A stretch of 64,000 bases of DNA, from positions 186,001 to 250,000 of the forward strand of contig ONHW01000002.1 of the NCBI GenBank assembly GCA_900317745.1. The letters run 5' to 3'. The notes under the pieces were generated by a model. That model was not told the DNA's origin and searched no databases. It saw only the letters and a program-made list of their open reading frames with translations. Below are positions 1 through 64,000 of this stretch, piece by piece; within the stretch, counting starts at the first letter, position 1, and each line of letters opens with the position of its first letter. This DNA comes from an uncultured Bacteroidales bacterium. Lineage in GTDB: Bacteria > Bacteroidota > Bacteroidia > Bacteroidales > Paludibacteraceae. A program made the position numbers and the translations under genes.

Positions 1-197
1 ACGTCAGCCAGGACGCTCTTGCCGTACATCTTTTTGATCAGTCCTGCGGGCACCATACCTTTGCGGAAGCCCGGTATGTCAGCCTTCTGACGGATCTGAC
101 GGATCTGCTTGGTTACTGCCTCCTCGTAATCGGCGGGCGTGAGTGTCAGCGTGATTACCGAGGTGAGGTCTTTGAATTCTGAATGATTGATTTGCAT
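1..197 (-). CDS. tig: Trigger factor, N-terminal part (runs off the window)
   Basis: Read on the minus strand from the ATG at 197-195, the frame stays open to the window edge (65 codons). The N-terminus starts MQINHSEFKDL and contains IPGFRKGMVP followed by LIKKMYGKS, the ribosome-binding signature of trigger factor (family motif GFRxGxxP). Trigger factor is the ribosome-docked chaperone and prolyl isomerase that meets nascent chains at the exit tunnel. Only the ribosome-binding N-domain is visible; the PPIase and C-terminal domains lie outside. A promoter match sits about 95 bp upstream. Confidence 0.9.
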   Translation of the reverse strand, partial: MQINHSEFKDLTSVITLTLTPADYEEAVTKQIRQIRQKADIPGFRKGMVPAGLIKKMYGKSVLAD

Positions 198-291
198 AAC
201 TATTGTATTGTTTTATATTTGTCGCAGTTAATACCTGTTGGCGTGTTGCTTTCGCGATAGGGCGTGTCACCTACGACGCACAAAAAGCCTA

Positions 292-323
292 CAAAGATAG
301 TAAAAGTTTTTGATAAATGCAAA
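292..323 (-). promoter_or_regulatory. Promoter for trigger factor
   Basis: On the minus strand TTTG (323-320) and TATCTTTG (299-292) are separated by exactly 20 bp. This matches the Bacteroidota -33 TTTG / -7 TAnnTTTG promoter. It points toward the trigger factor start at 197. Confidence 0.7.
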
Positions 324-514
324 TTTTTTGCCCTTAATTATGCTAAATGTACAATGCGGTTGTGATTTTTGATAACAACTACTTGCATTATTCCGTATAT
401 GTATCAGGCGTATGCGCCGGCGTGTACGCAAGTATTCGAAAGGTTTCGAAAGACCGGCGTGTGCAATGTTTGTATTTCAAAGTGTAAGAAATTTGTGTGT
501 TTTTATGTCTAAAA

Positions 515-546
515 GTTGTAATTTTGCTTAATTTTATGTAATTTTG
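515..546 (+). promoter_or_regulatory. Candidate promoter of the six-gene surface operon
   Basis: GTTG (515-518), a 20-bp spacer, then TAATTTTG (539-546) fit the Bacteroidota promoter form with one -33 mismatch. A second TAATTTTG at 519-526 lacks a well-spaced -33 box. The leader to the first ATG would be about 100 nt. Confidence 0.5.
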
Positions 547-653
547 CAGGCGATTTTGCCCTTTGTGAAAATGGAGGACCTAAGCGATATACTATAGATT
601 TGGGCAAAATTTGTTAAAAACCGAAAACAGATATTATGCAGTAAAACCTTTTG

Positions 654-1574
654 ATGTTTCGAATGAATGTTTCGCAGACAAATAGAATGTTGCTGGTAGG
701 CATATCTTTGCTTGTCGCCTTGTGTGCGTATCCGGCTCGCCGGCACTCGTCGCGTTATTCGTCGCGTAGTGCAATGCATCATTATATTCGTGTCTCGGCT
801 GATTTTTCATACGCGCGTGAGTTTGCCAACGGTGGCATTGCTATAGATGCAGCCGATGCAATGACGTATAATGCAGCCCGGAGTATTGTGGGCAGCGGCA
901 TGACGGAGAAAGGACTATCCGGTAACGGCTTTGCTCCCGGGATAGGTGTCGGATATCGGCTGGTGTACAATCATTTCCTGTTCGATGTAGACTTGGGTGC
1001 CGAGTACCGACAGGCTTGGTTGCGACTTACTGCTTTGACTCAAGTGCACGAACCGGCGAAAGATGAACAGGGCTATGATTATGCGGGACATCATACTTGG
1101 ACGGAACGCCGGTGCATGATAAAACATGCAGGTATTAGTTTGCCGGTTATGCTCGGCGGTGAATGGGATAAGTTCTATTTCTTGGCAGGCATAAAGCTGA
1201 ATGCGGATATTTGGGGTCGAAGCAGTGAGTGGGGCAATTATTCGCTGGAGGCGGATTATGACCGCTATATGAACTCGTTTGTTGACATGCCTAACCACGG
1301 CTATGTGAGCAACGAACCTTACGCCGACGAACCTGTCGTACTGCCGTCTGCGGTACAGTTGAGAGCATGTGCGGAGATAGGCTACTGTGTCTATGGCGCG
1401 GATAATGGTCGCTACCGCAAGCAGAGATCGACCAAGGTGTATGTAAGTGCGTTTGGTGAGTACAGCGTGTTGGGTACAGCGGATACGTATATGCCGTTGC
1501 TGATAGGTGCTCGCGTTACCGCGCTCATACCCCTTCCTCAGAAGACGAAATGTACTACTTGTGTTAAGGACTAA
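654..1574 (+). CDS. Outer-membrane beta-barrel protein, first gene of the surface operon
   Basis: A 306-aa protein with a signal peptide (hydrophobic stretch MLLVGISLLVALCAYPA), then alternating aromatic/hydrophobic strands typical of a small outer-membrane barrel. The segment ISLPVMLGG...FYFLAGI resembles NIPVQVGG...YYFLAGA in the N-terminal barrel of the OmpA-family protein that closes this operon, so the two barrels are probably homologous. ATG 654 is chosen; a TTG at 651 and an ATG at 663 are in frame and equally possible. The stop overlaps the start of the next gene by one base (TAATG), suggesting translational coupling. The exact role is unknown; an anchor or partner for the secreted proteins downstream is inference. 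Confidence 0.65.
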   Translation: MFRMNVSQTNRMLLVGISLLVALCAYPARRHSSRYSSRSAMHHYIRVSADFSYAREFANGGIAIDAADAMTYNAARSIVGSGMTEKGLSGNGFAPGIGVGYRLVYNHFLFDVDLGAEYRQAWLRLTALTQVHEPAKDEQGYDYAGHHTWTERRCMIKHAGISLPVMLGGEWDKFYFLAGIKLNADIWGRSSEWGNYSLEADYDRYMNSFVDMPNHGYVSNEPYADEPVVLPSAVQLRACAEIGYCVYGADNGRYRKQRSTKVYVSAFGEYSVLGTADTYMPLLIGARVTALIPLPQKTKCTTCVKD

Positions 1575-4500
1575 TGAAACAACGATTATACATACTCATG
1601 CTGTTAGCAGTCAGCTGTTGGCTGTCAGTTATGCGTGCATACGGCGCCGCCATTACGATGGCTGATCTGCCGTACTTGTGCGATTTTGAGAACGAAGCAG
1701 AGAATCAGAACTGGGTGCTTAACCCCTCGGTGAACACCATCACGACGGATAACCGTTGGGTTATTGGCAGTGCTGTCGCTTATACCGGCGACAATTCGAT
1801 GTATGTGTCGCAAGACGGAGGTCTAAGCAACACCTATGCTTCAACGAACAACGTGCTTCTCGCTTATCGTGACATCACACTTGAGGCTGGCGACTATGAT
1901 ATAGCTTACGATTGGATGGGCTTGGGTAACAAGACCAAAGGTTACCTGAAAATCGTGTATGCCAATCGTCCGAATAGCGGATTGAAGTGTCTGGGTAACA
2001 GCGTTGAGCCTACATGGGTGGCAACTTCCGTTCAGCTGATGGGTGACAATGAGCGCCTGGTGGACGGCGATGCCTGGCGGCACGTTCAGGCGCGCGTCAC
2101 TATCCCCGTTGCGCAGGCTAACAAGACAACAACCCGTCTGCTGTTTGTATGGGTGAATACCGACGTGACGGTCAAGGATAGTATCACATCTGTCGCTATC
2201 GACAATTTCCAACTGGCTAAAGCCTCTCCCACGGGCTATCCGAGCAACATACATGTCACCACCATCCTTAACTCCTCCACCATCAGCTGGGAGGGGGATG
2301 CCGAGAATTATGAGGTGATGTACCGCAAGAAGACCGACAATGTGTTTACCTCCGTGCCGGTGACCGGTAATACAGTTACGTTGCAGGACATGGAGCATGG
2401 TGCCTATGAGTTTTGGATTTGCTCTATTAACGGCGATGACAAGACGCTATATACCGTGTTCCCCGTCGTATATCTGTACCAGACCGACTGCTTTGATGCG
2501 CTGAATATGTACAATGCAACGTTTGAATACGGCAAGTGGACATACCGCAACGGTCGTGTTCCGGCAGGTTACACGCGCGTGGATTACGGTCCGGAAGACA
2601 AACGCAGCCGTCATACTACGCACTTCGACAAGACCGAGGTTGATCCGCGTACCGTTATCCGTAGCGGGCAGGACACGCTGGCATGCCTGAAGACTATTCC
2701 TGAAGGCGAGTTCGGTTCGGTACGTTTGGGAAACTGGCTGACAGGTAGCGAATATGAGTCGATGACGTTCCATTACACAGTGGAGTCGCACTCGACTGCC
2801 GTATTACTGATCCGTTATGCCATGGTGTTGGAGAATCCCGACCATCAGGATACTGAGCAGCCGCGATTCACGCTGGATGTGCTGGACGAGCAGGGTGAAC
2901 CTATTGATATGAAGTGTGCATCGGTGGACTTCCACGCTCCGACCACGCAGGAGTGGAACGATCCGGAGGTGCGTGCCTTGTGGCACAGTTCGAACTGGGT
3001 GGACGGCTCCAGCTCTCATGCCGTAACATGGCAGGACTGGCGGACAATAGGTATCAGCGTGGATAGTTATGTAGGACAGACACTCACCATCATTCTCACC
3101 TCTTATGACTGCGATCAGGGCGGCCACTTCGGTTATGCGTACTTCACGCTGAACTGTGTGCGCAGCGACGTGGACGGACTGCCGTGGGGCGAAGGCTCAT
3201 CAACACGTATGTTCACTGCGCCGGAGGGATTTGACTATGCATGGTTCAACCGTACGGATAAGGAGTTTACCGATACAATCACCAACACGCTGACCACCCA
3301 ATCGCCGTATATAACCGATGGCGGCAGGTACTTCTATGTGCTGGAGTCCGATACGAATACGTATCTGTGCCACGTCACCTATCCGACCAACAAGGACTGC
3401 GGCTACTGGTTTGAGGCAAGCGGCAAGCCCCATACGCCGAGGGCGGAACTGGAACTACGCTGGACGCCGGACTCATGTCGCAACGGCTATACATGGTGGA
3501 ATCGTTGTCATACGGTACTGACCAATCAGCAGAACGGACAGGAGGAGCATCGCTACGATATGACTATAGAGAACAGTTATCTGCTGACCGAAGGCGGTGC
3601 AGATCAGGCTATCGGTTATGACAGCGTAGGTACGTATGTGCCGATGCCCGACGAGGGCGGCCATATCCGTATGGGAGTATGGGCTGGCGTATATGCCAGG
3701 GGTGAATTGTACGCAGATACAGCATGGTTTGAACTGGATGTGCCGGCAATAGCGCCCACACAAACGCACCTGTACGATACAATATGCCGCGGGCAGTCGG
3801 TGGTCTTCCCCGCCGGTTCGCTTGATACGTACACCAACAGCGGCGATTACTATGACAGCCTCAAGTCGGTTGTCACCGGTTGCGACAGTACGGTTATTCT
3901 GCACCTCACCGTGCACGAACCCGTCACAGCTGAAGTGTACGACACGATATGCGAGGGTGCTACGTATGAGTTCAATGGTCAGATACTCAGCACTACTACG
4001 CGTCGCTCGGCTATTGTCCAGAGTCTGGTTACGGGCTGCGACAGTGTGGTTACGCTGAACCTGATGGTGGCTCCGCGTCCCGTTCATAGGCTCGGACAAA
4101 GTATGATCTGCTCCGACGAGCCGCTACAGTTCTTCACCACCGTTAGCGAGTATGTGGACAGCATACGTGTGGAGATCGACCAGACCGACACTGTGTATGC
4201 GCCTGTTCGCGATGGTGACGAAACGCTGGTGCACTTCGGACATATCGTGTCGGGCGAACGTATCGCTGTAATATACAGTTATATGCCTTGGTGCGACATA
4301 CAATACAAGGATACGTTGCACTTCAATGTCAAACTGACCAGTCAACTGATTGAGGCGCGGTTTGACGATGTGCTCGCTTTCCTCTCGACCGATTATAACG
4401 GCGGATACGTATTTACATCCTATCAGTGGTACATGAACGGCGTAGCCATCGAGGGCGCTACCGGCTCATGGTACTACAACCCGGCGATGGATAAGGATGC

Positions 4501-4702
4501 GGAGTTTACCGTTTGTGTGACTGAACCTGACGGCACGGTGCAGTGGATATGCCCGTTCACGTTCAACAGCCTGAATATGCCCGATGCGGTAGATGATGTG
4601 TGCGAATCGGCACGCCAAGTAGTAATTTACCTGCGCGACGGACAATTGGTGGTGGAATATGGCGGACGAACCTACGATATCTTGGGCAGGACGATTAAGT
4701 GA
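1574..4702 (+). CDS. Large secreted protein with jelly-roll, FN3-like and GCDS repeats (paralogue 1)
   Basis: A 1042-aa secreted protein. A signal peptide (about residues 1-25) precedes a domain beginning LPYLCDFENEAENQNW, the form taken by choice-of-anchor J / cleaved-adhesin jelly-rolls. An FN3-like segment (about 215-300) and a second jelly-roll (about 310-540) follow. Two copies of a cysteine-containing repeat ending GCDS-x-V-x-L-x-L (about 735-835) come next. The protein ends in a short tag, DGQL...YDILGRTIK, shared in form with two other proteins of this window. It is a paralogue of the next gene over its full length. Export by type IX secretion and an adhesin-like role are inferred. 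The signal-peptide codons (1600-1629) are built from a repeated ctgttagcagtcag-like word. Confidence 0.7.
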   Translation: MKQRLYILMLLAVSCWLSVMRAYGAAITMADLPYLCDFENEAENQNWVLNPSVNTITTDNRWVIGSAVAYTGDNSMYVSQDGGLSNTYASTNNVLLAYRDITLEAGDYDIAYDWMGLGNKTKGYLKIVYANRPNSGLKCLGNSVEPTWVATSVQLMGDNERLVDGDAWRHVQARVTIPVAQANKTTTRLLFVWVNTDVTVKDSITSVAIDNFQLAKASPTGYPSNIHVTTILNSSTISWEGDAENYEVMYRKKTDNVFTSVPVTGNTVTLQDMEHGAYEFWICSINGDDKTLYTVFPVVYLYQTDCFDALNMYNATFEYGKWTYRNGRVPAGYTRVDYGPEDKRSRHTTHFDKTEVDPRTVIRSGQDTLACLKTIPEGEFGSVRLGNWLTGSEYESMTFHYTVESHSTAVLLIRYAMVLENPDHQDTEQPRFTLDVLDEQGEPIDMKCASVDFHAPTTQEWNDPEVRALWHSSNWVDGSSSHAVTWQDWRTIGISVDSYVGQTLTIILTSYDCDQGGHFGYAYFTLNCVRSDVDGLPWGEGSSTRMFTAPEGFDYAWFNRTDKEFTDTITNTLTTQSPYITDGGRYFYVLESDTNTYLCHVTYPTNKDCGYWFEASGKPHTPRAELELRWTPDSCRNGYTWWNRCHTVLTNQQNGQEEHRYDMTIENSYLLTEGGADQAIGYDSVGTYVPMPDEGGHIRMGVWAGVYARGELYADTAWFELDVPAIAPTQTHLYDTICRGQSVVFPAGSLDTYTNSGDYYDSLKSVVTGCDSTVILHLTVHEPVTAEVYDTICEGATYEFNGQILSTTTRRSAIVQSLVTGCDSVVTLNLMVAPRPVHRLGQSMICSDEPLQFFTTVSEYVDSIRVEIDQTDTVYAPVRDGDETLVHFGHIVSGERIAVIYSYMPWCDIQYKDTLHFNVKLTSQLIEARFDDVLAFLSTDYNGGYVFTSYQWYMNGVAIEGATGSWYYNPAMDKDAEFTVCVTEPDGTVQWICPFTFNSLNMPDAVDDVCESARQVVIYLRDGQLVVEYGGRTYDILGRTIK

Positions 4703-4719
4703 TGAATGCATACCAACTG

Positions 4720-4752
4720 TGACTAAACCTCGATAAAACCCCGATAAAGTAT
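4720..4752 (+). repeat. 11-bp periodic repeat, short array
   Basis: Three consecutive 11-mers: tgactaaacct, cgataaaaccc, cgataaagtat. It occupies most of the gap between the two paralogous secreted-protein genes and belongs to the same 11-bp-period family as the arrays near 34043, 39848, 45840 and 61088. Confidence 0.6.
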
Positions 4753-4758
4753 ATACAA

Positions 4759-7700
4759 ATGATGATAAAGCGAATCGTATACATAATGCTTGTCGCATGG
4801 GCGGCTATCCTGACGGCGGCAGCCCAGTTGCCGCATAGTTACCAGTGCGACTTTGAGGATGCGGCTGAGAATTCACTGTGGGTGCTGAACTATACAAAGA
4901 ATAGTTCTGCTACTTTTAATAATAAATGGGCTATAGGAAATGCAGTGTCTTCATTGGGCATGCAATCAATGTATATATCTCCGGATGGCGGTATTTCTGC
5001 CGGTTATACGTTTGGCGATTCGCGTATAATGATAGCATGGCGCGAGTTGGATATGGAAGCCGGGCGCTACGATGTGGCGTTTGACTGGATGTGCGGCGGC
5101 GATTCGGCGCGTGCAGCACTGCTTGTCGCTTGGATTCCGGAAAGCGAGTTTGGAGAAATGAAATGCATGTTCAATGATGATTACAAGGGCGAAGGCAGGG
5201 AGTGGCTGGTCAATAACCTGCTAAAGTTTAACGGAAGTGAACTGCTAACCGGTGGCTCCGTATGGACGCATGCCGTCAACACGCTTGAGTCTGACGGAAC
5301 ACCTCACCGCTTGGCATTCTTTTTCGTCTACAGCAGTACTGCTTCTTTGGTACAACCTGGATCATGTGTTGACAACATCCAATTTTCGCGGAACAACTGT
5401 GGAGAGCCGAAAAACATGTCAGTGAAGATTGCATCGAGGATGGCAAAGATGGAGTGGAGTTCTTCTGCTGAAGAGTTTAACCTGCGTATGCATCGTATGG
5501 GTGACAATTATGCCACACAAGTAAACGGTATTAAGCAGACTAATTTCTCCGCGCAGTTGGCTGATGGTGTGTACGATATACAAATCCGTGTAATCTGCGA
5601 GGGGGATACCAGTGTGTGGTATAATTTCCCGACAGCATTTGTGTATGAGACAACTTGTTTCGATTACCTTGACCTGACCGATGAGCGTTGCTCTTTCTCA
5701 ATGGAGACAGCATCTGATTACAGACAGAACAATGATTTGACGTACGGAAAGATTGACTATGGCTTCACCTCAATGTGGAGTCGTCATACAATCCACTATC
5801 ATCAGGAAGAGTACGATGCACGTACATTCGGCAGTATTGATAGCCGAGGCAATTCGGTTATGCCTCTCAAGACCGTGCCGGAAGGCGCTCTTGCCTCGGT
5901 GCGTGTAGGCAGTTGGGAAAAAACGGCTCGTGTGGCGCGGATAGAGTATGACTTTACGGTGGATGCCAAAGAGGCAAGCGTATTGATGCTGCAGTACGCT
6001 ATGGTGCTGGAGTCTTCCGGACATGATGAAAAAGAGCGTCCTCGTCTTACCATTGATATTGTGGATGTTAAGACAGGAGAACATATCAGTCCTTGTACTA
6101 CAGTTGATTTGGCTGCGCAGACCAGTGGTGAAGGGTGGTACAGAGTACCCGATGGGGGAGACGGTACACGTGATGTTTGTTGGCGCGACTGGACTACACT
6201 GGGTTTGAATCTAGCTGACTATGATGGTATGGATGTCAAAGTAAAAATAACAGCTATAGGTTGTACCGCTACCATTCATTACGGCTACGCTTACTTCACA
6301 TTGACTTGTACTGAAGGTAAGGTTCAAGGCGTGCATGTAGGTGGTGCACAAGTCAAAGGAGAGCATTGTGGTCTGGATACGACCAATCAGTTTATCGCGC
6401 CAGAAGGATTTAACTATCGTTGGTATAAAGTTACATCCCCAAAAGTGACCCAAGGAACAAGCAACGTGTTAGATGTGGATTACAAAGACACATGCACGTA
6501 TGCAGTGGATTTGTCGTACAAGTCGAATGCCAATTGCCGTTTTACGCTCTATGCCAATGCAACGCCACGTTTCCCCATACCGGAGGCGACTTACACTATC
6601 ACACAGCACGATTGCGGCAACTACATTACGTTCAACAACACCAGTCATATACGTACGCATATCTATGAGACCGGTGAAGAAGTAGATACTCCCTTACCAC
6701 CTGAGAATTTCCGTTGGGACCTTGATGGTGTGAGTCAGGATCAGTCGTGGAATCCTTCGTTCCGATTGCCGGATGACCGTCAGGACTATCTGTTCAAGTT
6801 ATACGCAGGTGTAGGATTGTGTATGGATAGCTTAGAGATTCCAGTACATGTGCCGGAACTCGTTCCAGACTCGGTGGTGAAGGTGGTGCAAGTATGTGAT
6901 GCCGACAGACCTTATCCAATTAATGGAGTGTATTATGTAAAGGATACGCTTATCAAGGAATGGGGATACAACCGAATAGGTTGTGACAGCCTGCATGTGA
7001 CCGATCTTAGGTTTGTGGATGCGATCCATGATACGATTACAGCCACTATCACTGATGGTGAGACCTACATGTTCGCTGGCAAGCCACTCACCCTGCCCGG
7101 TGAGTACGATAGTCAGGCACTGGTCAGCACAGCCGGTTGCGATAGTTTTGTACACCTCACACTGGAAGTGTATGTGCCGTTGCAGATGGAGATTACGTCG
7201 GTTGAGAACCCGTGTGACGGTGCTTCCTCATACCTTATAGAAACGCACGCGCGTAAGGGCTTGCCTGATAAGTACACGCTGACGTATGCTGAGGAGGCAG
7301 AACAGGCAGGCTTTGTACAGCAGTCAGGTGCGTTGACCGGTGGAGAGGACAACACCATCACGGTAACACTTCCTGCTGATGCCAAACCGGGATATTATCC
7401 TTTTGTTATCCTGTTTGATAGCGAGAACAATGGTACATTTGAGTGTACAGGCGAATTGGCGATCTACTATTCTTCCTCGCTTATCCGTCAGCGTTGGGAT
7501 GACGTGCTGGGCATACTGAATGCGGAGTACAACGGTGGATATGACTTCCGCTACTTCCGCTGGTATCGCAACGGCGAGCCCATTGAAGGGGCCACCGAGC
7601 CGTATTACTACATCGAGAGCAAGCTTCAGCCCGGAGACACATACAGCGTGGAACTCAAAGAGAATGCCGATGAGCGCGGATTGACCACCTGCGGGTATGT

Positions 7701-7818
7701 AGTGCCCACAGCTGCATCTGCACCGCAGCAAGCCGCGCAGCGCATACTCCGCGACGGACAACTGATTATCCGTATTGTAGACAAGGAATATGACTCCCTT
7801 GGCCGACAAATCAGATGA
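4759..7818 (+). CDS. Large secreted protein with jelly-roll and GCDS repeats (paralogue 2)
   Basis: A 1019-aa protein parallel to the preceding gene: signal peptide (about 1-22), LPHSYQCDFEDAAENSLW opening the first jelly-roll, an FN3-like stretch near residue 220, a second jelly-roll opening at the FDYLDLTDE segment, then two degenerate GCDS-type repeats around 715-810. The C-terminus RDGQLIIR...YDSLGRQIR is the same short tag as in paralogue 1. ATG 4759 is used; ATG 4762 is also in frame. Co-linearity and divergence with gene 1 suggest an old tandem duplication. Surface or secreted adhesin-like function is inferred; no catalytic motif was seen. Confidence 0.7.
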   Translation: MMIKRIVYIMLVAWAAILTAAAQLPHSYQCDFEDAAENSLWVLNYTKNSSATFNNKWAIGNAVSSLGMQSMYISPDGGISAGYTFGDSRIMIAWRELDMEAGRYDVAFDWMCGGDSARAALLVAWIPESEFGEMKCMFNDDYKGEGREWLVNNLLKFNGSELLTGGSVWTHAVNTLESDGTPHRLAFFFVYSSTASLVQPGSCVDNIQFSRNNCGEPKNMSVKIASRMAKMEWSSSAEEFNLRMHRMGDNYATQVNGIKQTNFSAQLADGVYDIQIRVICEGDTSVWYNFPTAFVYETTCFDYLDLTDERCSFSMETASDYRQNNDLTYGKIDYGFTSMWSRHTIHYHQEEYDARTFGSIDSRGNSVMPLKTVPEGALASVRVGSWEKTARVARIEYDFTVDAKEASVLMLQYAMVLESSGHDEKERPRLTIDIVDVKTGEHISPCTTVDLAAQTSGEGWYRVPDGGDGTRDVCWRDWTTLGLNLADYDGMDVKVKITAIGCTATIHYGYAYFTLTCTEGKVQGVHVGGAQVKGEHCGLDTTNQFIAPEGFNYRWYKVTSPKVTQGTSNVLDVDYKDTCTYAVDLSYKSNANCRFTLYANATPRFPIPEATYTITQHDCGNYITFNNTSHIRTHIYETGEEVDTPLPPENFRWDLDGVSQDQSWNPSFRLPDDRQDYLFKLYAGVGLCMDSLEIPVHVPELVPDSVVKVVQVCDADRPYPINGVYYVKDTLIKEWGYNRIGCDSLHVTDLRFVDAIHDTITATITDGETYMFAGKPLTLPGEYDSQALVSTAGCDSFVHLTLEVYVPLQMEITSVENPCDGASSYLIETHARKGLPDKYTLTYAEEAEQAGFVQQSGALTGGEDNTITVTLPADAKPGYYPFVILFDSENNGTFECTGELAIYYSSSLIRQRWDDVLGILNAEYNGGYDFRYFRWYRNGEPIEGATEPYYYIESKLQPGDTYSVELKENADERGLTTCGYVVPTAASAPQQAAQRILRDGQLIIRIVDKEYDSLGRQIR

Positions 7819-7897
7819 CGGATAAGACAGATAAAAACAAAAAACTGAATATCAATATAGAGGTATTAGTCTTAATTATTAACAAAAACAAAACGCT

Positions 7898-10800
7898 ATG
7901 AAACATTTATTTTCTCGTTGGCTGTTGATGGTAGCGCTGGTATTTGGCGCCGCAACAGCAATGGCACAGAAATCTGTGTTCAGTGAGAGTTTCACAGGTA
8001 GCAAGCTTCCTGACGGTTGGTCAACAGCCAAAGGGTATTGGGAAGTTGACGAGGTGAGTGCCAAGTACAATGGTCCGTTTCAGGATGCTGCGGACACCTT
8101 GGTTTCTCCATTGATTGACTTGAGTGAGTTGGACAATGTTCCCTCGCTCAAACTCACCTACAGTTTGGCTGCCAACAGTGACAAAGTGAACATCCTCACA
8201 GTCCTCTATCGTGCGTCTAAGGATGCCGAATGGGCTGAGTGGAAAGTATTCAATGAGGCTACTGCTAGTCAGCAGACCATCAAGGATGCACTGCCTACAG
8301 GGCTGACAAGTGCACAGTTCGGTTTTGCCATGCAGTACAAGCAGGGCGGCGAATCACGTCTGTACTCCTTGTCGCTTGAGAACAAGACCGAGGCAACCGA
8401 AACACCTACGGGCTTGAAGGCCGAAGAGCTGACGACTACGAGTGTAACTCTCTATTGGAACGTTTGTACGAGTCCTGCGTTTGTGCAGTACAATGTTAAG
8501 GTCAGCACAAAGCAGATGACCGACATGTCAGAAGAAGCCTATGTGGATCTGACAGATCAGATGTTCACTAACGACTTCCTTGAGCTCGAAAGTTTGAAGC
8601 CGAACACCAAATATTGGCTGTATGTGCAGTACGATTGTGGCCATGGTGATGTGTCGCCATGGGCTGAGTTCTCCTTCCAAACCCCATGCGCATCTATCAG
8701 TGCGCCGTATAATGAGGATTTTGAGGGTGAACTGTCTTCCTGCGTGACGATTATCAAAGAGGGCAGCGACGCTGCTGTTTCCGGCGAATACGCCTACAAC
8801 AGCCAGAAGGCTTTCAAATCCAACTCGGCTAAAGGTAAATACAACTATTTGATTCTGCCGGAGTTTAATGGTGACGTAAAGAACTTCCAAGTGTCGTTTA
8901 TGGCAGCAGCCAGCGACGGAGGCAACACGTATACTCGCACCGTAACCATTGGTGTTAGTACCGAGCCTAATGCCGAGAGTTTCACACAACTCAAAACGTT
9001 TGACTTGCCGAAGGGACGTGTATGGGAAAACATTGTTATATCACTCAAGGGATACAACGGTCTGGGTAAGTATATCGCTTTCAAGTTCGGTAACGAGGAC
9101 AAAGAGAACCGTCTGTTCATTGACGATATAAAGATTGAGAATGCATCGGAGTGCCCGAAGCCTATGTTTGTACAAGTGTCGGAGATTACTACAAGTTCAG
9201 CCAAACTGGCGTGGACAGAAACCGGCAATGCAACAGAGTGGAATCTTGTTCTATCCACCAAGCCGCTCAATGATCCCGAGGATATTGAGCCGGACGCATC
9301 CAAGGGTGAATTTGCCGGCCATATCTCCACCAATCCGTATCAGCTGAACAATCTCAATGCTAACACAACCTACTATGCTTACTTACAGGCAGGTTGCGGT
9401 AGCAGTGAGTGGACGAGTGCGGTGGAGTTCAAGACCAGCCGCCCTGTAACCTATCCGTACAGCGAGCACTTCGACCGTCTGGATCCGGACTCTTACACCA
9501 ACGACATCAATGCCGTACCTGACGGTTGGGTAATGGATGATCGTTGTGTGAACCCAAATAAAGCATGGGATTTGCAATATAACACGCATCTACCGTATGT
9601 ATCAACAGCGTATAATCATGAGGAGTCAGCGTATGTTAATGCCTCCTTGTATTTGCGCGGTACAAGCAAAGGCGACGGAACTATTGCATATTATTCTTCC
9701 ATTGCGATGCTTCCGGCTATGCCGAAGGCAGTGAATAAAATGATGGTATCATTCTGGGCGTTCTCTACACAAGGTGACAACAGCGTTATCATTGGCGTAG
9801 CTAACAGTCAAGACAATGGTAAAAAGCAAGGAGAACAACTTGGCGTTAACATTATCGCCGTAGATACCATCGCTATAACTCCGGCTAATGCATGGAAGAA
9901 GTATAATGTCAGCCTGGAGAAGTATAAAGGCGAAGGTAGGTTTATCACGTTCTACTGCAAACCGGCTACTTCGACTCCTGCTATTTATATTGATGACATC
10001 GAGATTGACGATATCCCCGATTGTAGCGCTGTAACCGGGCTGAAAGCAGAGGCTACCGGTACTAACTCCATCAGTGCATCTTGGAATGATGCAACAAGTG
10101 CTACAAGTTGGAAGATCAAAGTATCCACGACTGCCTTATCCAATCCGGCAACGGGAACCGGTAATATAGTTAACGATGAAGTAGTAAATACCAAATCGTA
10201 TTCAAAATCCGGTTTGGAAATGGGCACCACATACTATCTCTACGTGTCGCCGGCTTGTGGTGACTTCTGGGAAAGTACGGAAGTTACAACTGCTGTAGGT
10301 TTGGAAGTTCCTTATTATACAGACTTCACAGGCGAGAAAACAGGTTCAAATGCAGCTCGCGGTCCAAAGAACTGGAAGTTGGGTAGCACAGGCTCGGCAT
10401 ACACGACATTGGGTTCTCAAACTTACGTTCCATACTTGAACACATCCAATTGGACGAATAAACCGGCAGATGAGACTGCTCCGTATCTCTATTTCAATAA
10501 TGGAACTACAGCCACCCAACAATTCCCGTATGCAATTATGCCTAAGTTGCTGAATGCGGATGTAAAGGATTTACAGATGTCGTTCTATGCATATTGGAAC
10601 AATAGTAATCCTTCCACGGCTACTACCTATGCTTGCGTGAAGGGTGTTTACTACGGTCCGTTGAGAGTTGGTGTCGTTGAAAATTTGGATGATATCAACA
10701 ACACAAAGAAATTCGATAATGTTACTTACGTTCAGTCGGTTTACGTTAAAGCAGCGAAAGCCGCGCAAAAAGTATATGTAGATTTGTCTTCGTACACGGG

Positions 10801-13800
10801 TAGCGGCAAATACATCGTCCTCTATCAAGATACAGCGAAGAACAACTACATGTGTATCGACAACTTGCGCGTAGCTCGCAAGTCTGACCCGTGGCCTGTA
10901 AGTGATCTGGTTATTTCGGATATCACGAAGACCGGAGCCAAACTGACGTGGACGGAGCACGGTCTGGCAACCAAATGGGAAGTGCGCGTGTTTACTTCTG
11001 CACAGGATGATCCCGCTGCCGGAGAACCCGTATGGTCGAGTAACAATGTCACATCCAAACCGGCTATCATTTCCGGTTTGACCAACTCGTCGCGCTATTA
11101 TGCATACGCCCGTTCGTTGCAAGCCAGTGGTGAAGGTGAATGGGGATCCATCTCCTTCTGGACGGAGTGTGACAAAGTGAGTCTGCCATATGTACAAAAC
11201 TTCAATAGTTTTGAGCACGGTAGTACCTCTCTCAATACGCTCAGCCCGTGCTTCGAAGTAGGTGATAAGGGCGGCAGTCAGCCGGGTTCAACTTATACAG
11301 GAACTACTCCGTACAACAACAACTATGTCAAGAATGGTCAGGCAACTACCAGCACATCCTCTGCTACCGGTCCGGGTACTACGTATTACTATGTGGATCA
11401 TACATACGGCAACGACCCGAGTACAAATATCTTCTACATGACAGCCGGAAAAGACAAATTGGCTTATTTGGTACTGCCGGAGATAGATGGTGACTTGGCA
11501 AATCTCACGATGCAGTTCTTTGGATGTTACTCAAATGCCTTTACCGCAGCCGGTTCAAGCGTTGGTGCTGTAGAAGTCTGCATATACGACGAATCAGATG
11601 GCAGTTTCACACATGTAGAAAACTGCAAACTGACGAAAGCGAAAGAATGGGAGGAATTCAATGTTAACTTCCCCAGTGATATACATAGCGGTCGTATCGC
11701 ATTCCGTATCAACAATACAGAAGCATGGCGTGCAGATGTAGGTAGCACATACGCTTCCAGTTCTTCAAGAGCGACGTTCTACATGTACATTGATGATATC
11801 ACTGTTCAAGAGATTCCGCAATGTCAGAAAATATTGGGTGTAGAGGTCAGCAAGGTAGATTCTGTTTCGGCTACCATCACATGGCCGGCATCCGGTGCAG
11901 AAGCTTGGAATCTGAAGGTGAGCACTACAGAACTTGCCGATCCGGATGCTGCTACCGCGGACATCTATGACGGTAACGTCACTTCGATAACCAAAACATT
12001 TACCAATTTGGAGGCTGACACGAAGTACTATGTCTATGTACAGACATCTCGTCCCGAGAAGTCTTGTGTAGGCGAATGGAGTGTGCCTGTTGAGTTCAAG
12101 ACTTGGTGCAAAGCCGTGCCGTTCCCGTATGTACAGGACTTCAACGATATCCCAACATCCAGTCGTGACCTCGGCTGTATCACACAGTGTGGTCCGGATC
12201 ATGACTCATACGTTAGCTCGGGAGCCTTGTGGGTTCGTCAGATTACAAAGGGCAACAAGAACTATATCGTGCTCCCGGCTATGGATGTTGATGACATCCG
12301 CAAGTTGCAACTGAATGTACTGGTTAAGCCCGGCGGCACGACAGCCACTAACAAATACTACTATGAGATTGGTATCATGACTGACCCGACCAAACCGAGT
12401 ACGTATGTAATGCAGCATGTGGACTCTTTGTTCGGATCATCCAACTACACAGACAAAGCCTACACGTTTAAGAATTATCCGGGTGATGAGGACGGAAACA
12501 GAGGCAAGTATATTGCTTTCCTTCCGAAAGAGTATAAAACTACCTCCTCGGATGGTGCAGGTTCTATCTATATTGACGATGTACTGATTGACTATGTTGA
12601 GACTTGTGCCACTCCGCGTGAGTTACAAGCTCCTTCAGCAGACGTTCAAAGCAGTTCGGCAAAGTTAATATGGAAGACGGATGACAAGACTGCTAAGCAC
12701 CGCGTACGTCTGTTTACCAGCAAGGATGCCGATCCTGACAACGATGAGTTTGTTGCAGAGAAGATAGTTAATGACTCTGTAGTGATATTTGACGGACTGA
12801 CAGACAATACAATCTACTACGCGTTTGTACGCAAAGAATGCAGTGAAAACGAGAATAGCTTGTGGAGCAGACTTGCATGTTCGTTCCGCACCGAGTGCGC
12901 TCCGGTCAAGGCCATCCCATATGAGGAAGGTTTTGAGAGCGGTACAGCAAATGCTACTCCGGATTGTTGGACGAGTCTCACGCGAAGTGGTAGCACCAGT
13001 GCCAAGGCACAAATTACGACATTAGAAAGTAATGTCTTCTCCGGCACGAAAGCAATGTCAGTGAATAAGTATTATTCCTACAATGGCTCTTCTGCTACAT
13101 GGGGTGAAGGTGCAGCCGTTTCTCCGAAACTGGATATTGAGAGTCCGAAAGAGTTGTTGATCTACTTTGACATCAAGAGTTCAACTACGACTCACAACCA
13201 AGCAAGTCTATTGATAGAGGCTGTGTCGGATAATACCAACGCAGCTGCAGCAGTAGAAATCACTACACTTGCTGACATCACCAATACATGGAAGAAGGCA
13301 TATATCGTGGTCAAGGACTACTATACATCGGAACAGCCCTACCAGTATATCCGCTTGACGCCCAAGTGTACGGCTACAAACAGTGGAACAACGATGTATA
13401 TCGACAATATCGTCTTTACGAAAGACTTGAATACCGTATTACCGGTAGCGGGTCTGGAAGCAAAGAAAGTATCGACCGAATCTGTTACGTTCGCATTTAT
13501 AGAATCCACTCCGGGCATCAACGCATGGCAAGTGGCATACGTGGCTGCCGGTAGTGATATTGCTGATGCTACGATTATGAATGTAACTGAGACAACCGTT
13601 ACAATCAATGGTCTGACTGCTAACACAAGTTATGATATCTACGTTCGTTCGGAGAGTTCCGAATGGGTTGGTCCGCTGACGATGAGTACCATCCAGACTC
13701 CGGAAGCCCTGCCGTATGAGACGGGATTTGATGAGGATACTGATCAGTGGGCTATCTACAATGTTAAGACCGTACAAGGTGCTTTCTACCCCAACTTCTT

Positions 13801-16621
13801 CATCATTGGCGATGCTGCTAAGTGTGACGCAGCTGGCGATAAAGCGCTCTTCATAACGGACGATAGTCTCTCCTATAAATATCATACCAAAGATGATCAA
13901 GGAGAAATCGGATACTCTGAAGTGTGGGCAACAAAAAATATCAATATTCCACACGCAGGCTCTTATACATTTGAGTTCAAAGTAAAAGTGCCGGGTAACA
14001 AAGACCCCGAAAAGCAGAGCAATGATTACGCTACAGCTCATCTCTTCCCTGCAGGAGCTACCATTAAGGGAAATGCGGCTACAATGCTTGATGGTAAAAC
14101 CCGTAGCGGTAGTGCTGTGACCGATGTCCCTGCAAGCAATTTCTACTCACTGATGGGCAAAACATATATGCAAGATGAGTGGATATGGATTACCAAGAAG
14201 GTTGATGTAGCTGAGCCTGGAATCTATACGCTTGCGCTATATTGGTACAACTCATCGGTAGGCGCTCAGTATGGTCAGCCATTGGCTGTGGACAGCGTGA
14301 AGGTTGAAGAATACTTCTGCACCGTGCCGAGCAACGTAGAATATGTTGAGCGCAAGGCGAACGAAGTAACACTCAAGTGGTCTGCCGGTCAATGCAAGAA
14401 CTTTGAGTATATCTTGTCTCGTTATGCCGGTTTGGGCAATCCTGCTCTCATCGACGCAGAGGATAAAGTAACTTACGGTACATTGAGCGGAGATCCTCAA
14501 ATAACGATCAGTAACCTGCAGCCGTCAACGAAGTACAGCTTCTACGTACGCACCATTTGCGCAGACGGCTATACGGACTGGGTAGAGTTCAAGTTTGTTA
14601 CTCCTTGTTCGTTGGAGAGCTTGCCTTACACGGAGATCTTTGCAGAGACTCCTGAATGCTGGATTCTGACCGGTGCTGTAACTGCAACAGGCAGCGCTGG
14701 TACGAGTGAGTCGTACGAGCAGTGGTCGTACTTACGAATCTCTCCGACCAATTACGCAATACTGCCTGAGTTTGATGTTCCTCTCAATAAAATAATGGTG
14801 AATATTGGTCTGTTCAATACATCTTCTACTGAGGGAAGCATTCAGTTGGGTGTAATGGACAACACCTATGACAATTCAACGTTTACCACGATTGAGACAT
14901 TCAATGCGGTTCAACGACCGGGAACGACCGGTACATATAACGATTGGCACCTGGAGGAGTTCTCAAAGATGCTCAACCTCTATCAGGGCACAGGCAAGGT
15001 ACTTGCTCTCAGGAACATCTCCGGCGGTACTATCGGCATGAAGTATATCACGTTGAGTGAGTTGCCTGACTGTGTTCAACCGCAGAATCCCGAGATTATC
15101 TACGGTACGGTTACTGAAAACAGTGCTAAACTGAGTTGGACAGCCGGTCTGGAGACGGCTTGGGATATCAAGATCAATGACCAGATCATTGAGAATGTGA
15201 CGGAGAAACCGTATATCTTCACCGGCCTCGAACAAGGTACATATTACACCGTAGCCGTTCGTGCTATCTGCGATGACGAGCACAAGAGTGACTGGTCAAC
15301 AGCTATCACCTTCCAGACAACCTGCGGCGTTAATCCGCTGCCGATGTTTGAGGACTTCAGCGGACTGGAGTACAAGAAGTCTGCTTCACTCAGATGCTGG
15401 GATCTGATGGTTTGTGACAAGCCGATAGAGCAAATATTCACTCAAGAGGCTACCTTGATTAAGAAACCGACAAGAATGTCATTCTCCTATGGCTGGACAG
15501 CTAACTGGCTGAACGCACTGGGCGAAACGGCACAGCTTTCATCATGGGATTCTTATCCTGATTCTTATGGAGCTGCATATCAAGCATACAAGTATCGCTG
15601 GTTCATCAGTCCGCAATATACGATTGATGGCGACGCTATACTCAGCTTTGATGCACGTAAGTGTAATAACGTAGGAGAAGACGCTGCAAAAGAAGTAGGT
15701 CGGTTCTATGTCGCCATATCAACGGATAATGGCGAAACATGGAAAGAAGAAGATGCATTCTACTTATCGGAGAAAATAGGTACGAATTATGCTAAACAAT
15801 CGATCTCGCTTGAGAAGTATAAAGGCCAAAATATCCGCATAGCTTTCTACCATGAAGGAAAATCAACAGGATTAGGAGCTAACACCACGTATATTCTCAT
15901 CGATAACCTACGCATGAACTGCACTGATACGTATCAGTATGCAGATAATGCATGCCAAGGTGTGGATTACGAGGGCTACGGATTCTCTATCAAGGCTACC
16001 GAATTGCCGGTTGCCGGTGAGAGCAAAGAGTACACACGCTTCGCTGCCAACGTTGAAAGTGGTTGCGATAGTACGGTTGTGCTGACGCTTACCACACGTA
16101 CTGCAGCGGAAGTCGCACCTGTATATGTTACAATCTGTGAAGGTGAGGTTTATGAGTTCGGTGGTCAGAAACTGACCAAGCCTAACCCCGAAGGACAGCC
16201 GTACTACGTTTCCGGTGAAACTATTTATGGTTGCGACTCGACCGTTTATCTGTATCTGACCGTCGCTCCGTCGGATACGCTCAAAGTTGAGCCTATCGAG
16301 ATTAGAGCTGATCAGTTGCCGTACGCAGTCGATGAGTTCTTCACCGTACCGGCTGATGCTGCTGTAGGCGAGTTTGAGCAAGTGGTTAAGACCGATGGCT
16401 GCCAGTTCAACCTCTACACAATCACTATCAAGGATGCCGCTACTGGCATTGTGAATGTGACGGATGATATTGACCATATCGATGTATATGATATGCTCGG
16501 ACGCAAGGTTCAAACGTTGCATCAGGGTGATGCACCGTACCGCTTGCAGACCGGCGTATATATGCTCGTAAGCATTACTACCGATGGCAAGGCTGCCAAC
16601 AGCCGCGTTACCGTAAAGTAA
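7898..16621 (+). CDS. Giant multi-module secreted protein (jelly-roll/FN3 repeats, T9SS type A sorting domain)
   Basis: A 2907-aa protein with a clean signal peptide ending AMAQ (residue 24). It then alternates about ten jelly-roll modules (each opening like LPYxExFE and closing with a xYIDDIxI strand) with nine FN3-type domains. The FN3 domains start C-x-x-P and carry W near the first strand and NTxYYxYV near the sixth. The repeats are diverged rather than identical, so recent expansion is unlikely. After two GCDS repeats (about 2690-2800) the last ~75 residues form a classic T9SS type A domain: IDVYDMLGRKVQT, then LQTGVYMLVSI, ending RVTVK. This domain directs outer-membrane export and surface attachment. 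The architecture recalls cleaved-adhesin/hemagglutinin proteins, but ligand binding cannot be read from sequence. It is the largest gene of the operon. Confidence 0.85.
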   Translation: MKHLFSRWLLMVALVFGAATAMAQKSVFSESFTGSKLPDGWSTAKGYWEVDEVSAKYNGPFQDAADTLVSPLIDLSELDNVPSLKLTYSLAANSDKVNILTVLYRASKDAEWAEWKVFNEATASQQTIKDALPTGLTSAQFGFAMQYKQGGESRLYSLSLENKTEATETPTGLKAEELTTTSVTLYWNVCTSPAFVQYNVKVSTKQMTDMSEEAYVDLTDQMFTNDFLELESLKPNTKYWLYVQYDCGHGDVSPWAEFSFQTPCASISAPYNEDFEGELSSCVTIIKEGSDAAVSGEYAYNSQKAFKSNSAKGKYNYLILPEFNGDVKNFQVSFMAAASDGGNTYTRTVTIGVSTEPNAESFTQLKTFDLPKGRVWENIVISLKGYNGLGKYIAFKFGNEDKENRLFIDDIKIENASECPKPMFVQVSEITTSSAKLAWTETGNATEWNLVLSTKPLNDPEDIEPDASKGEFAGHISTNPYQLNNLNANTTYYAYLQAGCGSSEWTSAVEFKTSRPVTYPYSEHFDRLDPDSYTNDINAVPDGWVMDDRCVNPNKAWDLQYNTHLPYVSTAYNHEESAYVNASLYLRGTSKGDGTIAYYSSIAMLPAMPKAVNKMMVSFWAFSTQGDNSVIIGVANSQDNGKKQGEQLGVNIIAVDTIAITPANAWKKYNVSLEKYKGEGRFITFYCKPATSTPAIYIDDIEIDDIPDCSAVTGLKAEATGTNSISASWNDATSATSWKIKVSTTALSNPATGTGNIVNDEVVNTKSYSKSGLEMGTTYYLYVSPACGDFWESTEVTTAVGLEVPYYTDFTGEKTGSNAARGPKNWKLGSTGSAYTTLGSQTYVPYLNTSNWTNKPADETAPYLYFNNGTTATQQFPYAIMPKLLNADVKDLQMSFYAYWNNSNPSTATTYACVKGVYYGPLRVGVVENLDDINNTKKFDNVTYVQSVYVKAAKAAQKVYVDLSSYTGSGKYIVLYQDTAKNNYMCIDNLRVARKSDPWPVSDLVISDITKTGAKLTWTEHGLATKWEVRVFTSAQDDPAAGEPVWSSNNVTSKPAIISGLTNSSRYYAYARSLQASGEGEWGSISFWTECDKVSLPYVQNFNSFEHGSTSLNTLSPCFEVGDKGGSQPGSTYTGTTPYNNNYVKNGQATTSTSSATGPGTTYYYVDHTYGNDPSTNIFYMTAGKDKLAYLVLPEIDGDLANLTMQFFGCYSNAFTAAGSSVGAVEVCIYDESDGSFTHVENCKLTKAKEWEEFNVNFPSDIHSGRIAFRINNTEAWRADVGSTYASSSSRATFYMYIDDITVQEIPQCQKILGVEVSKVDSVSATITWPASGAEAWNLKVSTTELADPDAATADIYDGNVTSITKTFTNLEADTKYYVYVQTSRPEKSCVGEWSVPVEFKTWCKAVPFPYVQDFNDIPTSSRDLGCITQCGPDHDSYVSSGALWVRQITKGNKNYIVLPAMDVDDIRKLQLNVLVKPGGTTATNKYYYEIGIMTDPTKPSTYVMQHVDSLFGSSNYTDKAYTFKNYPGDEDGNRGKYIAFLPKEYKTTSSDGAGSIYIDDVLIDYVETCATPRELQAPSADVQSSSAKLIWKTDDKTAKHRVRLFTSKDADPDNDEFVAEKIVNDSVVIFDGLTDNTIYYAFVRKECSENENSLWSRLACSFRTECAPVKAIPYEEGFESGTANATPDCWTSLTRSGSTSAKAQITTLESNVFSGTKAMSVNKYYSYNGSSATWGEGAAVSPKLDIESPKELLIYFDIKSSTTTHNQASLLIEAVSDNTNAAAAVEITTLADITNTWKKAYIVVKDYYTSEQPYQYIRLTPKCTATNSGTTMYIDNIVFTKDLNTVLPVAGLEAKKVSTESVTFAFIESTPGINAWQVAYVAAGSDIADATIMNVTETTVTINGLTANTSYDIYVRSESSEWVGPLTMSTIQTPEALPYETGFDEDTDQWAIYNVKTVQGAFYPNFFIIGDAAKCDAAGDKALFITDDSLSYKYHTKDDQGEIGYSEVWATKNINIPHAGSYTFEFKVKVPGNKDPEKQSNDYATAHLFPAGATIKGNAATMLDGKTRSGSAVTDVPASNFYSLMGKTYMQDEWIWITKKVDVAEPGIYTLALYWYNSSVGAQYGQPLAVDSVKVEEYFCTVPSNVEYVERKANEVTLKWSAGQCKNFEYILSRYAGLGNPALIDAEDKVTYGTLSGDPQITISNLQPSTKYSFYVRTICADGYTDWVEFKFVTPCSLESLPYTEIFAETPECWILTGAVTATGSAGTSESYEQWSYLRISPTNYAILPEFDVPLNKIMVNIGLFNTSSTEGSIQLGVMDNTYDNSTFTTIETFNAVQRPGTTGTYNDWHLEEFSKMLNLYQGTGKVLALRNISGGTIGMKYITLSELPDCVQPQNPEIIYGTVTENSAKLSWTAGLETAWDIKINDQIIENVTEKPYIFTGLEQGTYYTVAVRAICDDEHKSDWSTAITFQTTCGVNPLPMFEDFSGLEYKKSASLRCWDLMVCDKPIEQIFTQEATLIKKPTRMSFSYGWTANWLNALGETAQLSSWDSYPDSYGAAYQAYKYRWFISPQYTIDGDAILSFDARKCNNVGEDAAKEVGRFYVAISTDNGETWKEEDAFYLSEKIGTNYAKQSISLEKYKGQNIRIAFYHEGKSTGLGANTTYILIDNLRMNCTDTYQYADNACQGVDYEGYGFSIKATELPVAGESKEYTRFAANVESGCDSTVVLTLTTRTAAEVAPVYVTICEGEVYEFGGQKLTKPNPEGQPYYVSGETIYGCDSTVYLYLTVAPSDTLKVEPIEIRADQLPYAVDEFFTVPADAAVGEFEQVVKTDGCQFNLYTITIKDAATGIVNVTDDIDHIDVYDMLGRKVQTLHQGDAPYRLQTGVYMLVSITTDGKAANSRVTVK

Positions 16622-16633
16622 TGTACTAACACG

Positions 16634-16659
16634 GATAGCCCGATTGGGTTCGGGCTATC
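16634..16659 (+). terminator. Hairpin between the giant protein and the C10 protease
   Basis: A perfect 10-bp stem GATAGCCCGA / TCGGGCTATC with a 6-nt loop. It lacks a T-run, so it may act as a partial terminator or an mRNA 3'-end stabiliser that separates expression of the giant gene from the protease gene. Confidence 0.6.
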
Positions 16660-16686
16660 TGACATGCCTTCGGCAAGAGAAGAAGT

Positions 16687-19095
16687 ATGAAAAAGATCAC
16701 ACAAATAGTGTTGGTTGGGTTGTTGGCTGCAATGCAGGCGGCTGCAGCTGTGCGGACGCAGGACGAAGCGTTGCGCATTGCTGCGGCGTTTACTGTACCG
16801 TCAGGACAATTGCGCGCGCCGGCAAGGAATATCCAATCCGGAGCCGTGGTTGCCTCCGATGGTGTCTTTATCGCCGTTAATACCCGCGGTGGTTTTGTGC
16901 TTGTCGGTGCCGACGACCGCCTGCCAGAGGTGCTCGGCTATGGTGATAGTGGTAGTTTTGATGCTCAGAACCAATCACCCGCTTTCCGTTACTGGATCCA
17001 ATGCTATGCCGGTGATCTTGAATACATCAACCATAACACACCAACCATCAACCATAATACCTCATCCTTGCCCAAGGCCATTGAGCCTCTCTTGACCTGC
17101 AAGTGGAATCAGTCGGCTCCATACAACGACCTCGCACCGCTGTACAACACTTCCGGCAGCAAGTCCGTCACTGGCTGTGTAGCAACCGCCATGGCACAGG
17201 TGATGTATTTCTTCCAATATCCTTTAACCGGCACCGGGTCGCACTCCTACTATTGGGTTTGTACGAATCCTGTCGGTGCTTCGGCAACACTTTCCGCCAA
17301 TTTCGGCAATACGACCTACGATTGGGCAAACATGCTTGATTCCTATCGCACAGGTTATACACAGACGCAGGCGCAGGCTGTGGCTACACTCATGTACCAC
17401 TGCGGCGTGTCGATCGATATGGGCTACGGCTCGTCCAGCGGCGCATTTACCGAGAAGGTCCCTGTGGCGCTCCATGACTATTTCGGCTACGATGGCAACT
17501 ATCAGCGTATCCAGAAGGTGATGTACTCTGCCGATAGCTTGAACAGTATCGTCTATGGCGAACTCTCAGCACGCCGTCCGGTGATTGTCAGCGGCAGCAA
17601 CGACGAGGGCGGACACGCGTTCGTGTGCGACGGTTGTGACAGAAACGGGTACTTCCACATCAACTGGGGTTGGGCGGGCAGCAACGATGGCTATTACCTG
17701 CTTACTGCTCTCAACCCGGGTAAGTCGCAGGGCATAGGCGGCACTACCAAGGGCTACAACAAAGGCACAACGTTCTTTATTGGTCTGCAACCTGAGAACG
17801 CCGGAACGCCTGCTGCTATCCCGCAGATGGCTACTACCGATATCTCAGTCAGCAGCGAGCAGTTTGACCGGAATACGTCGTTCAGCGTTTCTATCAGCCG
17901 CTTGCAGAACTATGGTATGACGGACTTCACCGGCAGTTACGGAGTGGCACTTTACGACGAGGATGAAACAGCTCTGTTAGACGTGCTCAAGCAGGTGGAC
18001 GGCTATTCGCTCAGGGCGGGCTACTACCGTACAACAGTGGCTACATTGTCCGGACTTAAGATTCCCGTTTCCGTGCCGGCGGGCACGTACCATCTCTGTG
18101 CCGTATATAAGGATGCCGGTCACGACTGGATGAGGCTGATGTGTACACAGGATGATTATTACCGCACGCTGACTCTTACCGATAACCGGGTGACGTTCTA
18201 TCCCAATGATGCGCCCGCGGAGTTATCGCTCTCGGCGCCTATCGCTTTCCCGGATGGCGTACATACCGACTCCATCCCTTATACAGGCATGCCGCTCTCG
18301 TTCACTATCCGCAATACGGGTGGTACGTTCCGCGGGGATATATCTGCACGTATATACAAGGGTAGTTTCAGCAAAGGGCAATACGAGATAATGGATAGCG
18401 TCGTTATTCGGCGCAACCAGTCGCTGAGTTCGGCATTGCAGCAGCTGTTCGACGAGAATCTGTTGCTCGAAACCCAGTATAAGATGAAACTTTGCTGGCG
18501 GGCCGGTAAGACCGACTCCTGGCATGACTTCGAGCCTGCAGAGTATGCCGTGCTGCCGTTCAAGCTCTACGATCCCGATCCCAACCTTGTACTCACCGAT
18601 ACGATACGTTTTGAGCGCAACGACAGTGTGCCGCGCAGTAATGCCACATTGCATTACTCTATCCGCAATACAGGTGCTCCCTTCGACGGTGAGTTGCAAC
18701 TCTCGTTCTATCAGGAGTATTTCTCGCGCGGCAAGAGTGAAATCCAAACGGTGCATATCGGCACCAACGAGACTCTCAACGGCACTTTCACAGGACCGCT
18801 GGAGCAGGTGGAAGGTGCGTATCAGGTCGTCCTGCGCTACCGTCTGCCCGACGGAGAAGGATACTGGCAGGAGTTTATCGACAAGAACAACCATAACCTC
18901 GGATCAATCGACATCTTTGTATATGACGACACGCCGGACGGCCCCGGTCCGGCTACCGGTATCAGTCAGACATGGATGATTCCAGACGCTAAGGCCGTGT
19001 TCTTGATGCGCATCGGTACTTTCGACATGTATGCCGTGCCGGTGAACGAGGGAAAGAAAACAATTTATCGTAAAGTATTTATACCTGTACAATGA
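16687..19095 (+). CDS. Secreted C10-family (streptopain-like) cysteine protease
   Basis: An 802-aa secreted protease. A signal peptide (about 1-22) is followed by an N-terminal propeptide of the streptopain/PrtT type and the catalytic domain. The nucleophile region SVTGCVATAMAQ places Cys164, and GGHAFVCDGC places His310; the NWGWAG segment (326-331) completes the family signature. About 430 C-terminal residues form beta-rich modules of unknown role; no clear T9SS type A ending is visible, although the last strands (IYRKVFIPV) could be a degenerate sorting signal. Residues about 113-126 (INHNTPTINHNTSS) come from a 21-bp direct duplication (17025-17066) just before the catalytic domain. The stop overlaps the next ATG (ATGA), so it is probably coupled to the OmpA gene. 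A role in processing the neighbouring adhesins is inference. Confidence 0.85.
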   Translation: MKKITQIVLVGLLAAMQAAAAVRTQDEALRIAAAFTVPSGQLRAPARNIQSGAVVASDGVFIAVNTRGGFVLVGADDRLPEVLGYGDSGSFDAQNQSPAFRYWIQCYAGDLEYINHNTPTINHNTSSLPKAIEPLLTCKWNQSAPYNDLAPLYNTSGSKSVTGCVATAMAQVMYFFQYPLTGTGSHSYYWVCTNPVGASATLSANFGNTTYDWANMLDSYRTGYTQTQAQAVATLMYHCGVSIDMGYGSSSGAFTEKVPVALHDYFGYDGNYQRIQKVMYSADSLNSIVYGELSARRPVIVSGSNDEGGHAFVCDGCDRNGYFHINWGWAGSNDGYYLLTALNPGKSQGIGGTTKGYNKGTTFFIGLQPENAGTPAAIPQMATTDISVSSEQFDRNTSFSVSISRLQNYGMTDFTGSYGVALYDEDETALLDVLKQVDGYSLRAGYYRTTVATLSGLKIPVSVPAGTYHLCAVYKDAGHDWMRLMCTQDDYYRTLTLTDNRVTFYPNDAPAELSLSAPIAFPDGVHTDSIPYTGMPLSFTIRNTGGTFRGDISARIYKGSFSKGQYEIMDSVVIRRNQSLSSALQQLFDENLLLETQYKMKLCWRAGKTDSWHDFEPAEYAVLPFKLYDPDPNLVLTDTIRFERNDSVPRSNATLHYSIRNTGAPFDGELQLSFYQEYFSRGKSEIQTVHIGTNETLNGTFTGPLEQVEGAYQVVLRYRLPDGEGYWQEFIDKNNHNLGSIDIFVYDDTPDGPGPATGISQTWMIPDAKAVFLMRIGTFDMYAVPVNEGKKTIYRKVFIPVQ

Positions 19096-20903
19096 ATAAT
19101 AGATTCCGCTATCTACTGATCATAGTTCTGCTGTGTCCGGCATTGAGCCTGTTTGCAGATGTCAAGAGCGAGAGCCGGCATTACCTGACAACCGAATTGG
19201 GTGTGGGCTATTCCGCTCTGCTCAACCAATCAGCCTTAGGCAAGTCTTCTGGCTTGGCGGGCGGTAAGTTGCAGGTAGGCTACGAGTGGAACTACCGCCG
19301 CCTGCTTGTGCACACCGGCATTGAGTTTGCCTCTGTCAACGACCGCACAAAGGTCAACCCCTTCCAGCTGCAAATACCTTATACGGTAGGGTTGCCGGCT
19401 GGAGAGACTATGGATGAGCACTTCGATTTTCAGTCATGGACGGAAACGCAACTAATGGGGCAGGTGAATATTCCTGTACAGGTCGGAGGTATATTTGCCG
19501 ACCGCTACTATTTCCTGGCTGGTGCACGTATCGGTCTGCCTGTACTGCATAGCCGCAAGGCAAAAGCCACCGTACAGACCTGGCTCACCGACCCGACACT
19601 GATTGGCGAACTCAACGAGGTGCCTGTGCACGACGCTTTTACCTCCGATGAGTCTGCGTCCGGCAAGTGGGCTGCCGCTACTATCAATGCACAACTGTCT
19701 GCCGAGGTGGGAGTCGTACTCAATTCGTTCTTCGAGAAACCTGCTGCGAAGGGTAAAACCAAAGGCAAATCATCTTCTGCCGACAAAGGCAAGAAACCTG
19801 TATTGTATCGTGTAGGACTGTTTGCCGATTACGGTATAACATCGCTGGTACCCGGCGCTAAGACGGGCGCACCCGCTTTGGCGGATGTAGCCGAACCGCG
19901 GCAGATTGCTCTCAACGATTACTTTGCGGCTTCAGGCTCCAAGGTCAATTCACTGCTCGTAGGAGCGAAGTTTGCTATCCTGTTCCAACTCAACGAACCG
20001 AAACAGGCTAAACCGCAAAAAGCTGTGCCCTCGTATATGGATATAGTCGTCACCGACCGCCAGACTGCCAAGGCGCTGCCCGCACAAGTGGACATCTACG
20101 ACGTAGCCAAGCAGCGCACCGTTAGACGCGATGCACCGAACGGCAAAGTGCGTTATCGTGCTAATCAGGGCGAATATACCGTTACGGCACGTAGCGAGTC
20201 GTATTACCCCGACTCGGTGGCTGTGACAATAGGCGAGGGCGTGAAGGAACGTGTCGAACTGGCGTTGACCGAACGTCCATGGCTGCGACTCTACGTGACG
20301 AATGCCGATACGCACGTGCCGGTTAAGGCTACAGTCCGCATCTGGGACGCACAGACCGGCGACAGCGTGACTGTTATACGTACTGCATCCAAGACCGGAA
20401 GGGCACGCAGCAGACTGCCGGAGGGTAACTATCGACTGACTATCTCACGTACAGGATATGAACCCTATGAGCAACTTATAACCTATATAGGCGACTCGTT
20501 GAACATCTCACTCGTTCCGCTCAAGGTCGGACGCAAGGTTATTCTGCACAACCTGTTCTTCGCTACCGGCAAGACCCAGATCCTCCCGCAGTCGGAGCAG
20601 GCGCTCAATGAACTATCGGACTTCCTGCGCGATAATCCTACCGTGACTATCCGCATCACCGGTCATACGGATAATGTGGGTTCCGACAAGGCGAACATGA
20701 CCCTGTCGGAGGGACGTGCCAAAGCTGTACGTAGCGAAATCATCAAGCGCGGAATAGCTGCCGAGCGTATTGAGGCGGAAGGCAAGGGCGAGACCGAACC
20801 TATCGCTGACAATGCTACCGAAGAAGGGCGCGCACAGAACCGCCGCGTTGAGTTCACGATTATTGCTACAGGTGGAGAGATGATCGAGCAGATCAAGCAG
20901 TAG
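19092..20903 (+). CDS. OmpA-family protein: barrel + regulatory-like beta domains + peptidoglycan-binding OmpA domain
   Basis: A 603-aa envelope protein. After the signal peptide (about 1-22) comes a beta-barrel (to about 300) similar to the first gene of the operon. Two carboxypeptidase-regulatory/PEGA-like beta domains follow (about 315-405 and 395-475). The C-terminal OmpA domain reads LFFATGKTQILPQSEQALNE, GHTDNVGSDKAN and AQNRRVEF; it binds peptidoglycan non-covalently. Such proteins tether outer-membrane assemblies to the wall. Its position at the end of an operon of secreted proteins suggests it anchors or organises them. A strong terminator follows 37 bp downstream. Confidence 0.8.
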   Translation: MNNRFRYLLIIVLLCPALSLFADVKSESRHYLTTELGVGYSALLNQSALGKSSGLAGGKLQVGYEWNYRRLLVHTGIEFASVNDRTKVNPFQLQIPYTVGLPAGETMDEHFDFQSWTETQLMGQVNIPVQVGGIFADRYYFLAGARIGLPVLHSRKAKATVQTWLTDPTLIGELNEVPVHDAFTSDESASGKWAAATINAQLSAEVGVVLNSFFEKPAAKGKTKGKSSSADKGKKPVLYRVGLFADYGITSLVPGAKTGAPALADVAEPRQIALNDYFAASGSKVNSLLVGAKFAILFQLNEPKQAKPQKAVPSYMDIVVTDRQTAKALPAQVDIYDVAKQRTVRRDAPNGKVRYRANQGEYTVTARSESYYPDSVAVTIGEGVKERVELALTERPWLRLYVTNADTHVPVKATVRIWDAQTGDSVTVIRTASKTGRARSRLPEGNYRLTISRTGYEPYEQLITYIGDSLNISLVPLKVGRKVILHNLFFATGKTQILPQSEQALNELSDFLRDNPTVTIRITGHTDNVGSDKANMTLSEGRAKAVRSEIIKRGIAAERIEAEGKGETEPIADNATEEGRAQNRRVEFTIIATGGEMIEQIKQ

Positions 20904-20939
20904 TGTACATCCGTACAACTATTCTGTCTTAAATTCTAA

Positions 20940-20970
20940 GGGCGTGTCTTTGTGCACGCCCTTTCTTTTG
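20940..20970 (+). terminator. Terminator of the surface operon
   Basis: GGGCGTG (20940-20946) pairs with CACGCCC (20955-20961), followed by TTTCTTTT. It lies 37 bp after the OmpA-family stop. Confidence 0.8.
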
Positions 20971-21433
20971 CTAATAACTCAAACGTCACACAAAAATAGC
21001 ATGAGACAGTTGAGACAGTTGAGACAATTGTAGTGCCCACATTTTTAGACAATTAAGCACAAAGTGTCTCAAGAGTCTTAAAAATTTCATGTAAAAAAAA
21101 CTACCATTAAGCGCAGCGGTGTTCTGTTCCGGCGGTATTCCGCCATTCATGCTTCTTTCTTTCCAGGCGTTTGTCAAACACCGACCTTTCTTCTTTTCCA
21201 TGCAAATTTAATTTGCCGCTCAGTATTGTCAGTTTCTTTTAGTGGACATGGGCATATTCAATTGATAATTGATGACTTTTACTCGCCTCGCGCGGATGTG
21301 AGGGCGCGCGTAGATAGTTGTTCCTTGGTGGTTGTTTAGTGCTTATAGGGGGCAAATCGTACTTGCAAAGGAGTTCAACCGCAATCCTTCACTTCTGCAC
21401 ACCAATCGTACGTAAGCAATTTGGGATACAAAT
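20971..21433. other. Long convergent intergenic region with 9-bp tandem repeats
   Basis: About 460 bp without a credible gene. It contains three 9-bp copies of tgagacagt (21002-21030), a GGCGG-tatt-CCGCC hairpin near 21135, and a 71-codon reverse ORF (20986-21201) whose C-terminus reads LSQLSQLSH because of the tandem repeat. The ORF lacks family features and is probably fortuitous. The segment from 21000 to 21200 looks like a dispersed intergenic repeat, but a genome search would be needed to show that. Confidence 0.4.
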
Positions 21434-21462
21434 AGGGCGTGCCATCATTCATGACACGCCCT
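21434..21462 (-). terminator. Hairpin terminator downstream of the DUF2723 gene
   Basis: AGGGCGTG (21434-21441) and CACGCCCT (21455-21462) form an 8-bp stem about 60 bp beyond the DUF2723 stop. The stem sequence is almost the same as that of the terminator at 20940, which serves the opposing operon. Confidence 0.6.
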
Positions 21463-21522
21463 GATTAACTTTGTCCTGCGGAATGCTTTCTCTTGCTTTC
21501 CGCCGCGCCGCAACAATCGACC

Positions 21523-24500
21523 TTAACTGGCCGCTTGGTCGTATATGCGGTAGTAGTCCTCTACAATCTCATGCAGACCGTTGCGCTCGCACTGCTGCAG
21601 GATATATCCGAGCACGGCGTCATAGTGATCCAGCGTATTCTTCATAGCCTTGCGGCGATCCTTGTCGAGCGACTTGCCCCAGATGATATACTCGCTGCAC
21701 GTCTTGGCTACGTCACGCAGAATAGGTTCGGCTTTGTCTTTCGCTCCCATGCGTACATACAGCAGAGCCATCGAGGCTGCCGTATAGTCATAACCGATAT
21801 TCGTGCCCGGCAACTCTTCAAAGCATTTGTCCAGCACCGCCGTGGCACGCTCATAATCTTTGCGGTTGACGAGCACCTCTGCCAGTTGGGCGAACATCAT
21901 CCGGTGTGTGCGGCACATGCGTAGCGTGTTCTCGTCCAGATAGATCCCTTCTGCCTTGCAGTTGCCGTACTCGAACTTGTTCATCATGTTGTCGTACATC
22001 TCCTCCACTGCCACGCGCGGCTGACCGTTGGGCGAGCGCGTCGGCGTGATACGGTAGGCCATACCTGTGCACTCGAAGTAAGGCTCCAGACCCATGTAAT
22101 AGTCAGGACCTACGCTCACGGCGAAGTACATCGGACGCTGCCAGTTGTTCTGGCTGAGCATCTCCATGATCATCATCTCCGAGCGCGTGAACCGGCGGGC
22201 TTTCTTCATGTTGATATGGCTGCTGTCCGGCGCAAGTACATACAGTTGGTCTGACGGCAGGTAGTTCTCGCCCTCACGGTTCTTGGTCTTCGGGTCATCC
22301 GAGCGCAGGAACTGGAACGCCTTCTTAACCTCCAGCGGCTGACCAAGACGGTTATCCGTCCATACAACCTCGTTGGTACCCGGCATAAAATCTTTGTACT
22401 CCCACGATATAGGCAGTGCCGGCGAGTCGTAGTACGGACGTTTCATCTGCGAGATATACCAGTCAGTTTGCAGATACGACAGGTTGCATACGCGCAGGTC
22501 AGTACCCACGCCTTCTACCTCCTGGTTGTACCACAAGGGGAAGGTGTCGTTGTCGCCGTTCGAGAAAATAATTCCTTCTTTCTGGCACGACTTGAGGTAG
22601 TTCGCTCCGAAGTCACGGCATACATACCGCTGCGAGCGGTCGTGGTCGTCCCAGTTCTGTTGCGCCATGAGTGCAGGTACACCCAGCGTGACTACAGTCA
22701 CTACCAACGCTGCCAGCGTCTTGCCGCTTTCGGATTTCAGCGATTGGTTGATGCTGTCAATCAGCGCCAGCACACCGAAGCCGATCCATATACAGAACGC
22801 ATAGAACGATCCCGCATACGCATAGTCACGCTCACGCGGCTGGTAAGGTGTCTGGTTCAGATAGACCACGATTGCCAAACCGGTCAACAGGAACAGCAGT
22901 GCCGTGATCGTGAATGAGCGCAAGCCGACATAGTCAATAGATGCTTTCGACTTTTGACTTTCGACTTTCGACTTAAATGTCGTCTTCGTCGCCTGCCATA
23001 CGATACCTATCAGTCCTAACAGCAACGGCAGCATGTAATAGACGTTGTGCCCTTTGTTCTCCTTCAGCTCGGTTGGTAGTAAATCCTGATCGCCGAGCAT
23101 GGCGTTGTCTATAGCATGGAAGCCTGTTAACCAGTTACCTTTATGCAGTTCGCCGTAGCCCTGCAGGTCGTTCTGACGGCCGGAGAAGTTCCACATGAAG
23201 TACCGCCAATACATGTAGTTCACCTGGTAGCGGAAGAAGAACCGCAGGTTCTCGCCGAACGTAGGCACATACTCTGTCTTCTGTTGGCCACAGTAGTCGT
23301 ACTTCACGCGGCGACCCTTGATGTCTGCCCACTCCTTGTAGGCACCCACATGCGAACCCTGAGCCGACCACATACGCGGGAACAGCGTCATGAACTCGTC
23401 CATGTAGATGTACTGCGACTTGTAGCCGGTTATCACATAGTGATCCTTCTCGCCTTCAACACGCGGTGCAGGTGCATACTGGGCGTTCCCCTCTTTCTCC
23501 ATAGGGATACACATGTTACCGCGTATCTCCAGTTTGACAGGAGCGTTGTATGTCTGACCGTACAGCAGCGGCGTATCGCCGTATTGCTCACGGTTGAGGT
23601 AGTACTTGAGGGAGAATACGTTGTCCGGGCTGTTCTGATCCATCGGCGTATCGGCTGCCGAGCGGATAACCAGTGCCGCATACGAACTGTAACCGATGAT
23701 AATCACCGCAATCATCACACTTGCCGTGTTCAGCAGGCGTGGCGATACCAGTTCTTTCTTCATCATCAGCAGTACCGCCAGTGCAATCACGATGAGCACA
23801 CCTATCACGGCACTCTCGCGCAGGAATGGTGTACCCGCGAGCGTGAAAGCCAATAGGAACGCAATGATCTGCTGTACGCCGATGTTCTCGGCATTGGCTG
23901 TGCTCACTATAGCCCATACAAGCGCCGCTGCCAGCAGTACCAGATAGACTGCCAGACCCGTATTGAACGGCAATCCCATACCGTTGACAAACGCCAACTC
24001 AAACCAGCCGGCTACCGTCGGCACGCCCGGGATAATTCCGTACAGCACGAACGCCAATATGCCTACCGACGCAAGGAACGCCAATATGATTCCGCTCCAC
24101 GAGAACTCGTACTTGCGGAAGTAATACACCAGCACGATTGCCGGTATAGTCAGCAGGTTCAGCAGGTGCACGCCTATACTCAGTCCCATTAGGTAGGCGA
24201 TGAGTATCAGCCACTTGTCAGAGCCTTCTTCGTCCGCGTTGTCGTACCACTTGAGTATGAGCCAGAACACCACAGCCGTGAATAGCGACGACGAAGCATA
24301 CACCTCGCCCTCTACTGCACTGAACCAGAACGTGTCGCTGAATGTGTATGCCAACGCACCTACCGCGCCTGCACCGAGCAGGGCAATAATATGCGCTACG
24401 CTGTCAGGCGCAACGAGTTTCTTTGCCAGAGCGGTAATCGTCCAGAACAGAAACAGGATAGTGAATGCCGAAGCCAGTGCTGACAACGCATTCACGCACA

Positions 24501-24729
24501 TAGCTACGTGCGATGCATCGCTCGCAAACAGTGAGAAGAAGTGACCCATCAGCATGAAGAACGGTGCTCCGGGCGGATGGCCTACGTCGAGCTTGTCGGC
24601 GGAGGAGATAAACTCACCGCAGTCCCAGAACGAGGCGGTGGGTTCGATGGTTAGCAGATACGTGACGGCTGCAATGGCAAACACCAACCAGCCCGTTATC
24701 ACGTTCCACCGTTTGAATACTTTTTCCAT
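21523..24729 (-). CDS. DUF2723 family membrane protein (PMT-like glycosyltransferase fold)
   Basis: A 1068-aa protein with about a dozen membrane segments in the first ~650 residues and a soluble TPR-like C-terminal part. The N-terminus TIEPTASFWDCGEFISSADK and VGHPPGAPFFMLMG are the hallmarks of DUF2723, which is related to GT-C protein mannosyltransferases; the acidic pair DCGE is the expected catalytic region. The family is near-universal in Bacteroidota and probably transfers a lipid-linked sugar, perhaps in protein O-glycosylation, but this is not proven. The cytosolic loop KSKVESQKSK is encoded by a heptamer-type word repeat (22944-22974). It is monocistronic with its own promoter. Confidence 0.85.
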   Translation of the reverse strand: MEKVFKRWNVITGWLVFAIAAVTYLLTIEPTASFWDCGEFISSADKLDVGHPPGAPFFMLMGHFFSLFASDASHVAMCVNALSALASAFTILFLFWTITALAKKLVAPDSVAHIIALLGAGAVGALAYTFSDTFWFSAVEGEVYASSSLFTAVVFWLILKWYDNADEEGSDKWLILIAYLMGLSIGVHLLNLLTIPAIVLVYYFRKYEFSWSGIILAFLASVGILAFVLYGIIPGVPTVAGWFELAFVNGMGLPFNTGLAVYLVLLAAALVWAIVSTANAENIGVQQIIAFLLAFTLAGTPFLRESAVIGVLIVIALAVLLMMKKELVSPRLLNTASVMIAVIIIGYSSYAALVIRSAADTPMDQNSPDNVFSLKYYLNREQYGDTPLLYGQTYNAPVKLEIRGNMCIPMEKEGNAQYAPAPRVEGEKDHYVITGYKSQYIYMDEFMTLFPRMWSAQGSHVGAYKEWADIKGRRVKYDYCGQQKTEYVPTFGENLRFFFRYQVNYMYWRYFMWNFSGRQNDLQGYGELHKGNWLTGFHAIDNAMLGDQDLLPTELKENKGHNVYYMLPLLLGLIGIVWQATKTTFKSKVESQKSKASIDYVGLRSFTITALLFLLTGLAIVVYLNQTPYQPRERDYAYAGSFYAFCIWIGFGVLALIDSINQSLKSESGKTLAALVVTVVTLGVPALMAQQNWDDHDRSQRYVCRDFGANYLKSCQKEGIIFSNGDNDTFPLWYNQEVEGVGTDLRVCNLSYLQTDWYISQMKRPYYDSPALPISWEYKDFMPGTNEVVWTDNRLGQPLEVKKAFQFLRSDDPKTKNREGENYLPSDQLYVLAPDSSHINMKKARRFTRSEMMIMEMLSQNNWQRPMYFAVSVGPDYYMGLEPYFECTGMAYRITPTRSPNGQPRVAVEEMYDNMMNKFEYGNCKAEGIYLDENTLRMCRTHRMMFAQLAEVLVNRKDYERATAVLDKCFEELPGTNIGYDYTAASMALLYVRMGAKDKAEPILRDVAKTCSEYIIWGKSLDKDRRKAMKNTLDHYDAVLGYILQQCERNGLHEIVEDYYRIYDQAAS
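22944..22974. repeat. Word repeat inside the DUF2723 gene
   Basis: Four imperfect copies of ctttcgactt / cttttgactt in 31 bp, in frame, adding KSKVESQKSK between membrane segments. The same word (ctttcgact) recurs between genes at 43327-43380. Confidence 0.6.
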
Positions 24730-24782
24730 TATATGAATTGATTTCTATTGCAACAGATGAATATATTGCGCACAAAAGCCTG

Positions 24783-24814
24783 CAAAGTTACAAAAAAAAT
24801 CCCATATTTGCAAA
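24783..24814 (-). promoter_or_regulatory. Promoter of the DUF2723 gene
   Basis: Minus strand TTTG (24814-24811), 20-bp spacer, TAACTTTG (24790-24783). It faces away from the FeoB promoter 40 bp further on. Confidence 0.75.
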
Positions 24815-24854
24815 TAATTTGCCACTTTTCATAAAAAATACCAATAAATAGCTA

Positions 24855-24885
24855 TTGCAAATATCAAAAAAAAGCAGTAACTTTG
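24855..24885 (+). promoter_or_regulatory. Promoter of the FeoB/metal-uptake cluster
   Basis: TTG (24855-24857), 20-bp spacer, TAACTTTG (24878-24885). The predicted start leaves a leader of roughly 30 nt. No Fur box was recognised with confidence. Confidence 0.7.
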
Positions 24886-24918
24886 CACCCGATTTTGAAT
24901 TGAGGCTATCATAGTATA

Positions 24919-26601
24919 ATGTCAACTGCTCATTCGCACATATCTAACCCCTTGTATATCACCGTTGTCGGCTTGGACGGCAGTGGCAAGAGTGCCGTTA
25001 TCGAGCGCCTTGCTTCGCCCGACAGAGTGTTTGCCGAGTGCTCGTCTCACGAGCAGATGGATACGCTCACCACGCCGACGGATGTTGTTTTGCAGGTCGT
25101 GGATTCCATGCGCTTGCGCGAGTGCCTGCAGATGACACCTTCGTTCATGGAGCATCGCCATCCGATGGTCATAGCTATCAACCGGTACGACCTCTTGCTC
25201 CAGACAGGTCATAGCCTTGACCTTGCAGTGTTCCGCGAGCAGACAGGCGTGCCGACCTTGCTGGTCAGCACCGTGACAGGTGAGGGCTTGCAGGAACTCT
25301 CCGATACGCTCAACCGCGTGGCTACGGATTCTTCCATTCGCCGGCAAGAGCGGTTCATCGTCCATGGTTGGGAGCAGACGGATGCCGAGGCTTGGCACGC
25401 CTATATGGAAGGCTTGCTCATGCAGGTACTTATCCACCCCGCTTCCGATACTCGCACCTGGGAGGAACGTATCAACAGGCTGCTGACCAACAAGTGGACG
25501 GGATTCCCTATCTTCTTTGCCGTCATGGCATTTGTGTTCTGGTGCACGTTCGCCATCGGCGGACCTATACAGGAGTGGATGCAGGGTGGAGTGGACTGGC
25601 TGTATGATCAGATTGTCGGTGCTATGTCTGACGGCTGGTTGCGCAGCCTGCTGGCAGATGGTGTGGTGCAGGGCGTTGGTTCGCTCGTTACCGCATTACC
25701 GAACATCATTATCCTGTTCTTCTGCCTGAGCTTGATTGAGGATATCGGTTACACGGCACGTATCAACTTCCTCATGGATAGTTTCATGCACCTGTTGGGC
25801 TTGCACGGACGCAGTTTCTTCCCGCTGCTCATGGGCTTCGACTGCAATGTACCCGCTATCATCGCCGCACGCGACACGATCCCTAACCCCAAGAACCGCG
25901 CTGTTACAATGCTCATGGTGCCGTTCATGAGTTGCTCTGCGCGCCTGCCGGTGTATATATTGCTTATTACTACGTTCTTCCGCAGCCACCATGCGCTCAT
26001 ACTCGGCTCGCTGTACCTGTTGGGTATGTTGCTGAGTTTCGTTATGGCGTTTGTCCTGAAGAAGACCAAGTGGTTCCGCACAGGTGAGGATGACACGGTT
26101 AACGAACTCCCTGACTTCAAGTTACCCTCGTTCCGTTCTATCACGGCGCACGTCTGGTTCCGCGTCAAGGATTTTCTTAAGAAGATCACCACTGTTGTGC
26201 TCTTTGCATCAATCATCATCTGGGCGTTGGAGTTCTTCCCTGCCGGTAATGTGACGGATATCGAGCACTCGTGGCTTGCCGATATAGGCCGTTGGCTTGA
26301 GCCGCTGATGGCACCGCTCGGTTTCGACTGGCGTATGTGCGTATGTCTGATGACAGGTATCCCTGCCAAGGAGGCTATAGCCGCCACGTTTGCCATACTC
26401 TTCGGCTACGATCTGTCAACCATGGCATTGTCTGCCGGCACAGCCTATGCGTTCCTTGTGTTCATTTTGCTATACTTCCCGTGCGTGGCTACCGTATCTA
26501 CCTTGCGCAAAGAGGTCGGCTGGAAGTGGGCAACGTTTTCTGTGATTAACTCGCTTGTCGTGGCTTGGCTGATGGCTTGGCTGGTACAACTGATATTGTA
26601 A
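24919..26601 (+). CDS. feoB: FeoB-type ferrous iron transporter with a shortened G domain
   Basis: A 560-aa FeoB homologue; family members are usually about 700-830 aa. The membrane part is canonical: paired Gate motifs (GFDCNVPAI; TGIPAKEAIAA), CSARLPVYILL and about nine transmembrane segments. The N-terminal G domain keeps the P-loop (GLDGSGKS, residues 18-25) and a G4-like NRYD. The stretch that should hold switch I, the G2 threonine and the G3 DxPG is missing: the P-loop is followed after a short linker by QVVDSMRLRE. No FeoA domain is fused. The protein probably moves Fe2+ (or another divalent metal) across the inner membrane, but its GTPase coupling may differ from ordinary FeoB. The next small gene starts 2 bp after its stop. 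Confidence 0.85.
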   Translation: MSTAHSHISNPLYITVVGLDGSGKSAVIERLASPDRVFAECSSHEQMDTLTTPTDVVLQVVDSMRLRECLQMTPSFMEHRHPMVIAINRYDLLLQTGHSLDLAVFREQTGVPTLLVSTVTGEGLQELSDTLNRVATDSSIRRQERFIVHGWEQTDAEAWHAYMEGLLMQVLIHPASDTRTWEERINRLLTNKWTGFPIFFAVMAFVFWCTFAIGGPIQEWMQGGVDWLYDQIVGAMSDGWLRSLLADGVVQGVGSLVTALPNIIILFFCLSLIEDIGYTARINFLMDSFMHLLGLHGRSFFPLLMGFDCNVPAIIAARDTIPNPKNRAVTMLMVPFMSCSARLPVYILLITTFFRSHHALILGSLYLLGMLLSFVMAFVLKKTKWFRTGEDDTVNELPDFKLPSFRSITAHVWFRVKDFLKKITTVVLFASIIIWALEFFPAGNVTDIEHSWLADIGRWLEPLMAPLGFDWRMCVCLMTGIPAKEAIAATFAILFGYDLSTMALSAGTAYAFLVFILLYFPCVATVSTLRKEVGWKWATFSVINSLVVAWLMAWLVQLIL

Positions 26602-26603
26602 CA

Positions 26604-26783
26604 ATGATACAACAGATTCTTACCATATTGATTATTGCTTGTGCAGCCTTCGGGCTGTGGGCGTACGTTCGCAAGGAGCAACGTCATAGTTGCGCTTGCG
26701 GTGGCTCGTGCAGCGATGCTTCTGACGGCAGTTGCGGTGCGTGCGCGTTGAAGCAGCAGTGCTGCAAGGCCAAAACAAAGTAA
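26604..26783 (+). CDS. FeoB-associated Cys-rich membrane mini-protein
   Basis: 59 aa from ATG 26604, two bases after the FeoB stop; a longer in-frame start at 26565 would overlap FeoB and is less likely. One membrane segment (ILTILIIACAAFGLWAYV) precedes a cytosolic tail with seven cysteines (SCACGGSC, SCGAC, QCC). This matches the small FeoB-associated Cys-rich proteins often found downstream of feoB, thought to bind metal or assist FeoB. It is too short for most ORF cut-offs at this start. Confidence 0.8.
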   Translation: MIQQILTILIIACAAFGLWAYVRKEQRHSCACGGSCSDASDGSCGACALKQQCCKAKTK

Positions 26784-26790
26784 TACAACA

Positions 26791-27174
26791 ATGACGCATA
26801 CGTTCTTGCGATATATGTTCTGCCTGATTGCCGCCGTAGTGGTGGCAGCCACCAGTTGTGGTGCTACATTGGAGCACCATTGCGCGCATTGTGCTGCCGC
26901 ACATACCGAACATGCGCATCACGGCTGCTGCGAGCAGTGCGACCATTGTGCCCATTGCGGTGTGATACAAATCGATTCTACCGTAACCTGCCTGACGAAT
27001 ATTTTGCAACTACCCTCGCCCGAGGCACTGGAGATGTTGCATTGTATCGTGCCGCTGGATGGCATAGATATACCCGAGTGGTCATTGCCCGAACATCTGC
27101 ATACAGGCGAACCGCCCGATATAAAGGAGAAAGGTAGAGTTATTCTCGCCAAGATAAAGAGCTTGCTTCTTTAG
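26791..27174 (+). CDS. Cys/His-rich lipoprotein of the metal cluster
   Basis: A 127-aa protein with a lipoprotein signal: hydrophobic residues 8-21 then ATSC with Cys23 as the lipidation site. The next ~40 residues are packed with Cys and His (HHCAHC, HHGCCEQC, DHCAHC), a plausible metal-binding head. It lies 7 bp after the FeoB-associated gene and upstream of two TonB receptors. A periplasmic metal-binding or hand-over role is inferred from composition and context. No family name is recognised. Confidence 0.65.
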   Translation: MTHTFLRYMFCLIAAVVVAATSCGATLEHHCAHCAAAHTEHAHHGCCEQCDHCAHCGVIQIDSTVTCLTNILQLPSPEALEMLHCIVPLDGIDIPEWSLPEHLHTGEPPDIKEKGRVILAKIKSLLL

Positions 27175-27180
27175 CGGATA

Positions 27181-27221
27181 GCGCGGCTTGCCGCGTTGTG
27201 CCCGGCAAAGTAGTTTTGCCG
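27181..27221 (+). terminator. Two adjacent hairpins after the lipoprotein gene
   Basis: CGCGGC-tt-GCCGCG (27182-27195) and CGGCAAA-gtagt-TTTGCCG (27203-27221). Neither has a good T-run; they may mark a partial transcription end or an RNA-stability boundary before the receptors. Confidence 0.5.
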
Positions 27222-27258
27222 TTACTGTTTATCCGTTAACGATCAAGTATTCTTTATT

Positions 27259-29745
27259 ATGAACAAATATTTACGTTTTTCTCTATTGATAGCAGTCTTG
27301 TCAGGCTCCCTGACAGTATCCGCGCACCTGCACGGTGTGGTTCTTGATGATCAGGGTGAGCCTTTGGCAGGTGCTAATGTTTGGTGGGCGGAGACGACCG
27401 TCGGTACGACTACTGATGCAGAGGGTATATTTGAGATTGAACCTGTCCGCCAAACCAAACTGCTGGTAACATCGTTCCTCGGTTACCGCAACGATACCAC
27501 GCGCGTCAAGGATCGTTCGACCATCATGGTTGTGCTTATCCCTGACGATCAGCAGTTGGACGAAGTGACAGTTGAGGCGCGCCGCCAGTCGGTTATCAAG
27601 TCGCGCTACTCGGCGTTTGACGTCCAGTCATTCGGGCAAGGCGAACTCTGCAGGGCTGCATGCTGCAACCTGAGCGAGAGTTTCGAGACCTCGGCGTCGG
27701 TCGATGTATCCTACACCGATGCAGCCACGGGCGCCAAACAAATCAAACTGCTCGGCTTGAGCGGCACGTACGTCCAACTGCTCACCGAGAACACGCCTGC
27801 CGTACGCGGACTGGCACAGAACTTCGGCATGGAGTATATACCCGGTCCGTGGATGGATGCCGTGCAGATCAGCAAGGGCACATCATCGGTTATTAACGGC
27901 TACGAGGCTATCACCGGACAGATCAACGTCGAGTACCTCAAGCCGCAGACGCAGGAACCTGTTGCCGTCAACCTGATGCTGAACAAAGAACTGCACGCCG
28001 AGGTCAACCTTACAGGCGGCTGGGATATACCTATCCCCGACGACCCGATGCTCGGCACCTTGTCAACAGGCGTGCTGGCGCATTATCAGGAGGGCGCATG
28101 GCCGATGGATGATAATATGGACGGCGTGTTGGATATGCCTACTAACCGTAACCTCAACCTGCTCAACCGCTGGTATTACAAGAACGACGAATATACTTTC
28201 CAGTTCCTCGCCCGCGGCTTGCACGACGAGCGTCACGGCGGACAGCGTGACAACTATATGATGCGTAAGATGGGACGCTCGCTGCCTGACAATCCGTATC
28301 TTATCGACCTGCGTACCGACCGCGTGGAAGGGTTCATGAAGAACGGTATAGTCTTCGACGAAGAGTCAGGTATGTCGCTCGGTATCATTGCTGCCGGCTC
28401 GTATCACGACCAGATGAATACCTACGGGCGCAGCAATTGGAAGGCTTCGCAGGCGAACGGCTACCTCAACGCTATCTTCCAGAACACCTGGAGCAGCGAG
28501 CACCATCACCACCATCACCATGGTGAGGCTGAGCATGAGGAGCATGACGAGAGCCACGAACTGTCGCACAAACTCTCTGCCGGCGTTAGCGTGAACTACG
28601 ACAGATATTGGGAAACCGTCAACCTGTTCAACGGCACCGATCTGCCTGCCAATCTCGGACGGCAGGAGGTAACACCCGGTATCTTTGCCGAATATACGTT
28701 CACGCACGGCGATAATCTGTCCGTCATTGCCGGGCTGCGTGGCGACTGGTCGAGTATGTACGGTGCGTTTGTCACACCGCGACTGAACATCCGCTATGCG
28801 CCGTTCGAGTGGTGGACACTGCGTGGTAGTGTAGGTTTGGGCTATCGCTCGCCGAACATCATTGCCGACAACGCTGCCTATCTGGTCAGCACGCGCTCGT
28901 GGGATATGTATAGCCCGATTGCTGCCGGTGATACCTATCAGCAGCATATACATCAGGAGCGAAGCATGAACGCCGGACTGACTACCGTGTTCGATATACC
29001 TGTCGGGCAACGTAATCTGCAGATATCGGCGGAGTATTACTACACGCGGTTCTTCGAGTCTATGCTTATGGACCTCGATTGTACCACCGGCGTAGTATCG
29101 CTCTTCAACCTGACGGATATACCCGGCGCACAGGCGTTCAGCCACACCGCACAGATCGAAGCCTCGATGGAGGTGTTGCGCGGATGGACGATCACTGCCG
29201 CGTTCCGCTACAACGATGTGCGCCAGACATCGTTCTATCAGTCAGGGGCAGGTGTGCCCGGTTATTATACCTTGCGCGAGAAAGCCTTGCAGAACCGCTT
29301 CAAGGGACTGATAACTATGAGTTACGTCACACCGCTCAAGCATTGGCAGTTCGATGTCACCGCGCAGTTCAACGGACCCGGACGTATGCCGGACGGTGTG
29401 GTCAGCACCGCATGGCAGTTGCCGGGAGCGAATATGAACCTGCCCAGACTGACTGCCGACAACAGTTGTCAGTATTACACCGCAGCCGACGGCAGTATGT
29501 ACCACAAGTGGTATCCGCAGCTCTTGGCGCAGATCACCAAGTATTGGCGTACATGCTCGCTGTACCTCGGCGCGGAGAACATGACTAACTTCACGCAGAC
29601 GAATCCTATCGCCGGCACTTACGACACGCAAGGGCAGGTTATCATGGATTACTCGCGACCCTTTGATGCATCGATGGTCTGGGCGCCTACTACCGGATGG
29701 AAGATTTATATCGGCTTCCGCTGGGCACTCGACCGACCCGAATAA
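27259..29745 (+). CDS. TonB-dependent receptor with His-rich loop (probable metal receptor)
   Basis: 828 aa: signal peptide (to about residue 22), CarboxypepD_reg-like domain (LHGVVLDDQGEPLAGANVWW), plug and 22-strand-type barrel. The plug has CRAACCNLSESFET (Cys131, 135, 136) and QIKLLGLSGTYVQ, typical of a Bacteroidota receptor family often beside metal-handling genes. A loop at about 415-440 has seven consecutive histidines followed by more His and acidic residues (HGEAEHEEHDESHELSH), suggesting capture of a transition metal. Together with FeoB and the Cys/His-rich lipoprotein this points to metal uptake; which metal (Fe, Cu, Zn, Ni) cannot be decided. Confidence 0.8.
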   Translation: MNKYLRFSLLIAVLSGSLTVSAHLHGVVLDDQGEPLAGANVWWAETTVGTTTDAEGIFEIEPVRQTKLLVTSFLGYRNDTTRVKDRSTIMVVLIPDDQQLDEVTVEARRQSVIKSRYSAFDVQSFGQGELCRAACCNLSESFETSASVDVSYTDAATGAKQIKLLGLSGTYVQLLTENTPAVRGLAQNFGMEYIPGPWMDAVQISKGTSSVINGYEAITGQINVEYLKPQTQEPVAVNLMLNKELHAEVNLTGGWDIPIPDDPMLGTLSTGVLAHYQEGAWPMDDNMDGVLDMPTNRNLNLLNRWYYKNDEYTFQFLARGLHDERHGGQRDNYMMRKMGRSLPDNPYLIDLRTDRVEGFMKNGIVFDEESGMSLGIIAAGSYHDQMNTYGRSNWKASQANGYLNAIFQNTWSSEHHHHHHHGEAEHEEHDESHELSHKLSAGVSVNYDRYWETVNLFNGTDLPANLGRQEVTPGIFAEYTFTHGDNLSVIAGLRGDWSSMYGAFVTPRLNIRYAPFEWWTLRGSVGLGYRSPNIIADNAAYLVSTRSWDMYSPIAAGDTYQQHIHQERSMNAGLTTVFDIPVGQRNLQISAEYYYTRFFESMLMDLDCTTGVVSLFNLTDIPGAQAFSHTAQIEASMEVLRGWTITAAFRYNDVRQTSFYQSGAGVPGYYTLREKALQNRFKGLITMSYVTPLKHWQFDVTAQFNGPGRMPDGVVSTAWQLPGANMNLPRLTADNSCQYYTAADGSMYHKWYPQLLAQITKYWRTCSLYLGAENMTNFTQTNPIAGTYDTQGQVIMDYSRPFDASMVWAPTTGWKIYIGFRWALDRPE

Positions 29746-29758
29746 TTGGACTTTTTAT

Positions 29759-29816
29759 GTAAATCGTAAATCGTAAATCGTAAATCATAAATCGTAAATC
29801 GTAAATCGTAAATGTT
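29759..29816 (+). repeat. Heptamer tandem repeat (aaatcgt) overlapping a start codon
   Basis: Seven copies of aaatcgt (one is aaatcat) from 29761 to 29809 and a degenerate eighth, aaatgtt, which supplies the ATG of the next receptor gene. Copy-number change would alter the distance from upstream signals to the start codon. The same word recurs upstream of smpB (44051-44089). Confidence 0.85.
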
Positions 29817-32112
29817 AAAACTAACCCCTACTGTTCTTTGTAAAACGCTAATTATTACATTATTATTCACAGCTTTGCCCATGGCGGCGCAGTACGATGC
29901 GCACCTTACAGGTCACGTCCTGGACGAACGCACCGGCGAACACTTGCCGTATGTGAATATCCAGATCAAAGGTACGAATATCGGTACCGTAACCGACGAA
30001 TCAGGTCACTACCTGCTGCAGGATCTGCCTATCGGACCGCAAACCGTTATATTCAGTTTTGTGGGCTACGAAACCCTCGAACTGCCTGTCACGCTGGAGC
30101 AGGATCGCACCGTTGAACTGAAGGCTGCCATTCGCGAGGTCAGCAAGCAACTTGACGGCGTCGTAGTGACTGCCAACCGCTATGCCACCAAGCGGCAGGA
30201 AGCGGCTACTATCGTCAATGTGTTGTCACCCAAACTGTTTGAGACGACTGCTGTTGCATGTATGGCAGAGGCTATGAGTTTTCAGCCTGGCTTGCGCGTC
30301 GAGAACTCGTGCAGCAACTGCGGCAAAACCGAACTGCGTATCAACGGCCTGCAAGGGCAATACACGCAGATCCTGATGGACTCGCGTCCCGTGTTCTCGT
30401 CAATGGCGGCTGTGTACGGTTTGGAGCAGGTGCCTGCGGCGATGATCGACCGTATAGAGGTCGTGCGTGGTGGCGGTTCGGCGATGTATGGCGCCAATGC
30501 CATTGCAGGCGTGGTGAATATCATCACAAAGGAACCTGTGCGTAATTTCGTCAATCTCTCCAATACCAGTCAGATCAACGAGCACGCTGGCTACGATATT
30601 CACACCGACCTCAACGCGTCCGTCATGTCGGAGAATAGAAAGATCGGTGCTTACCTGTTTGCCTCGCACCGTACGCGCAGCCCCTATGACCGCGACAACG
30701 ACGGCTTCAGCGAGGCACCGCTGCTCAAGGCGACGACTGCCGGTGCACGTGTGTTCTTCAAGACCAGCGCCTACAGCAAACTTACTGCCGAGTACCACCA
30801 CACCACCGATTATCGTCGCGGAGGCAACCATATCGACCTTGAGCCGCACAAGGCGGATATAGCCGAGCAACTGCGCCATAACATTGACGCAGGCTCGCTG
30901 GCGTTCGACTGGTTCTCGGCTGACAACAGGCACTTCCTCTCCGCCTACTCGGCTATCCAGCACATAGGTCGCGAGAGTTACTTCGGTACGATGCAGGATC
31001 TCAACGCCTACGGCCGCAGTACTGACCTCACATCCAACACGGGTCTGCAGTACCGTTTCTCCTATCCCTGCGGATCGATGCAGGGCGACCTGACTGTTGG
31101 TGCTGAATATAATTACAACGGCCTGCACGATCAGATGCTTGGCTACAACCGCGATATACTGCAGAACGTGCACGTTATTGGCGCGTATGCGCAGAACGAG
31201 TGGAAGAACGAGCAGTGGAGTGCTCTGGTCGGTGCGCGCGTTGAGAAGCATAATTTCCTCCGCACACCGGTGGTAGCACCGCGTGCCACGCTGCGTTACA
31301 CACCCGTTGACGGACTTGTGCTGCGTGCCGGATACAGCAGCGGCTACCGTGCACCGCAGGCATACGACGAAGATCTGCACGTCGCTGCCGTGGGTGGTGC
31401 CGTGTCGCTTATCTCACTCGATCCTGCGCTCCGACCCGAGTATTCGCACAGTGCTACACTTAGTGCCGACTGGTATCGCTCCTTCGGCAACTGCGAAATC
31501 AACCTTACTGCCGAGGGCTTTTACACCTACCTGCAGGACGTGTTCTTCCTGCGCGAGGAAGGACAGGATGCTGCCGGCAATATCCTCTTCACGCGCACGA
31601 ACGCTCATGGAGCCTGGGTAGGCGGCTTGAACCTGGAGGGGAGACTCAACTGTCAACTCTCAACGCTCAACTTCCAACTATCTCTGGGCTACACGTTCCA
31701 GCAGAGCCGCTACACCGTTCCCCAGCAGTGGAGTGCCGTTGTGCCCGCTCAGTCGCGTATGTTACGCACGCCGGACAACTACGGCTACCTGCTCTTCGAT
31801 ATCGAGCCTGTCAAGGATTTTACTATCTCGCTTAACGCCAGGGCTACCGGCTCGATGCTCATGCCGCACCTGGCTGGATTCGTGGCGCAGGACGAAGAGG
31901 TGCTCACACCCGCGTTTTGGGATCTCGGGCTGCGGCTTGCCTACGATATACATCTGTACAAGCACTATTGCCTCGAACTCAGTGCCGGAGTTAAGAATAT
32001 CCTCGACCAGTACCAGCGCGACCTCGACCAAGGTCCGCTGCGTGATGCCGGCTACATCTACGGCACCACTATTCCCCGCACGTATTTTATCGGCGTGGCA
32101 CTCAAGATATAA
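29812..32112 (+). CDS. TonB-dependent receptor (second of pair)
   Basis: 766 aa: signal peptide, CarboxypepD_reg-like domain (GHVLDERTGEHLPYVNIQIKG), plug with CSNCGKTELRINGL (Cys167, Cys170) and VRGGGSAMYGANAIAGVVNI, then a barrel ending in a terminal aromatic-type strand (YFIGVALKI). The CxxC in the plug and the neighbouring His-rich receptor suggest a metal or metal-chelate substrate. The ATG lies inside a heptamer repeat. Residues near 612-622 (LNCQLSTLNFQLS) come from an in-frame word repeat (31644-31680) in a barrel strand/loop. The gene ends at a shared bidirectional terminator. Confidence 0.8.
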   Translation: MLKLTPTVLCKTLIITLLFTALPMAAQYDAHLTGHVLDERTGEHLPYVNIQIKGTNIGTVTDESGHYLLQDLPIGPQTVIFSFVGYETLELPVTLEQDRTVELKAAIREVSKQLDGVVVTANRYATKRQEAATIVNVLSPKLFETTAVACMAEAMSFQPGLRVENSCSNCGKTELRINGLQGQYTQILMDSRPVFSSMAAVYGLEQVPAAMIDRIEVVRGGGSAMYGANAIAGVVNIITKEPVRNFVNLSNTSQINEHAGYDIHTDLNASVMSENRKIGAYLFASHRTRSPYDRDNDGFSEAPLLKATTAGARVFFKTSAYSKLTAEYHHTTDYRRGGNHIDLEPHKADIAEQLRHNIDAGSLAFDWFSADNRHFLSAYSAIQHIGRESYFGTMQDLNAYGRSTDLTSNTGLQYRFSYPCGSMQGDLTVGAEYNYNGLHDQMLGYNRDILQNVHVIGAYAQNEWKNEQWSALVGARVEKHNFLRTPVVAPRATLRYTPVDGLVLRAGYSSGYRAPQAYDEDLHVAAVGGAVSLISLDPALRPEYSHSATLSADWYRSFGNCEINLTAEGFYTYLQDVFFLREEGQDAAGNILFTRTNAHGAWVGGLNLEGRLNCQLSTLNFQLSLGYTFQQSRYTVPQQWSAVVPAQSRMLRTPDNYGYLLFDIEPVKDFTISLNARATGSMLMPHLAGFVAQDEEVLTPAFWDLGLRLAYDIHLYKHYCLELSAGVKNILDQYQRDLDQGPLRDAGYIYGTTIPRTYFIGVALKI
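31644..31680. repeat. Word repeat inside the second TonB receptor gene
   Basis: ctcaactgtcaactctcaa-type words, about four copies of 7-8 bp, in frame. The same word dominates the intergenic repeats at 32207, 33771 and 51031 and, reversed, the one at 63152. Confidence 0.6.
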
Positions 32113-32160
32113 TTGCATACCGTTTGATTCTTCAGGTATCTTCCTGCTCATAAACAACAA

Positions 32161-32189
32161 ATGCGGCGCGCCATTCCGGCACGCCGCAT
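32161..32189. terminator. Bidirectional terminator between convergent genes
   Basis: ATGCGGCG (32161-32168) pairs with CGCCGCAT (32182-32189) with an inner GCC/GGC stem; TTATTT follows on the plus side and an A/T-rich flank on the other. It lies between the receptor and the minus-strand secreted protein. Confidence 0.7.
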
Positions 32190-32206
32190 CTTATTTGAGC
32201 AGTCCA

Positions 32207-32244
32207 GCGCTAAACTCTCAACGCTAAACTTTAAACGCTCAACG
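32207..32244. repeat. Intergenic word repeat
   Basis: Imperfect 7-8 bp words (ctcaacg, ctaaact, cgctcaacg) ending three bases before the minus-strand stop at 32247. Confidence 0.5.
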
Positions 32245-32246
32245 TC

Positions 32247-33713
32247 CTACTTCACCTCCACACCGTTGGCGTTGTAGGTCTTCTCACCCTGACGGATGAT
32301 CAGTTGTCCGTTCACGATCACCTTCATAGCCTTGGCAGCAGCGTTGATGTTATCAACAGCCTGACCCTTGTCGATGGTGTACCACTGGATCTCGGTAGCG
32401 TTCTCTGCGTCACCGCCGAAGTAGATCGACTTGATGCCCAACTTGTCCCAATCAGCCGAATACAGGTCGTTCAGGTAGATGCGGCTGTCGTAGAAGTCGT
32501 AGTTCTCTGTGAATCCGAACGGAATAACCGTCAACTCCTCTTCCAGGTAGGTGTGGGTGGCAGGAGTGAACGTCAGAGGCTCAACTGTACCGTCAATGTC
32601 GGTAAAGAGTTCGTAGTACAATTTCGAGGCTACCAGACCTTCGCCGTTAACGTCAACGTTCGGTACATTGAAGGTGATAATGTATCCATAACTCTTGTCT
32701 TTTACCAGTCCTGTGATAGACGGATTAGCCGGCATAACGGCTCTCTCTACTACACCTTTCAACACAAGACCGCTCGTATAACGGTCGATATACTTACCGT
32801 CAGCCAGCGAATAAACTTCCGAACTTGCTGTGTACGTGTCTTGATCTGCGTTATATTCGAACACAGCACCGGATACAAAATATACATCATACGGACCGTA
32901 AGCACCAAGGTACTGGTTCGGAGCAAACGTTATGGTGTTGCCTTCTTTTGTGCCCTTGACGGCTGCTTCCGGCAGGAACGTACTGAAACCTACCATATAT
33001 ACGTCATTGCCGTCAATTCCGATAAAGGCTGATCCGCTGCCGGGGTTCTTCTGGTAGTCGGTGTACGTCATGGCATACTCCTTCAGTTCCAGACTCTCCG
33101 GAATCGCTACGGTGTCAGGCTCCTCAGGCTCTGTAGCGCTGAAGATGGCTACCTGCCAGAAAGCGAGGGGCTGCAATGTTGTTGCAGAAAGGCACTCGGC
33201 AAGCAACGTGCCGGCTGTCAATGTGCCGGCTTCTGGATCCCACTCAAATGTGATGTCGCTGGGCGTCTTACCGTCTGCGCTTCCTAACAAGAACAATTCG
33301 TGTCCCTGTACAGTACCCAGCGACTGACCGCTGGCAAACGTGATAACGTTGCCTGCCTTCTTGCCGTTAATCGTTCCCTGAGGGATATAGTACGACAAAC
33401 CGGTGATGGCTACATTGTCACCCTCAACAACCACCTCGATCGAAGGCATAGCGAAGGTAACGTCTTGAAAACTTGAATCACCGCGGACTGCGTATAAACT
33501 TCCTTCGGCGGTGTAGTACGTACCGCTGACGAACTCACCATCAGCCTGCGGAGCACGATTCGACGGCTGTGCGGCTACAAGCTGCATCAGGCGAGGAGCT
33601 GCCTGCAACTCGATCTTGTCCGGCTTGCCCAACTCGCGGGTAGCACCAGCAGGTGCTGCGTTTACGCTCATCAATACCATCAGAGCGCAAAGTAGTGAAG
33701 TAATTTTCTTCAT
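32247..33713 (-). CDS. Secreted protein with short T9SS-like C-terminal tag
   Basis: A 488-aa protein with signal peptide (LLCALMVLMSVNAAPAGA) and beta-rich body in which two related ~150-residue units can be seen (ITGLSYYIPQGTINGKKAGN vs MVGFSTFLPEAAVKGTKEGN), suggesting a tandem lipocalin-like or beta-sandwich repeat. No catalytic motif or family was recognised. It ends VNGQLIIR...TYNANGVEVK, the same short tag as the two paralogous proteins at 1574 and 4759, which supports export and surface delivery. Monocistronic, with a promoter 150 bp upstream. Confidence 0.65.
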   Translation of the reverse strand: MKKITSLLCALMVLMSVNAAPAGATRELGKPDKIELQAAPRLMQLVAAQPSNRAPQADGEFVSGTYYTAEGSLYAVRGDSSFQDVTFAMPSIEVVVEGDNVAITGLSYYIPQGTINGKKAGNVITFASGQSLGTVQGHELFLLGSADGKTPSDITFEWDPEAGTLTAGTLLAECLSATTLQPLAFWQVAIFSATEPEEPDTVAIPESLELKEYAMTYTDYQKNPGSGSAFIGIDGNDVYMVGFSTFLPEAAVKGTKEGNTITFAPNQYLGAYGPYDVYFVSGAVFEYNADQDTYTASSEVYSLADGKYIDRYTSGLVLKGVVERAVMPANPSITGLVKDKSYGYIITFNVPNVDVNGEGLVASKLYYELFTDIDGTVEPLTFTPATHTYLEEELTVIPFGFTENYDFYDSRIYLNDLYSADWDKLGIKSIYFGGDAENATEIQWYTIDKGQAVDNINAAAKAMKVIVNGQLIIRQGEKTYNANGVEVK

Positions 33714-33770
33714 ACCTTAAAATTGATTTTAGTTAAACAATGTTATATAATCTGTTTTCGTCAAACAACG

Positions 33771-33862
33771 AATAACTTTTAACTTTTAACTTTCAAACTT
33801 CTCTCAACTCTCATCTCTCAACACTCAACACTCAACACTCAACTCTCACATGTCAACTCTCC
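33771..33862. repeat. Long intergenic word repeat (aactttt, ctcaaca)
   Basis: About 90 bp made of aactttt then ctcaaca / ctctcaa words, period 7-8. It lies between the promoter at 33865 and the start of the minus-strand gene at 33713, so it would be transcribed as 5' leader. Confidence 0.8.
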
Positions 33863-33864
33863 TG

Positions 33865-33896
33865 CAAAGTTACTACAAAATTCCCGAATTTACAAA
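33865..33896 (-). promoter_or_regulatory. Promoter of the secreted-protein gene
   Basis: Minus strand TTTG (33896-33893), 20-bp spacer, TAACTTTG (33872-33865). Confidence 0.7.
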
Positions 33897-33997
33897 CTTT
33901 CCGCCTACAATCTGCCCAAAAATAACCTATTTGTCAACCGCTATTTGCAAAACTTGGTATTTGAGCTTTTGCCTTTTGACATACTTTATTAGATGCA

Positions 33998-34025
33998 GAT
34001 AGTGCCCTCTGTGTTGGGCACTATC
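33998..34025. terminator. Perfect 10-bp hairpin downstream of maf
   Basis: GATAGTGCCC (33998-34007) and GGGCACTATC (34016-34025) with an 8-nt loop. It lies about 80 bp past the Maf stop; the A-run on the plus side (ATCAAAAAA) favours a role as a terminator for minus-strand transcripts only weakly. Confidence 0.5.
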
Positions 34026-34042
34026 AATCAAAAAACGTGCTG

Positions 34043-34086
34043 TTCGATCGGGGTTTTGTCGTACTTTTATTGTACTTTTGTCGAGG
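34043..34086. repeat. 11-bp periodic repeat array
   Basis: Four consecutive 11-mers: ttcgatcgggg, ttttgtcgtac, ttttattgtac, ttttgtcgagg. The last unit ends 20 bp from the Maf stop codon. Same period and CGAT/T-tract composition as the arrays at 39848 and 45840. Confidence 0.7.
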
Positions 34087-34105
34087 TCTTACTAATCCTC
34101 TAAAG

Positions 34106-34708
34106 TTACAATCTTTGCAAGTATTTATGTACAAGGTGGGTCGGAAATCCCATCACTGTATAGAATGAGCCGCTTATCTTGCTGACGGCTATATAACCTA
34201 TCCACTCCTGTATGCCGTACGCACCGGCTTTATCCAGAGGTCGGTAGTGACTTACGTAGTAATCAATATCTGTCTCACTCAGCGGCTCAAATGTTACGTC
34301 GCAGCAGTCCACCTCGGTCGTCATTCTGACCTTCGGTTGCTGACTGCTGATTGCTGATTGCTGACTGCCGACTTCCGCAAACGTCACAGCGGTATATACC
34401 TGGTGCGTCTTGCCGCTGAGTAGCCGGAGCATCTCTTTGGCTTCGCCTTCCGAATGTGGCTTGCCTAACACCTTACCCTCCAGCCAGACAATGGTATCGG
34501 AGGTGATCAGCAGTTCGTCAGCCGCCAACGCATGCGTACGCGTGTACGCCTCCGCCTTGGCGCGTGATATATACATAGGTATATCTCCGCCTTGCAACTG
34601 CGGAGGATACGATTCGTCTGCGTCAATGCTGACCTCTGTGTGAGGTACATCTAACCCGCGTAACAACTCCCTCCGGCGGGGGGACTGTGAACCTAAAATG
34701 ATTTGCAT
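34106..34708 (-). CDS. Maf-like nucleoside triphosphate pyrophosphatase
   Basis: 200 aa with the Maf fold signatures: GSQSPRRRELL at the N-terminus, SDTIVWLEGKVLGKP (catalytic Asp region), and DKAGAYGIQEWIGYIAVSKI near the end. Maf proteins hydrolyse non-canonical or modified NTPs to the monophosphate. An extra segment SQQSAISSQQPKV (about residues 114-127) sits in a loop between strands and is encoded by a word repeat (34337-34372). It follows the UbiA-family gene by 27 bp, and a pairing of these genes suggests co-transcription. Confidence 0.85.
   Translation of the reverse strand: MQIILGSQSPRRRELLRGLDVPHTEVSIDADESYPPQLQGGDIPMYISRAKAEAYTRTHALAADELLITSDTIVWLEGKVLGKPHSEGEAKEMLRLLSGKTHQVYTAVTFAEVGSQQSAISSQQPKVRMTTEVDCCDVTFEPLSETDIDYYVSHYRPLDKAGAYGIQEWIGYIAVSKISGSFYTVMGFPTHLVHKYLQRL
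34337..34372. repeat. Word repeat inside the maf gene
   Basis: ttgctgactgctgattgctg-type words, four to five copies of 7 bp, in frame, encoding SQQSAISSQQP in a Maf surface loop. Confidence 0.65.
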
Positions 34709-34735
34709 CTCCTATTCGTTCTATGTTCCCGGCGC

Positions 34736-35710
34736 TTATAGCATCTTGCTGATAACGAAACTGTACAGCACGCCCATCAGCATCACAAACTTCATGACAG
34801 CTTGAGCCGTGCGGTACTCCGATGAGATACGTGCCGACCACAGCAGCCATAGCACGCAGGCTATCGGCACCAGCAGTCCGAACACCGCGTAGCGTATATG
34901 CAATGTGTTCCATGTGTGCGGAAACGGTATAACCCACCACGCCAGCCACACTATGGCGCCTGCCAGCAGAAGCAGCAGAACTGTCACAATGATCTTGGTC
35001 GGCTGTTCGCCTAATACCACCGGCAGACTGTGGCACTCCAGTTCACGGTCACCCATCTGATCCTGCATATCTTTGATAATCTCGCGGATGAGTGTCGCCA
35101 GAAAGGCAAATGCCGCAAAACCGCCTATCCACATATACAGGTCGCGGGGAAGTGATATGTATTCCAGTACATTGATCCCGTTCACGTTGCTGTAATGCAA
35201 CTTCAGGTAGGCAACATTGCTGACTGCAATCAGCAGCGGACACAATGCTGCCACCAGGGCTATAATCAGGTTGCCGACAATCATCTGGCGTTTGTACGAT
35301 GCCGAATAGAACCACAGCAGTCCCGGCACGAATACAAAGATCACTGCCACCACCCAACTGCGCAGCACCCACGCCACAACCAGACCGCATACGATACCTG
35401 TGGCTGTCAGCACCTGAAACAACCGCATGGCTTGCTGCTTGCTTACACCGCGGGTGACAATCAGACGGTCGGGACGATTGATTGCGTCGATCTTGACGTC
35501 AAAATAATCGTTGATAACGTAACCTCCTGCTGCTATCAGCACCGTACCGGCTATCAGCAACGCCAACAGCCACCACGGCAACTGCTCACCGAAATACGCC
35601 TTACAGAGAAGGGGTGTTGCCACCCACTTCTCCATAACGTACAGCACAACAGCAGTCATCAGCAGGTTCTGCCATCGTACAAGTGTCAGGTAATCTCTCA
35701 GTTTATCCAT
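34736..35710 (-). CDS. UbiA-family prenyltransferase (geranylgeranylglycerol-phosphate geranylgeranyltransferase-like)
   Basis: 324 aa, about nine membrane segments. The first Asp-rich motif is NDYFDVKIDAINRPDR (N67-R82) and the second is DMQDQMGDRE, the Mg2+-prenyl diphosphate sites of UbiA enzymes. In Bacteroidota this gene, next to maf, is generally annotated as geranylgeranylglycerol-phosphate geranylgeranyltransferase, but the acceptor cannot be proven here; a quinone or lipid acceptor is possible. It follows the GH13 gene by 38 bp. Confidence 0.8.
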   Translation of the reverse strand: MDKLRDYLTLVRWQNLLMTAVVLYVMEKWVATPLLCKAYFGEQLPWWLLALLIAGTVLIAAGGYVINDYFDVKIDAINRPDRLIVTRGVSKQQAMRLFQVLTATGIVCGLVVAWVLRSWVVAVIFVFVPGLLWFYSASYKRQMIVGNLIIALVAALCPLLIAVSNVAYLKLHYSNVNGINVLEYISLPRDLYMWIGGFAAFAFLATLIREIIKDMQDQMGDRELECHSLPVVLGEQPTKIIVTVLLLLLAGAIVWLAWWVIPFPHTWNTLHIRYAVFGLLVPIACVLWLLWSARISSEYRTAQAVMKFVMLMGVLYSFVISKML

Positions 35711-35748
35711 ATATTCTTTTTTCTATCAGCGCAACGGTCTTTCTTCTA

Positions 35749-37386
35749 TCAGCGCAGCCGTAGTATCGCTCCCGTCCAAGCCGGCAACGTAACGCAGAAC
35801 GGAGCGGAAGACATCAGCGGTCCCTCGTAAGTCTTGCCCGACAGCAGATCTTCGGCATGTACGCTGATCTTCTCGTCAATCTGCATATAGATGAACGCGT
35901 CACTCGGGATAGTGACAGGCACATCTACCTGCTTGTCGTCGAAGTTGACCACGATCAGCAGTGTCTCTTTCGCGTGCTTGCGCAGGTAGGCAAACTGCTT
36001 GCGGCGGTTGAAACCTTCGCCCTGAGCATATTCCAAATCGTACATCTTTCCGTCGGTGATGGCAGGATTAGTCTTGGCTATCTGCAGCAGTTTGCAGTAG
36101 AACTCACGAAGCTCGCGTTGCTCGTCATCCAGTCCGGCACCGTTGAACTTGCCGCCGTTGGCCCAAGCCTGAATGCTCTTTACGCCCCAATAGTCGAAGA
36201 TCGTGGTGCGACCGTCAATACCCGAGAAGCCTTCTACGTCCATGCCTTTCTCGCCAACCTCCTGACCCGAATAAATCATCACGGGATTGGTGCTCAGCGT
36301 GGAGGCAACAATCATCGCAGGCTCGGCGGCACGGCCGCTGCCGCAGAAGAACCCGGAGGCTATACGTTGCTCGTCGTGGTTCTCCAGGAAGTAAAGCATC
36401 TTGGGCAGAATGTCGCCTACAGCCTGCCACTGATAGCTGATACCGTCGGCTGAATAGTCGCGGCTGGTTACACCGCGAAGGTAGTCGTACATACCTACTT
36501 TGTCGTACAGGTAGTCGAAGCCTGCGGATATGTATCGGCGGTAGATACCCGGATCATAAATCTCGGCTATGAACTGCACCTGTGGAAACACGGCGCGTAC
36601 GCGGTGGATCGCCCAATCGAAGAACTCGGCAGGTACCATGTGCGCCATATCCACGCGGAACGCATCTACGCCTTTTCCTGCCCAGAACAACAGGATGTCA
36701 CACATCTTCCTCCATGTGTCGGGGATAGGGTCGAACTGCTTCTCACAGCCGCCCAAGTAGTGTACGCCGTAGTTCAGTTTGACAGTCTCGTACCAGTCGT
36801 TCTCCGATGGATGGGCATTGAAGCAGTCGTTGCCCGTAACCTTGGCGGGGTACTCGTTGTAGTCGCCTATGTCGAACGAGGGCTGGAACTTCTCGCCCGG
36901 GATATAGTAGAAGTTGTTCAGTGGCGAGAATGCCCATTCGGGGTGATCTTTCTCGCCTAAGTCTTCTACTCCCTGCGGACGACACTCCGACTTGTACTCG
37001 CGTGACACATGGTTCGGCACGAAGTCAATGATCACTTTCAGTCCTGCCTTGTGCGTGCGGGATACAAGCATCTCGAACTCTGCCATTCTGTTGTCAGGAA
37101 ACTCTGCCAGGTCGGGATCAACATCGTAATAGTCGGTTATGGCGTACGGACTACCGGCTTTGCCCTTGGTGATGGCCGGCGTGTTCAGTTTAGCCGTGGC
37201 GTGGCGAATAACACCTGTGTACCACACGTGCGTAGCGCCTAACTCCTGTATTCCTTTCAGTGCTTTGGTCGTAATGCCGGCAAATGTGCCGCAGCCGTTT
37301 ACCTCCTTGTCGCCGTGGGGAACACGGGCTGTTACATAGTTAGTAAACCAACGTGGAAAGCATTGGTAGATAATTATCTTGCTCAT
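35749..37386 (-). CDS. GH13 alpha-amylase family enzyme, cytoplasmic
   Basis: 545 aa without a signal peptide. The (beta/alpha)8 signatures are present in order: IIDFVPNHV, GVDAFRVDMAHM (nucleophile Asp), FIAEIYDP (acid/base Glu), FLENHDEQR (third Asp). The C-terminal beta domain contains ETLLIVVNFDDKQV. It probably acts on intracellular alpha-glucans or oligosaccharides; hydrolase versus transferase activity cannot be told from motifs. It lies between ackA and the UbiA-family gene in a minus-strand run, linking glucan use to acetate formation by position only. Confidence 0.8.
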   Translation of the reverse strand: MSKIIIYQCFPRWFTNYVTARVPHGDKEVNGCGTFAGITTKALKGIQELGATHVWYTGVIRHATAKLNTPAITKGKAGSPYAITDYYDVDPDLAEFPDNRMAEFEMLVSRTHKAGLKVIIDFVPNHVSREYKSECRPQGVEDLGEKDHPEWAFSPLNNFYYIPGEKFQPSFDIGDYNEYPAKVTGNDCFNAHPSENDWYETVKLNYGVHYLGGCEKQFDPIPDTWRKMCDILLFWAGKGVDAFRVDMAHMVPAEFFDWAIHRVRAVFPQVQFIAEIYDPGIYRRYISAGFDYLYDKVGMYDYLRGVTSRDYSADGISYQWQAVGDILPKMLYFLENHDEQRIASGFFCGSGRAAEPAMIVASTLSTNPVMIYSGQEVGEKGMDVEGFSGIDGRTTIFDYWGVKSIQAWANGGKFNGAGLDDEQRELREFYCKLLQIAKTNPAITDGKMYDLEYAQGEGFNRRKQFAYLRKHAKETLLIVVNFDDKQVDVPVTIPSDAFIYMQIDEKISVHAEDLLSGKTYEGPLMSSAPFCVTLPAWTGAILRLR

Positions 37387-37399
37387 GTCTTTAGTTTTT

Positions 37400-37451
37400 C
37401 TCTTTGAGCAGGCATTGCCTGCGGTCTTTTTTCTTTGAGCGAAGCGTTCTG
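37400..37451. repeat. Intergenic repeat with tctttgagc motif, copy 1
   Basis: Contains ctctttgagcaggcattgcc and then ggtcttttttctttgagcg; AGGCA-tt-TGCCT can fold into a hairpin. Similar blocks lie at 38711-38776, with a weaker relative at 35713-35757 (two ctatcagcgca words). Confidence 0.55.
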
Positions 37452-37453
37452 TA

Positions 37454-38650
37454 TTATCCTACCAGCGCAGCCGTGTCGCTGGCAATCATCAGTTCCTCGT
37501 CGGTCGGGATAACCACAACCTTAACCTTCGAGTCCGGAGTGGAGATCACAGCCTCTTTGCCGCGGATAGTGGCATTCAGCGCTTCATCGACCTTCACGCC
37601 CATGAACTCCATGTCGCGGCAAACCTCGGCACGCATCGATGCTTGGTTCTCGCCCACGCCTGCGGTGAACACGATAATATCCACACCGCCCATGGCTGCG
37701 GCAAAAGCACCTACGTACTTCTTGATCTTGTAGTTGTACATATCTGTTGCCAACTTAGCGCGCTTGTTGCCGGCTGCTACAGCAGCTTCCAGATCGCGCA
37801 TATCCGAACCTACGCCCGATATACCTGCTACACCTGACTTCTTGTTCAGCAGGTCGGACATCTGGTCGGGGTTCAGACCAAGTTTCTTCTGCAGGAACGT
37901 TACTGCGCCACCGTCCACGTCACCGCTACGCGTACCCATCATTATTCCTTCCAGCGGGGTCAGACCCATGGTCGTATCCATGCACTTGCCGTTCTTTACC
38001 GCTGCCAGCGAACCGCCGTTGCCGATATGGCAGGTGATGATACGCTGCTTGTTGTAATCCACACCTAAGAACTCGCACACGCGTGCACTCACGTAGCGGT
38101 GGCTCGTGCCATGGAAGCCGTAGCGGCGTACGCCGTACTTCTCATATACCTCATACGGCAGGGCGTACATGTAACTGTACTGTGGCATTGTCTGGTGGAA
38201 CGCTGTGTCGAACACGCCTACCTGCGGCAGACCCGGCATTAGTTCCTCAACGGCACGTATACCCTTCAGGTTGGCGGGGTTGTGCAGCGGTGCCAGATCG
38301 CTCACTTCCTCAAAGGCTTTGATTACCTCCGGAGTGATAACTACCGACTTAGCGAACTTCTCGCCGCCATGCACCATACGATGACCAACGGCGTTGATCT
38401 CCTTCAGACTCTTGATCACGCCAATCTCCGGATCGGTCAGCAGACTGAAGATGAACTTCACGCCCTCGGTGTGCTCTGGCATGTCGTGCATAATCTGTTT
38501 CTTCTCGCCGTTGGCAAGCTTGACTTTTACGAACGCACCGTCCAAGCCTACGCGCTCTGCGCCGCCGGAGGTCATAACACTCTGGTCGTCCATGTTATAC
38601 AAGGCATACTTAATGGACGAACTACCACAATTCAATACTAAGATTTTCAT
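37454..38650 (-). CDS. ackA: Acetate kinase
   Basis: 398 aa, full family length. The N-terminus MKILVLNCGSSSIKY is the phosphate/acetate-binding signature, AVGHRMVHGGE the second ASKHA motif, and CHIGNGGS / TRSGDVD the adenosine side. It converts acetyl phosphate + ADP to acetate + ATP, the energy-yielding last step of acetate fermentation. The upstream gene encodes phosphate acetyltransferase, the partner enzyme, 129 bp away. Confidence 0.97.
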   Translation of the reverse strand: MKILVLNCGSSSIKYALYNMDDQSVMTSGGAERVGLDGAFVKVKLANGEKKQIMHDMPEHTEGVKFIFSLLTDPEIGVIKSLKEINAVGHRMVHGGEKFAKSVVITPEVIKAFEEVSDLAPLHNPANLKGIRAVEELMPGLPQVGVFDTAFHQTMPQYSYMYALPYEVYEKYGVRRYGFHGTSHRYVSARVCEFLGVDYNKQRIITCHIGNGGSLAAVKNGKCMDTTMGLTPLEGIMMGTRSGDVDGGAVTFLQKKLGLNPDQMSDLLNKKSGVAGISGVGSDMRDLEAAVAAGNKRAKLATDMYNYKIKKYVGAFAAAMGGVDIIVFTAGVGENQASMRAEVCRDMEFMGVKVDEALNATIRGKEAVISTPDSKVKVVVIPTDEELMIASDTAALVG

Positions 38651-38710
38651 GGTTTTCTAATATTTTATTGGATTATTTTCTTTTTGCATGTAGCAGCCCA
38701 TTTGGCTGCT

Positions 38711-38776
38711 CTCTTTTTTCTTTGAGAAGCCCGCGGCTGCGGTCTTTTATCTTTGAGCAGGCGCAGCCTGCGGTCT
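38711..38776. repeat. Intergenic repeat with tctttgagc motif, copies 2 and 3
   Basis: cttttttctttgagaagccc, then ctgcggtcttttatctttg, then agcaggcgcagcctgcggtc. It resembles 37400-37451: T-rich run, tctttgag, G/C hairpin, gcggtc. It fills the pta-ackA gap and ends close to the Pta stop. Confidence 0.55.
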
Positions 38777-38779
38777 ATC

Positions 38780-39778
38780 TCATTTCATCGCCTGGTTAGC
38801 CGTGATTACTACCATCTGCACAATATCTTGCACTTTGCATCCGCGGCTCAGGTCGTTCACCGGTGCGGCTATGCCTTGCAGGATCGGACCTACTGCGTCT
38901 GCGCCCGAGAAACGTTCAACCAGTTTGTAACCGATGTTTCCGGCTTGCAGGTCGGGGAACACGAGTACATTGGCGTGACCTGCTACTTTGCTGCCCGGAG
39001 CTTTCTTCTCGCCTACACTCGGGATAAGTGCTGCGTCTGCCTGTAACTCGCCGTCAATCTGCAATTCAGGAGCAAGTTCTTTTGCCATCGCCAAAGCGGA
39101 TGTCACCTTGTCCACATTCTCGTGCTTGGCTGAACCTTTGGTCGAGAACGACAACATAGCCACTCTCGGCTCAATGCCGGCAATCGTGCGAGCGGTCTCG
39201 GCAGTCGAAACGGCTATCTGTGCCAACTCCTCGGCGGTCGGGTTCGGGTTAACGGCGCAGTCGGCGAACAACAGGAATCCGTCCTCGCCCAGGTGCTTGG
39301 CTGGCGTGAACATCAGGAAGGCGCCTGACACGATCTTGCAACCAGGTTTGGTCTTCAATATCTGGAAGGCGGGGCGTATCGTGTCGGCTGTCGTGCCGCG
39401 AGCACCTGCCAACTCGCCGTCGGCATCGCCGGCCTTGATCATCAGGCAACCCAGATACAAGGGATCTTGGGCTTTCTTCTTTGCTTCCTCTTCAGTCATG
39501 CCTTTGGCTTTGCGGAGCTCGTACAGCAAGTTGGCGTAATCTGCCATCTTGGGGTCTGTCGCAGGGTCAAAGATCGTGGCTTTTTCAATGTGTTGGTAAC
39601 CTTTCTCTGCTGCCATCTGACGGATGGTGGCGGGATTGCCGATCAGCGTGAGCTTGGCTAAACCTTGCTCCAGAATGATGTTTGCAGCCTCCAGTGTACG
39701 GGGTTCGTCGCCCTCGGGCAACACAATGCGCTGCGGATTGCTCTTCGCACGCGCATACATAGCGTTCAATATATCCAT
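38780..39778 (-). CDS. pta: Phosphate acetyltransferase
   Basis: 332 aa, the short single-domain PTA form. Signatures include RIVLPEGDEPRTLEAA, the FADCAVNPNPTAEELAQIA segment and MLSFSTKGSA, with ANVLVFPDLQAGNIGYKLV near the C-terminus. It interconverts acetyl-CoA and acetyl phosphate, feeding AckA downstream. A promoter with a CTTG -33 box and TAACTTTG -7 lies about 180 bp upstream. Confidence 0.97.
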   Translation of the reverse strand: MDILNAMYARAKSNPQRIVLPEGDEPRTLEAANIILEQGLAKLTLIGNPATIRQMAAEKGYQHIEKATIFDPATDPKMADYANLLYELRKAKGMTEEEAKKKAQDPLYLGCLMIKAGDADGELAGARGTTADTIRPAFQILKTKPGCKIVSGAFLMFTPAKHLGEDGFLLFADCAVNPNPTAEELAQIAVSTAETARTIAGIEPRVAMLSFSTKGSAKHENVDKVTSALAMAKELAPELQIDGELQADAALIPSVGEKKAPGSKVAGHANVLVFPDLQAGNIGYKLVERFSGADAVGPILQGIAAPVNDLSRGCKVQDIVQMVVITANQAMK

Positions 39779-39847
39779 ATTATTTTTATTTTGATTAAAC
39801 TTGTTTTGTTTATGATTAAGCGATGCTTGTTTCGACTCGTTTTTTGC

Positions 39848-39935
39848 AAATTCGTTCCGTTCGATCGGGCCGTTTTCGATCCATTATCGATCCGTTATCG
39901 GGGCAATATCGGGAGTGATACTTGTCCCGTTTCTG
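39848..39935. repeat. 11-bp periodic repeat array upstream of pta
   Basis: Eight consecutive 11-mers in phase: aattcgttccg, ttcgatcgggc, cgttttcgatc, cattatcgatc, cgttatcgggg, caatatcggga, gtgatacttgt, cccgtttctga. The block shares a 20-nt identity, on the opposite strand, with the array at 45840-45960. It would lie in the 5' leader of pta. Confidence 0.8.
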
Positions 39936-39957
39936 ATTTTTGCACTTCAATTACGGT

Positions 39958-39990
39958 ACAAAGTTACACATAAAATTGCAAATTTGCAAG
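39958..39990 (-). promoter_or_regulatory. Promoter of the pta-ackA run
   Basis: Minus strand CTTG (39990-39987), 21-bp spacer, TAACTTTG (39965-39958). It could drive pta, ackA, the GH13 gene, the UbiA-family gene and maf. Confidence 0.6.
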
Positions 39991-40036
39991 CACTTTGCAC
40001 TTTTTTTTCTTTTTTTGTAACTTTTTTTCGATTTTT

Positions 40037-40068
40037 CTTGCATATTTCAAAAAAAAGTTGTATCTTTG
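40037..40068 (+). promoter_or_regulatory. Promoter of the LysM-like envelope gene
   Basis: CTTG (40037-40040), 20-bp spacer, TATCTTTG (40061-40068), followed by a ~70-nt leader to ATG 40143. Confidence 0.75.
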
Positions 40069-40142
40069 CACCCGATTTGTGTGATAATCACCCAAGGTTG
40101 TTGTCCTTGGGCTGCAAAAATAGAAAAAACACCAATAAAGAT

Positions 40143-41465
40143 ATGCGCATTAAATCTTTACTTTCTACAATTTTCCTTTGCGGGGTAGCTGCATTTGCTA
40201 TGGCTCAGGAGCCTGCCAAGGTGGATACCACGGAGATGGGTGTGCACCCGTATAAGGATACCCAAAACATGGCTTGGGAGACTACCGGTTTCTCTCTTAC
40301 CCTCCATGGCGGTGTGAACGTGTTCAATGGTGATTATCCTACCAATCGGTTCACGAATTTCGGTTATCCTTCTGTCGGTTTGAATGTCGAGTACAACTTC
40401 TCGCCTATGTGGGGTATCGGCTTGGGCTATAGTTTCTCAATGCCGCAGGTTACCTATAACGGCGGAAAGGAGAAAGTTCCCGGAGCATTCAGGGACGTAG
40501 ATGGAACTTCATCCCTGACGGTAAATGTTGGCGATCCGATGTACAAAAGTATGATGCACAAAGGTCAAATCTATCTGACCTTTGACCTTATCAACGCATG
40601 GTTCCCGCGTGCGTGGAAAGATATCTTCGGATTGAACGTCTTTGCAGGTATCGGTGCTACTTTGTACAAGAACAGTGTCTCGTTCCACGATACGGGTGAA
40701 CTGAATGCTGAAGGTAAAGTTAGCGATAGCGGTAAATATGTCAAGGATGGAGATGACGCCCATGCACACGGCAAGTATGAGTCTGTAGGTTTTGTGCCCG
40801 TTGGCGCTTCGGCTGAGTTCAACGTATCGCGTCAGATTGCTATCGGTGCACGATTCCAGTACAACATGTTCCTCAACGATTATGTGGACAACCGCTATAT
40901 GGACAAGGCCAACAAGCGTAACGACGGTATGTACGATGCCGAGATTCTGCTTCGTTGGAAGATTGCAGCCAAGAAGAAGAACCACATGATGAACCTCTCG
41001 TCGCTGGATGTTATGGAGGAGAAGTATTATCAGTCTCATCCTCGCCGCCGCAGACGTAATCACGCTGTGGATACTGTATTGTTCTACCATCGTGACACAA
41101 TTGTGGTTATCCATCGCGATACAGTATTCATGAATGCTGCTCCGGTTCAGGTCGTTCAACAGACGGAAGCACCTGTTGTTCAGCAACCGGTGAGCGATCC
41201 TTGCCTCGACAAGGAGTTGTATCCGGGTTGGGAATCGGAGGCAGATGAAGTGGTTGTAGAAGGTCAGTCGTTCAGCCAGATTGCCCGCAAGTATTACAAG
41301 AATACGTTCTGCTGGGTATATCTATGGTTGGCTAACCGCTCTACGGCGCCCGATCCTAACTTGATTATGCCTAAGTGTGTGATGAAAGTGCCCAAGCTCA
41401 ATGCTTGCCAGCTTAAGATCACCAAGCAGGAAGCCAAGGATATGTGCGCTCGCTATCGCGAGTAA
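40143..41465 (+). CDS. Envelope protein: outer-membrane barrel plus LysM-like C-terminus
   Basis: 440 aa from ATG 40143, chosen because a signal peptide (LLSTIFLCGVAAFAMAQ) starts there and the promoter lies just upstream; longer upstream frames would cross the promoter. Residues about 40-290 look like an outer-membrane barrel (SLTLHGGVNVFNGDYPTN, VGLNVEYNFSPMWGIGLGYS). A basic/charged linker (HPRRRRR) and TVVIHRDTVF strands lead to a C-terminal segment, VVEGQSFSQIARKYYKNTF...NLIMPKCVMKVP, resembling a LysM peptidoglycan-binding domain. It probably spans the outer membrane and touches the wall. No specific family name is claimed. Confidence 0.7.
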   Translation: MRIKSLLSTIFLCGVAAFAMAQEPAKVDTTEMGVHPYKDTQNMAWETTGFSLTLHGGVNVFNGDYPTNRFTNFGYPSVGLNVEYNFSPMWGIGLGYSFSMPQVTYNGGKEKVPGAFRDVDGTSSLTVNVGDPMYKSMMHKGQIYLTFDLINAWFPRAWKDIFGLNVFAGIGATLYKNSVSFHDTGELNAEGKVSDSGKYVKDGDDAHAHGKYESVGFVPVGASAEFNVSRQIAIGARFQYNMFLNDYVDNRYMDKANKRNDGMYDAEILLRWKIAAKKKNHMMNLSSLDVMEEKYYQSHPRRRRRNHAVDTVLFYHRDTIVVIHRDTVFMNAAPVQVVQQTEAPVVQQPVSDPCLDKELYPGWESEADEVVVEGQSFSQIARKYYKNTFCWVYLWLANRSTAPDPNLIMPKCVMKVPKLNACQLKITKQEAKDMCARYRE

Positions 41466-41515
41466 TAGATAAAGGGTTCTCCGGGTGCCCTCAAGCCGCA
41501 AGGCTAACTCGGGAC

Positions 41516-41590
41516 GGTCTCATAGCTCAGTTGGTTAGTAGCACCTGACTCATAATCAGGGGGTCCTAGGTTCAAGCCCTAGTGGGACCA
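41516..41590 (+). tRNA. tRNA with CAT anticodon (elongator Met or Ile2)
   Basis: A full cloverleaf: acceptor GGTCTCA (41516-41522) with TGGGACC (41583-41589), anticodon stem CCTGA/TCAGG around loop CTCATAA with CAT at 41551-41553, T-arm CTAGG-TTCAAGC-CCTAG, discriminator A at 41590. CCA is not encoded. The D-stem has only three pairs. Met versus lysidine-modified Ile2 cannot be separated by eye. Confidence 0.93.
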
Positions 41591-41591
41591 C

Positions 41592-41622
41592 AAAAAAGCG
41601 GAAGTCAATCTTCCGCTTTTTT
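41592..41622 (+). terminator. Terminator after the tRNA
   Basis: AAAAAAGCGGAAG (41592-41604) and CTTCCGCTTTTTT (41610-41622) form a 13-bp stem with a 5-nt loop and built-in T-run. Confidence 0.9.
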
Positions 41623-41723
41623 GTTTCTATCCATCTATTTGTATAGTCTTCTTGACTGCCGATCGTATAGACTTATAATGAACTGTTCATCTAAACTGCT
41701 AGTCGAATAGTCGTATAGTCAGT

Positions 41724-42473
41724 TTATTTTACTTTCTCGATCTCGGGGTCAACGAGTATGCGTCCGCAGAACTCGCAAACGATGATCTTCTTGTGCATGC
41801 GGATATCCAGTTGGCGCTGTGCCGGAATCTTGCTGTGGCAGCCGCCGCATGAGTCACGCTCTACGGTAACAACGGCAAGACCATTGCGGGCGTTCTTGCG
41901 GATACGCTTGAAGGCGGTCAGCAGACGCTCGTCAATCTGGCGCTCCAGATCGGTGGTCTTCAGGATCAGCGTCTCGGTTTGCTCCTTGGTCTCGGCAAGG
42001 ATGGTGTCCAGATCCTGACGTTTGTTGGTCAGATCAACGGTGCGGTCCTCGATGTCCGAAGTGGTCTTGGCCTTATCGGCATGCAGTTGCTCCAGGGCAG
42101 CGGTGTGCTCTTTGATACGTTTCTGGCAAAGTTCGATATCCAGCGTCTGGTACTCGATCTCCTTGCTCAGGTTGTCGTACTCGCGGTTGTTGCGAACATT
42201 GTCCTGCTGCTCTTTGTAGCGTGAGATAGAGGCATTGTCGTTCTCGATCTGTACGCGGCGGTCGCTGATCTTTGTCTCCAGGTCTTTGATCTCGTTCTCG
42301 ATGTTGGTCAGACGGGTTTTCAGACCCTCTACTTCGTCTGACATGTCTTTGACCTCTTGCGGCAGTTCGCCGGCGAGAGTACGCAACTCGTCAATCTTCG
42401 AGTTGACGCGCTGCAGTTCGTACAGCACTTTCAGTTTCTGCTCAATAGTGAGCTCTTTCTCTTCTTTTTTCAT
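41724..42473 (-). CDS. Coiled-coil zinc-ribbon protein (CdsZ/DUF164 family)
   Basis: 249 aa. Residues about 10-190 are charged heptad-rich coiled coil; the C-terminus has the zinc ribbon CGGCHS...CEFCG. This is the C4-type zinc-ribbon family (HP0958/CdsZ relatives), whose members bind RNA or act as adaptors; the role in Bacteroidota is not established. It precedes (in transcription follows) the Nif3 gene, a pairing common in this phylum. Confidence 0.85.
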   Translation of the reverse strand: MKKEEKELTIEQKLKVLYELQRVNSKIDELRTLAGELPQEVKDMSDEVEGLKTRLTNIENEIKDLETKISDRRVQIENDNASISRYKEQQDNVRNNREYDNLSKEIEYQTLDIELCQKRIKEHTAALEQLHADKAKTTSDIEDRTVDLTNKRQDLDTILAETKEQTETLILKTTDLERQIDERLLTAFKRIRKNARNGLAVVTVERDSCGGCHSKIPAQRQLDIRMHKKIIVCEFCGRILVDPEIEKVK

Positions 42474-42509
42474 TATTCTTGCGTTTTAGTTAATTCTGTT
42501 TGGTGGGTG

Positions 42510-42544
42510 TCGACACCTCGACATCTCGGAATCTCGACATCTCG
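42510..42544. repeat. 8-bp tandem repeat (tcgacatc)
   Basis: tcgacacc, tcgacatc, tcggaatc, tcgacatc, then tcg: four units of exactly 8 bp, ending at the Nif3 stop codon. Confidence 0.75.
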
Positions 42545-43321
42545 TTATATAAGTACGTGTACGGGCGAGGCGTCTGCCTGTGCGATGCGCACCTCAACCT
42601 TGCCTTGCAGCAGTTCGGCGAAGATGTCGCGCGTGAAGTGCTCCGATGTCCAGTGGTCGATATCCACAGCCATGATCTGCCCTGCAGCGGCTTGCATGTC
42701 GTGGTACTTGATATCTGCAGATAAGTAGGTATCCGCGCCGGCAGCAATGGCGTCAGGAATGAATTCTGCGCCTGCTCCGCCGCATAACGCTACGCGGCTG
42801 ATGGTTGGTTTGGGTGAGTCGGTGTAACGCACATATCCGGCGCCGAACACCTGCTGCACATGTTTGAGCCAGCCCGACCAAAGCATGGGCTGGGGCAGTG
42901 TGCCTATAACACCCAGGCCTGTCTGCGGATCATCGGCGGAAGGCACGAGGATTCGTATATCCTGCAGCCCTAACATCTCCGCCATGCGTCCGGATACGCC
43001 GCGCAGGGCTTTGTCCATGCTCGTGTGTGACGAGTATATGGCTATGTCGTGGCGAATGGCTTCCGCCACGCAACGCTCCTGCGGCGTGCTGCCTGTGAGA
43101 TGCTTGAGCCCGTGAAAAAGCAAAGGGTGGTGTGACAAGATTAAGTCACAACCCTCCCTTATTGCTTCGGCTACAACGGCTTCGGATACGTCCACCGCCA
43201 GCAATACAGAGTGAATCTCCCTGCTTGCATCGCCAACCTGCAACCCCGAATTATCCCACGCCTCTTGCTGTCTCCGTGGAGCTACAGATTCTATGATATC
43301 GATTATTTGTTTTAAGACCAA
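42545..43321 (-). CDS. Nif3-like dinuclear metal protein (short form)
   Basis: 258 aa. Family signatures: AWDNSGLQVGD, LILSHHPLLFHG (metal-binding His pair), IAIYSSHTSMDKA, and MAVDIDHWTSEHF near the end. Nif3 proteins carry two metal ions (probably GTP cyclohydrolase-like/hydrolase fold) and their reaction is unclear. Many Bacteroidota members are about 365 aa with an inserted central domain; this one lacks that insert. The start appears to be TTG (43321-43319): the frame is closed by TAG only seven codons upstream and no ATG fits the conserved N-terminus. Confidence 0.8.
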   Translation of the reverse strand: MVLKQIIDIIESVAPRRQQEAWDNSGLQVGDASREIHSVLLAVDVSEAVVAEAIREGCDLILSHHPLLFHGLKHLTGSTPQERCVAEAIRHDIAIYSSHTSMDKALRGVSGRMAEMLGLQDIRILVPSADDPQTGLGVIGTLPQPMLWSGWLKHVQQVFGAGYVRYTDSPKPTISRVALCGGAGAEFIPDAIAAGADTYLSADIKYHDMQAAAGQIMAVDIDHWTSEHFTRDIFAELLQGKVEVRIAQADASPVHVLI

Positions 43322-43326
43322 ACGGC

Positions 43327-43380
43327 TTTTGTCTTTTGTCTATCGACTATTGTCTTTTGTCTTTCGACTTTCGACTATCC
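43327..43380. repeat. Intergenic word repeat (cttttgt, ctatcgact, ctttcgact)
   Basis: About seven 7-9 bp words in 54 bp between the DUF5606 and Nif3 genes, overlapping the DUF5606 stop. The ctttcgact word also occurs inside the DUF2723 gene. Confidence 0.7.
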
Positions 43381-43908
43381 TCGCTTAGTGCCTACGCCTG
43401 TCTTCACCGTTCCGGCAGCCGATTTGCTGGTTTTCACGTTGGCTTTCGGCTGTTGACTCTTAGCTTTGGGCTCTTGGCTCTTTTCGGCAACAGCCTCCTT
43501 GCCCTCTTCGTCTTCTTGCAGCGTGAAGTCGGTGAATCCGGCTTGTATGAGCAGGTTGTACCAGGCGATGAGTTTGCGGATGTCGCTGGGGTAAACGCGG
43601 TCGCGGTCGAAGGTAGGCAGCACTTCGGCAAAGAAAGCGCGCAGCTCCTCGTTGTCGGCTTTCTTGGCGTCCATCTCTACAGCCTTGAAGTCATACTTCT
43701 TGCCGAGCGCGTTCAGCACCTCGCTGAGCGATACGTCCTCGCCGGTGGTGTACATCGAAACCTCTGCGAGCGATACGATCTTGTCGCGCGAGTAGGTGGG
43801 GATACGTTTGCCGTCAATCAACGACTCTACAATCAGCATGTTTGTGCCGCGGCTAACCAATTTGAACAATCCCGGTTTGCCGGAAATAGCCAGAATATTC
43901 TTCAGCAT
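43375..43908 (-). CDS. DUF5606 family protein
   Basis: 177 aa. The N-terminal 140 residues (MLKNILAISGKPGLFKLVSR, RIPTYSRDKIVSLAEVSMYT, LPTFDRDRVYPSDIRKLIAWYN) match the Bacteroidota-specific DUF5606 family of unknown function. The tail is Lys/Gln/Ser-rich (SQEPKAKSQQPKA) and is encoded by an in-frame word repeat (43441-43487); it is probably disordered. It heads a minus-strand run with the Nif3 and zinc-ribbon genes and has its own promoter. Confidence 0.8.
   Translation of the reverse strand: MLKNILAISGKPGLFKLVSRGTNMLIVESLIDGKRIPTYSRDKIVSLAEVSMYTTGEDVSLSEVLNALGKKYDFKAVEMDAKKADNEELRAFFAEVLPTFDRDRVYPSDIRKLIAWYNLLIQAGFTDFTLQEDEEGKEAVAEKSQEPKAKSQQPKANVKTSKSAAGTVKTGVGTKRG
43441..43487. repeat. 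Word repeat inside the DUF5606 gene
   Basis: ggctgttgactcttagcttt-type words (gactctt, ggctctt) repeated about five times, in frame, encoding the SQEPKAKSQQPKA tail. Confidence 0.55.
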
Positions 43909-43969
43909 AAAATTGTGTGTTTTATTCTTTCAATTTTCAAAATTCACTTTTCACGTCCAAAAGCAACTG

Positions 43970-44001
43970 CAAAGATAACAAAATATTTGCAAAAATGCAA
44001 A
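43970..44001 (-). promoter_or_regulatory. Promoter of the DUF5606 gene
   Basis: Minus strand TTTG (44001-43998), 20-bp spacer, TATCTTTG (43977-43970). It overlaps the oppositely oriented smpB promoter. Confidence 0.75.
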
Positions 44002-44017
44002 TCTTTTTGTAACTTTG
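43986..44017 (+). promoter_or_regulatory. Promoter of smpB
   Basis: TTTG (43986-43989), 20-bp spacer, TAACTTTG (44010-44017). The -33 boxes of the two divergent promoters lie inside each other's spacers. Confidence 0.75.
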
Positions 44018-44050
44018 TGTGATTTTTTTGTTAAAACAACAAATCCTTTT

Positions 44051-44089
44051 GTAAAATCGTAAATCGTAAATTATAAAATCGTAAGTAAA
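44051..44089 (+). repeat. Heptamer repeat aaatcgt upstream of smpB
   Basis: Degenerate copies of aaatcgt / aaattat / aaatcgt ending directly before the TTG start of smpB. Same word as 29761-29809. Confidence 0.65.
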
Positions 44090-44090
44090 A

Positions 44091-44549
44091 TTGCGTCTCA
44101 AGAGCGAGGTAAATATCAAGAACCGCAGGGCGACGTTCGACTATGAGATATTGGAGCGTTATGTAGCCGGCATTCAGTTGTTCGGCACGGAGATCAAGTC
44201 TATCCGTGAATCGAAAGCGAGTCTGGCTGATTCGTATTGTCAGTTTGTAGGTAGCGAACTATTCGCCAAGCAGATGCATATAGCCCAATATCAGTTCGGC
44301 AGTTATGCCAACCATGAGGTTTTTCGCGACCGCAAACTGCTGCTGACCAAGCGCGAGTTACGCAAGTTGCAGAAGGCTACAAAGGACACCGGCAAGACGA
44401 TTATTCCGCTCAAGATGTTTATCAACGACAAGGGGTTGGCCAAGCTGGAGATTGCTCTGTGCCAAGGCAAGCACTCGTATGACAAGCGTCAGGCGTTGCG
44501 TGAGGCGGACGACAAACGTGAGATGAGCCGTGCGCTTAACGCGCGGTAA
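44091..44549 (+). CDS. smpB: SsrA-binding protein SmpB
   Basis: 152 aa with the SmpB signatures [40 protein letters not shown] and a basic C-terminal tail ([21 protein letters not shown] region). It binds tmRNA and brings it to stalled ribosomes for trans-translation. The start is TTG 44091: an in-frame TAA lies at 44082-44084, and no ATG fits. The heptamer repeat immediately upstream may have displaced the ancestral start region. Its 3' end overlaps folE on the other strand by 14 bp. Confidence 0.93.
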
Positions 44550-45123
44550 TCAGGTTCAGGAACTCCTGTCGTGTCTCCTTGCGGTTGAACGCTCCTGTGA
44601 AGTCCGATGTCACGGTAAGCGAGTGTTGCTTCTGTACGCCGCGCATCTGCATGCACAGGTGCTCCGCCTCAATCACAACCATCACTCCCAACGGGTTCAG
44701 CGTGCGCTGGATACAATCCTTGATCTCGGTAGTCAGCCGCTCCTGTACCTGCAATCTGCGGGCAAAAACGTCCACCACGCGTGCAATCTTGCTCAGTCCT
44801 GTTATGCGTCCGTTGGGAATGTACGCCACGTGTGCCTTGCCAAAGAACGGCAACATGTGGTGTTCGCACAGCGAGTAGAACTCGATATTTTTTACCACCA
44901 CCATCTGCCGGTAATCTTCCTCAAACAATGCCGACCGAAGTATGGCTTCGGGGTCTTCTTTGTATCCTTTGGTCAGGAACTGCAGCGACTTGCCTACACG
45001 GTGCGGCGTGCGTTTCAGTCCTTCGCGTTCGGGATCCTCGCCCAGCAGGCGGAGCGTTGATTCTACGCTCTGCGAGATCTGATCGGTTATTTCTGCAGAT
45101 GGGTTAAATGCTTGTAAATCCAT
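44536..45123 (-). CDS. folE: GTP cyclohydrolase I
   Basis: 195 aa. Signatures: [40 protein letters not shown] (zinc Cys/His residues) and [20 protein letters not shown]. It converts GTP to 7,8-dihydroneopterin triphosphate, the entry to folate or queuosine-type pterins. It starts 29 bp downstream of the SPOR protein gene on the same strand, a common Bacteroidota neighbour, so the two are likely co-transcribed. Confidence 0.95.
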
Positions 45124-45152
45124 TATTTGTTGCTTTGGTAGATTGCTGTAGG

Positions 45153-45689
45153 TTATCTGATCTTCACCTGGTCGCGTACGATGTAGGTGTAATCCGCCAG
45201 GTCGGGGAAGAGTGCCTTGAACGTGTCGCGGAACTCAGCCGCCTGTTCTACTGTGAGGAAGTCGCCCAGCCGCACTTTCCATGAAGGTGTGGCGTAAATG
45301 ACGTACACCTGCACGCTGATAGTCTGCTTGACGCGTTGCTCAAGTTCCAGAGCACCTGTCTTGCCGCGCGTAGGGTGGTTAGAGGAATAGATCTGCACGC
45401 GGTAACCCGGGTGCTCATGTGTGCCGTGTTCTACGCCGGCGGTTTTTTCCTCCATCAGCATGGTTATCAGGCTGTCCTGCTCCACGTGTGCGTTGTTCAT
45501 ATCCAGCAGGATCTGCGGATAGGTGAGCACCACGGGCGGCAGCGTGTCGTTCACGACGGCTGAATCGGTTATGACGGCTTCTGGCAAGTTCGTTGCCGCG
45601 GGTGTCGGGCTTGTGAGCACCTCTTGCGCGCAAACAGGTAGGGCGCAGAGCCATGCGAGCAGAAATGTGTAGGTTATGTAATGTCTCAT
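45153..45689 (-). CDS. Secreted SPOR-domain protein
   Basis: 178 aa from ATG 45689-45687, which opens a normal signal peptide ([22 protein letters not shown]); an in-frame start at 45719 would add ten residues before it. After a low-complexity linker, residues about 95-175 form a SPOR domain ([14 protein letters not shown]...[10 protein letters not shown]), which binds denuded glycan strands of septal peptidoglycan. A cell-division or envelope role is inferred. Confidence 0.8.
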
Positions 45690-45839
45690 TTTTTCGCTTT
45701 GATAGTTGCTTGCAGACAAGTGCTGCTAACTAACAAATCACAGCAAAAATCGTGCCACGTATTGCGTCGGGCGGTTATGTTTTTGCGCCTTTTGCATAAG
45801 CCCGATCCAAAATCACGGGATATATACATAGTATATATA

Positions 45840-45960
45840 GGTTGCATCGGGATGCGATAAAGGTCCGATAATGGATCGAAAACGGATCGAAAACGGAACA
45901 GAAACGGAACAGAAGCGGAACGGAAATGGAACGGAAACGGTTCAGCGGCGGAAAATAAAC
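45840..45960. repeat. 11-bp periodic repeat array, eleven units
   Basis: Eleven consecutive 11-mers fill 121 bp exactly: ggttgcatcgg, gatgcgataaa, ggtccgataat, ggatcgaaaac (twice), ggaacagaaac, ggaacagaagc, ggaacggaaat, ggaacggaaac, ggttcagcggc, ggaaaataaac. Most units start GG and carry an A-tract at the same phase. The array lies in the 450-bp gap between the divergent SPOR and gpmI genes, upstream of the gpmI promoter. Confidence 0.9.
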
Positions 45961-46007
45961 GAAACAATCCTGACTTTGCCAACAAAATCCTACAATACGC
46001 AGAAAAA

Positions 46008-46039
46008 TTTGCAAATGTCAAAATTTTTTTGTAATTTTG
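46008..46039 (+). promoter_or_regulatory. Promoter of gpmI
   Basis: TTTG (46008-46011), 20-bp spacer, TAATTTTG (46032-46039), about 50 bp after the 11-bp array. Confidence 0.7.
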
Positions 46040-46139
46040 TGGCAGTTTTTGTGCGCATGCGCATTTGGGGTGGCCCGAATGCCTGTTTGATGTGCGCCAA
46101 ATATGCAGGATCGAATAATCGAATAAATGACAGTATAAT

Positions 46140-47669
46140 ATGAGTAAAGCATTACTGATGATTCTTGACGGCTGGGGAATCGGAAAAAAAGATACAGCCG
46201 ATGCTATTGCATGTACATCGACTCCGCATTGGGATAAGTTGCTTGCCACGTATCCGAACTCGCAGTTACAAGCGAGCGGCGAGAACGTAGGTCTGCCTGA
46301 CGGCCAGATGGGCAACTCCGAGGTAGGTCACCTGAATATAGGCGCGGGACGCGTTGTGTATCAGGATCTGGTGAAGATCAATCGTGCATGCAAGGATGGT
46401 TCTATTCTACAGAACCCTGAGATTAAGAGTGCCTTCGGCTACGCAAAAGAGTCGGGCAAGAACCTGCATATCATGGGTCTGACCAGCAATGGTGGTGTGC
46501 ACAGTTCGCTCGACCACCTGTTCTATCTCACCGATATAGCCAAGGAGTACGGATTGCAGGGCAAGACGTTTGTACATTGCTTCATGGACGGCCGTGACAC
46601 CGACCCGCGTTCGGGTATAGGATTCATCGACCAACTTGAGGCGCACATGCAGCAGTCGTGCGGCGAGATAGCCAGTATCTGCGGCCGGTTCTATGCCATG
46701 GATCGTGACAAACGCTGGGAGCGTGTACACGAGGCATACGAGCTGTTGGTGAACGGCAAGGGCGCAGAGTTCGAGTGCATGCACACGGCTATGCAGGCGA
46801 GCTACGATGCCGATGTGACGGACGAGTTCATCAAACCTATCGTGCACGTACGTGACGGCAAGCCGCTGGCAACGATTGGCGAAGGTGACGTAGTGATCTT
46901 CTTCAACTACCGCAACGACCGCGCAAAAGAGATAACTATCTCCCTGACGCAACAGGATATGCCCGAGCAGGGAATGCACACTATTCCAAACCTGCAGTAT
47001 TACTGCATGACACCGTACGACAGTTCGTTCAAGGGGCTGCACATCCTGTTCCCGAAAGAGAACGTGACGAACACGCTGGGCGAGATCGTGTCGAAGGCAG
47101 GTTTGAAACAGTTGCGTATAGCCGAGACGGAGAAGTTTGCACACGTGACCTTCTTCTTCAGCGGCGGTCGCGAGGCGGAGTTCGAGAACGAGGATCGTAT
47201 CCTTATCCCGAGTCCGAAGGTGGCTACCTACGACCTGCAGCCAATGATGTCTGCTCCGGAGGTGACTATCGCTCTGCGTGACGCGCTGAACAGCCAGAAG
47301 TACGACTGCATCATTCTGAACTACGCCAACGGCGACATGGTAGGACATACGGGCGTATATAACTCAATCCAGCAGGCAATAACGGCAATCGACATCTGTG
47401 TGAACGAGACCGTGGAAGCTGCGCTGCGCAATGATTATGAGATCATTATCATCGCCGATCACGGCAACTGCGACCACGCCATCAACGAGGATGGCACGCC
47501 TAACACGGCACACTCGCTGAACCCCGTTCCGTTCGTGTATGTGAGCAACAACCACAAGGATGCGAAGGTGGAGAACGGCATACTGGCTGACGTGGCTCCG
47601 TCGATCTGCCACATACTGGGCATAGAGCAGCCGGCTGAAATGACCGGACACTGCCTGATAAACAACTAA
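46140..47669 (+). CDS. gpmI: 2,3-bisphosphoglycerate-independent phosphoglycerate mutase
   Basis: 509 aa, full length. [12 protein letters not shown] supplies the first metal Asp (D10); [16 protein letters not shown] contains the phosphoserine nucleophile Ser60; the second metal site appears in [11 protein letters not shown] and the phosphatase-like [10 protein letters not shown]. It interconverts 3- and 2-phosphoglycerate in glycolysis using two Mn2+ ions. Transcribed from its own promoter; rsfS follows after 48 bp. Confidence 0.97.
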
Positions 47670-47717
47670 TCAATCAGCCAAACTTGGCTGATCTCCCCCA
47701 ATACCAATACACAAAAC

Positions 47718-48080
47718 ATGGCAAAAGAAGTAACGACAAAAAAACTGTTAGAAGAGATTATCGAAGGTATCCGTAACCGCAAAGGTGAGCGTATCGTGCA
47801 GATTGACCTCAGGAAGATCAAAGAGGCGCCTGTCGAGTATATGATCATCGCGCAGGGCAACAGCAATACGCAGGTGGCTGCTATCGCTGCCGAGGTGGAT
47901 GACCATGTTCGCACCGTGACGCACGTTCACCCGCTGTCGCATGTAGGCGAAGATAATGCCGAGTGGATAGCACTGGATTACGGTTCGGTGTTCGTACATA
48001 TCATGCAGCGCGAGCCGCGTGCGTACTACGACCTCGAGCATCTGTGGGCAGATGGTGTGATCAAAGAAATCGAAAGCTGA
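47718..48080 (+). CDS. rsfS: Ribosome silencing factor RsfS
   Basis: 120 aa. Signatures EYMIIAQGNSNTQVAAIAAEV and WIALDYGSVFVHIM match RsfS, which binds ribosomal protein L14 (uL14) and blocks 30S-50S joining during starvation. It lies 5 bp upstream of ftsH, the usual Bacteroidota arrangement. Confidence 0.93.
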   Translation: MAKEVTTKKLLEEIIEGIRNRKGERIVQIDLRKIKEAPVEYMIIAQGNSNTQVAAIAAEVDDHVRTVTHVHPLSHVGEDNAEWIALDYGSVFVHIMQREPRAYYDLEHLWADGVIKEIES

Positions 48081-48085
48081 CAACT

Positions 48086-50176
48086 ATGAGTGACAATCCT
48101 AAAAAGAAACAAGTACAACCCAATCTCTCCGGCAATTCGAACAACCCGAAAGAACCGGGCAAATGGGGCAGACTGATCTCCACGATGTTCTATGTGGTGG
48201 CAGCTCTGCTGATAGCAATGTGGGTGTTTGGCGATAAGGACGGTTCGGGTGCGAAGAAAGAACTGAGTTACACGAAGTTCGCCGCCTACGTGGAGAGTAA
48301 CATGGTGGAGAAACTCGTTGTGTATGACGACAATTCCGCCAAGGCGACCATCCGACCGATGCACTACGCCATTGTGTTCGGCGACCAGGACAGCGGCGAG
48401 GCAGCCAAAGGTGTGATCAAGACCCAGGTGCCCTCCACCGAGGAGGTCGCCAAGTACATGGACAGCGTCAATGCCGCGCGCAAGGAGAAAGGTATGGCGG
48501 CTATTGATGTGACGTACGAGAAGTCGCGCGACTACTGGTATCTGATACTGGTGAATATCCTGCCGTTCCTGTTCATTGTGCTCTTCTTTGTATGGATGAG
48601 CAGAGGTATAGGCAGTGCCGGCGGCATAGGCGGTATATTCGGCGTGGGTAAAGCCCAGGCGCAAGTGTTTGATAAGGATAAACAGCAGAAAGTGACCTTC
48701 AAGGACGTAGCCGGACTCGAAGGCGCGAAGCAGGAGGTGGAGGAGATTGTATCGTTCCTCAAGAATCCTGAGAAGTACACCGCCCTGGGCGGCAAGATCC
48801 CCAAGGGTGCGTTGCTCGTAGGCCCTCCGGGTACGGGTAAGACTTTGCTCGCCAAGGCTGTGGCAGGCGAGGCGGATGTGCCATTCCTGTCGATGTCCGG
48901 TTCGGACTTTGTAGAGATGTTCGTGGGCGTAGGTGCGAGCCGCGTGCGCGACCTCTTCCGCCAGGCGAAGGAGAAAGCGCCGTGTATCATCTTTATCGAC
49001 GAGATCGATGCCGTAGGCCGTGCGCGTGGCAAGAACGTAATGACCGGCGGTAACGACGAGCGCGAATCGACGCTCAACCAGTTGCTGACCGAGATGGACG
49101 GTTTTGGCACGAACAGCGGCGTGATCATCCTTGCTGCCACCAACCGTGCCGACGTGCTCGACTCAGCGCTGCTGCGTGCCGGACGATTTGACAGGCAGAT
49201 ACATGTTGAACTGCCTGACCTGCAGGAGCGTAAGGAGATCTTCGGCGTGCACCTGCGTAATATCAAACTTTCGAAGAACGTGGATGTGGATTTCCTTGCC
49301 AAGCAGACTCCGGGTTTCTCGGGTGCGGATATAGCCAATGTCTGCAACGAGGCAGCACTGATCGCTGCGCGTCATGACAAGAAAGAGGTGGACAAGCAGG
49401 ACTTCATGGATGCTGTTGACCGTATCATCGGTGGTCTGGAGCGCAAGACTAAGATCATGACTCAGGAGGAGAAACGCTCCGTGGCTTATCACGAAGCCGG
49501 TCATGCAACGATCTCCTGGCTGCTGCAATACGCTAATCCGCTGGTGAAGGTTACTATCGTACCTCGCGGCGTGGCATTAGGTGCTGCATGGTATCTGCCC
49601 GAAGAACGGCAGCTGACGACTAAGGAGCATATACTCGACGAGCTCTGCTCGCTGCTGGGCGGCCGTGCTGCCGAGCAACTGTTCCTGGAGCATACGTCCA
49701 CCGGTGCGCTGAACGACCTGGAACGCGCTACCAAACAGGCGTACGCCATGGTGGCATACTATGGCATGAGTGACAAACTCAAGGACGTGTCGTTCTACGA
49801 CTCGACAGGTCGCTACGAGTATGGCTTCAGCAAGCCTTACTCCGAGTCCACCGCCGAGACGATCGACAAGGAGACCGAGGCAATCATAGCCGAGCAGATG
49901 AAACGTGCCAAACAGATCCTGACCGAACATGCCGAGGGACATCACGCCCTGGCAGAGATGCTCGTGGAGCGCGAGGTGATCACGCATGAGGATGTAGAGA
50001 AGATTCTTGGTCCGCGTCCGTGGAAGAGCCGCGGCGACGAGATTATTGAAGCCAATAAATCCGCAGAAAAAGCCCGATCTGCCGAGGCTGACAAGCCTGC
50101 CGAGCAGGCAGCGCCGCAGGCTCAGGAACCGGCTGATGGTCAGATACCCGCGCCGTCGGAGAAGAACGGCGACTGA
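48086..50176 (+). CDS. ftsH: ATP-dependent zinc metalloprotease FtsH
   Basis: 696 aa from ATG 48086 (MSDNPKKK); the frame extends further upstream but would overlap rsfS. Two membrane segments (about 32-50 and 155-175) flank a periplasmic domain. The AAA domain has [19 protein letters not shown] and the SRH NRADVLD...RAGRFDR; the zinc site is HEAGH (His469-His473). FtsH forms a membrane hexamer that degrades misfolded membrane proteins and regulators. The C-terminus is a long Ala/Glu/Pro tail. Its last 37 bp overlap the convergent cysE gene. Confidence 0.97.
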
Positions 50177-50937
50177 ACAGCTTTCTGCTGAAGAATACGA
50201 GAGTAGGGGGGAACGTCCTGTGTAAGCCACACGTTTCCTCCTATTATTGTGTCATGACCGATAGTTACGCGCCCGAGAATAGAGGTGTTGGAATAGACGG
50301 TAACATGATCTTCCAGTATCGGGTGTCGTGGCAGATCAATGGGTCTGCCTTCGGCGTCGTAGGTGAAGTTGCGTGCGCCGAGTGTCACGCCCTGATAGAG
50401 CATTACATGGTTACCGATGATAGCCGTGGCGCCAATCACCACGCCCGTGCCGTGGTCGATGCAGAAGTACTCGCCGATAGTGGCGGCAGGGTGGATGTCA
50501 ATGCCGGTCTCGCTGTGTGCCATCTCACTGAGCATACGCGGCAGCAGGGGCACACCGAGTAGCAGCAGGCAGTGTGCGGCGCGGTGGTGGAGCATGGCGG
50601 TGATGAACGGGTAGCACAGGATAACCTCGGCGGCGTTGGTCACAGCCGGATCGTTGTGCAGAGCGGCTTCCACATCGGTCATCAGCAGGCGTTTGAGTTC
50701 GGGCAGAGCAGCCACAAACGCGTCTGCCGTGCGGCTGATAGCCTGCTGTTGTTCCGAGTCGTTGTCCGCCTGCGTCTGCCCATTGCACGAACGGCACATC
50801 ACGGTGGATAGTTGCGAGTACAGCAACCCGCGCAGGATCTGGTCGGAGAAATCGCGGCTGGGGTAGTAGTCGGGAAAGACTATCGACCGCAGCAACCGCA
50901 TGATCTTCTGCAATTCGTTGTGGGAAGGTATATTCAT
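50140..50937 (-). CDS. cysE: Serine O-acetyltransferase
   Basis: 265 aa. The N-terminal helical domain is followed by a left-handed beta-helix with GIDIHPAATIGEYFCIDHGTG, VIGATAIIGNHVMLYQGVTLGA and hexapeptide repeats (ILGRVTIGHDTIIGGNVW). It acetylates serine to O-acetylserine, the substrate of CysK encoded just upstream on the same strand. The 3' end overlaps ftsH tail-to-tail by 37 bp. Confidence 0.93.
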   Translation of the reverse strand: MNIPSHNELQKIMRLLRSIVFPDYYPSRDFSDQILRGLLYSQLSTVMCRSCNGQTQADNDSEQQQAISRTADAFVAALPELKRLLMTDVEAALHNDPAVTNAAEVILCYPFITAMLHHRAAHCLLLLGVPLLPRMLSEMAHSETGIDIHPAATIGEYFCIDHGTGVVIGATAIIGNHVMLYQGVTLGARNFTYDAEGRPIDLPRHPILEDHVTVYSNTSILGRVTIGHDTIIGGNVWLTQDVPPYSRILQQKAVQSPFFSDGAGI

Positions 50938-50948
50938 GATTGGTTGGC

Positions 50949-51053
50949 TTTCAGTATTCAGTTTTCAGTATTCAGTATTCAGTTTTCTGCTACTTCTCCC
51001 TCCCTTTTAGGGGAGGGCCGGGGTGGGGCGCTCTCAACACTCAACACTCAACT
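50949..51053. repeat. Composite repeat in the cysK-cysE gap
   Basis: Three words in a row: ttcagta/ttcagttt copies (50949-50989), a G/C inverted element CCCTCCC-tttta-GGGGAGGG near 51000-51018, and ctcaaca copies (51031-51050) that reach the cysK stop. The whole 114-bp gap between the two cysteine genes is repeat. Confidence 0.7.
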
Positions 51054-51957
51054 ATAAAACCGACAGGTACCTCTCTCCCGTGTCGGGCAGCAGGGCTACT
51101 ATTGTCTTACCGTTGTTCTCGGGCAGGCATGCGAGTTCGGCTGCGGCGTGGTAGGCTGCGCCGGAGGATATACCTACGAGCAAACCTTGTGTCCGGGCGA
51201 GAGCGCGGCTGCCTTCGTATGCCTGTTCGTCGGTCACGGTGAGCACCCGGTCAACAACGTCCGGGTTGTAGGTCTCGGGCACGAATCCTGCGCCTATGCC
51301 CTGTATCTTGTGTTTGCCGGCTTGTCCGGTAGTGAGCACGGGTGAGGCGGCTGGTTCGACGGCAATGATGCGTATGTCGGGCTTGTGTGTTTTCAGCGCT
51401 TGCCCCACGCCGCTGATTGTGCCGCCTGTGCCTACGCCGGCTACGAATATATCCACCTTGCCGCCGGTGTCCGCCCATATCTCCTCACCTGTGGTACGCC
51501 TGTGTGCGTCGGGGTTGGCGGGATTGACGAACTGCCCGAGGATAACTGCGCCGCTGATCTGCTCGCGCAACTGTTCGGCACGTGCTATGGCACCTTTCAT
51601 CCCTTCGGTTCCGGGTGTCAGTTCGAGTTGTGCGCCGTAGGCTTTGAGCAGGTTCCTGCGCTCAACGGACATTGTGTCGGGCATTGTCAGGATAACTTTG
51701 TATCCTTTGGCTGCGCCTACCCATGCGAGTCCGACGCCTGTGTTACCGCTGGTAGGCTCGATGATCGTAGCGCCCGGGGTGAGTACGCCGTTGCGCTCGG
51801 CATCTTCGATCATGGCGAGTGCGACACGGTCCTTGACGCTGCCGCCCGGGTTGAAGTATTCGAGTTTGAGTAGTAATCGTGCCTGCTGACCGTCCAAACC
51901 GGTAACGGCTAATAGCGGAGTATTGCCTATCAGGTCGGTGAGATGATTGTAGATCAT
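51052..51957 (-). CDS. cysK: Cysteine synthase A (O-acetylserine sulfhydrylase)
   Basis: 301 aa. DLIGNTPLL opens the fold, NPGGSVKDRVAL holds the PLP lysine (Lys42), EPTSGNTGVGLAW is the substrate loop and the VGTGGTISGVG motif binds phosphate of PLP. It makes cysteine from O-acetylserine and sulfide. CysE lies downstream on the same strand, so the two steps of cysteine synthesis are adjacent. Confidence 0.96.
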   Translation of the reverse strand: MIYNHLTDLIGNTPLLAVTGLDGQQARLLLKLEYFNPGGSVKDRVALAMIEDAERNGVLTPGATIIEPTSGNTGVGLAWVGAAKGYKVILTMPDTMSVERRNLLKAYGAQLELTPGTEGMKGAIARAEQLREQISGAVILGQFVNPANPDAHRRTTGEEIWADTGGKVDIFVAGVGTGGTISGVGQALKTHKPDIRIIAVEPAASPVLTTGQAGKHKIQGIGAGFVPETYNPDVVDRVLTVTDEQAYEGSRALARTQGLLVGISSGAAYHAAAELACLPENNGKTIVALLPDTGERYLSVL

Positions 51958-51986
51958 AGCGTGTAGTTGTTTTAGGTGTTATGGTG

Positions 51987-52018
51987 CAAAGGTACAACAA
52001 TTATTTGACAAAAGCAAG
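51987..52018 (-). promoter_or_regulatory. Promoter of cysK
   Basis: Minus strand CTTG (52018-52015), 20-bp spacer, TACCTTTG (51994-51987). Confidence 0.7.
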
Positions 52019-52107
52019 TAACCGTTGCAAAAATCCACTTCTGCGATACGAATTATCGGTCTTTTGATTGGCGAACGTGTAAAACCGTTACCTCTGCCCT
52101 TGCTGTA

Positions 52108-52207
52108 ATTGCGCTTTCCGTTAAATTTCGTACATTCTCGCATATCTTTCGTACATTTTTAGCATTTCCATTTGCATTATTCAAATATTTTTTGTATCTT
52201 TGCAGCG
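52108..52207 (+). repeat. ~100-bp direct repeat with promoter, copy A
   Basis: From attgcgctttccgtt to tatctttgcagcg; about 84% identical by eye to 53672-53770. It contains the promoter TTTG (52171-52174), 20 bp, TATCTTTG (52195-52202), which drives the ATPase gene. Confidence 0.85.
52171..52202 (+). promoter_or_regulatory. Promoter of the AAA/DUF4143 ATPase gene
   Basis: TTTG (52171-52174), 20-bp spacer, TATCTTTG (52195-52202), within direct-repeat copy A. Confidence 0.8.
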
Positions 52208-52266
52208 GTTTTATAAAATACGACTTAATAAAACATCAATAAAAAACAAAATACCATTTAACAAAC

Positions 52267-53538
52267 ATGGATAAACAGGTTCTTAAGCAAGTCCTTCTGG
52301 ATAACGCACAATTGGTGGAGAAAATAGAGGTGTTGCCCCGTGCATACGCGTTAGATGAATCGGTAAACTATGTGTTCACCGGTGTACGCCGTGCAGGTAA
52401 ATCGTACATGATGTATGCCATCATCAAGCAACTATTACAAAACGGCTGTTCGATGGCGGACATCCTATATCTGAACTTCGAGGACGAACGTATAGACAAC
52501 TTCACTGCGTTGGATTTTAACCTCTTGTTAGAGTGCCATCAGGAGATTTACGGTCGCGAACCGCGTATCTTCCTTGATGAGATGCAGAATATTATCGGCT
52601 GGGAGAAATTCGCGCGTCGTATGGCAGACAGCAAAGCGCATATATGTCTTACCGGCAGTAATGCCAAGATGTTGAGCAAAGAGGTATTAAGTACTCTTGG
52701 CGGTCGTTTTATCCCGAAGGACATCTATCCGTATAGTTTCACGGAATACCTGAACACGATGCAGATATCGTATGACAAGAAAGCACTGTTAACCACTTCC
52801 GGCCGGGCACTATTCTTCCAGCATTACAGGGAATATTTCTTATGGGGAGGCATGCCGGAATCGGTGGGAATGAAGATCAAACGCGATTATCTTAGTAGTA
52901 CTTATCAGAAAATCTATCTGAACGACATCGTTTCGCGCAATAAAATCAGCAACGTAGCCGCATTGCGTTTGTTAATCAAGAAGATGGCAGAATCGGTGAA
53001 ACAACCGTTGTCATACAACCGAATGAGTAATATCCTTTCTACCATCAACGGTAAAATCTCCGTGCCGACCGTACAGAGTTATATTTCTCATACCGAAGAT
53101 GCCTGGTTTTTGCTGCGCCTGCGTAATATCACCGGTGCACTGTCCGAGAAAGAGAGTATTTGTAAGTACTACTTCATTGATAACGGTTTCTTAAATCTCT
53201 TCTTGCTTGACGGCGAATCTGCGCTTCTGGAGAATATGGTTGCGCTGGAACTTTTCCGTCGTTACGGTCACGACCCTGAGAATGATACGGTCTATTTCTA
53301 TAACGCAGGAGAGGAAGTCGACTTCTATATCCCAGAAGAAGAATGGGCCATACAAGTAGCGTATAACCTATCCGAAGATACTACTCGCCAACGCGAAGTG
53401 ACCGCATTGACCAAGATAGTTAATGCGCTACCTTGCAAACGACGTACCATTATCACCTACGACACCAAGGACACTATTACCGATGCACGTGGCGAAATAG
53501 ACGTTGTTCCTTGCTGGGAATGGCTGGTAAATCAATAA
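52267..53538 (+). CDS. AAA-family ATPase with DUF4143 C-terminal domain
   Basis: 423 aa. Walker A is GVRRAGKS (residues 39-46); RIFLDEMQN is Walker B, and HICLTGSNAKML the sensor region. The C-terminal half (SYIS-HTEDAWFLLRL, YFIDNGFLNLFL, NAGEEVDFYIPEEEWAIQVAYN) is DUF4143, a PD-(D/E)xK-like fold with GEEVDF and IQV strands. The family is widespread and multi-copy in Bacteroidota; its function is unknown, and mobility or defence links have been suggested. It lies between two copies of a ~100-bp promoter repeat and ends in its own terminator, so it looks like a self-contained cassette. Confidence 0.85.
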   Translation: MDKQVLKQVLLDNAQLVEKIEVLPRAYALDESVNYVFTGVRRAGKSYMMYAIIKQLLQNGCSMADILYLNFEDERIDNFTALDFNLLLECHQEIYGREPRIFLDEMQNIIGWEKFARRMADSKAHICLTGSNAKMLSKEVLSTLGGRFIPKDIYPYSFTEYLNTMQISYDKKALLTTSGRALFFQHYREYFLWGGMPESVGMKIKRDYLSSTYQKIYLNDIVSRNKISNVAALRLLIKKMAESVKQPLSYNRMSNILSTINGKISVPTVQSYISHTEDAWFLLRLRNITGALSEKESICKYYFIDNGFLNLFLLDGESALLENMVALELFRRYGHDPENDTVYFYNAGEEVDFYIPEEEWAIQVAYNLSEDTTRQREVTALTKIVNALPCKRRTIITYDTKDTITDARGEIDVVPCWEWLVNQ

Positions 53539-53596
53539 AAACCTCATCCAAAGGTTACTTTTTGACAGCTTAAGTCATATAGTAACCAAACACATA

Positions 53597-53626
53597 AACT
53601 CCCGACCGCATAGTCGGGAGTTTTTG
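53597..53626 (+). terminator. Terminator of the ATPase gene
   Basis: AACTCCCGAC (53597-53606), loop cgcata, GTCGGGAGTT (53613-53622), then TTT. Confidence 0.9.
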
Positions 53627-53671
53627 CGTATCTTCTGCCTACCGCAAAAATGCGGCAGACTTCCATCCTTT

Positions 53672-53770
53672 ATTGCGCTTTCTGTTAAATTTCGTACTTT
53701 CTCGCATATATTTTATGCATTTTTAGGATTTCATTTGCAAATCTCAAAAATATTTCGTATCTTTGTAGCG
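53672..53770 (+). repeat. ~100-bp direct repeat with promoter, copy B
   Basis: Second copy of the 52108-52207 segment, sharing its attgcgcttt start, ttaaatttcgtac, ctcgcatat and the TATCTTTG box. It ends at the start of the structured RNA. Confidence 0.85.
53734..53765 (+). promoter_or_regulatory. Promoter of the structured RNA / restriction-modification operon
   Basis: TTTG (53734-53737), 20-bp spacer, TATCTTTG (53758-53765); start of transcription expected near 53772. Confidence 0.8.
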
Positions 53771-54036
53771 TCTTTCCCGAAAAGGACTGACAAATGACAT
53801 AAAAGGCGTTTATTGACGCTTGTTTTGGCGACTTAGAAACTTCGCAACTTTCATAAGATCTTCGCTCAAGACATGCAACAATAGATGTCTGCGTTGGGTA
53901 TATTACCGCACCTGTTAAGGGTGTACTATATACTTATGTAGCGTAGGCTCTGTGTTGCTTGTATCTGGTGAAGATGGGCAATGCGAAGGCCTCTAAGTCG
54001 CAGGACAAGCAAAAATGCAGGTCCTGCGCTTTTTGT
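53768..54036 (+). ncRNA. Structured non-coding RNA, 6S-like long hairpin with terminator
   Basis: A single long interrupted hairpin can be drawn. GCGACTTAGA (53828-53837) pairs with TCTAAGTCGC (53992-54001); CTTCGCA (53840-53846) with TGCGAAG (53982-53988). An asymmetric bubble follows (11 nt against 6 nt), then ATCTTC (53858-53863) with GAAGAT (53970-53975) and GCAACA (53875-53880) with TGTTGC (53953-53958). The apex is GTATAT (53898-53903) with ATATAC (53928-53933) enclosing CACC/GGTG. A GCAGGAC/GTCCTGC hairpin followed by GCTTTTTG (54000-54035) ends it. The ~175-nt closed rod with a central bubble is the form of 6S RNA, which holds RNA polymerase. Identification as 6S is inference. Two small hairpins near 53768-53822 precede the rod; a leader regulating the next gene is the alternative. 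Confidence 0.65.
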
Positions 54037-54042
54037 ACGTAT

Positions 54043-55242
54043 ATGGCAGATACCCAACATAGCGAAAATAATGTTCCTTCGTTGTTCTCATCAGAAGAAC
54101 ATCAAGTAGAAAAATCGAAGAAACGCACTCCACAAAAAAAGGAGACGCGTGAGGCTGTCATTAAGAGAATGCTCTCCTCTGCAGATATCAAAGAGGATGA
54201 CATTGAACGTCTGGGTCATGGGGAGTGGTTTGATTCTATTTTGGAACTTCTTCTGCGTGACCAGACAAGAGGTCAGCGCGTAGTACCTATTCATGAGTTT
54301 GATGGTAACACGTACACATTCAAGCACTTCCGCCATTATTATCATATTCTTTGGGCTACAGATGATTACCGCAAACGCGGTGAAGGCTATTACCCGACAG
54401 ACGAAATCCATCCACGATCAATCACGCGTAAAAACAGCCGTGTAGTACGTCCGCGTGCCGTCAAGAGTAAAGAAGAACAACTTCGCCGAATCAAACAGAA
54501 AGCTGAAGTGTTTACTCCTTCTTGGGTATGCAACGCACAAAACAATCTTATCGATGAAGCTTGGTTTGGGCGTAAGAACGTTTTCAATAAGGAGAACAAA
54601 GACCATACTTGGACAACAAGCCCTAAACCTATCCGTTTTTCCAAAACCAAAGGTCGCACATGGCTGGATTATGTCACGGAGCGTCGTTTAGAACTCTGTT
54701 GTGGCGAAGGACCATATATCGTTAGCCGCTACGATACCACTACTGGCGAGCTCATCCCGCTGCAAGACAGGATAGGTCTGCTTGACCGTAAACTGCGCGT
54801 TGTGGGCGAAAATGCACAAGATTTGGAACACTGGCGCGAGTATGCCTACAAAGCTATCCGTAGTGTTTATGGATTTGAGTGGCAGGGCGATAATCTGTTA
54901 CTCGCACGCGAAAACGTGCTCGTCTCGTTCATGGAGTATTACTATGATTATTGCGCTAAGAAAGGTATTGAATCCGAACTTTCCACGCTCAGTCTTGCCC
55001 ATGTAGCCTATATCATTTCTTGGAACATTTGGCAAATGGACGGTATCCGTTATATCATCCCTTATACCGATCAAGAGGCTTTTGTTGATGCTCCCAAGCT
55101 CGCTTTCGATGAAGAGCAAGAGTGCTCTATGCCAAAAAATAAGCCTAAAGGCATCTATGCCAAGATTGCACAATGGACTGGTGATGGTCGGCAAAAATAT
55201 TTAAGACCCTTTGAATTTAGAAACCTTGTAAAAACAAAATAA
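54043..55242 (+). CDS. Methyltransferase-like subunit of a restriction-modification operon
   Basis: 399 aa from ATG 54043 (MADTQHSENN). Non-ATG starts at 53959/53968 and an ATG at 53974 are in frame but would place coding sequence across the structured RNA and its terminator, so 54043 is preferred. Residues 154-159 AEVFTP resemble motif X and ELCCGEGPYIVSRYD (from 217) motif I of gamma-type amino methyltransferases (SAM binding). I see no (N/D)PP(Y/F) catalytic motif, so it may be an inactive or regulatory subunit. The stop is two bases before the ATG of the large partner gene. Often annotated as 'restriction endonuclease subunit M' in this context. Confidence 0.7.
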   Translation: MADTQHSENNVPSLFSSEEHQVEKSKKRTPQKKETREAVIKRMLSSADIKEDDIERLGHGEWFDSILELLLRDQTRGQRVVPIHEFDGNTYTFKHFRHYYHILWATDDYRKRGEGYYPTDEIHPRSITRKNSRVVRPRAVKSKEEQLRRIKQKAEVFTPSWVCNAQNNLIDEAWFGRKNVFNKENKDHTWTTSPKPIRFSKTKGRTWLDYVTERRLELCCGEGPYIVSRYDTTTGELIPLQDRIGLLDRKLRVVGENAQDLEHWREYAYKAIRSVYGFEWQGDNLLLARENVLVSFMEYYYDYCAKKGIESELSTLSLAHVAYIISWNIWQMDGIRYIIPYTDQEAFVDAPKLAFDEEQECSMPKNKPKGIYAKIAQWTGDGRQKYLRPFEFRNLVKTK

Positions 55243-55243
55243 T

Positions 55244-58200
55244 ATGGCTGTAACAACCGCTACGCGCAAGTACAATATCATCTATGTGTACAGCGTGCCA
55301 TACGAAGACCACAAAGGCTTGCTAAAAATAGGTAAAGCAGAAGTTGATGTAGAGGAGGATTATTATCCCTCACCCAACGATGAACCTATGAAAAAAGCTG
55401 CCGAAAAGCGTATTTCCGAACAACTTGGTACGGGTGGCTTTAAGCATACTTTGGAATACACCGAGGTTGCCCACTACCGTGATGACAACGGTAAAGGCAA
55501 AGCATTTGACGATCACGCTGTGCATGATGTGCTCAAGCATAGCGGATATTCCAACCATGATTTTGGTGAGGATATAAGCGGTGGTGAGTGGTTTCCCGTT
55601 TCGCTTGAGACCGCTGTGCTAGCCATCCAAGCAGTAAAGGAAGAACGTCAATCGCTTACCTCGCCAATGCACTCTATTCCAGAGGATGAAATTCATTTCC
55701 GTGAAGAACAGGAAGATGCTATAGAACGTACTATTACCCATTTCGGTTTTGGAGACAAGATGCTTTGGAATGCCAAGATGCGCTTTGGTAAAACGCTATG
55801 TGCTTTAGAAGTCGTACGTAAGATGGATAGCAAACGTACTTTGATTCTTACGCACAGACCTGCTGTTCGCGATGGATGGTTTGAGGATTTTGAGAAGATC
55901 AAGTTTGAACACTACCAGCGCGGCTGCAAACCGCGTTCGGATGGTTCTATTCCAGAAGGCGGACTTGGGCAAAGTTTTGAATCTATGGAGAAAGACCTTC
56001 TGCAAAATGGAACGCACTATATCTATTTCATGTCTATACAGGACTTGCGCGGTTCAAAAGAAACTGGCGGTAAGTTTGACAAGAATGCCGCTATTTTCTC
56101 GGCCAATTGGGATTTGGTTATTTTGGATGAAGCGCATGAAGGCACACAAACAAAATTAGGGAAAGCCGTTATTACCGCATTACAGAAACGCAAACCAAAA
56201 ATGCTCTACCTATCAGGTACACCATACAATATCTTGGATCAGTTTAGCGGTAGCGAGATTTATACATGGGATTACGTCAAGGAGCAGCAAGCAAAAGAAG
56301 AATGGCCTTCCAAACATCCGGGTGTGCCTAATCCGTACGAAGGACTTCCGCGTATGAATATCCACACCTATAGTATGGGTTCTTCTTTTGAGAGTTACAA
56401 GCACGCGGATAATGATTATTTCGATTTTAGAGAATTCTTCCGTGTTTGGACGGGAGATGCCAATACCGACAACGGCGAAATGCCTACGGACGCCAAGATT
56501 GGTGATTTCGTGCATAAAGAAGATGTGCGCGCTTTCTTAGATTTGCTCACGAAAGATGATCCCGATAGCAACTATCCGTTTGCCAATGAGTTATTCCGTG
56601 GCTACTTCCAACACTCCTTCTGGGTAGTGCCCGGAGTAAAAGCAGCTGCTGCGCTAACATCTATGTTAGAAGAGCATCCGATTTTCGGTCACAATAATTT
56701 CAAAATTGTGAATGTTGCGGGTGACGGAGGCAAATTGGCCGCTTCTGATTTGGAGAGTGAGCAAAACGAGGAAACCTTGGAGGAGATGGAGAAAAGCGAA
56801 GCGGAGATCAAAGCGGCTCTTGCCAAAGTCAAAGATGCTATCGCGCATAACAAGCGAACAATCACCATCTCCTGCGGTCGTCTAACTACAGGAGTCACCG
56901 TTCCCGAGTGGACAGCGGTACTTATGTTAGCCGGTTCGTACAACTCAAAGGCGGCTATCTATATGCAGACTATCTTCCGCGTGCAATCTCCGGCGAAAGA
57001 TGGAACAATCAAACATGAGTGTTACGCTTTTGACTTTGCGCCGGATCGTACCGTTACCGTAGTAAATGATTACCTGAATGTAGCGCGCAAACTGGAAGAA
57101 GAAAAATCCGGACAAGAAGCACAGAAGAAAGAGAAAGGTCACCACGGAGACGCACATGGAAGATACACAGATTCTTTCCTGCATTTCTGCCCGATTATTT
57201 CCTTCGATGGCAGCGAGACAAAACCGCTGGAGACTGTTTCCTTTATGACGAAAGTCAATCGTGCGATAGCTGACCAGATTTACCATAAGGGGTTCAATGA
57301 CCATCGTCTGTTCAAGCGTTTTGATGATGTCACTATGAGTGAATTGGAGTTCCTTAGCGGCGTAGAAAAACTTTTTGGCAGTGCGGCGAAAAGCACGATG
57401 TCTAATGAGGGCAAAGTGACCGTTAACGATTCGGGACTAACGGGTGAAAATGCTCCAAGAGAAAGCGGAGATACCACCAAGCCTACTGATACTACAAATA
57501 AGAAGCCGAAAGATAAAAAGCAAAGTTCTTATAAGGAATCACTCAAACGCTATCAGGAGTTGATGGGAGCGGTAGCAAAGCGTTTCCCGTTGTTGCTCTT
57601 TGGAGCTGTAGATACTTTAGACAAAGAACACTGGTCGTTGCAGCAATTCGTAGCAAACATGGAGAAAGACGATTGGGAACAGTTTATGCCTCGCGGTTAT
57701 ACACAAGACAAATTCTTGGAGATGCAACACCTCTTCAATAACGATTTCTTTATCACTTCCACACAGTTGCTGTTAGAAGACACTCATGAGGCAGACACAT
57801 TGCCGGTAAGTGAGCGGGTAAGCAAGATGGCGCATATATTGCAGCGTTTCCACTATCCCGATAAGGAGACCGTCTTGACACCTTGGAGAGTGGTAAATCT
57901 CCACATGACGGAAACGATTGGCGGATATTCGTTCTATAAGGATGATAAATTCCTAAAGGAATCATTCGCCCCTCAACTGATAGAACAAGACATCACGCGC
58001 GAGGTATTCGGCAAAGAAAGCAAACTATTGGAGATCAATTCCAAATCGGGTGTTTATCCGTTATGGCTGGCTTATACGCTCTTCCGCTTTAGATGCGAAG
58101 AGCACGGAGACAATTTGACCCATGAGCAGGAACAGACAATCTGGGATAGAGTAGTTCAAGAACAATTATTTGTACTATGCAAAACGGAAATGGCACAACG

Positions 58201-59401
58201 AATTACCGAACGAGTATTGGTTGGCTATCGTAAAAATATTACGCCCAGATGCCAATATGAACCTGATTTGCTCCGAATTCTGAAAGATGATGAACGAAAA
58301 GAAAAACTTGTAAAACGTTTAAAGAAATACTCCTATTGGGGAATCGAAAATATGGAACCAAACAAATTTGAATTCAAAGCCGTTGTCGGCAATCCTCCGT
58401 ATCAATTAACAGGAGGATCCGGTGGTAACAATGATGCGCCAATATTTCAGCATTTTAGCATGTTAGCGCACAATGTAACATCTAATTATGTGTCCATCAT
58501 TGAGCCAGCTCGATGGTTCGCCGCAGGTAGAGAAAATCTCCTCGGAGACTACAGGCAATTCATGTTAAATTGTGGCGAAATCAAACGTATAAAGACTTTT
58601 GCTGATGGAAAAAGCGTATTCCCACGTGTAGAAATCAAAGGTGGCATTTGTTACTATCTTGCAGATAAACTACATGATGGACCGTGTGAATATACTCTCG
58701 TTCAAGGAGATAAAACTACTACAACGGAAATGAATCTTTCCAATTTTGATGTTCTTATCCGTGAACCTAAATTAGTGAATATCATACAGAAGGTCAAAAT
58801 AAAGGCAATGGAAGAGAAACATAAATTTGTTGATTCTCTTATTTCAAACGATACACCATTTGGAATTCCTTCTAATCCAAGAACAAGCACGAAAACACCG
58901 TTTAATGTATATGAAATGTCAAAGCCTGCTCATGATGTATTATTATTTCATATTGAAAATCAAAAGAGACGTGTGGAATATGCTGCAATAGCAGATCTCC
59001 ATAAAAACGTCCAAGATATTGACCGTCCAAAAGTATTTATTCCTGGAGCTGGTGGAGGAGGAAACGATCCGTATGTTTTAGGTAAACCGGAAGTCGCACC
59101 TGCGCACTCTGTTTGCTCTCAATCTTATTTGTATGCTGCATTTGATACCGATGAAGAGGCAGAGGCTTTTTGCAAATACATCAAGACAAGATTCCTGCGA
59201 ATTTTGGTATCCGCAATGAAGATAACTCAATCTGCTCCTCAACGAGTTTATAAATTCGTTCCTCTCCAAGATTTCACATCCCATAGCGACATAGATTGGA
59301 GCAAGTCTATTCCGGAGATTGACCAGCAACTTTACCGCAAATACAATCTCTCACCCGATGAAACAGCCTTCATCGAAAAGATGATAAAACCAATGGAATA
59401 A
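55244..59401 (+). CDS. Large restriction-modification protein: GIY-YIG-like + SF2 helicase + N6-adenine methyltransferase
   Basis: 1385 aa. Residues about 10-110 (IIYVYSV...GLLKIGKAEV) resemble a T5orf172/GIY-YIG nuclease domain. An SF2 translocase follows: MRFGKT (Walker A, to Thr184), DEAH (295-298), MLYLSGTPYN, and a motif VI-like YMQTIFRVQSP. From about 870 a methyltransferase appears: TPWRV (879-883, motif X-like), LLEINSKSGVYPL (from 928, motif I), VVGNPPY (NPPY 1050-1053, catalytic). The C-terminal ~250 residues (MKITQSAPQRVYKFVPLQDF) resemble a target-recognition region. It is therefore a candidate single-chain restriction-modification enzyme that translocates, cuts and methylates DNA, working with the small upstream subunit. 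The linker near 745-770 is low-complexity Thr/Lys-rich. Confidence 0.8.
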   Translation: MAVTTATRKYNIIYVYSVPYEDHKGLLKIGKAEVDVEEDYYPSPNDEPMKKAAEKRISEQLGTGGFKHTLEYTEVAHYRDDNGKGKAFDDHAVHDVLKHSGYSNHDFGEDISGGEWFPVSLETAVLAIQAVKEERQSLTSPMHSIPEDEIHFREEQEDAIERTITHFGFGDKMLWNAKMRFGKTLCALEVVRKMDSKRTLILTHRPAVRDGWFEDFEKIKFEHYQRGCKPRSDGSIPEGGLGQSFESMEKDLLQNGTHYIYFMSIQDLRGSKETGGKFDKNAAIFSANWDLVILDEAHEGTQTKLGKAVITALQKRKPKMLYLSGTPYNILDQFSGSEIYTWDYVKEQQAKEEWPSKHPGVPNPYEGLPRMNIHTYSMGSSFESYKHADNDYFDFREFFRVWTGDANTDNGEMPTDAKIGDFVHKEDVRAFLDLLTKDDPDSNYPFANELFRGYFQHSFWVVPGVKAAAALTSMLEEHPIFGHNNFKIVNVAGDGGKLAASDLESEQNEETLEEMEKSEAEIKAALAKVKDAIAHNKRTITISCGRLTTGVTVPEWTAVLMLAGSYNSKAAIYMQTIFRVQSPAKDGTIKHECYAFDFAPDRTVTVVNDYLNVARKLEEEKSGQEAQKKEKGHHGDAHGRYTDSFLHFCPIISFDGSETKPLETVSFMTKVNRAIADQIYHKGFNDHRLFKRFDDVTMSELEFLSGVEKLFGSAAKSTMSNEGKVTVNDSGLTGENAPRESGDTTKPTDTTNKKPKDKKQSSYKESLKRYQELMGAVAKRFPLLLFGAVDTLDKEHWSLQQFVANMEKDDWEQFMPRGYTQDKFLEMQHLFNNDFFITSTQLLLEDTHEADTLPVSERVSKMAHILQRFHYPDKETVLTPWRVVNLHMTETIGGYSFYKDDKFLKESFAPQLIEQDITREVFGKESKLLEINSKSGVYPLWLAYTLFRFRCEEHGDNLTHEQEQTIWDRVVQEQLFVLCKTEMAQRITERVLVGYRKNITPRCQYEPDLLRILKDDERKEKLVKRLKKYSYWGIENMEPNKFEFKAVVGNPPYQLTGGSGGNNDAPIFQHFSMLAHNVTSNYVSIIEPARWFAAGRENLLGDYRQFMLNCGEIKRIKTFADGKSVFPRVEIKGGICYYLADKLHDGPCEYTLVQGDKTTTTEMNLSNFDVLIREPKLVNIIQKVKIKAMEEKHKFVDSLISNDTPFGIPSNPRTSTKTPFNVYEMSKPAHDVLLFHIENQKRRVEYAAIADLHKNVQDIDRPKVFIPGAGGGGNDPYVLGKPEVAPAHSVCSQSYLYAAFDTDEEAEAFCKYIKTRFLRILVSAMKITQSAPQRVYKFVPLQDFTSHSDIDWSKSIPEIDQQLYRKYNLSPDETAFIEKMIKPME

Positions 59402-59430
59402 ACATGTGATTACAAGCATACCCATGTAAC

Positions 59431-59473
59431 TGCACTTTTTGCACTTTCGTGCATCCAAAGTGCAGAAAGTGCA
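59431..59473 (+). terminator. 17-bp imperfect hairpin of gcacttt words
   Basis: TGCACTTT-T-TGCACTTT (59431-59447) folds on AAAGTGCA-G-AAAGTGCA (59457-59473) with a 9-nt loop; the single mismatch is a T/G wobble. It lies 30 bp after the operon stop and lacks a T-run, so it may end or protect the transcript. Confidence 0.55.
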
Positions 59474-59534
59474 AATAGTGCAATGTCATTGTGTCTTGTC
59501 CTGAAAAAAAGACAGTTTCTTTTTAGTGAACCTT

Positions 59535-59640
59535 GGTCTATTCAATTGTTGTTAATTGTAAAAATAGTCTCATGCAATTGGTTTGATAATTGTCGAAAAT
59601 TGTTGACTTAAATACCCTCTCGCATGAATTGAAATAGACC
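59535..59640. repeat. Spaced inverted repeat
   Basis: GGTCTATTCAATT (59535-59547) and AATTGAAATAGACC (59627-59640) are inverted copies with one extra base, 79 bp apart. An adjacent perfect hairpin GATATAAC / GTTATATC covers 59641-59663. Confidence 0.5.
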
Positions 59641-59703
59641 GATATAACTTATTCTGTTATATCCTCCATCCTATAAGCCGACCGAATGCAAATATTTATC
59701 CGC

Positions 59704-59785
59704 ATTTTGGTGCAAATTTGCACTAAATTGCGGTTAAATGCAACGTCTATTCGTATTTTGGTGCAAATTTGCACTAAATTGCGGT
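59704..59785. repeat. 31-bp direct repeat containing a 14-bp palindrome
   Basis: Two identical 31-bp copies (59704-59734 and 59755-59785), 51 bp apart, each with the perfect palindrome GTGCAAATTTGCAC followed by taaattgcggt. A protein-binding operator pair is possible. Confidence 0.8.
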
Positions 59786-60059
59786 GTAACTGCATCGGAT
59801 TTCCCTACTAATTTGGTCAGATCATTTTTGCAGATGTCTTTTCGGCGTATGTTAAATCTTATAATACTTCTAATTTTAACCCGAGACGTGTGTGAGAGGA
59901 AGGCAAGAGCAAGGCAAAAGCGAATTGAAAGCAAGTTAACCCGAGACTTATTTGCTTTTTGACTACCATTTTTGGCCGAAAAACACCAACTTTATGCAAG
60001 CATAGTCTGCCGCTATGCTACTAAAAAAACACGTCCGTGCACATTTTTCTTCGGGAAAG

Positions 60060-60091
60060 TTTGCAAATGTGCATTTTTTTTTGTAACTTTG
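60060..60091 (+). promoter_or_regulatory. Promoter of the DUF3791/DUF3990 operon
   Basis: TTTG (60060-60063), 20-bp spacer, TAACTTTG (60084-60091), 20 bp before ATG 60112. Confidence 0.75.
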
Positions 60092-60111
60092 CAGCCAAAA
60101 GTTGCAAAGAC

Positions 60112-60327
60112 ATGCCTCCACGGACAAATGACATATCTCTGTTTCTTGCTTTTTGCATCGAGCAATACAAGCAACGACACCACATGAGTGGTGAACAGGC
60201 TATGCAAGAGCTTGATCAATACGGCGTGTTGGAATATTTAGAAGAATGTTACGCCCCTTTGCACACACAAAGCGCGCAGTGGATAATGGAGGATATTGAC
60301 GAATTTATCGAAAAACGGAAACAATGA
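60112..60327 (+). CDS. DUF3791-like small protein (candidate antitoxin)
   Basis: 71 aa from ATG 60112, which sits 20 bp after the promoter; a longer frame from 60037 would cross it. The sequence FLAFCIEQYKQRHHMSGEQAMQELDQYGVLEYLEECY matches the DUF3791 type: a small helical protein regularly encoded just before DUF3990. Its TGA overlaps the next ATG (ATGA). Function as the neutralising partner of the DUF3990 protein is inferred from gene order. Confidence 0.75.
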   Translation: MPPRTNDISLFLAFCIEQYKQRHHMSGEQAMQELDQYGVLEYLEECYAPLHTQSAQWIMEDIDEFIEKRKQ

Positions 60328-60809
60328 GAGTCTATCACGGCAGTTTAGAGTGTGTTCCTTCGCCCGAAATACGGCAGGCTACCCGTACTCTTGATTACGG
60401 AACCGGCTTTTACACCACCACTTCAGCCCAACAAGCTGAAGAATGGGTGCGCAAACGCATGAAAGACACTTTCGCGCGCAAAGGCTTTGTTAACGAATAT
60501 GAGTTAGACTTGGAAACTCTCAAGCAGTTCCATTGCATCTTCTTTGAGTCGCCCACCGACGAATGGATAGATTTTGTGATGAGCAACCGTTTGGATCGCA
60601 ATTTTGTTCATAACTACGATGTAGTATACGGACCGGTTGCCAATGACCGCGTTTATACTTGTTTCACTTTGTATGAAGGAGGAGTGATGAGCAAGCAAAA
60701 TTTACTTGCTGAATTACGAACTTACGATTTGGTGGATCAATATCTATTTCATACAGAACAGGCACTTAAAGCCTTAAGGTTTGTTAAGGCAAAGGAAATA
60801 CTACTATGA
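60324..60809 (+). CDS. DUF3990 protein, candidate ADP-ribosyltransferase-fold toxin
   Basis: 161 aa. The N-terminus VYHGSLECVPSP...LDYGTGFYTTTSAQQAEEW has the H/G...GxGFYxT layout of DUF3990, which belongs to the ADP-ribosyltransferase superfamily. It is flanked by two small genes with 4-bp ATGA overlaps on both sides, typical of toxin-antitoxin operons. Catalytic activity and target are unknown; DarT-like or protein-modifying activity is possible. Confidence 0.75.
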   Translation: MRVYHGSLECVPSPEIRQATRTLDYGTGFYTTTSAQQAEEWVRKRMKDTFARKGFVNEYELDLETLKQFHCIFFESPTDEWIDFVMSNRLDRNFVHNYDVVYGPVANDRVYTCFTLYEGGVMSKQNLLAELRTYDLVDQYLFHTEQALKALRFVKAKEILL

Positions 60810-61009
60810 GCGAAATTACACAAAATAACTTATATCTGATCTTGCCGTTCAAGGTAAGCCGAGTGGCAGATATGTTGTGTGCTGATGAGCATATCAGTAC
60901 GATTGAAGCAATACGTCGTATCTATACTTCTGCGATGTACAAGCAACTGGAACAAGAACATACTAAACGCTGGCACGAAGGACCGGTATCTTTGTATCAA
61001 ACGTTATGA
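60806..61009 (+). CDS. Small DUF3791-like protein, third gene of the toxin-antitoxin-like operon
   Basis: 67 aa. LILPFKVSRVADMLCADEHISTIEAIRRIYTSAMYKQLEQE is helical and resembles proteins found beside DUF3990 genes (a DUF3791-type or related partner). It overlaps the DUF3990 stop by 4 bp. Its presence makes this a three-gene module; whether it or the first gene is the antitoxin cannot be told from sequence. Confidence 0.65.
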   Translation: MSEITQNNLYLILPFKVSRVADMLCADEHISTIEAIRRIYTSAMYKQLEQEHTKRWHEGPVSLYQTL

Positions 61010-61260
61010 CACTCCGTCCCCTCCGTGACGTTAAAATTGAGGTGTCTCCATTTACTAACCCTGTACGACTAAATTGGGTTACCTTACACAATCGTAGAGA
61101 TAACAGCAGGATAACAGTAGCGTCCGTTTACGTGTCGTTATCGACTCGTTATCGACTCGTTATCGTGTTTGGGTGCTGAATGATGGCTAAAGAGATTTGA
61201 GCTCAGTGAATATTTCAAGCGTTTGAAATTTGTGGTCGGGGAACATTTTTGCAAAAATTA
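61010..61260. other. Gene-free gap after the toxin-antitoxin-like operon
   Basis: No gene seen. It contains the 11-bp periodic array 61088-61175 and then the promoter of the Pmp3-family gene. Confidence 0.5.
61088..61175. repeat. 11-bp periodic repeat array
   Basis: Eight 11-mers in phase: acaatcgtaga, gataacagcag, gataacagtag, cgtccgtttac, gtgtcgttatc, gactcgttatc (twice), gtgtttgggtg. It lies at the junction between the accessory island and the core genes. Confidence 0.8.
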
Positions 61261-61292
61261 TTTGCATAATTCAGAATTTTTTTGTAACTTTG
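61261..61292 (+). promoter_or_regulatory. Promoter of the Pmp3-family gene
   Basis: TTTG (61261-61264), 20-bp spacer, TAACTTTG (61285-61292). Confidence 0.75.
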
Positions 61293-61320
61293 CAGTTGAA
61301 TTGTAGAAAATCCAATCGCT

Positions 61321-61479
61321 ATGTCCTGTTTACGTGTACTATTGGCAATTATTTTTCCTCCGCTGGCGGTGTACGACCGTGGCTGCGGCTCGATGCTGAT
61401 CGTGTTTCTTCTCACCTGCCTCGGATGGGTGCCCGGAGTGATTGGAGCGCTGATCATACTTAATAAAAATGAAAATTGA
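61321..61479 (+). CDS. Pmp3/YqaE (UPF0057) family membrane mini-protein
   Basis: 52 aa from ATG 61321. The sequence LRVLLAIIFPPLAVYDRG and CLGWVPGVIGALIIL contains both membrane segments and the FPPLAVY and GWxPGxIHA-type motifs of Pmp3, a two-helix stress-induced membrane protein family. The last residues (NKNEN, then stop) are encoded by a gaaaatt word repeat (61467-61490) that runs past the stop, so the natural C-terminus may have been changed by repeat insertion. It is shorter than 60 codons and easily missed. Upstream of the aquaporin gene by 41 bp; both may be co-transcribed. Confidence 0.85.
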   Translation: MSCLRVLLAIIFPPLAVYDRGCGSMLIVFLLTCLGWVPGVIGALIILNKNEN

Positions 61480-61490
61480 AAATTGAAAGG
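61467..61490. repeat. gaaaatt word repeat at the Pmp3-family stop
   Basis: aaaatgaaaattgaaaattg: three 7-8 bp copies covering the last codons and stop of the mini-protein. Confidence 0.7.
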
Positions 61491-61520
61491 ATAAACTAAC
61501 CAAATAAAATCAACAACATT

Positions 61521-62231
61521 ATGAAGTTATGCAACAAATTCGCTGCTGAGTTCTTCGGAACAGCAGTATTGGTATTGGGCGGTTGCGGAACCGCACTATT
61601 CGGTCATGTAGGTTTTCTGGGCGTAGCCCTCGCCTTCGGTCTGACGATCGTAGCCGCTGCTTACGGTATCGGTCATATCAGCGGTGCTCACCTGAATCCC
61701 GCTGTAAGTTTCGGCGTATGGGTTAACGGTCGTATGAGCTGGCAGGAGATGCTGTGCTACTGGTGCGCACAGATCCTGGGTGCCATAGCCGCTGCCGCTA
61801 TCCTGTTCGGTATAGCCAAGTCGGCACACATGACCATCGGCACGTTTGCCGCCAACGGTTACGGTGAGTTCTTCAGCGGTGCTGACGTAGCTGCCGGTTA
61901 CCTGCAGACGAACGTATGGGGTGCTTTTGCCACCGAGGCTGTGCTGACGTTTGTCTTCCTGATGGTTATTCTGGGTGTGACGGACAGCAGGCACACCAAC
62001 GGTGCCTTCGGCGGATTGGCTATCGGCTTGACACTGACGCTGATTCACCTGATCTCTATCCCCTTGACGAACACGTCGGTTAACCCGGCTCGTTCGATCT
62101 CGCAGGCAATATTCTCGGAGAACGCCCTGGCTCTGCCGCAACTGTGGTTGTTCATCGTTGCTCCGCTGGTAGGTGCAGCATTGGCTGGCTTGTGCTACAA
62201 GTGCATCGCTTGCGACGGCAAGAAGTGCTAA
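61521..62231 (+). CDS. aqpZ: Aquaporin (AqpZ type)
   Basis: 236 aa with six membrane segments and the two NPA boxes, AHLNPAVSFG and TSVNPARSIS. Bulky residues near the second box and the overall length favour a water-selective AqpZ over a glycerol facilitator. It starts 41 bp after the Pmp3-family gene; both relate to osmotic or membrane stress by inference. The tail CYKCIACDGKKC carries four cysteines, an unusual ending. Confidence 0.93.
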   Translation: MKLCNKFAAEFFGTAVLVLGGCGTALFGHVGFLGVALAFGLTIVAAAYGIGHISGAHLNPAVSFGVWVNGRMSWQEMLCYWCAQILGAIAAAAILFGIAKSAHMTIGTFAANGYGEFFSGADVAAGYLQTNVWGAFATEAVLTFVFLMVILGVTDSRHTNGAFGGLAIGLTLTLIHLISIPLTNTSVNPARSISQAIFSENALALPQLWLFIVAPLVGAALAGLCYKCIACDGKKC

Positions 62232-62246
62232 TCGGCTCCTGAACGT

Positions 62247-63104
62247 ATGATACGCGTAGCGATAGTAGGTTACGGCAATATAGGTCGTGCTGCCGAGCAA
62301 GCTGTGAAGGCAGCCCCTGATATGGAGCTGGCGGGCATCTACCACCACAACGATTGTCTGGACTGCATGACAGCCGATGTGGCACTGGTGTGCACACCCA
62401 CACGCGAGGTGCAGACGTTTGCCACCGTGCTGGCAGCGCGGGGTATATGTACGGTTGACAGCTTTGATATCCACGGCCGTATATGGGACTTGCGCAGTGC
62501 GATGGATACGGTGTGCAAAGCAAGCAAGACCGTAAGCGTGATAGCCGCCGGTTGGGATCCGGGTAGCGACAGTATGGTTCGTGCCCTGCTGATGGCATTG
62601 GCGCCCAAGGGACTGACCTACACCAACTTCGGTCCCGGACGCAGCATGGGGCACACCGTAGCCGCCAAAGCTATACCCGGCGTAAAGAACGCGCTGAGTA
62701 TGACAATCCCGTTGGGCACAGGTATTCACCGCCGGATGGTATATATCGAGCTGGAGAACGGTGCCGACTTCCGTACCGTGGAGGCCGCTATCCTCGCCGA
62801 TGATTATTTTGCACACGACGAGACGCATGTTATTGCCGTTGACAGCATCGATGCGCTGAACAACGTGGCGCATGGCGTTAACCTTGTTCGCAACGGCGTA
62901 TCGGGCGAGACGCACAACCAGCGGTTTGAGTTCAACATGGCGATCAACAATCCTGCGCTGACAGGTCAGGTGATAGTGAGTTGCGCGCGTGCCGCCGTAC
63001 GGCTCAGGCAACGCGGCGACTATGGCGCAAAAACGATGATCGAAATAGCGCCTATTGATCTGCTGCCCGGTACGACAGAGAGCCTGGTGAAAGCATTGGT
63101 GTGA
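62247..63104 (+). CDS. ddh: meso-Diaminopimelate dehydrogenase
   Basis: 285 aa. The NADP-binding start is IRVAIVGYGNIGRAAEQAV; family signatures CTPTREV, TVDSFDIHG, AAGWDPGSDS and TNFGPGRSMGHTVAAKAIPGV follow. The enzyme makes meso-DAP in one reductive amination step for lysine and peptidoglycan. It starts 15 bp after the aquaporin gene and ends before a strong terminator. Confidence 0.94.
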   Translation: MIRVAIVGYGNIGRAAEQAVKAAPDMELAGIYHHNDCLDCMTADVALVCTPTREVQTFATVLAARGICTVDSFDIHGRIWDLRSAMDTVCKASKTVSVIAAGWDPGSDSMVRALLMALAPKGLTYTNFGPGRSMGHTVAAKAIPGVKNALSMTIPLGTGIHRRMVYIELENGADFRTVEAAILADDYFAHDETHVIAVDSIDALNNVAHGVNLVRNGVSGETHNQRFEFNMAINNPALTGQVIVSCARAAVRLRQRGDYGAKTMIEIAPIDLLPGTTESLVKALV

Positions 63105-63113
63105 GTTATGAAA

Positions 63114-63151
63114 AATCAACGCTCGGAGTGATGTCCGAGCGTTGATTTTTT
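63114..63151 (+). terminator. Terminator after ddh
   Basis: AATCAACGCTCGGA (63114-63127), loop gtgatg, TCCGAGCGTTGATT (63134-63147), then TTTT. Confidence 0.92.
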
Positions 63152-63184
<33 letters not shown>

Positions 63185-63237
63185 TTATCTCGGCAAGCCT
63201 CGAACGATCGGCTAAAGCCGTATGGAGTGTTGAGGGG

Positions 63238-64000
63238 TTACCAGTCGAGGTCGTAGGAGACCACTATATAATGACCGAAGCCACGGGCATTGGTGAGTTC
63301 GATCAGTTGCTTGCTTTTGGTGATGTTGATGTCACGCGAATAGTCGTACGTAAACCGGTAGGCTATTCCCAACGAATTGCACTTGTCCACGCGCCAACGG
63401 AGTCCTGCCTGTGCACGCACGGAGCACAGATACTGTCCGAACGATTTGCCGGCATAGGCGGTGGCATTGCCGTCCTTATCCACACCGGCGTAGGTATTCA
63501 GGTACTTCACGGGCTGGTTGAGCGTGTTCCACAGCTCGACATACGCATACGCCTTCAGCGGCCTGCCGGGAACGCTGTACTGCGCCTGCAGTTTGTGGCG
63601 CAGAGTAAGTGTGGTCTGCGGCTGTTCGTGCGGGTTGATGGAGTCGGTGCGGATATTCGCATCAAGTTTCTCGCGCAGAGAGAACTTCCACTCATCCATC
63701 GCATAGTGTCCTGATACATACACAGCGATTCTGTGCCGGAGAAACTCGTTGGCGGGGTTAGCCGTGCCGTCGGAGGCAGTGAACTTGTTGCCGTGCACCT
63801 TCAGCGTATAGTCGGCACCTATGCGCAGGTAGGGAATTGGGGTGTACGACAGTCCGACGGTAGTATATGACCTGCGGAAGTAGGGCTTGAGCACCTCGGT
63901 GTTGTCAGCGAGTTGCGAGTAGGTAGATTCCTGCAGGCGCGAGAAGATCTCTTCACTCAGATAGAGGTTGATACTCTGGTCGCGGATCTTAAAGTGCTTG
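63238..64000 (-). CDS. DUF2490 family protein, 5' partial (runs off the window)
   Basis: The minus-strand frame is open from the window edge (64000) to the stop at 63238, about 254 codons. The segment FRRSYTTVGLSYTPIPYLRIGADYTLKV, then amphipathic strands to the terminal GFGHYIVVSYDLDW, match the DUF2490 family of outer-membrane-like beta proteins. Any signal peptide lies beyond the window. An internal GTG at 63894 is not the start because the frame continues upstream without stop. Confidence 0.8.
   Translation of the reverse strand, partial: KHFKIRDQSINLYLSEEIFSRLQESTYSQLADNTEVLKPYFRRSYTTVGLSYTPIPYLRIGADYTLKVHGNKFTASDGTANPANEFLRHRIAVYVSGHYAMDEWKFSLREKLDANIRTDSINPHEQPQTTLTLRHKLQAQYSVPGRPLKAYAYVELWNTLNQPVKYLNTYAGVDKDGNATAYAGKSFGQYLCSVRAQAGLRWRVDKCNSLGIAYRFTYDYSRDINITKSKQLIELTNARGFGHYIVVSYDLDW

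Follow-up and report, generated by a model that had tools for sequence, protein, structure and literature searches.

Intergenic 11-bp-period arrays in a Paludibacteraceae genus as apparent parts of a dispersed composite element linked to an uncharacterised domain family

What are the short, strictly phased tandem arrays that lie between the genes of an uncultured Bacteroidales bacterium, and is any gene product associated with them? The stretch of DNA that was analysed (the window) comprises 64,000 nucleotides (G000:C20:186001-250000, where G-numbers denote genomes, C-numbers contigs and L-numbers such as L004, L078 or L400 loci) of a genome of 2.6 Mb in 38 contigs. An earlier note on this DNA had described five intergenic arrays with a period of 11 bp and proposed that they form intrinsically curved DNA or a repeated protein-binding surface. 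Comparison across 61 genomes, 37 of the Paludibacteraceae genus (G000 included) and 24 from other families, indicates that the window arrays are tails and short forms of dispersed composite elements in this genus. The repeat system is real and genus-wide. The analysis establishes the element, its spread, its placement bias, its link to a domain family and the co-divergence of array and protein; the array-domain link was unexpected and is recurrent.

All five arrays proved real, 11 being the top lag among lags 5-19 in each of them. Against 2000 dinucleotide shuffles, lag-11 identity reaches 0.68 at 45840-45960 (shuffled 0.30, maximum 0.45), 0.56 at 61088-61175 (0.25), 0.61 at 34043-34086 (0.32; p 0.001), 0.43 at 39848-39935 (0.26; p 0.0005) and 0.60 at 4715-4755 (0.28). 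The limits first drawn include degenerate ends, and the cores are tighter. The main array, of subfamily B, has its core at 45853-45945 on the plus strand (CGATAAAGGTC CGATAATGGAT CGAAAACGGAT CGAAAACGGAA ... CGGAAACGGTT), with degenerate units up to 45960, and follows a palindromic head at 45820-45838 that was read from the sequence without a strand (ATATATAC-ATA-GTATATAT). The second array, of subfamily D, lies at 39864-39913 on the minus strand (CGATATTGCCC CGATAACGGAT CGATAATGGAT CGAAAACGGCC, tail CGATCGAACGGAACG), and the 20-nt identity on opposite strands claimed between these two arrays is exact (CGATAATGGATCGAAAACGG). The remaining cores are found at 34047-34081 (minus strand, between two minus-strand genes; CGACAAAACCC / CAATAAAAGTA, tail CGATCGAACAG), at 61123-61172 (minus strand; CGATAACGAGT CGATAACGAGT CGATAACGACA CGTAAACGGA) and at 4715-4748 (plus strand, in the spacer of two co-directional genes; TGACTAAACCT CGATAAAACCC CGATAAA), and a sixth array, absent from the earlier note, occupies 59891-59932 on the plus strand (GAAGGCAAGAG CAAGGCAAAAG).

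The main array lies between a divergent gene pair, with a SPOR-domain protein gene (a weak match) on the left at 45153-45554 on the minus strand and gpmI, encoding phosphoglycerate mutase and named from the sequence without a family search, on the right at 46140-47669 on the plus strand; a TAnnTTTG promoter-like element of gpmI follows the array at 46032-46039 on the plus strand (consensus match only). The 39864-39913 array probably sits in the 5' leader of the phosphate acetyltransferase gene (PTA_PTB by Pfam; 38780-39778, minus strand), being located between a leftward TAnnTTTG promoter-like element at 39959-39966 on the minus strand (again a consensus match only) and the gene start at 39778. 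The close relative G061, the genome of CALZOG010000043.1 (locus L120), matches the window at 93-96% identity in the four main matches of a 19.9-kb query. There, the 39848 array differs by a single substitution, whereas the 45840 array has about seven units as opposed to 11 in the window, with conserved flanks and an identical head; this one locus shows, therefore, that the array part can change in length by whole units. Upstream of gpmI, G061 (L230/L120) carries about six copies of a tandem unit of about 24 bp (GACCGCTGCGCTGAGAGAAGAGA) between promoter-like site and start, where the window sequence differs.

The periodicity extends well beyond the window. In a 443.6-kb sample of G000 that includes the window, and of which 60 kb (17%) is intergenic, strong lag-11 tandems cover 1101 intergenic bases as opposed to three in shuffled sequence and ten in an equal amount of coding DNA, and 36 of 38 period-11 arrays lie outside called genes. 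A two-unit pattern with up to two mismatches yields 43 matches genome-wide in G000 (eight for the reversed control). A blastn search with the 45840 array returns 24 places in G000, itself included. The earlier note would have given up its proposal if the signal were no stronger than in shuffled DNA or absent elsewhere in the genome; the signal exceeds the shuffles and recurs elsewhere, and so neither holds. In G000, a segment of about 4.6 kb without counterpart between matching G061 flanks (C20:120500-125145) begins within 100 bp of an 11-bp array.

A period of 7 (with 14, 21 and 28) is as strong as a period of 11 in the intergenic DNA of the sample and rare in coding DNA. Arrays of this kind occur in the window at 29759-29813, 33801-33861, 43326-43376, 50950-50987, 63153-63183 and elsewhere, with units such as GTAAATC, CTCTCAA, TTCAGTA and GTTGAGA, and longer tandem duplications with units of 31 bp and 51 bp are located at 38704-38776 and 59697-59794. 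The equal strength of both periods, their near avoidance of coding DNA and the variable unit number between close relatives are what would be expected if polymerase slippage between genes favoured unit lengths of 7 and 11 and produced neutral, functionless long simple sequence repeats, an explanation that has precedents in described heptamer repeats and in a hypothesis of slippage (Mrazek 2007, as related in PMC4679880 and PMC4692102, in the accessible text). We nevertheless consider this explanation improbable for the 11-bp arrays: they belong to an ordered composite, usually with four units, which is kept in 16 genomes at mostly unrelated loci, its palindrome covaries, and it is recurrently associated with one gene family.

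This composite consists, in order, of a palindromic head, a spacer, usually four 11-bp units and a variable 11-bp tail. When aligned by eye in 11-bp register, the CGA-type arrays, the type seen in the window, form subfamilies with fixed starts and ends. A long element was recognized at seven of 24 array places that were compared (L004, L005, L007, L015, L025, L040 and L042) and at one found later, and the full copies in G000 number 11. Its layout is a palindrome AGTATATATAC-NNN-GTATATATAGT, an AT-rich spacer of about 25 bp, units of TTATCNTACGG, TAAGG, then CGATATGGTAT CGAAAACGGAG, and finally a tail that differs between loci, for example (CGGGAATGGAG)n. By eye, the left end is sharp and the right end variable, without an inverted copy of the left end at the right. 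The main window array at 45853-45945, which has a palindromic head of its own, represents a second subfamily, and the array at 39864-39913, with its tail CGATCGAACGGAACG, a third; heads resembling the one at 45820-45838 precede arrays at G000 C26, C20:120355 and C13. In a congener (L141, RUI028), the region upstream of gpmI, which in the window holds the main array, carries by eye a full long element in the opposite orientation.

The long element was modelled from sequence alone on the basis of 13 copies of G000 and G061, and the resulting model (R1) matches 35 of the 37 genus genomes at E<=0.1, with a best E of 1e-9 or lower in 17 of them (G000 included). In other families, matches are restricted to three of 24 genomes at E 0.002 or worse, which is the chance level. 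About six chance matches are expected in 61 genomes at E<=0.1, so that the weak matches, which include those of several congeners and all three from other families, may be due to chance; many of the weaker matches also cover part of the model only. Across species, head and spacer persist together with, as a rule, exactly four direct units (five in L373), while unit sequences and tails vary between genomes (both by eye). The arms of the head pair in 87 or 88 of 88 copies at each of nine inner pairs, a proportion favoured by the fact that heads were located by best pairing; the 88 copies comprise 32 distinct arm pairs, three of 91 copies without a clear palindrome having been excluded. Both T-A and A-T occur at pairs 5 to 9, with G-C as a further variant of pair 9, the bases changing on both sides. 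Such two-sided swaps are indicative of constraint on a symmetric or hairpin structure, or of palindrome-templated correction.

The placement of the element relative to genes was analysed with a hexamer-score gene caller for 91 copies from 16 genomes, mainly the better-scoring among the matches listed. Within this set, the middle of the copy never falls inside a called gene (0/91), and the end of a called gene is overlapped by 11-26 bp in three copies (L236, L237 and L334). In 68 of 90 copies the head is directed at a gene start, a count that becomes 57 of 79 when the fusion-gene loci described below are left out (p 1e-4; among the matches listed). With the head drawn to the left, 35 copies lie between divergent, 44 between tandem and five between convergent genes (n=84 among the matches listed, that is, the 91 copies minus seven without a called gene on one side), and the divergent share of 35/84 compares with 19.6% of available places (p 3e-6; background from the G000 sample alone). 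Selection against insertions at other sites might account for part of this bias. Three further regularities were looked for and set aside. A shared pathway of the flanking genes was not evident by Pfam in 30 proteins (28 flanking copies of the element and two from window genes), the element adjoining many unrelated genes on many contigs; a role as terminator of the tail-side gene is at odds with that gene pointing to the element in just 33 of 85 cases (among the matches listed); and the CGA-type arrays of G000 are oriented to the downstream gene in about half of the cases (10/18, by eye).

Promoter-like sites, here consensus matches to TAnnTTTG taken without start-site data, lie between head and gene in 55 of the 68 copies whose head-side gene points away from the element; the site is 34-54 bp from the head in 21 of these 55, and seven have an additional tail-side site. 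The other 13 divide into 11 with a tail-side site only, near the start codon, which places the element in the 5' leader, one with a far tail-side site only and one without any promoter-like site. Since the 55 copies lie upstream of the promoter-like site and hence outside the transcript of the gene they face, action at the DNA level is favoured over the RNA level. A transcribed array with an AU hairpin and a U-run could in principle serve as an attenuator or a protein-binding leader: in the 11 leaders of the fusion genes, array and hairpin are downstream of the promoter-like site and in most a U-rich stretch comes next, and a same-strand ORF start lies within 155 bp of 13 of 19 arrays of the second class discussed below. 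Nonetheless, the position of the 55 copies, an Rfam search of ten loci without a match to the element (the sole one being a tRNA elsewhere in a locus) and the lack, by eye, of a fold common to the copies except for the head hairpin make RNA-level control very improbable, more so than slippage. As for the curved DNA proposed in the earlier note, phased roll, calculated from roll angles, is raised at both short arrays (p 0.006 and 0.012) but does not exceed shuffles at 39848, 45840 and 61088 (p 0.41, 0.25 and 0.19), and curvature was rejected as the explanation because it is not supported for these three of the five arrays.

The proteins encoded beside the element provided a link to one gene family. 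Clustering of 173 flanking proteins into 145 clusters yielded one ortholog group of 11 members from 11 genomes, the next largest group having four, and these 11 members correspond exactly to the 11 leader copies of the element. The protein has 272-291 amino acids (one is cut short at 224) and combines an N-terminal domain of about 120 amino acids with a C-terminal ElaA-like GNAT domain. Alignment A2 was made without L240, in which the fusion is cut short. A profile search detects the fusion gene in 11 of 61 genomes, full length in ten and cut short in G029; the G000 copy is located at C18:30316-31164, and no domain gene occurs within the 443.6-kb G000 sample including the window. All 11 fusion genes carry the element in their 5' leader, with the head 11-17 bp before the start codon and a promoter-like site on the far side. 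A strong element (best E<=1e-9) is accompanied by the fusion gene in 11 of 17 genomes, as opposed to 0 of 44 of the others (p 3e-8; within the genus p 1.4e-5; both uncorrected for phylogeny). In six genomes with a strong element the fusion gene was not detected at the cut-off (G007, G015, G017, G021, G026 and G030). Several of these are incomplete, but G026 is 100% complete.

The N-terminal domain also occurs alone, with 20 stand-alone matches in congeners by profile search, and a single genome can hold several domain genes. The stand-alone genes are mostly preceded by 11-nt arrays of other sequences, for example ACGATAGATAT, ACGGAGGATAT and TACGTAAGATA, and no long palindromic element was seen there by eye. 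Ten stand-alone genes were tested, namely those of the 20 with a locus, some of the remainder being among nine genes added later. In seven of the ten, the array comes after a promoter-like site; in L411 the site follows the array, which is thus outside the leader, in L410 no promoter-like site was found, and in L405 no array was found. When 21 domain genes (11 fusion, ten stand-alone) were examined, the upstream regions of 20 beat all 200 shuffles at lag 11, although lag 10 outscores lag 11 in L270 and lag 7 ties with it in L400; the lowest score of these 20 genes, 24/33, is reached by eight of 304 upstream regions of G000, the only control genome. Eight of the nine further genes, found beside arrays or in the sister genome, also beat 200 shuffles, including L277 of G061 with ACCGAAGGATA units and L361 of G031 with GAGTGGTAAAA units. 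In all, this holds for 28 of 30 tested domain genes, the exceptions being L405 and a second gene at L078. The L078 gene of G002 that has an array carries upstream units of CGAAAACGGAC type like those of the window arrays; the CGA-type tails, to which the window arrays belong, are tied to the domain system solely through the element tails and this one gene. Beside it, the ORF at 2243 on the minus strand encodes a distantly related protein of the domain family (FRTNKQTG..) and has no upstream array.

Array and protein diverge together. Across 28 genes, array distance and domain distance are correlated with a Mantel r of 0.70, exceeded in 0 of 5000 permutations; L405 and the second L078 gene were left out, and for L295 and L273 the array stretch compared was the body near the head. 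Joint inheritance of a gene together with its leader could also give such co-divergence, but different arrays precede the domain genes of one genome in both G031 and G034, and the four genes of G031 have four array types.

What the domain binds was not indicated by any match in Pfam, NCBIfam, PHROG or PDB; no PDB fold match was obtained at E<=0.001, and the predicted model of the domain is of moderate quality (pLDDT 81, pTM 0.58). Above the Pfam cut-off, the fused GNAT is the only domain recognized, with no transposase-like domain. A phage origin of the domain was also considered and rejected, as none of 25 viral-contig stretches matching its peptide pattern encodes a relative and no phage record matches.

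The main rival to a regulatory reading is an origin as a MITE-like or REP-like mobile element, in which the palindromic head would be one end, a domain gene with its array the helper or autonomous copy, and the arrays would have grown later by slippage. Features in keeping with mobility are the large number of scattered copies, which end sharply on the left and have unrelated flanks, the unit versions that differ per genome, the several domain genes per genome and the existence of BrickBuilt, a MITE with a minisatellite in the same bacterial order (PMC4596501, in its accessible portion). Among eight strong G061 copies, one (C32) has no flank match among the G000 copies, which leaves scope for movement, and G000 C36 matches G061 C32 in the element only; on the other hand, seven of the eight share long flanks with a G000 copy, so that most copies are old. 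Neither a clean empty site nor a target duplication was found in these comparisons; a copy absent from G061 leaves about 8 bp matching the left end of the element, which is more like a loss, and the site of a second G000 copy falls at a contig end in G061. Together with the orientation and promoter-distance bias and with a protein that has no transposase-like domain, these observations make a mobile origin somewhat doubtful, though clearly less so than slippage or RNA-level control.

A second class of arrays was detected with the pattern ACGDWNSATAY x2 (up to one mismatch), built solely from the upstream regions of stand-alone genes. Such ACG-type arrays give 201 matches in G032, 77 in G011, 39 in G010 and 14-29 in each of G005, G008, G009, G015, G019 and G020, with 0-2 in reversed controls, as opposed to four matches in the 24 other-family genomes together (five in controls). 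In G032, which is 97% complete, and likewise in G015 and G008, no domain gene is detected at E<=1e-10 with a fusion-type profile that may miss divergent genes. Among 20 ACG-type arrays examined from four genomes, one (L443) is followed by a domain gene; for 13 of the other 19, a same-strand ORF, a putative gene, starts within 155 bp (8/9 in G008, 3/3 in G019, 2/7 in G015). The arrays often occupy short spacers directly after the upstream gene, and arrays without an adjoining domain gene would be expected of operators or of non-autonomous copies. In G008, a near-palindrome of the form AACC-N6-GGTT or close to it precedes the ACG-type array just after the upstream stop codon (L432, L436, L437 and L438; by eye), and differs from the TA-rich head of the long element. 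Several contig ends of G032 (L080-L085, L091, L092 and L095) are a few hundred bases or less from an array, many of them beside a repeated intergenic sequence of about 280 bp with 7-bp repeats and a promoter-like site, and probably represent assembly breaks at repeats.

The evidence suggests that the repeats are docking sites for the uncharacterised domain protein. In the reading that we prefer, and to which we give about an even chance, an array consists of head-to-tail binding sites for the domain family of about 120 amino acids, which would be autoregulated; binding, autoregulation and regulatory effect are all matters that we infer. The dispersed family with a repeated protein-binding surface of the earlier note fits the evidence and has gained a candidate protein, even if the binding itself is deduced. 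Units of 11 bp correspond to one helical turn, and every unit would therefore present itself on nearly one face of the helix, where a small, genus-specific nucleic-acid-binding protein could bind cooperatively with one protomer per unit. The element would then be a series of head-to-tail units anchored on a palindromic head, and the putative binder the domain, alone or fused to the ElaA-like GNAT, which is a candidate because its genes carry a matching array. A cooperative protein assembling head to tail would account for the fixed phase, the tolerated decay of units and the variable length of the arrays. Copies upstream of promoters would activate or insulate, and repression would be expected of a copy lying between promoter and start codon, as is usual in autoregulation. 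The domain genes would accordingly be controlled through the matching array just upstream of them, with the other copies acting mostly near the promoters of unrelated genes.

A broader version, which we hold more tentatively than the binding proposal itself and yet find more credible than a mobile origin, would have a new DNA-binding family without a recognizable fold read the 11-bp arrays. Coexisting paralogs would differ in specificity and each would control its own gene via the upstream array, while matching arrays scattered beside housekeeping promoters would constitute a fast-evolving, genus-specific system of global regulation or chromosome organization. If true, this would provide a directly testable array-protein pair for intergenic repeats that are usually labelled 'function unknown', a set of protein and array variants that have diverged together in nature and from which a recognition code might be read, and a gut genus with an expanding regulatory repeat system invisible to ordinary gene annotation. 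Should the element instead be mobile, it would be a repeat family whose partner gene resembles no known transposase.

The statement that no described family fits these arrays stands at the sequence level, as checked against Rfam, Pfam, NCBIfam, PHROG, PDB and the literature, although BrickBuilt MITEs, long simple sequence repeats and the operators of PhoP and BldC are close in kind. A literature search by titles and the beginnings of abstracts, with most subscription journals outside its coverage, returned no such element or 11-bp array family in Paludibacteraceae. REP elements are palindromic, dispersed and intergenic, and have a cognate RAYT transposase of the Y1 (HUH) type. The element described here is likewise palindromic, dispersed and intergenic with a possible partner gene; however, the partner protein has no transposase match, in a comparison that covers the linked domain protein, and the element has a phased 11-bp body. 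PhoP is a winged-helix response regulator of the OmpR family, to which the array-linked domain family does not belong. In Streptomyces, PhoP cooperatively binds PHO boxes of 11-nt units, occupying core units first and degenerate neighbours later (PMC7866108, accessible text). According to the accessible parts of two reports, PHO boxes share with the present arrays head-to-tail 11-nt direct repeats, a core with less conserved ancillary units and a position near promoters, but are built on a GTTCACC motif and serve the phosphate regulon, whereas the units here are, by eye, CGATAACGGAT, TATCCTATGGT and ACGATAGATAT (PMC7866108, PMC9019756). BldC, as far as its accessible description goes, is a small protein that binds head-to-tail on variable numbers of direct repeats, as the candidate domain would; the system differs in its MerR-like wHTH protein and its 9-bp unit AATTXXXX(C), as opposed to 11 bp (PMC5859096).

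Long simple sequence repeats are similar in being intergenic tandem units of 5-11 nt with variable copy number, but one exact unit makes up each family, for example the heptamer TAACTGA, unlike here, and neither a composite element nor a partner gene family, both present here, is mentioned in the accessible text of the sources (PMC4679880, PMC4692102). BrickBuilt of Porphyromonas gingivalis has, in the accessible portion of its description, 23-nt units in variable copy number, terminal inverted repeats, a leader and a tail (PMC4596501). Its unit is thus 23 nt instead of 11 bp, and that portion does not mention a phased palindromic head, a four-unit body or a partner protein, whereas the element here has the first two and a candidate for the third; what the two have in common, within the same bacterial order, is that both are dispersed and intergenic and consist of imperfect tandem units with a leader and a tail (PMC4596501).
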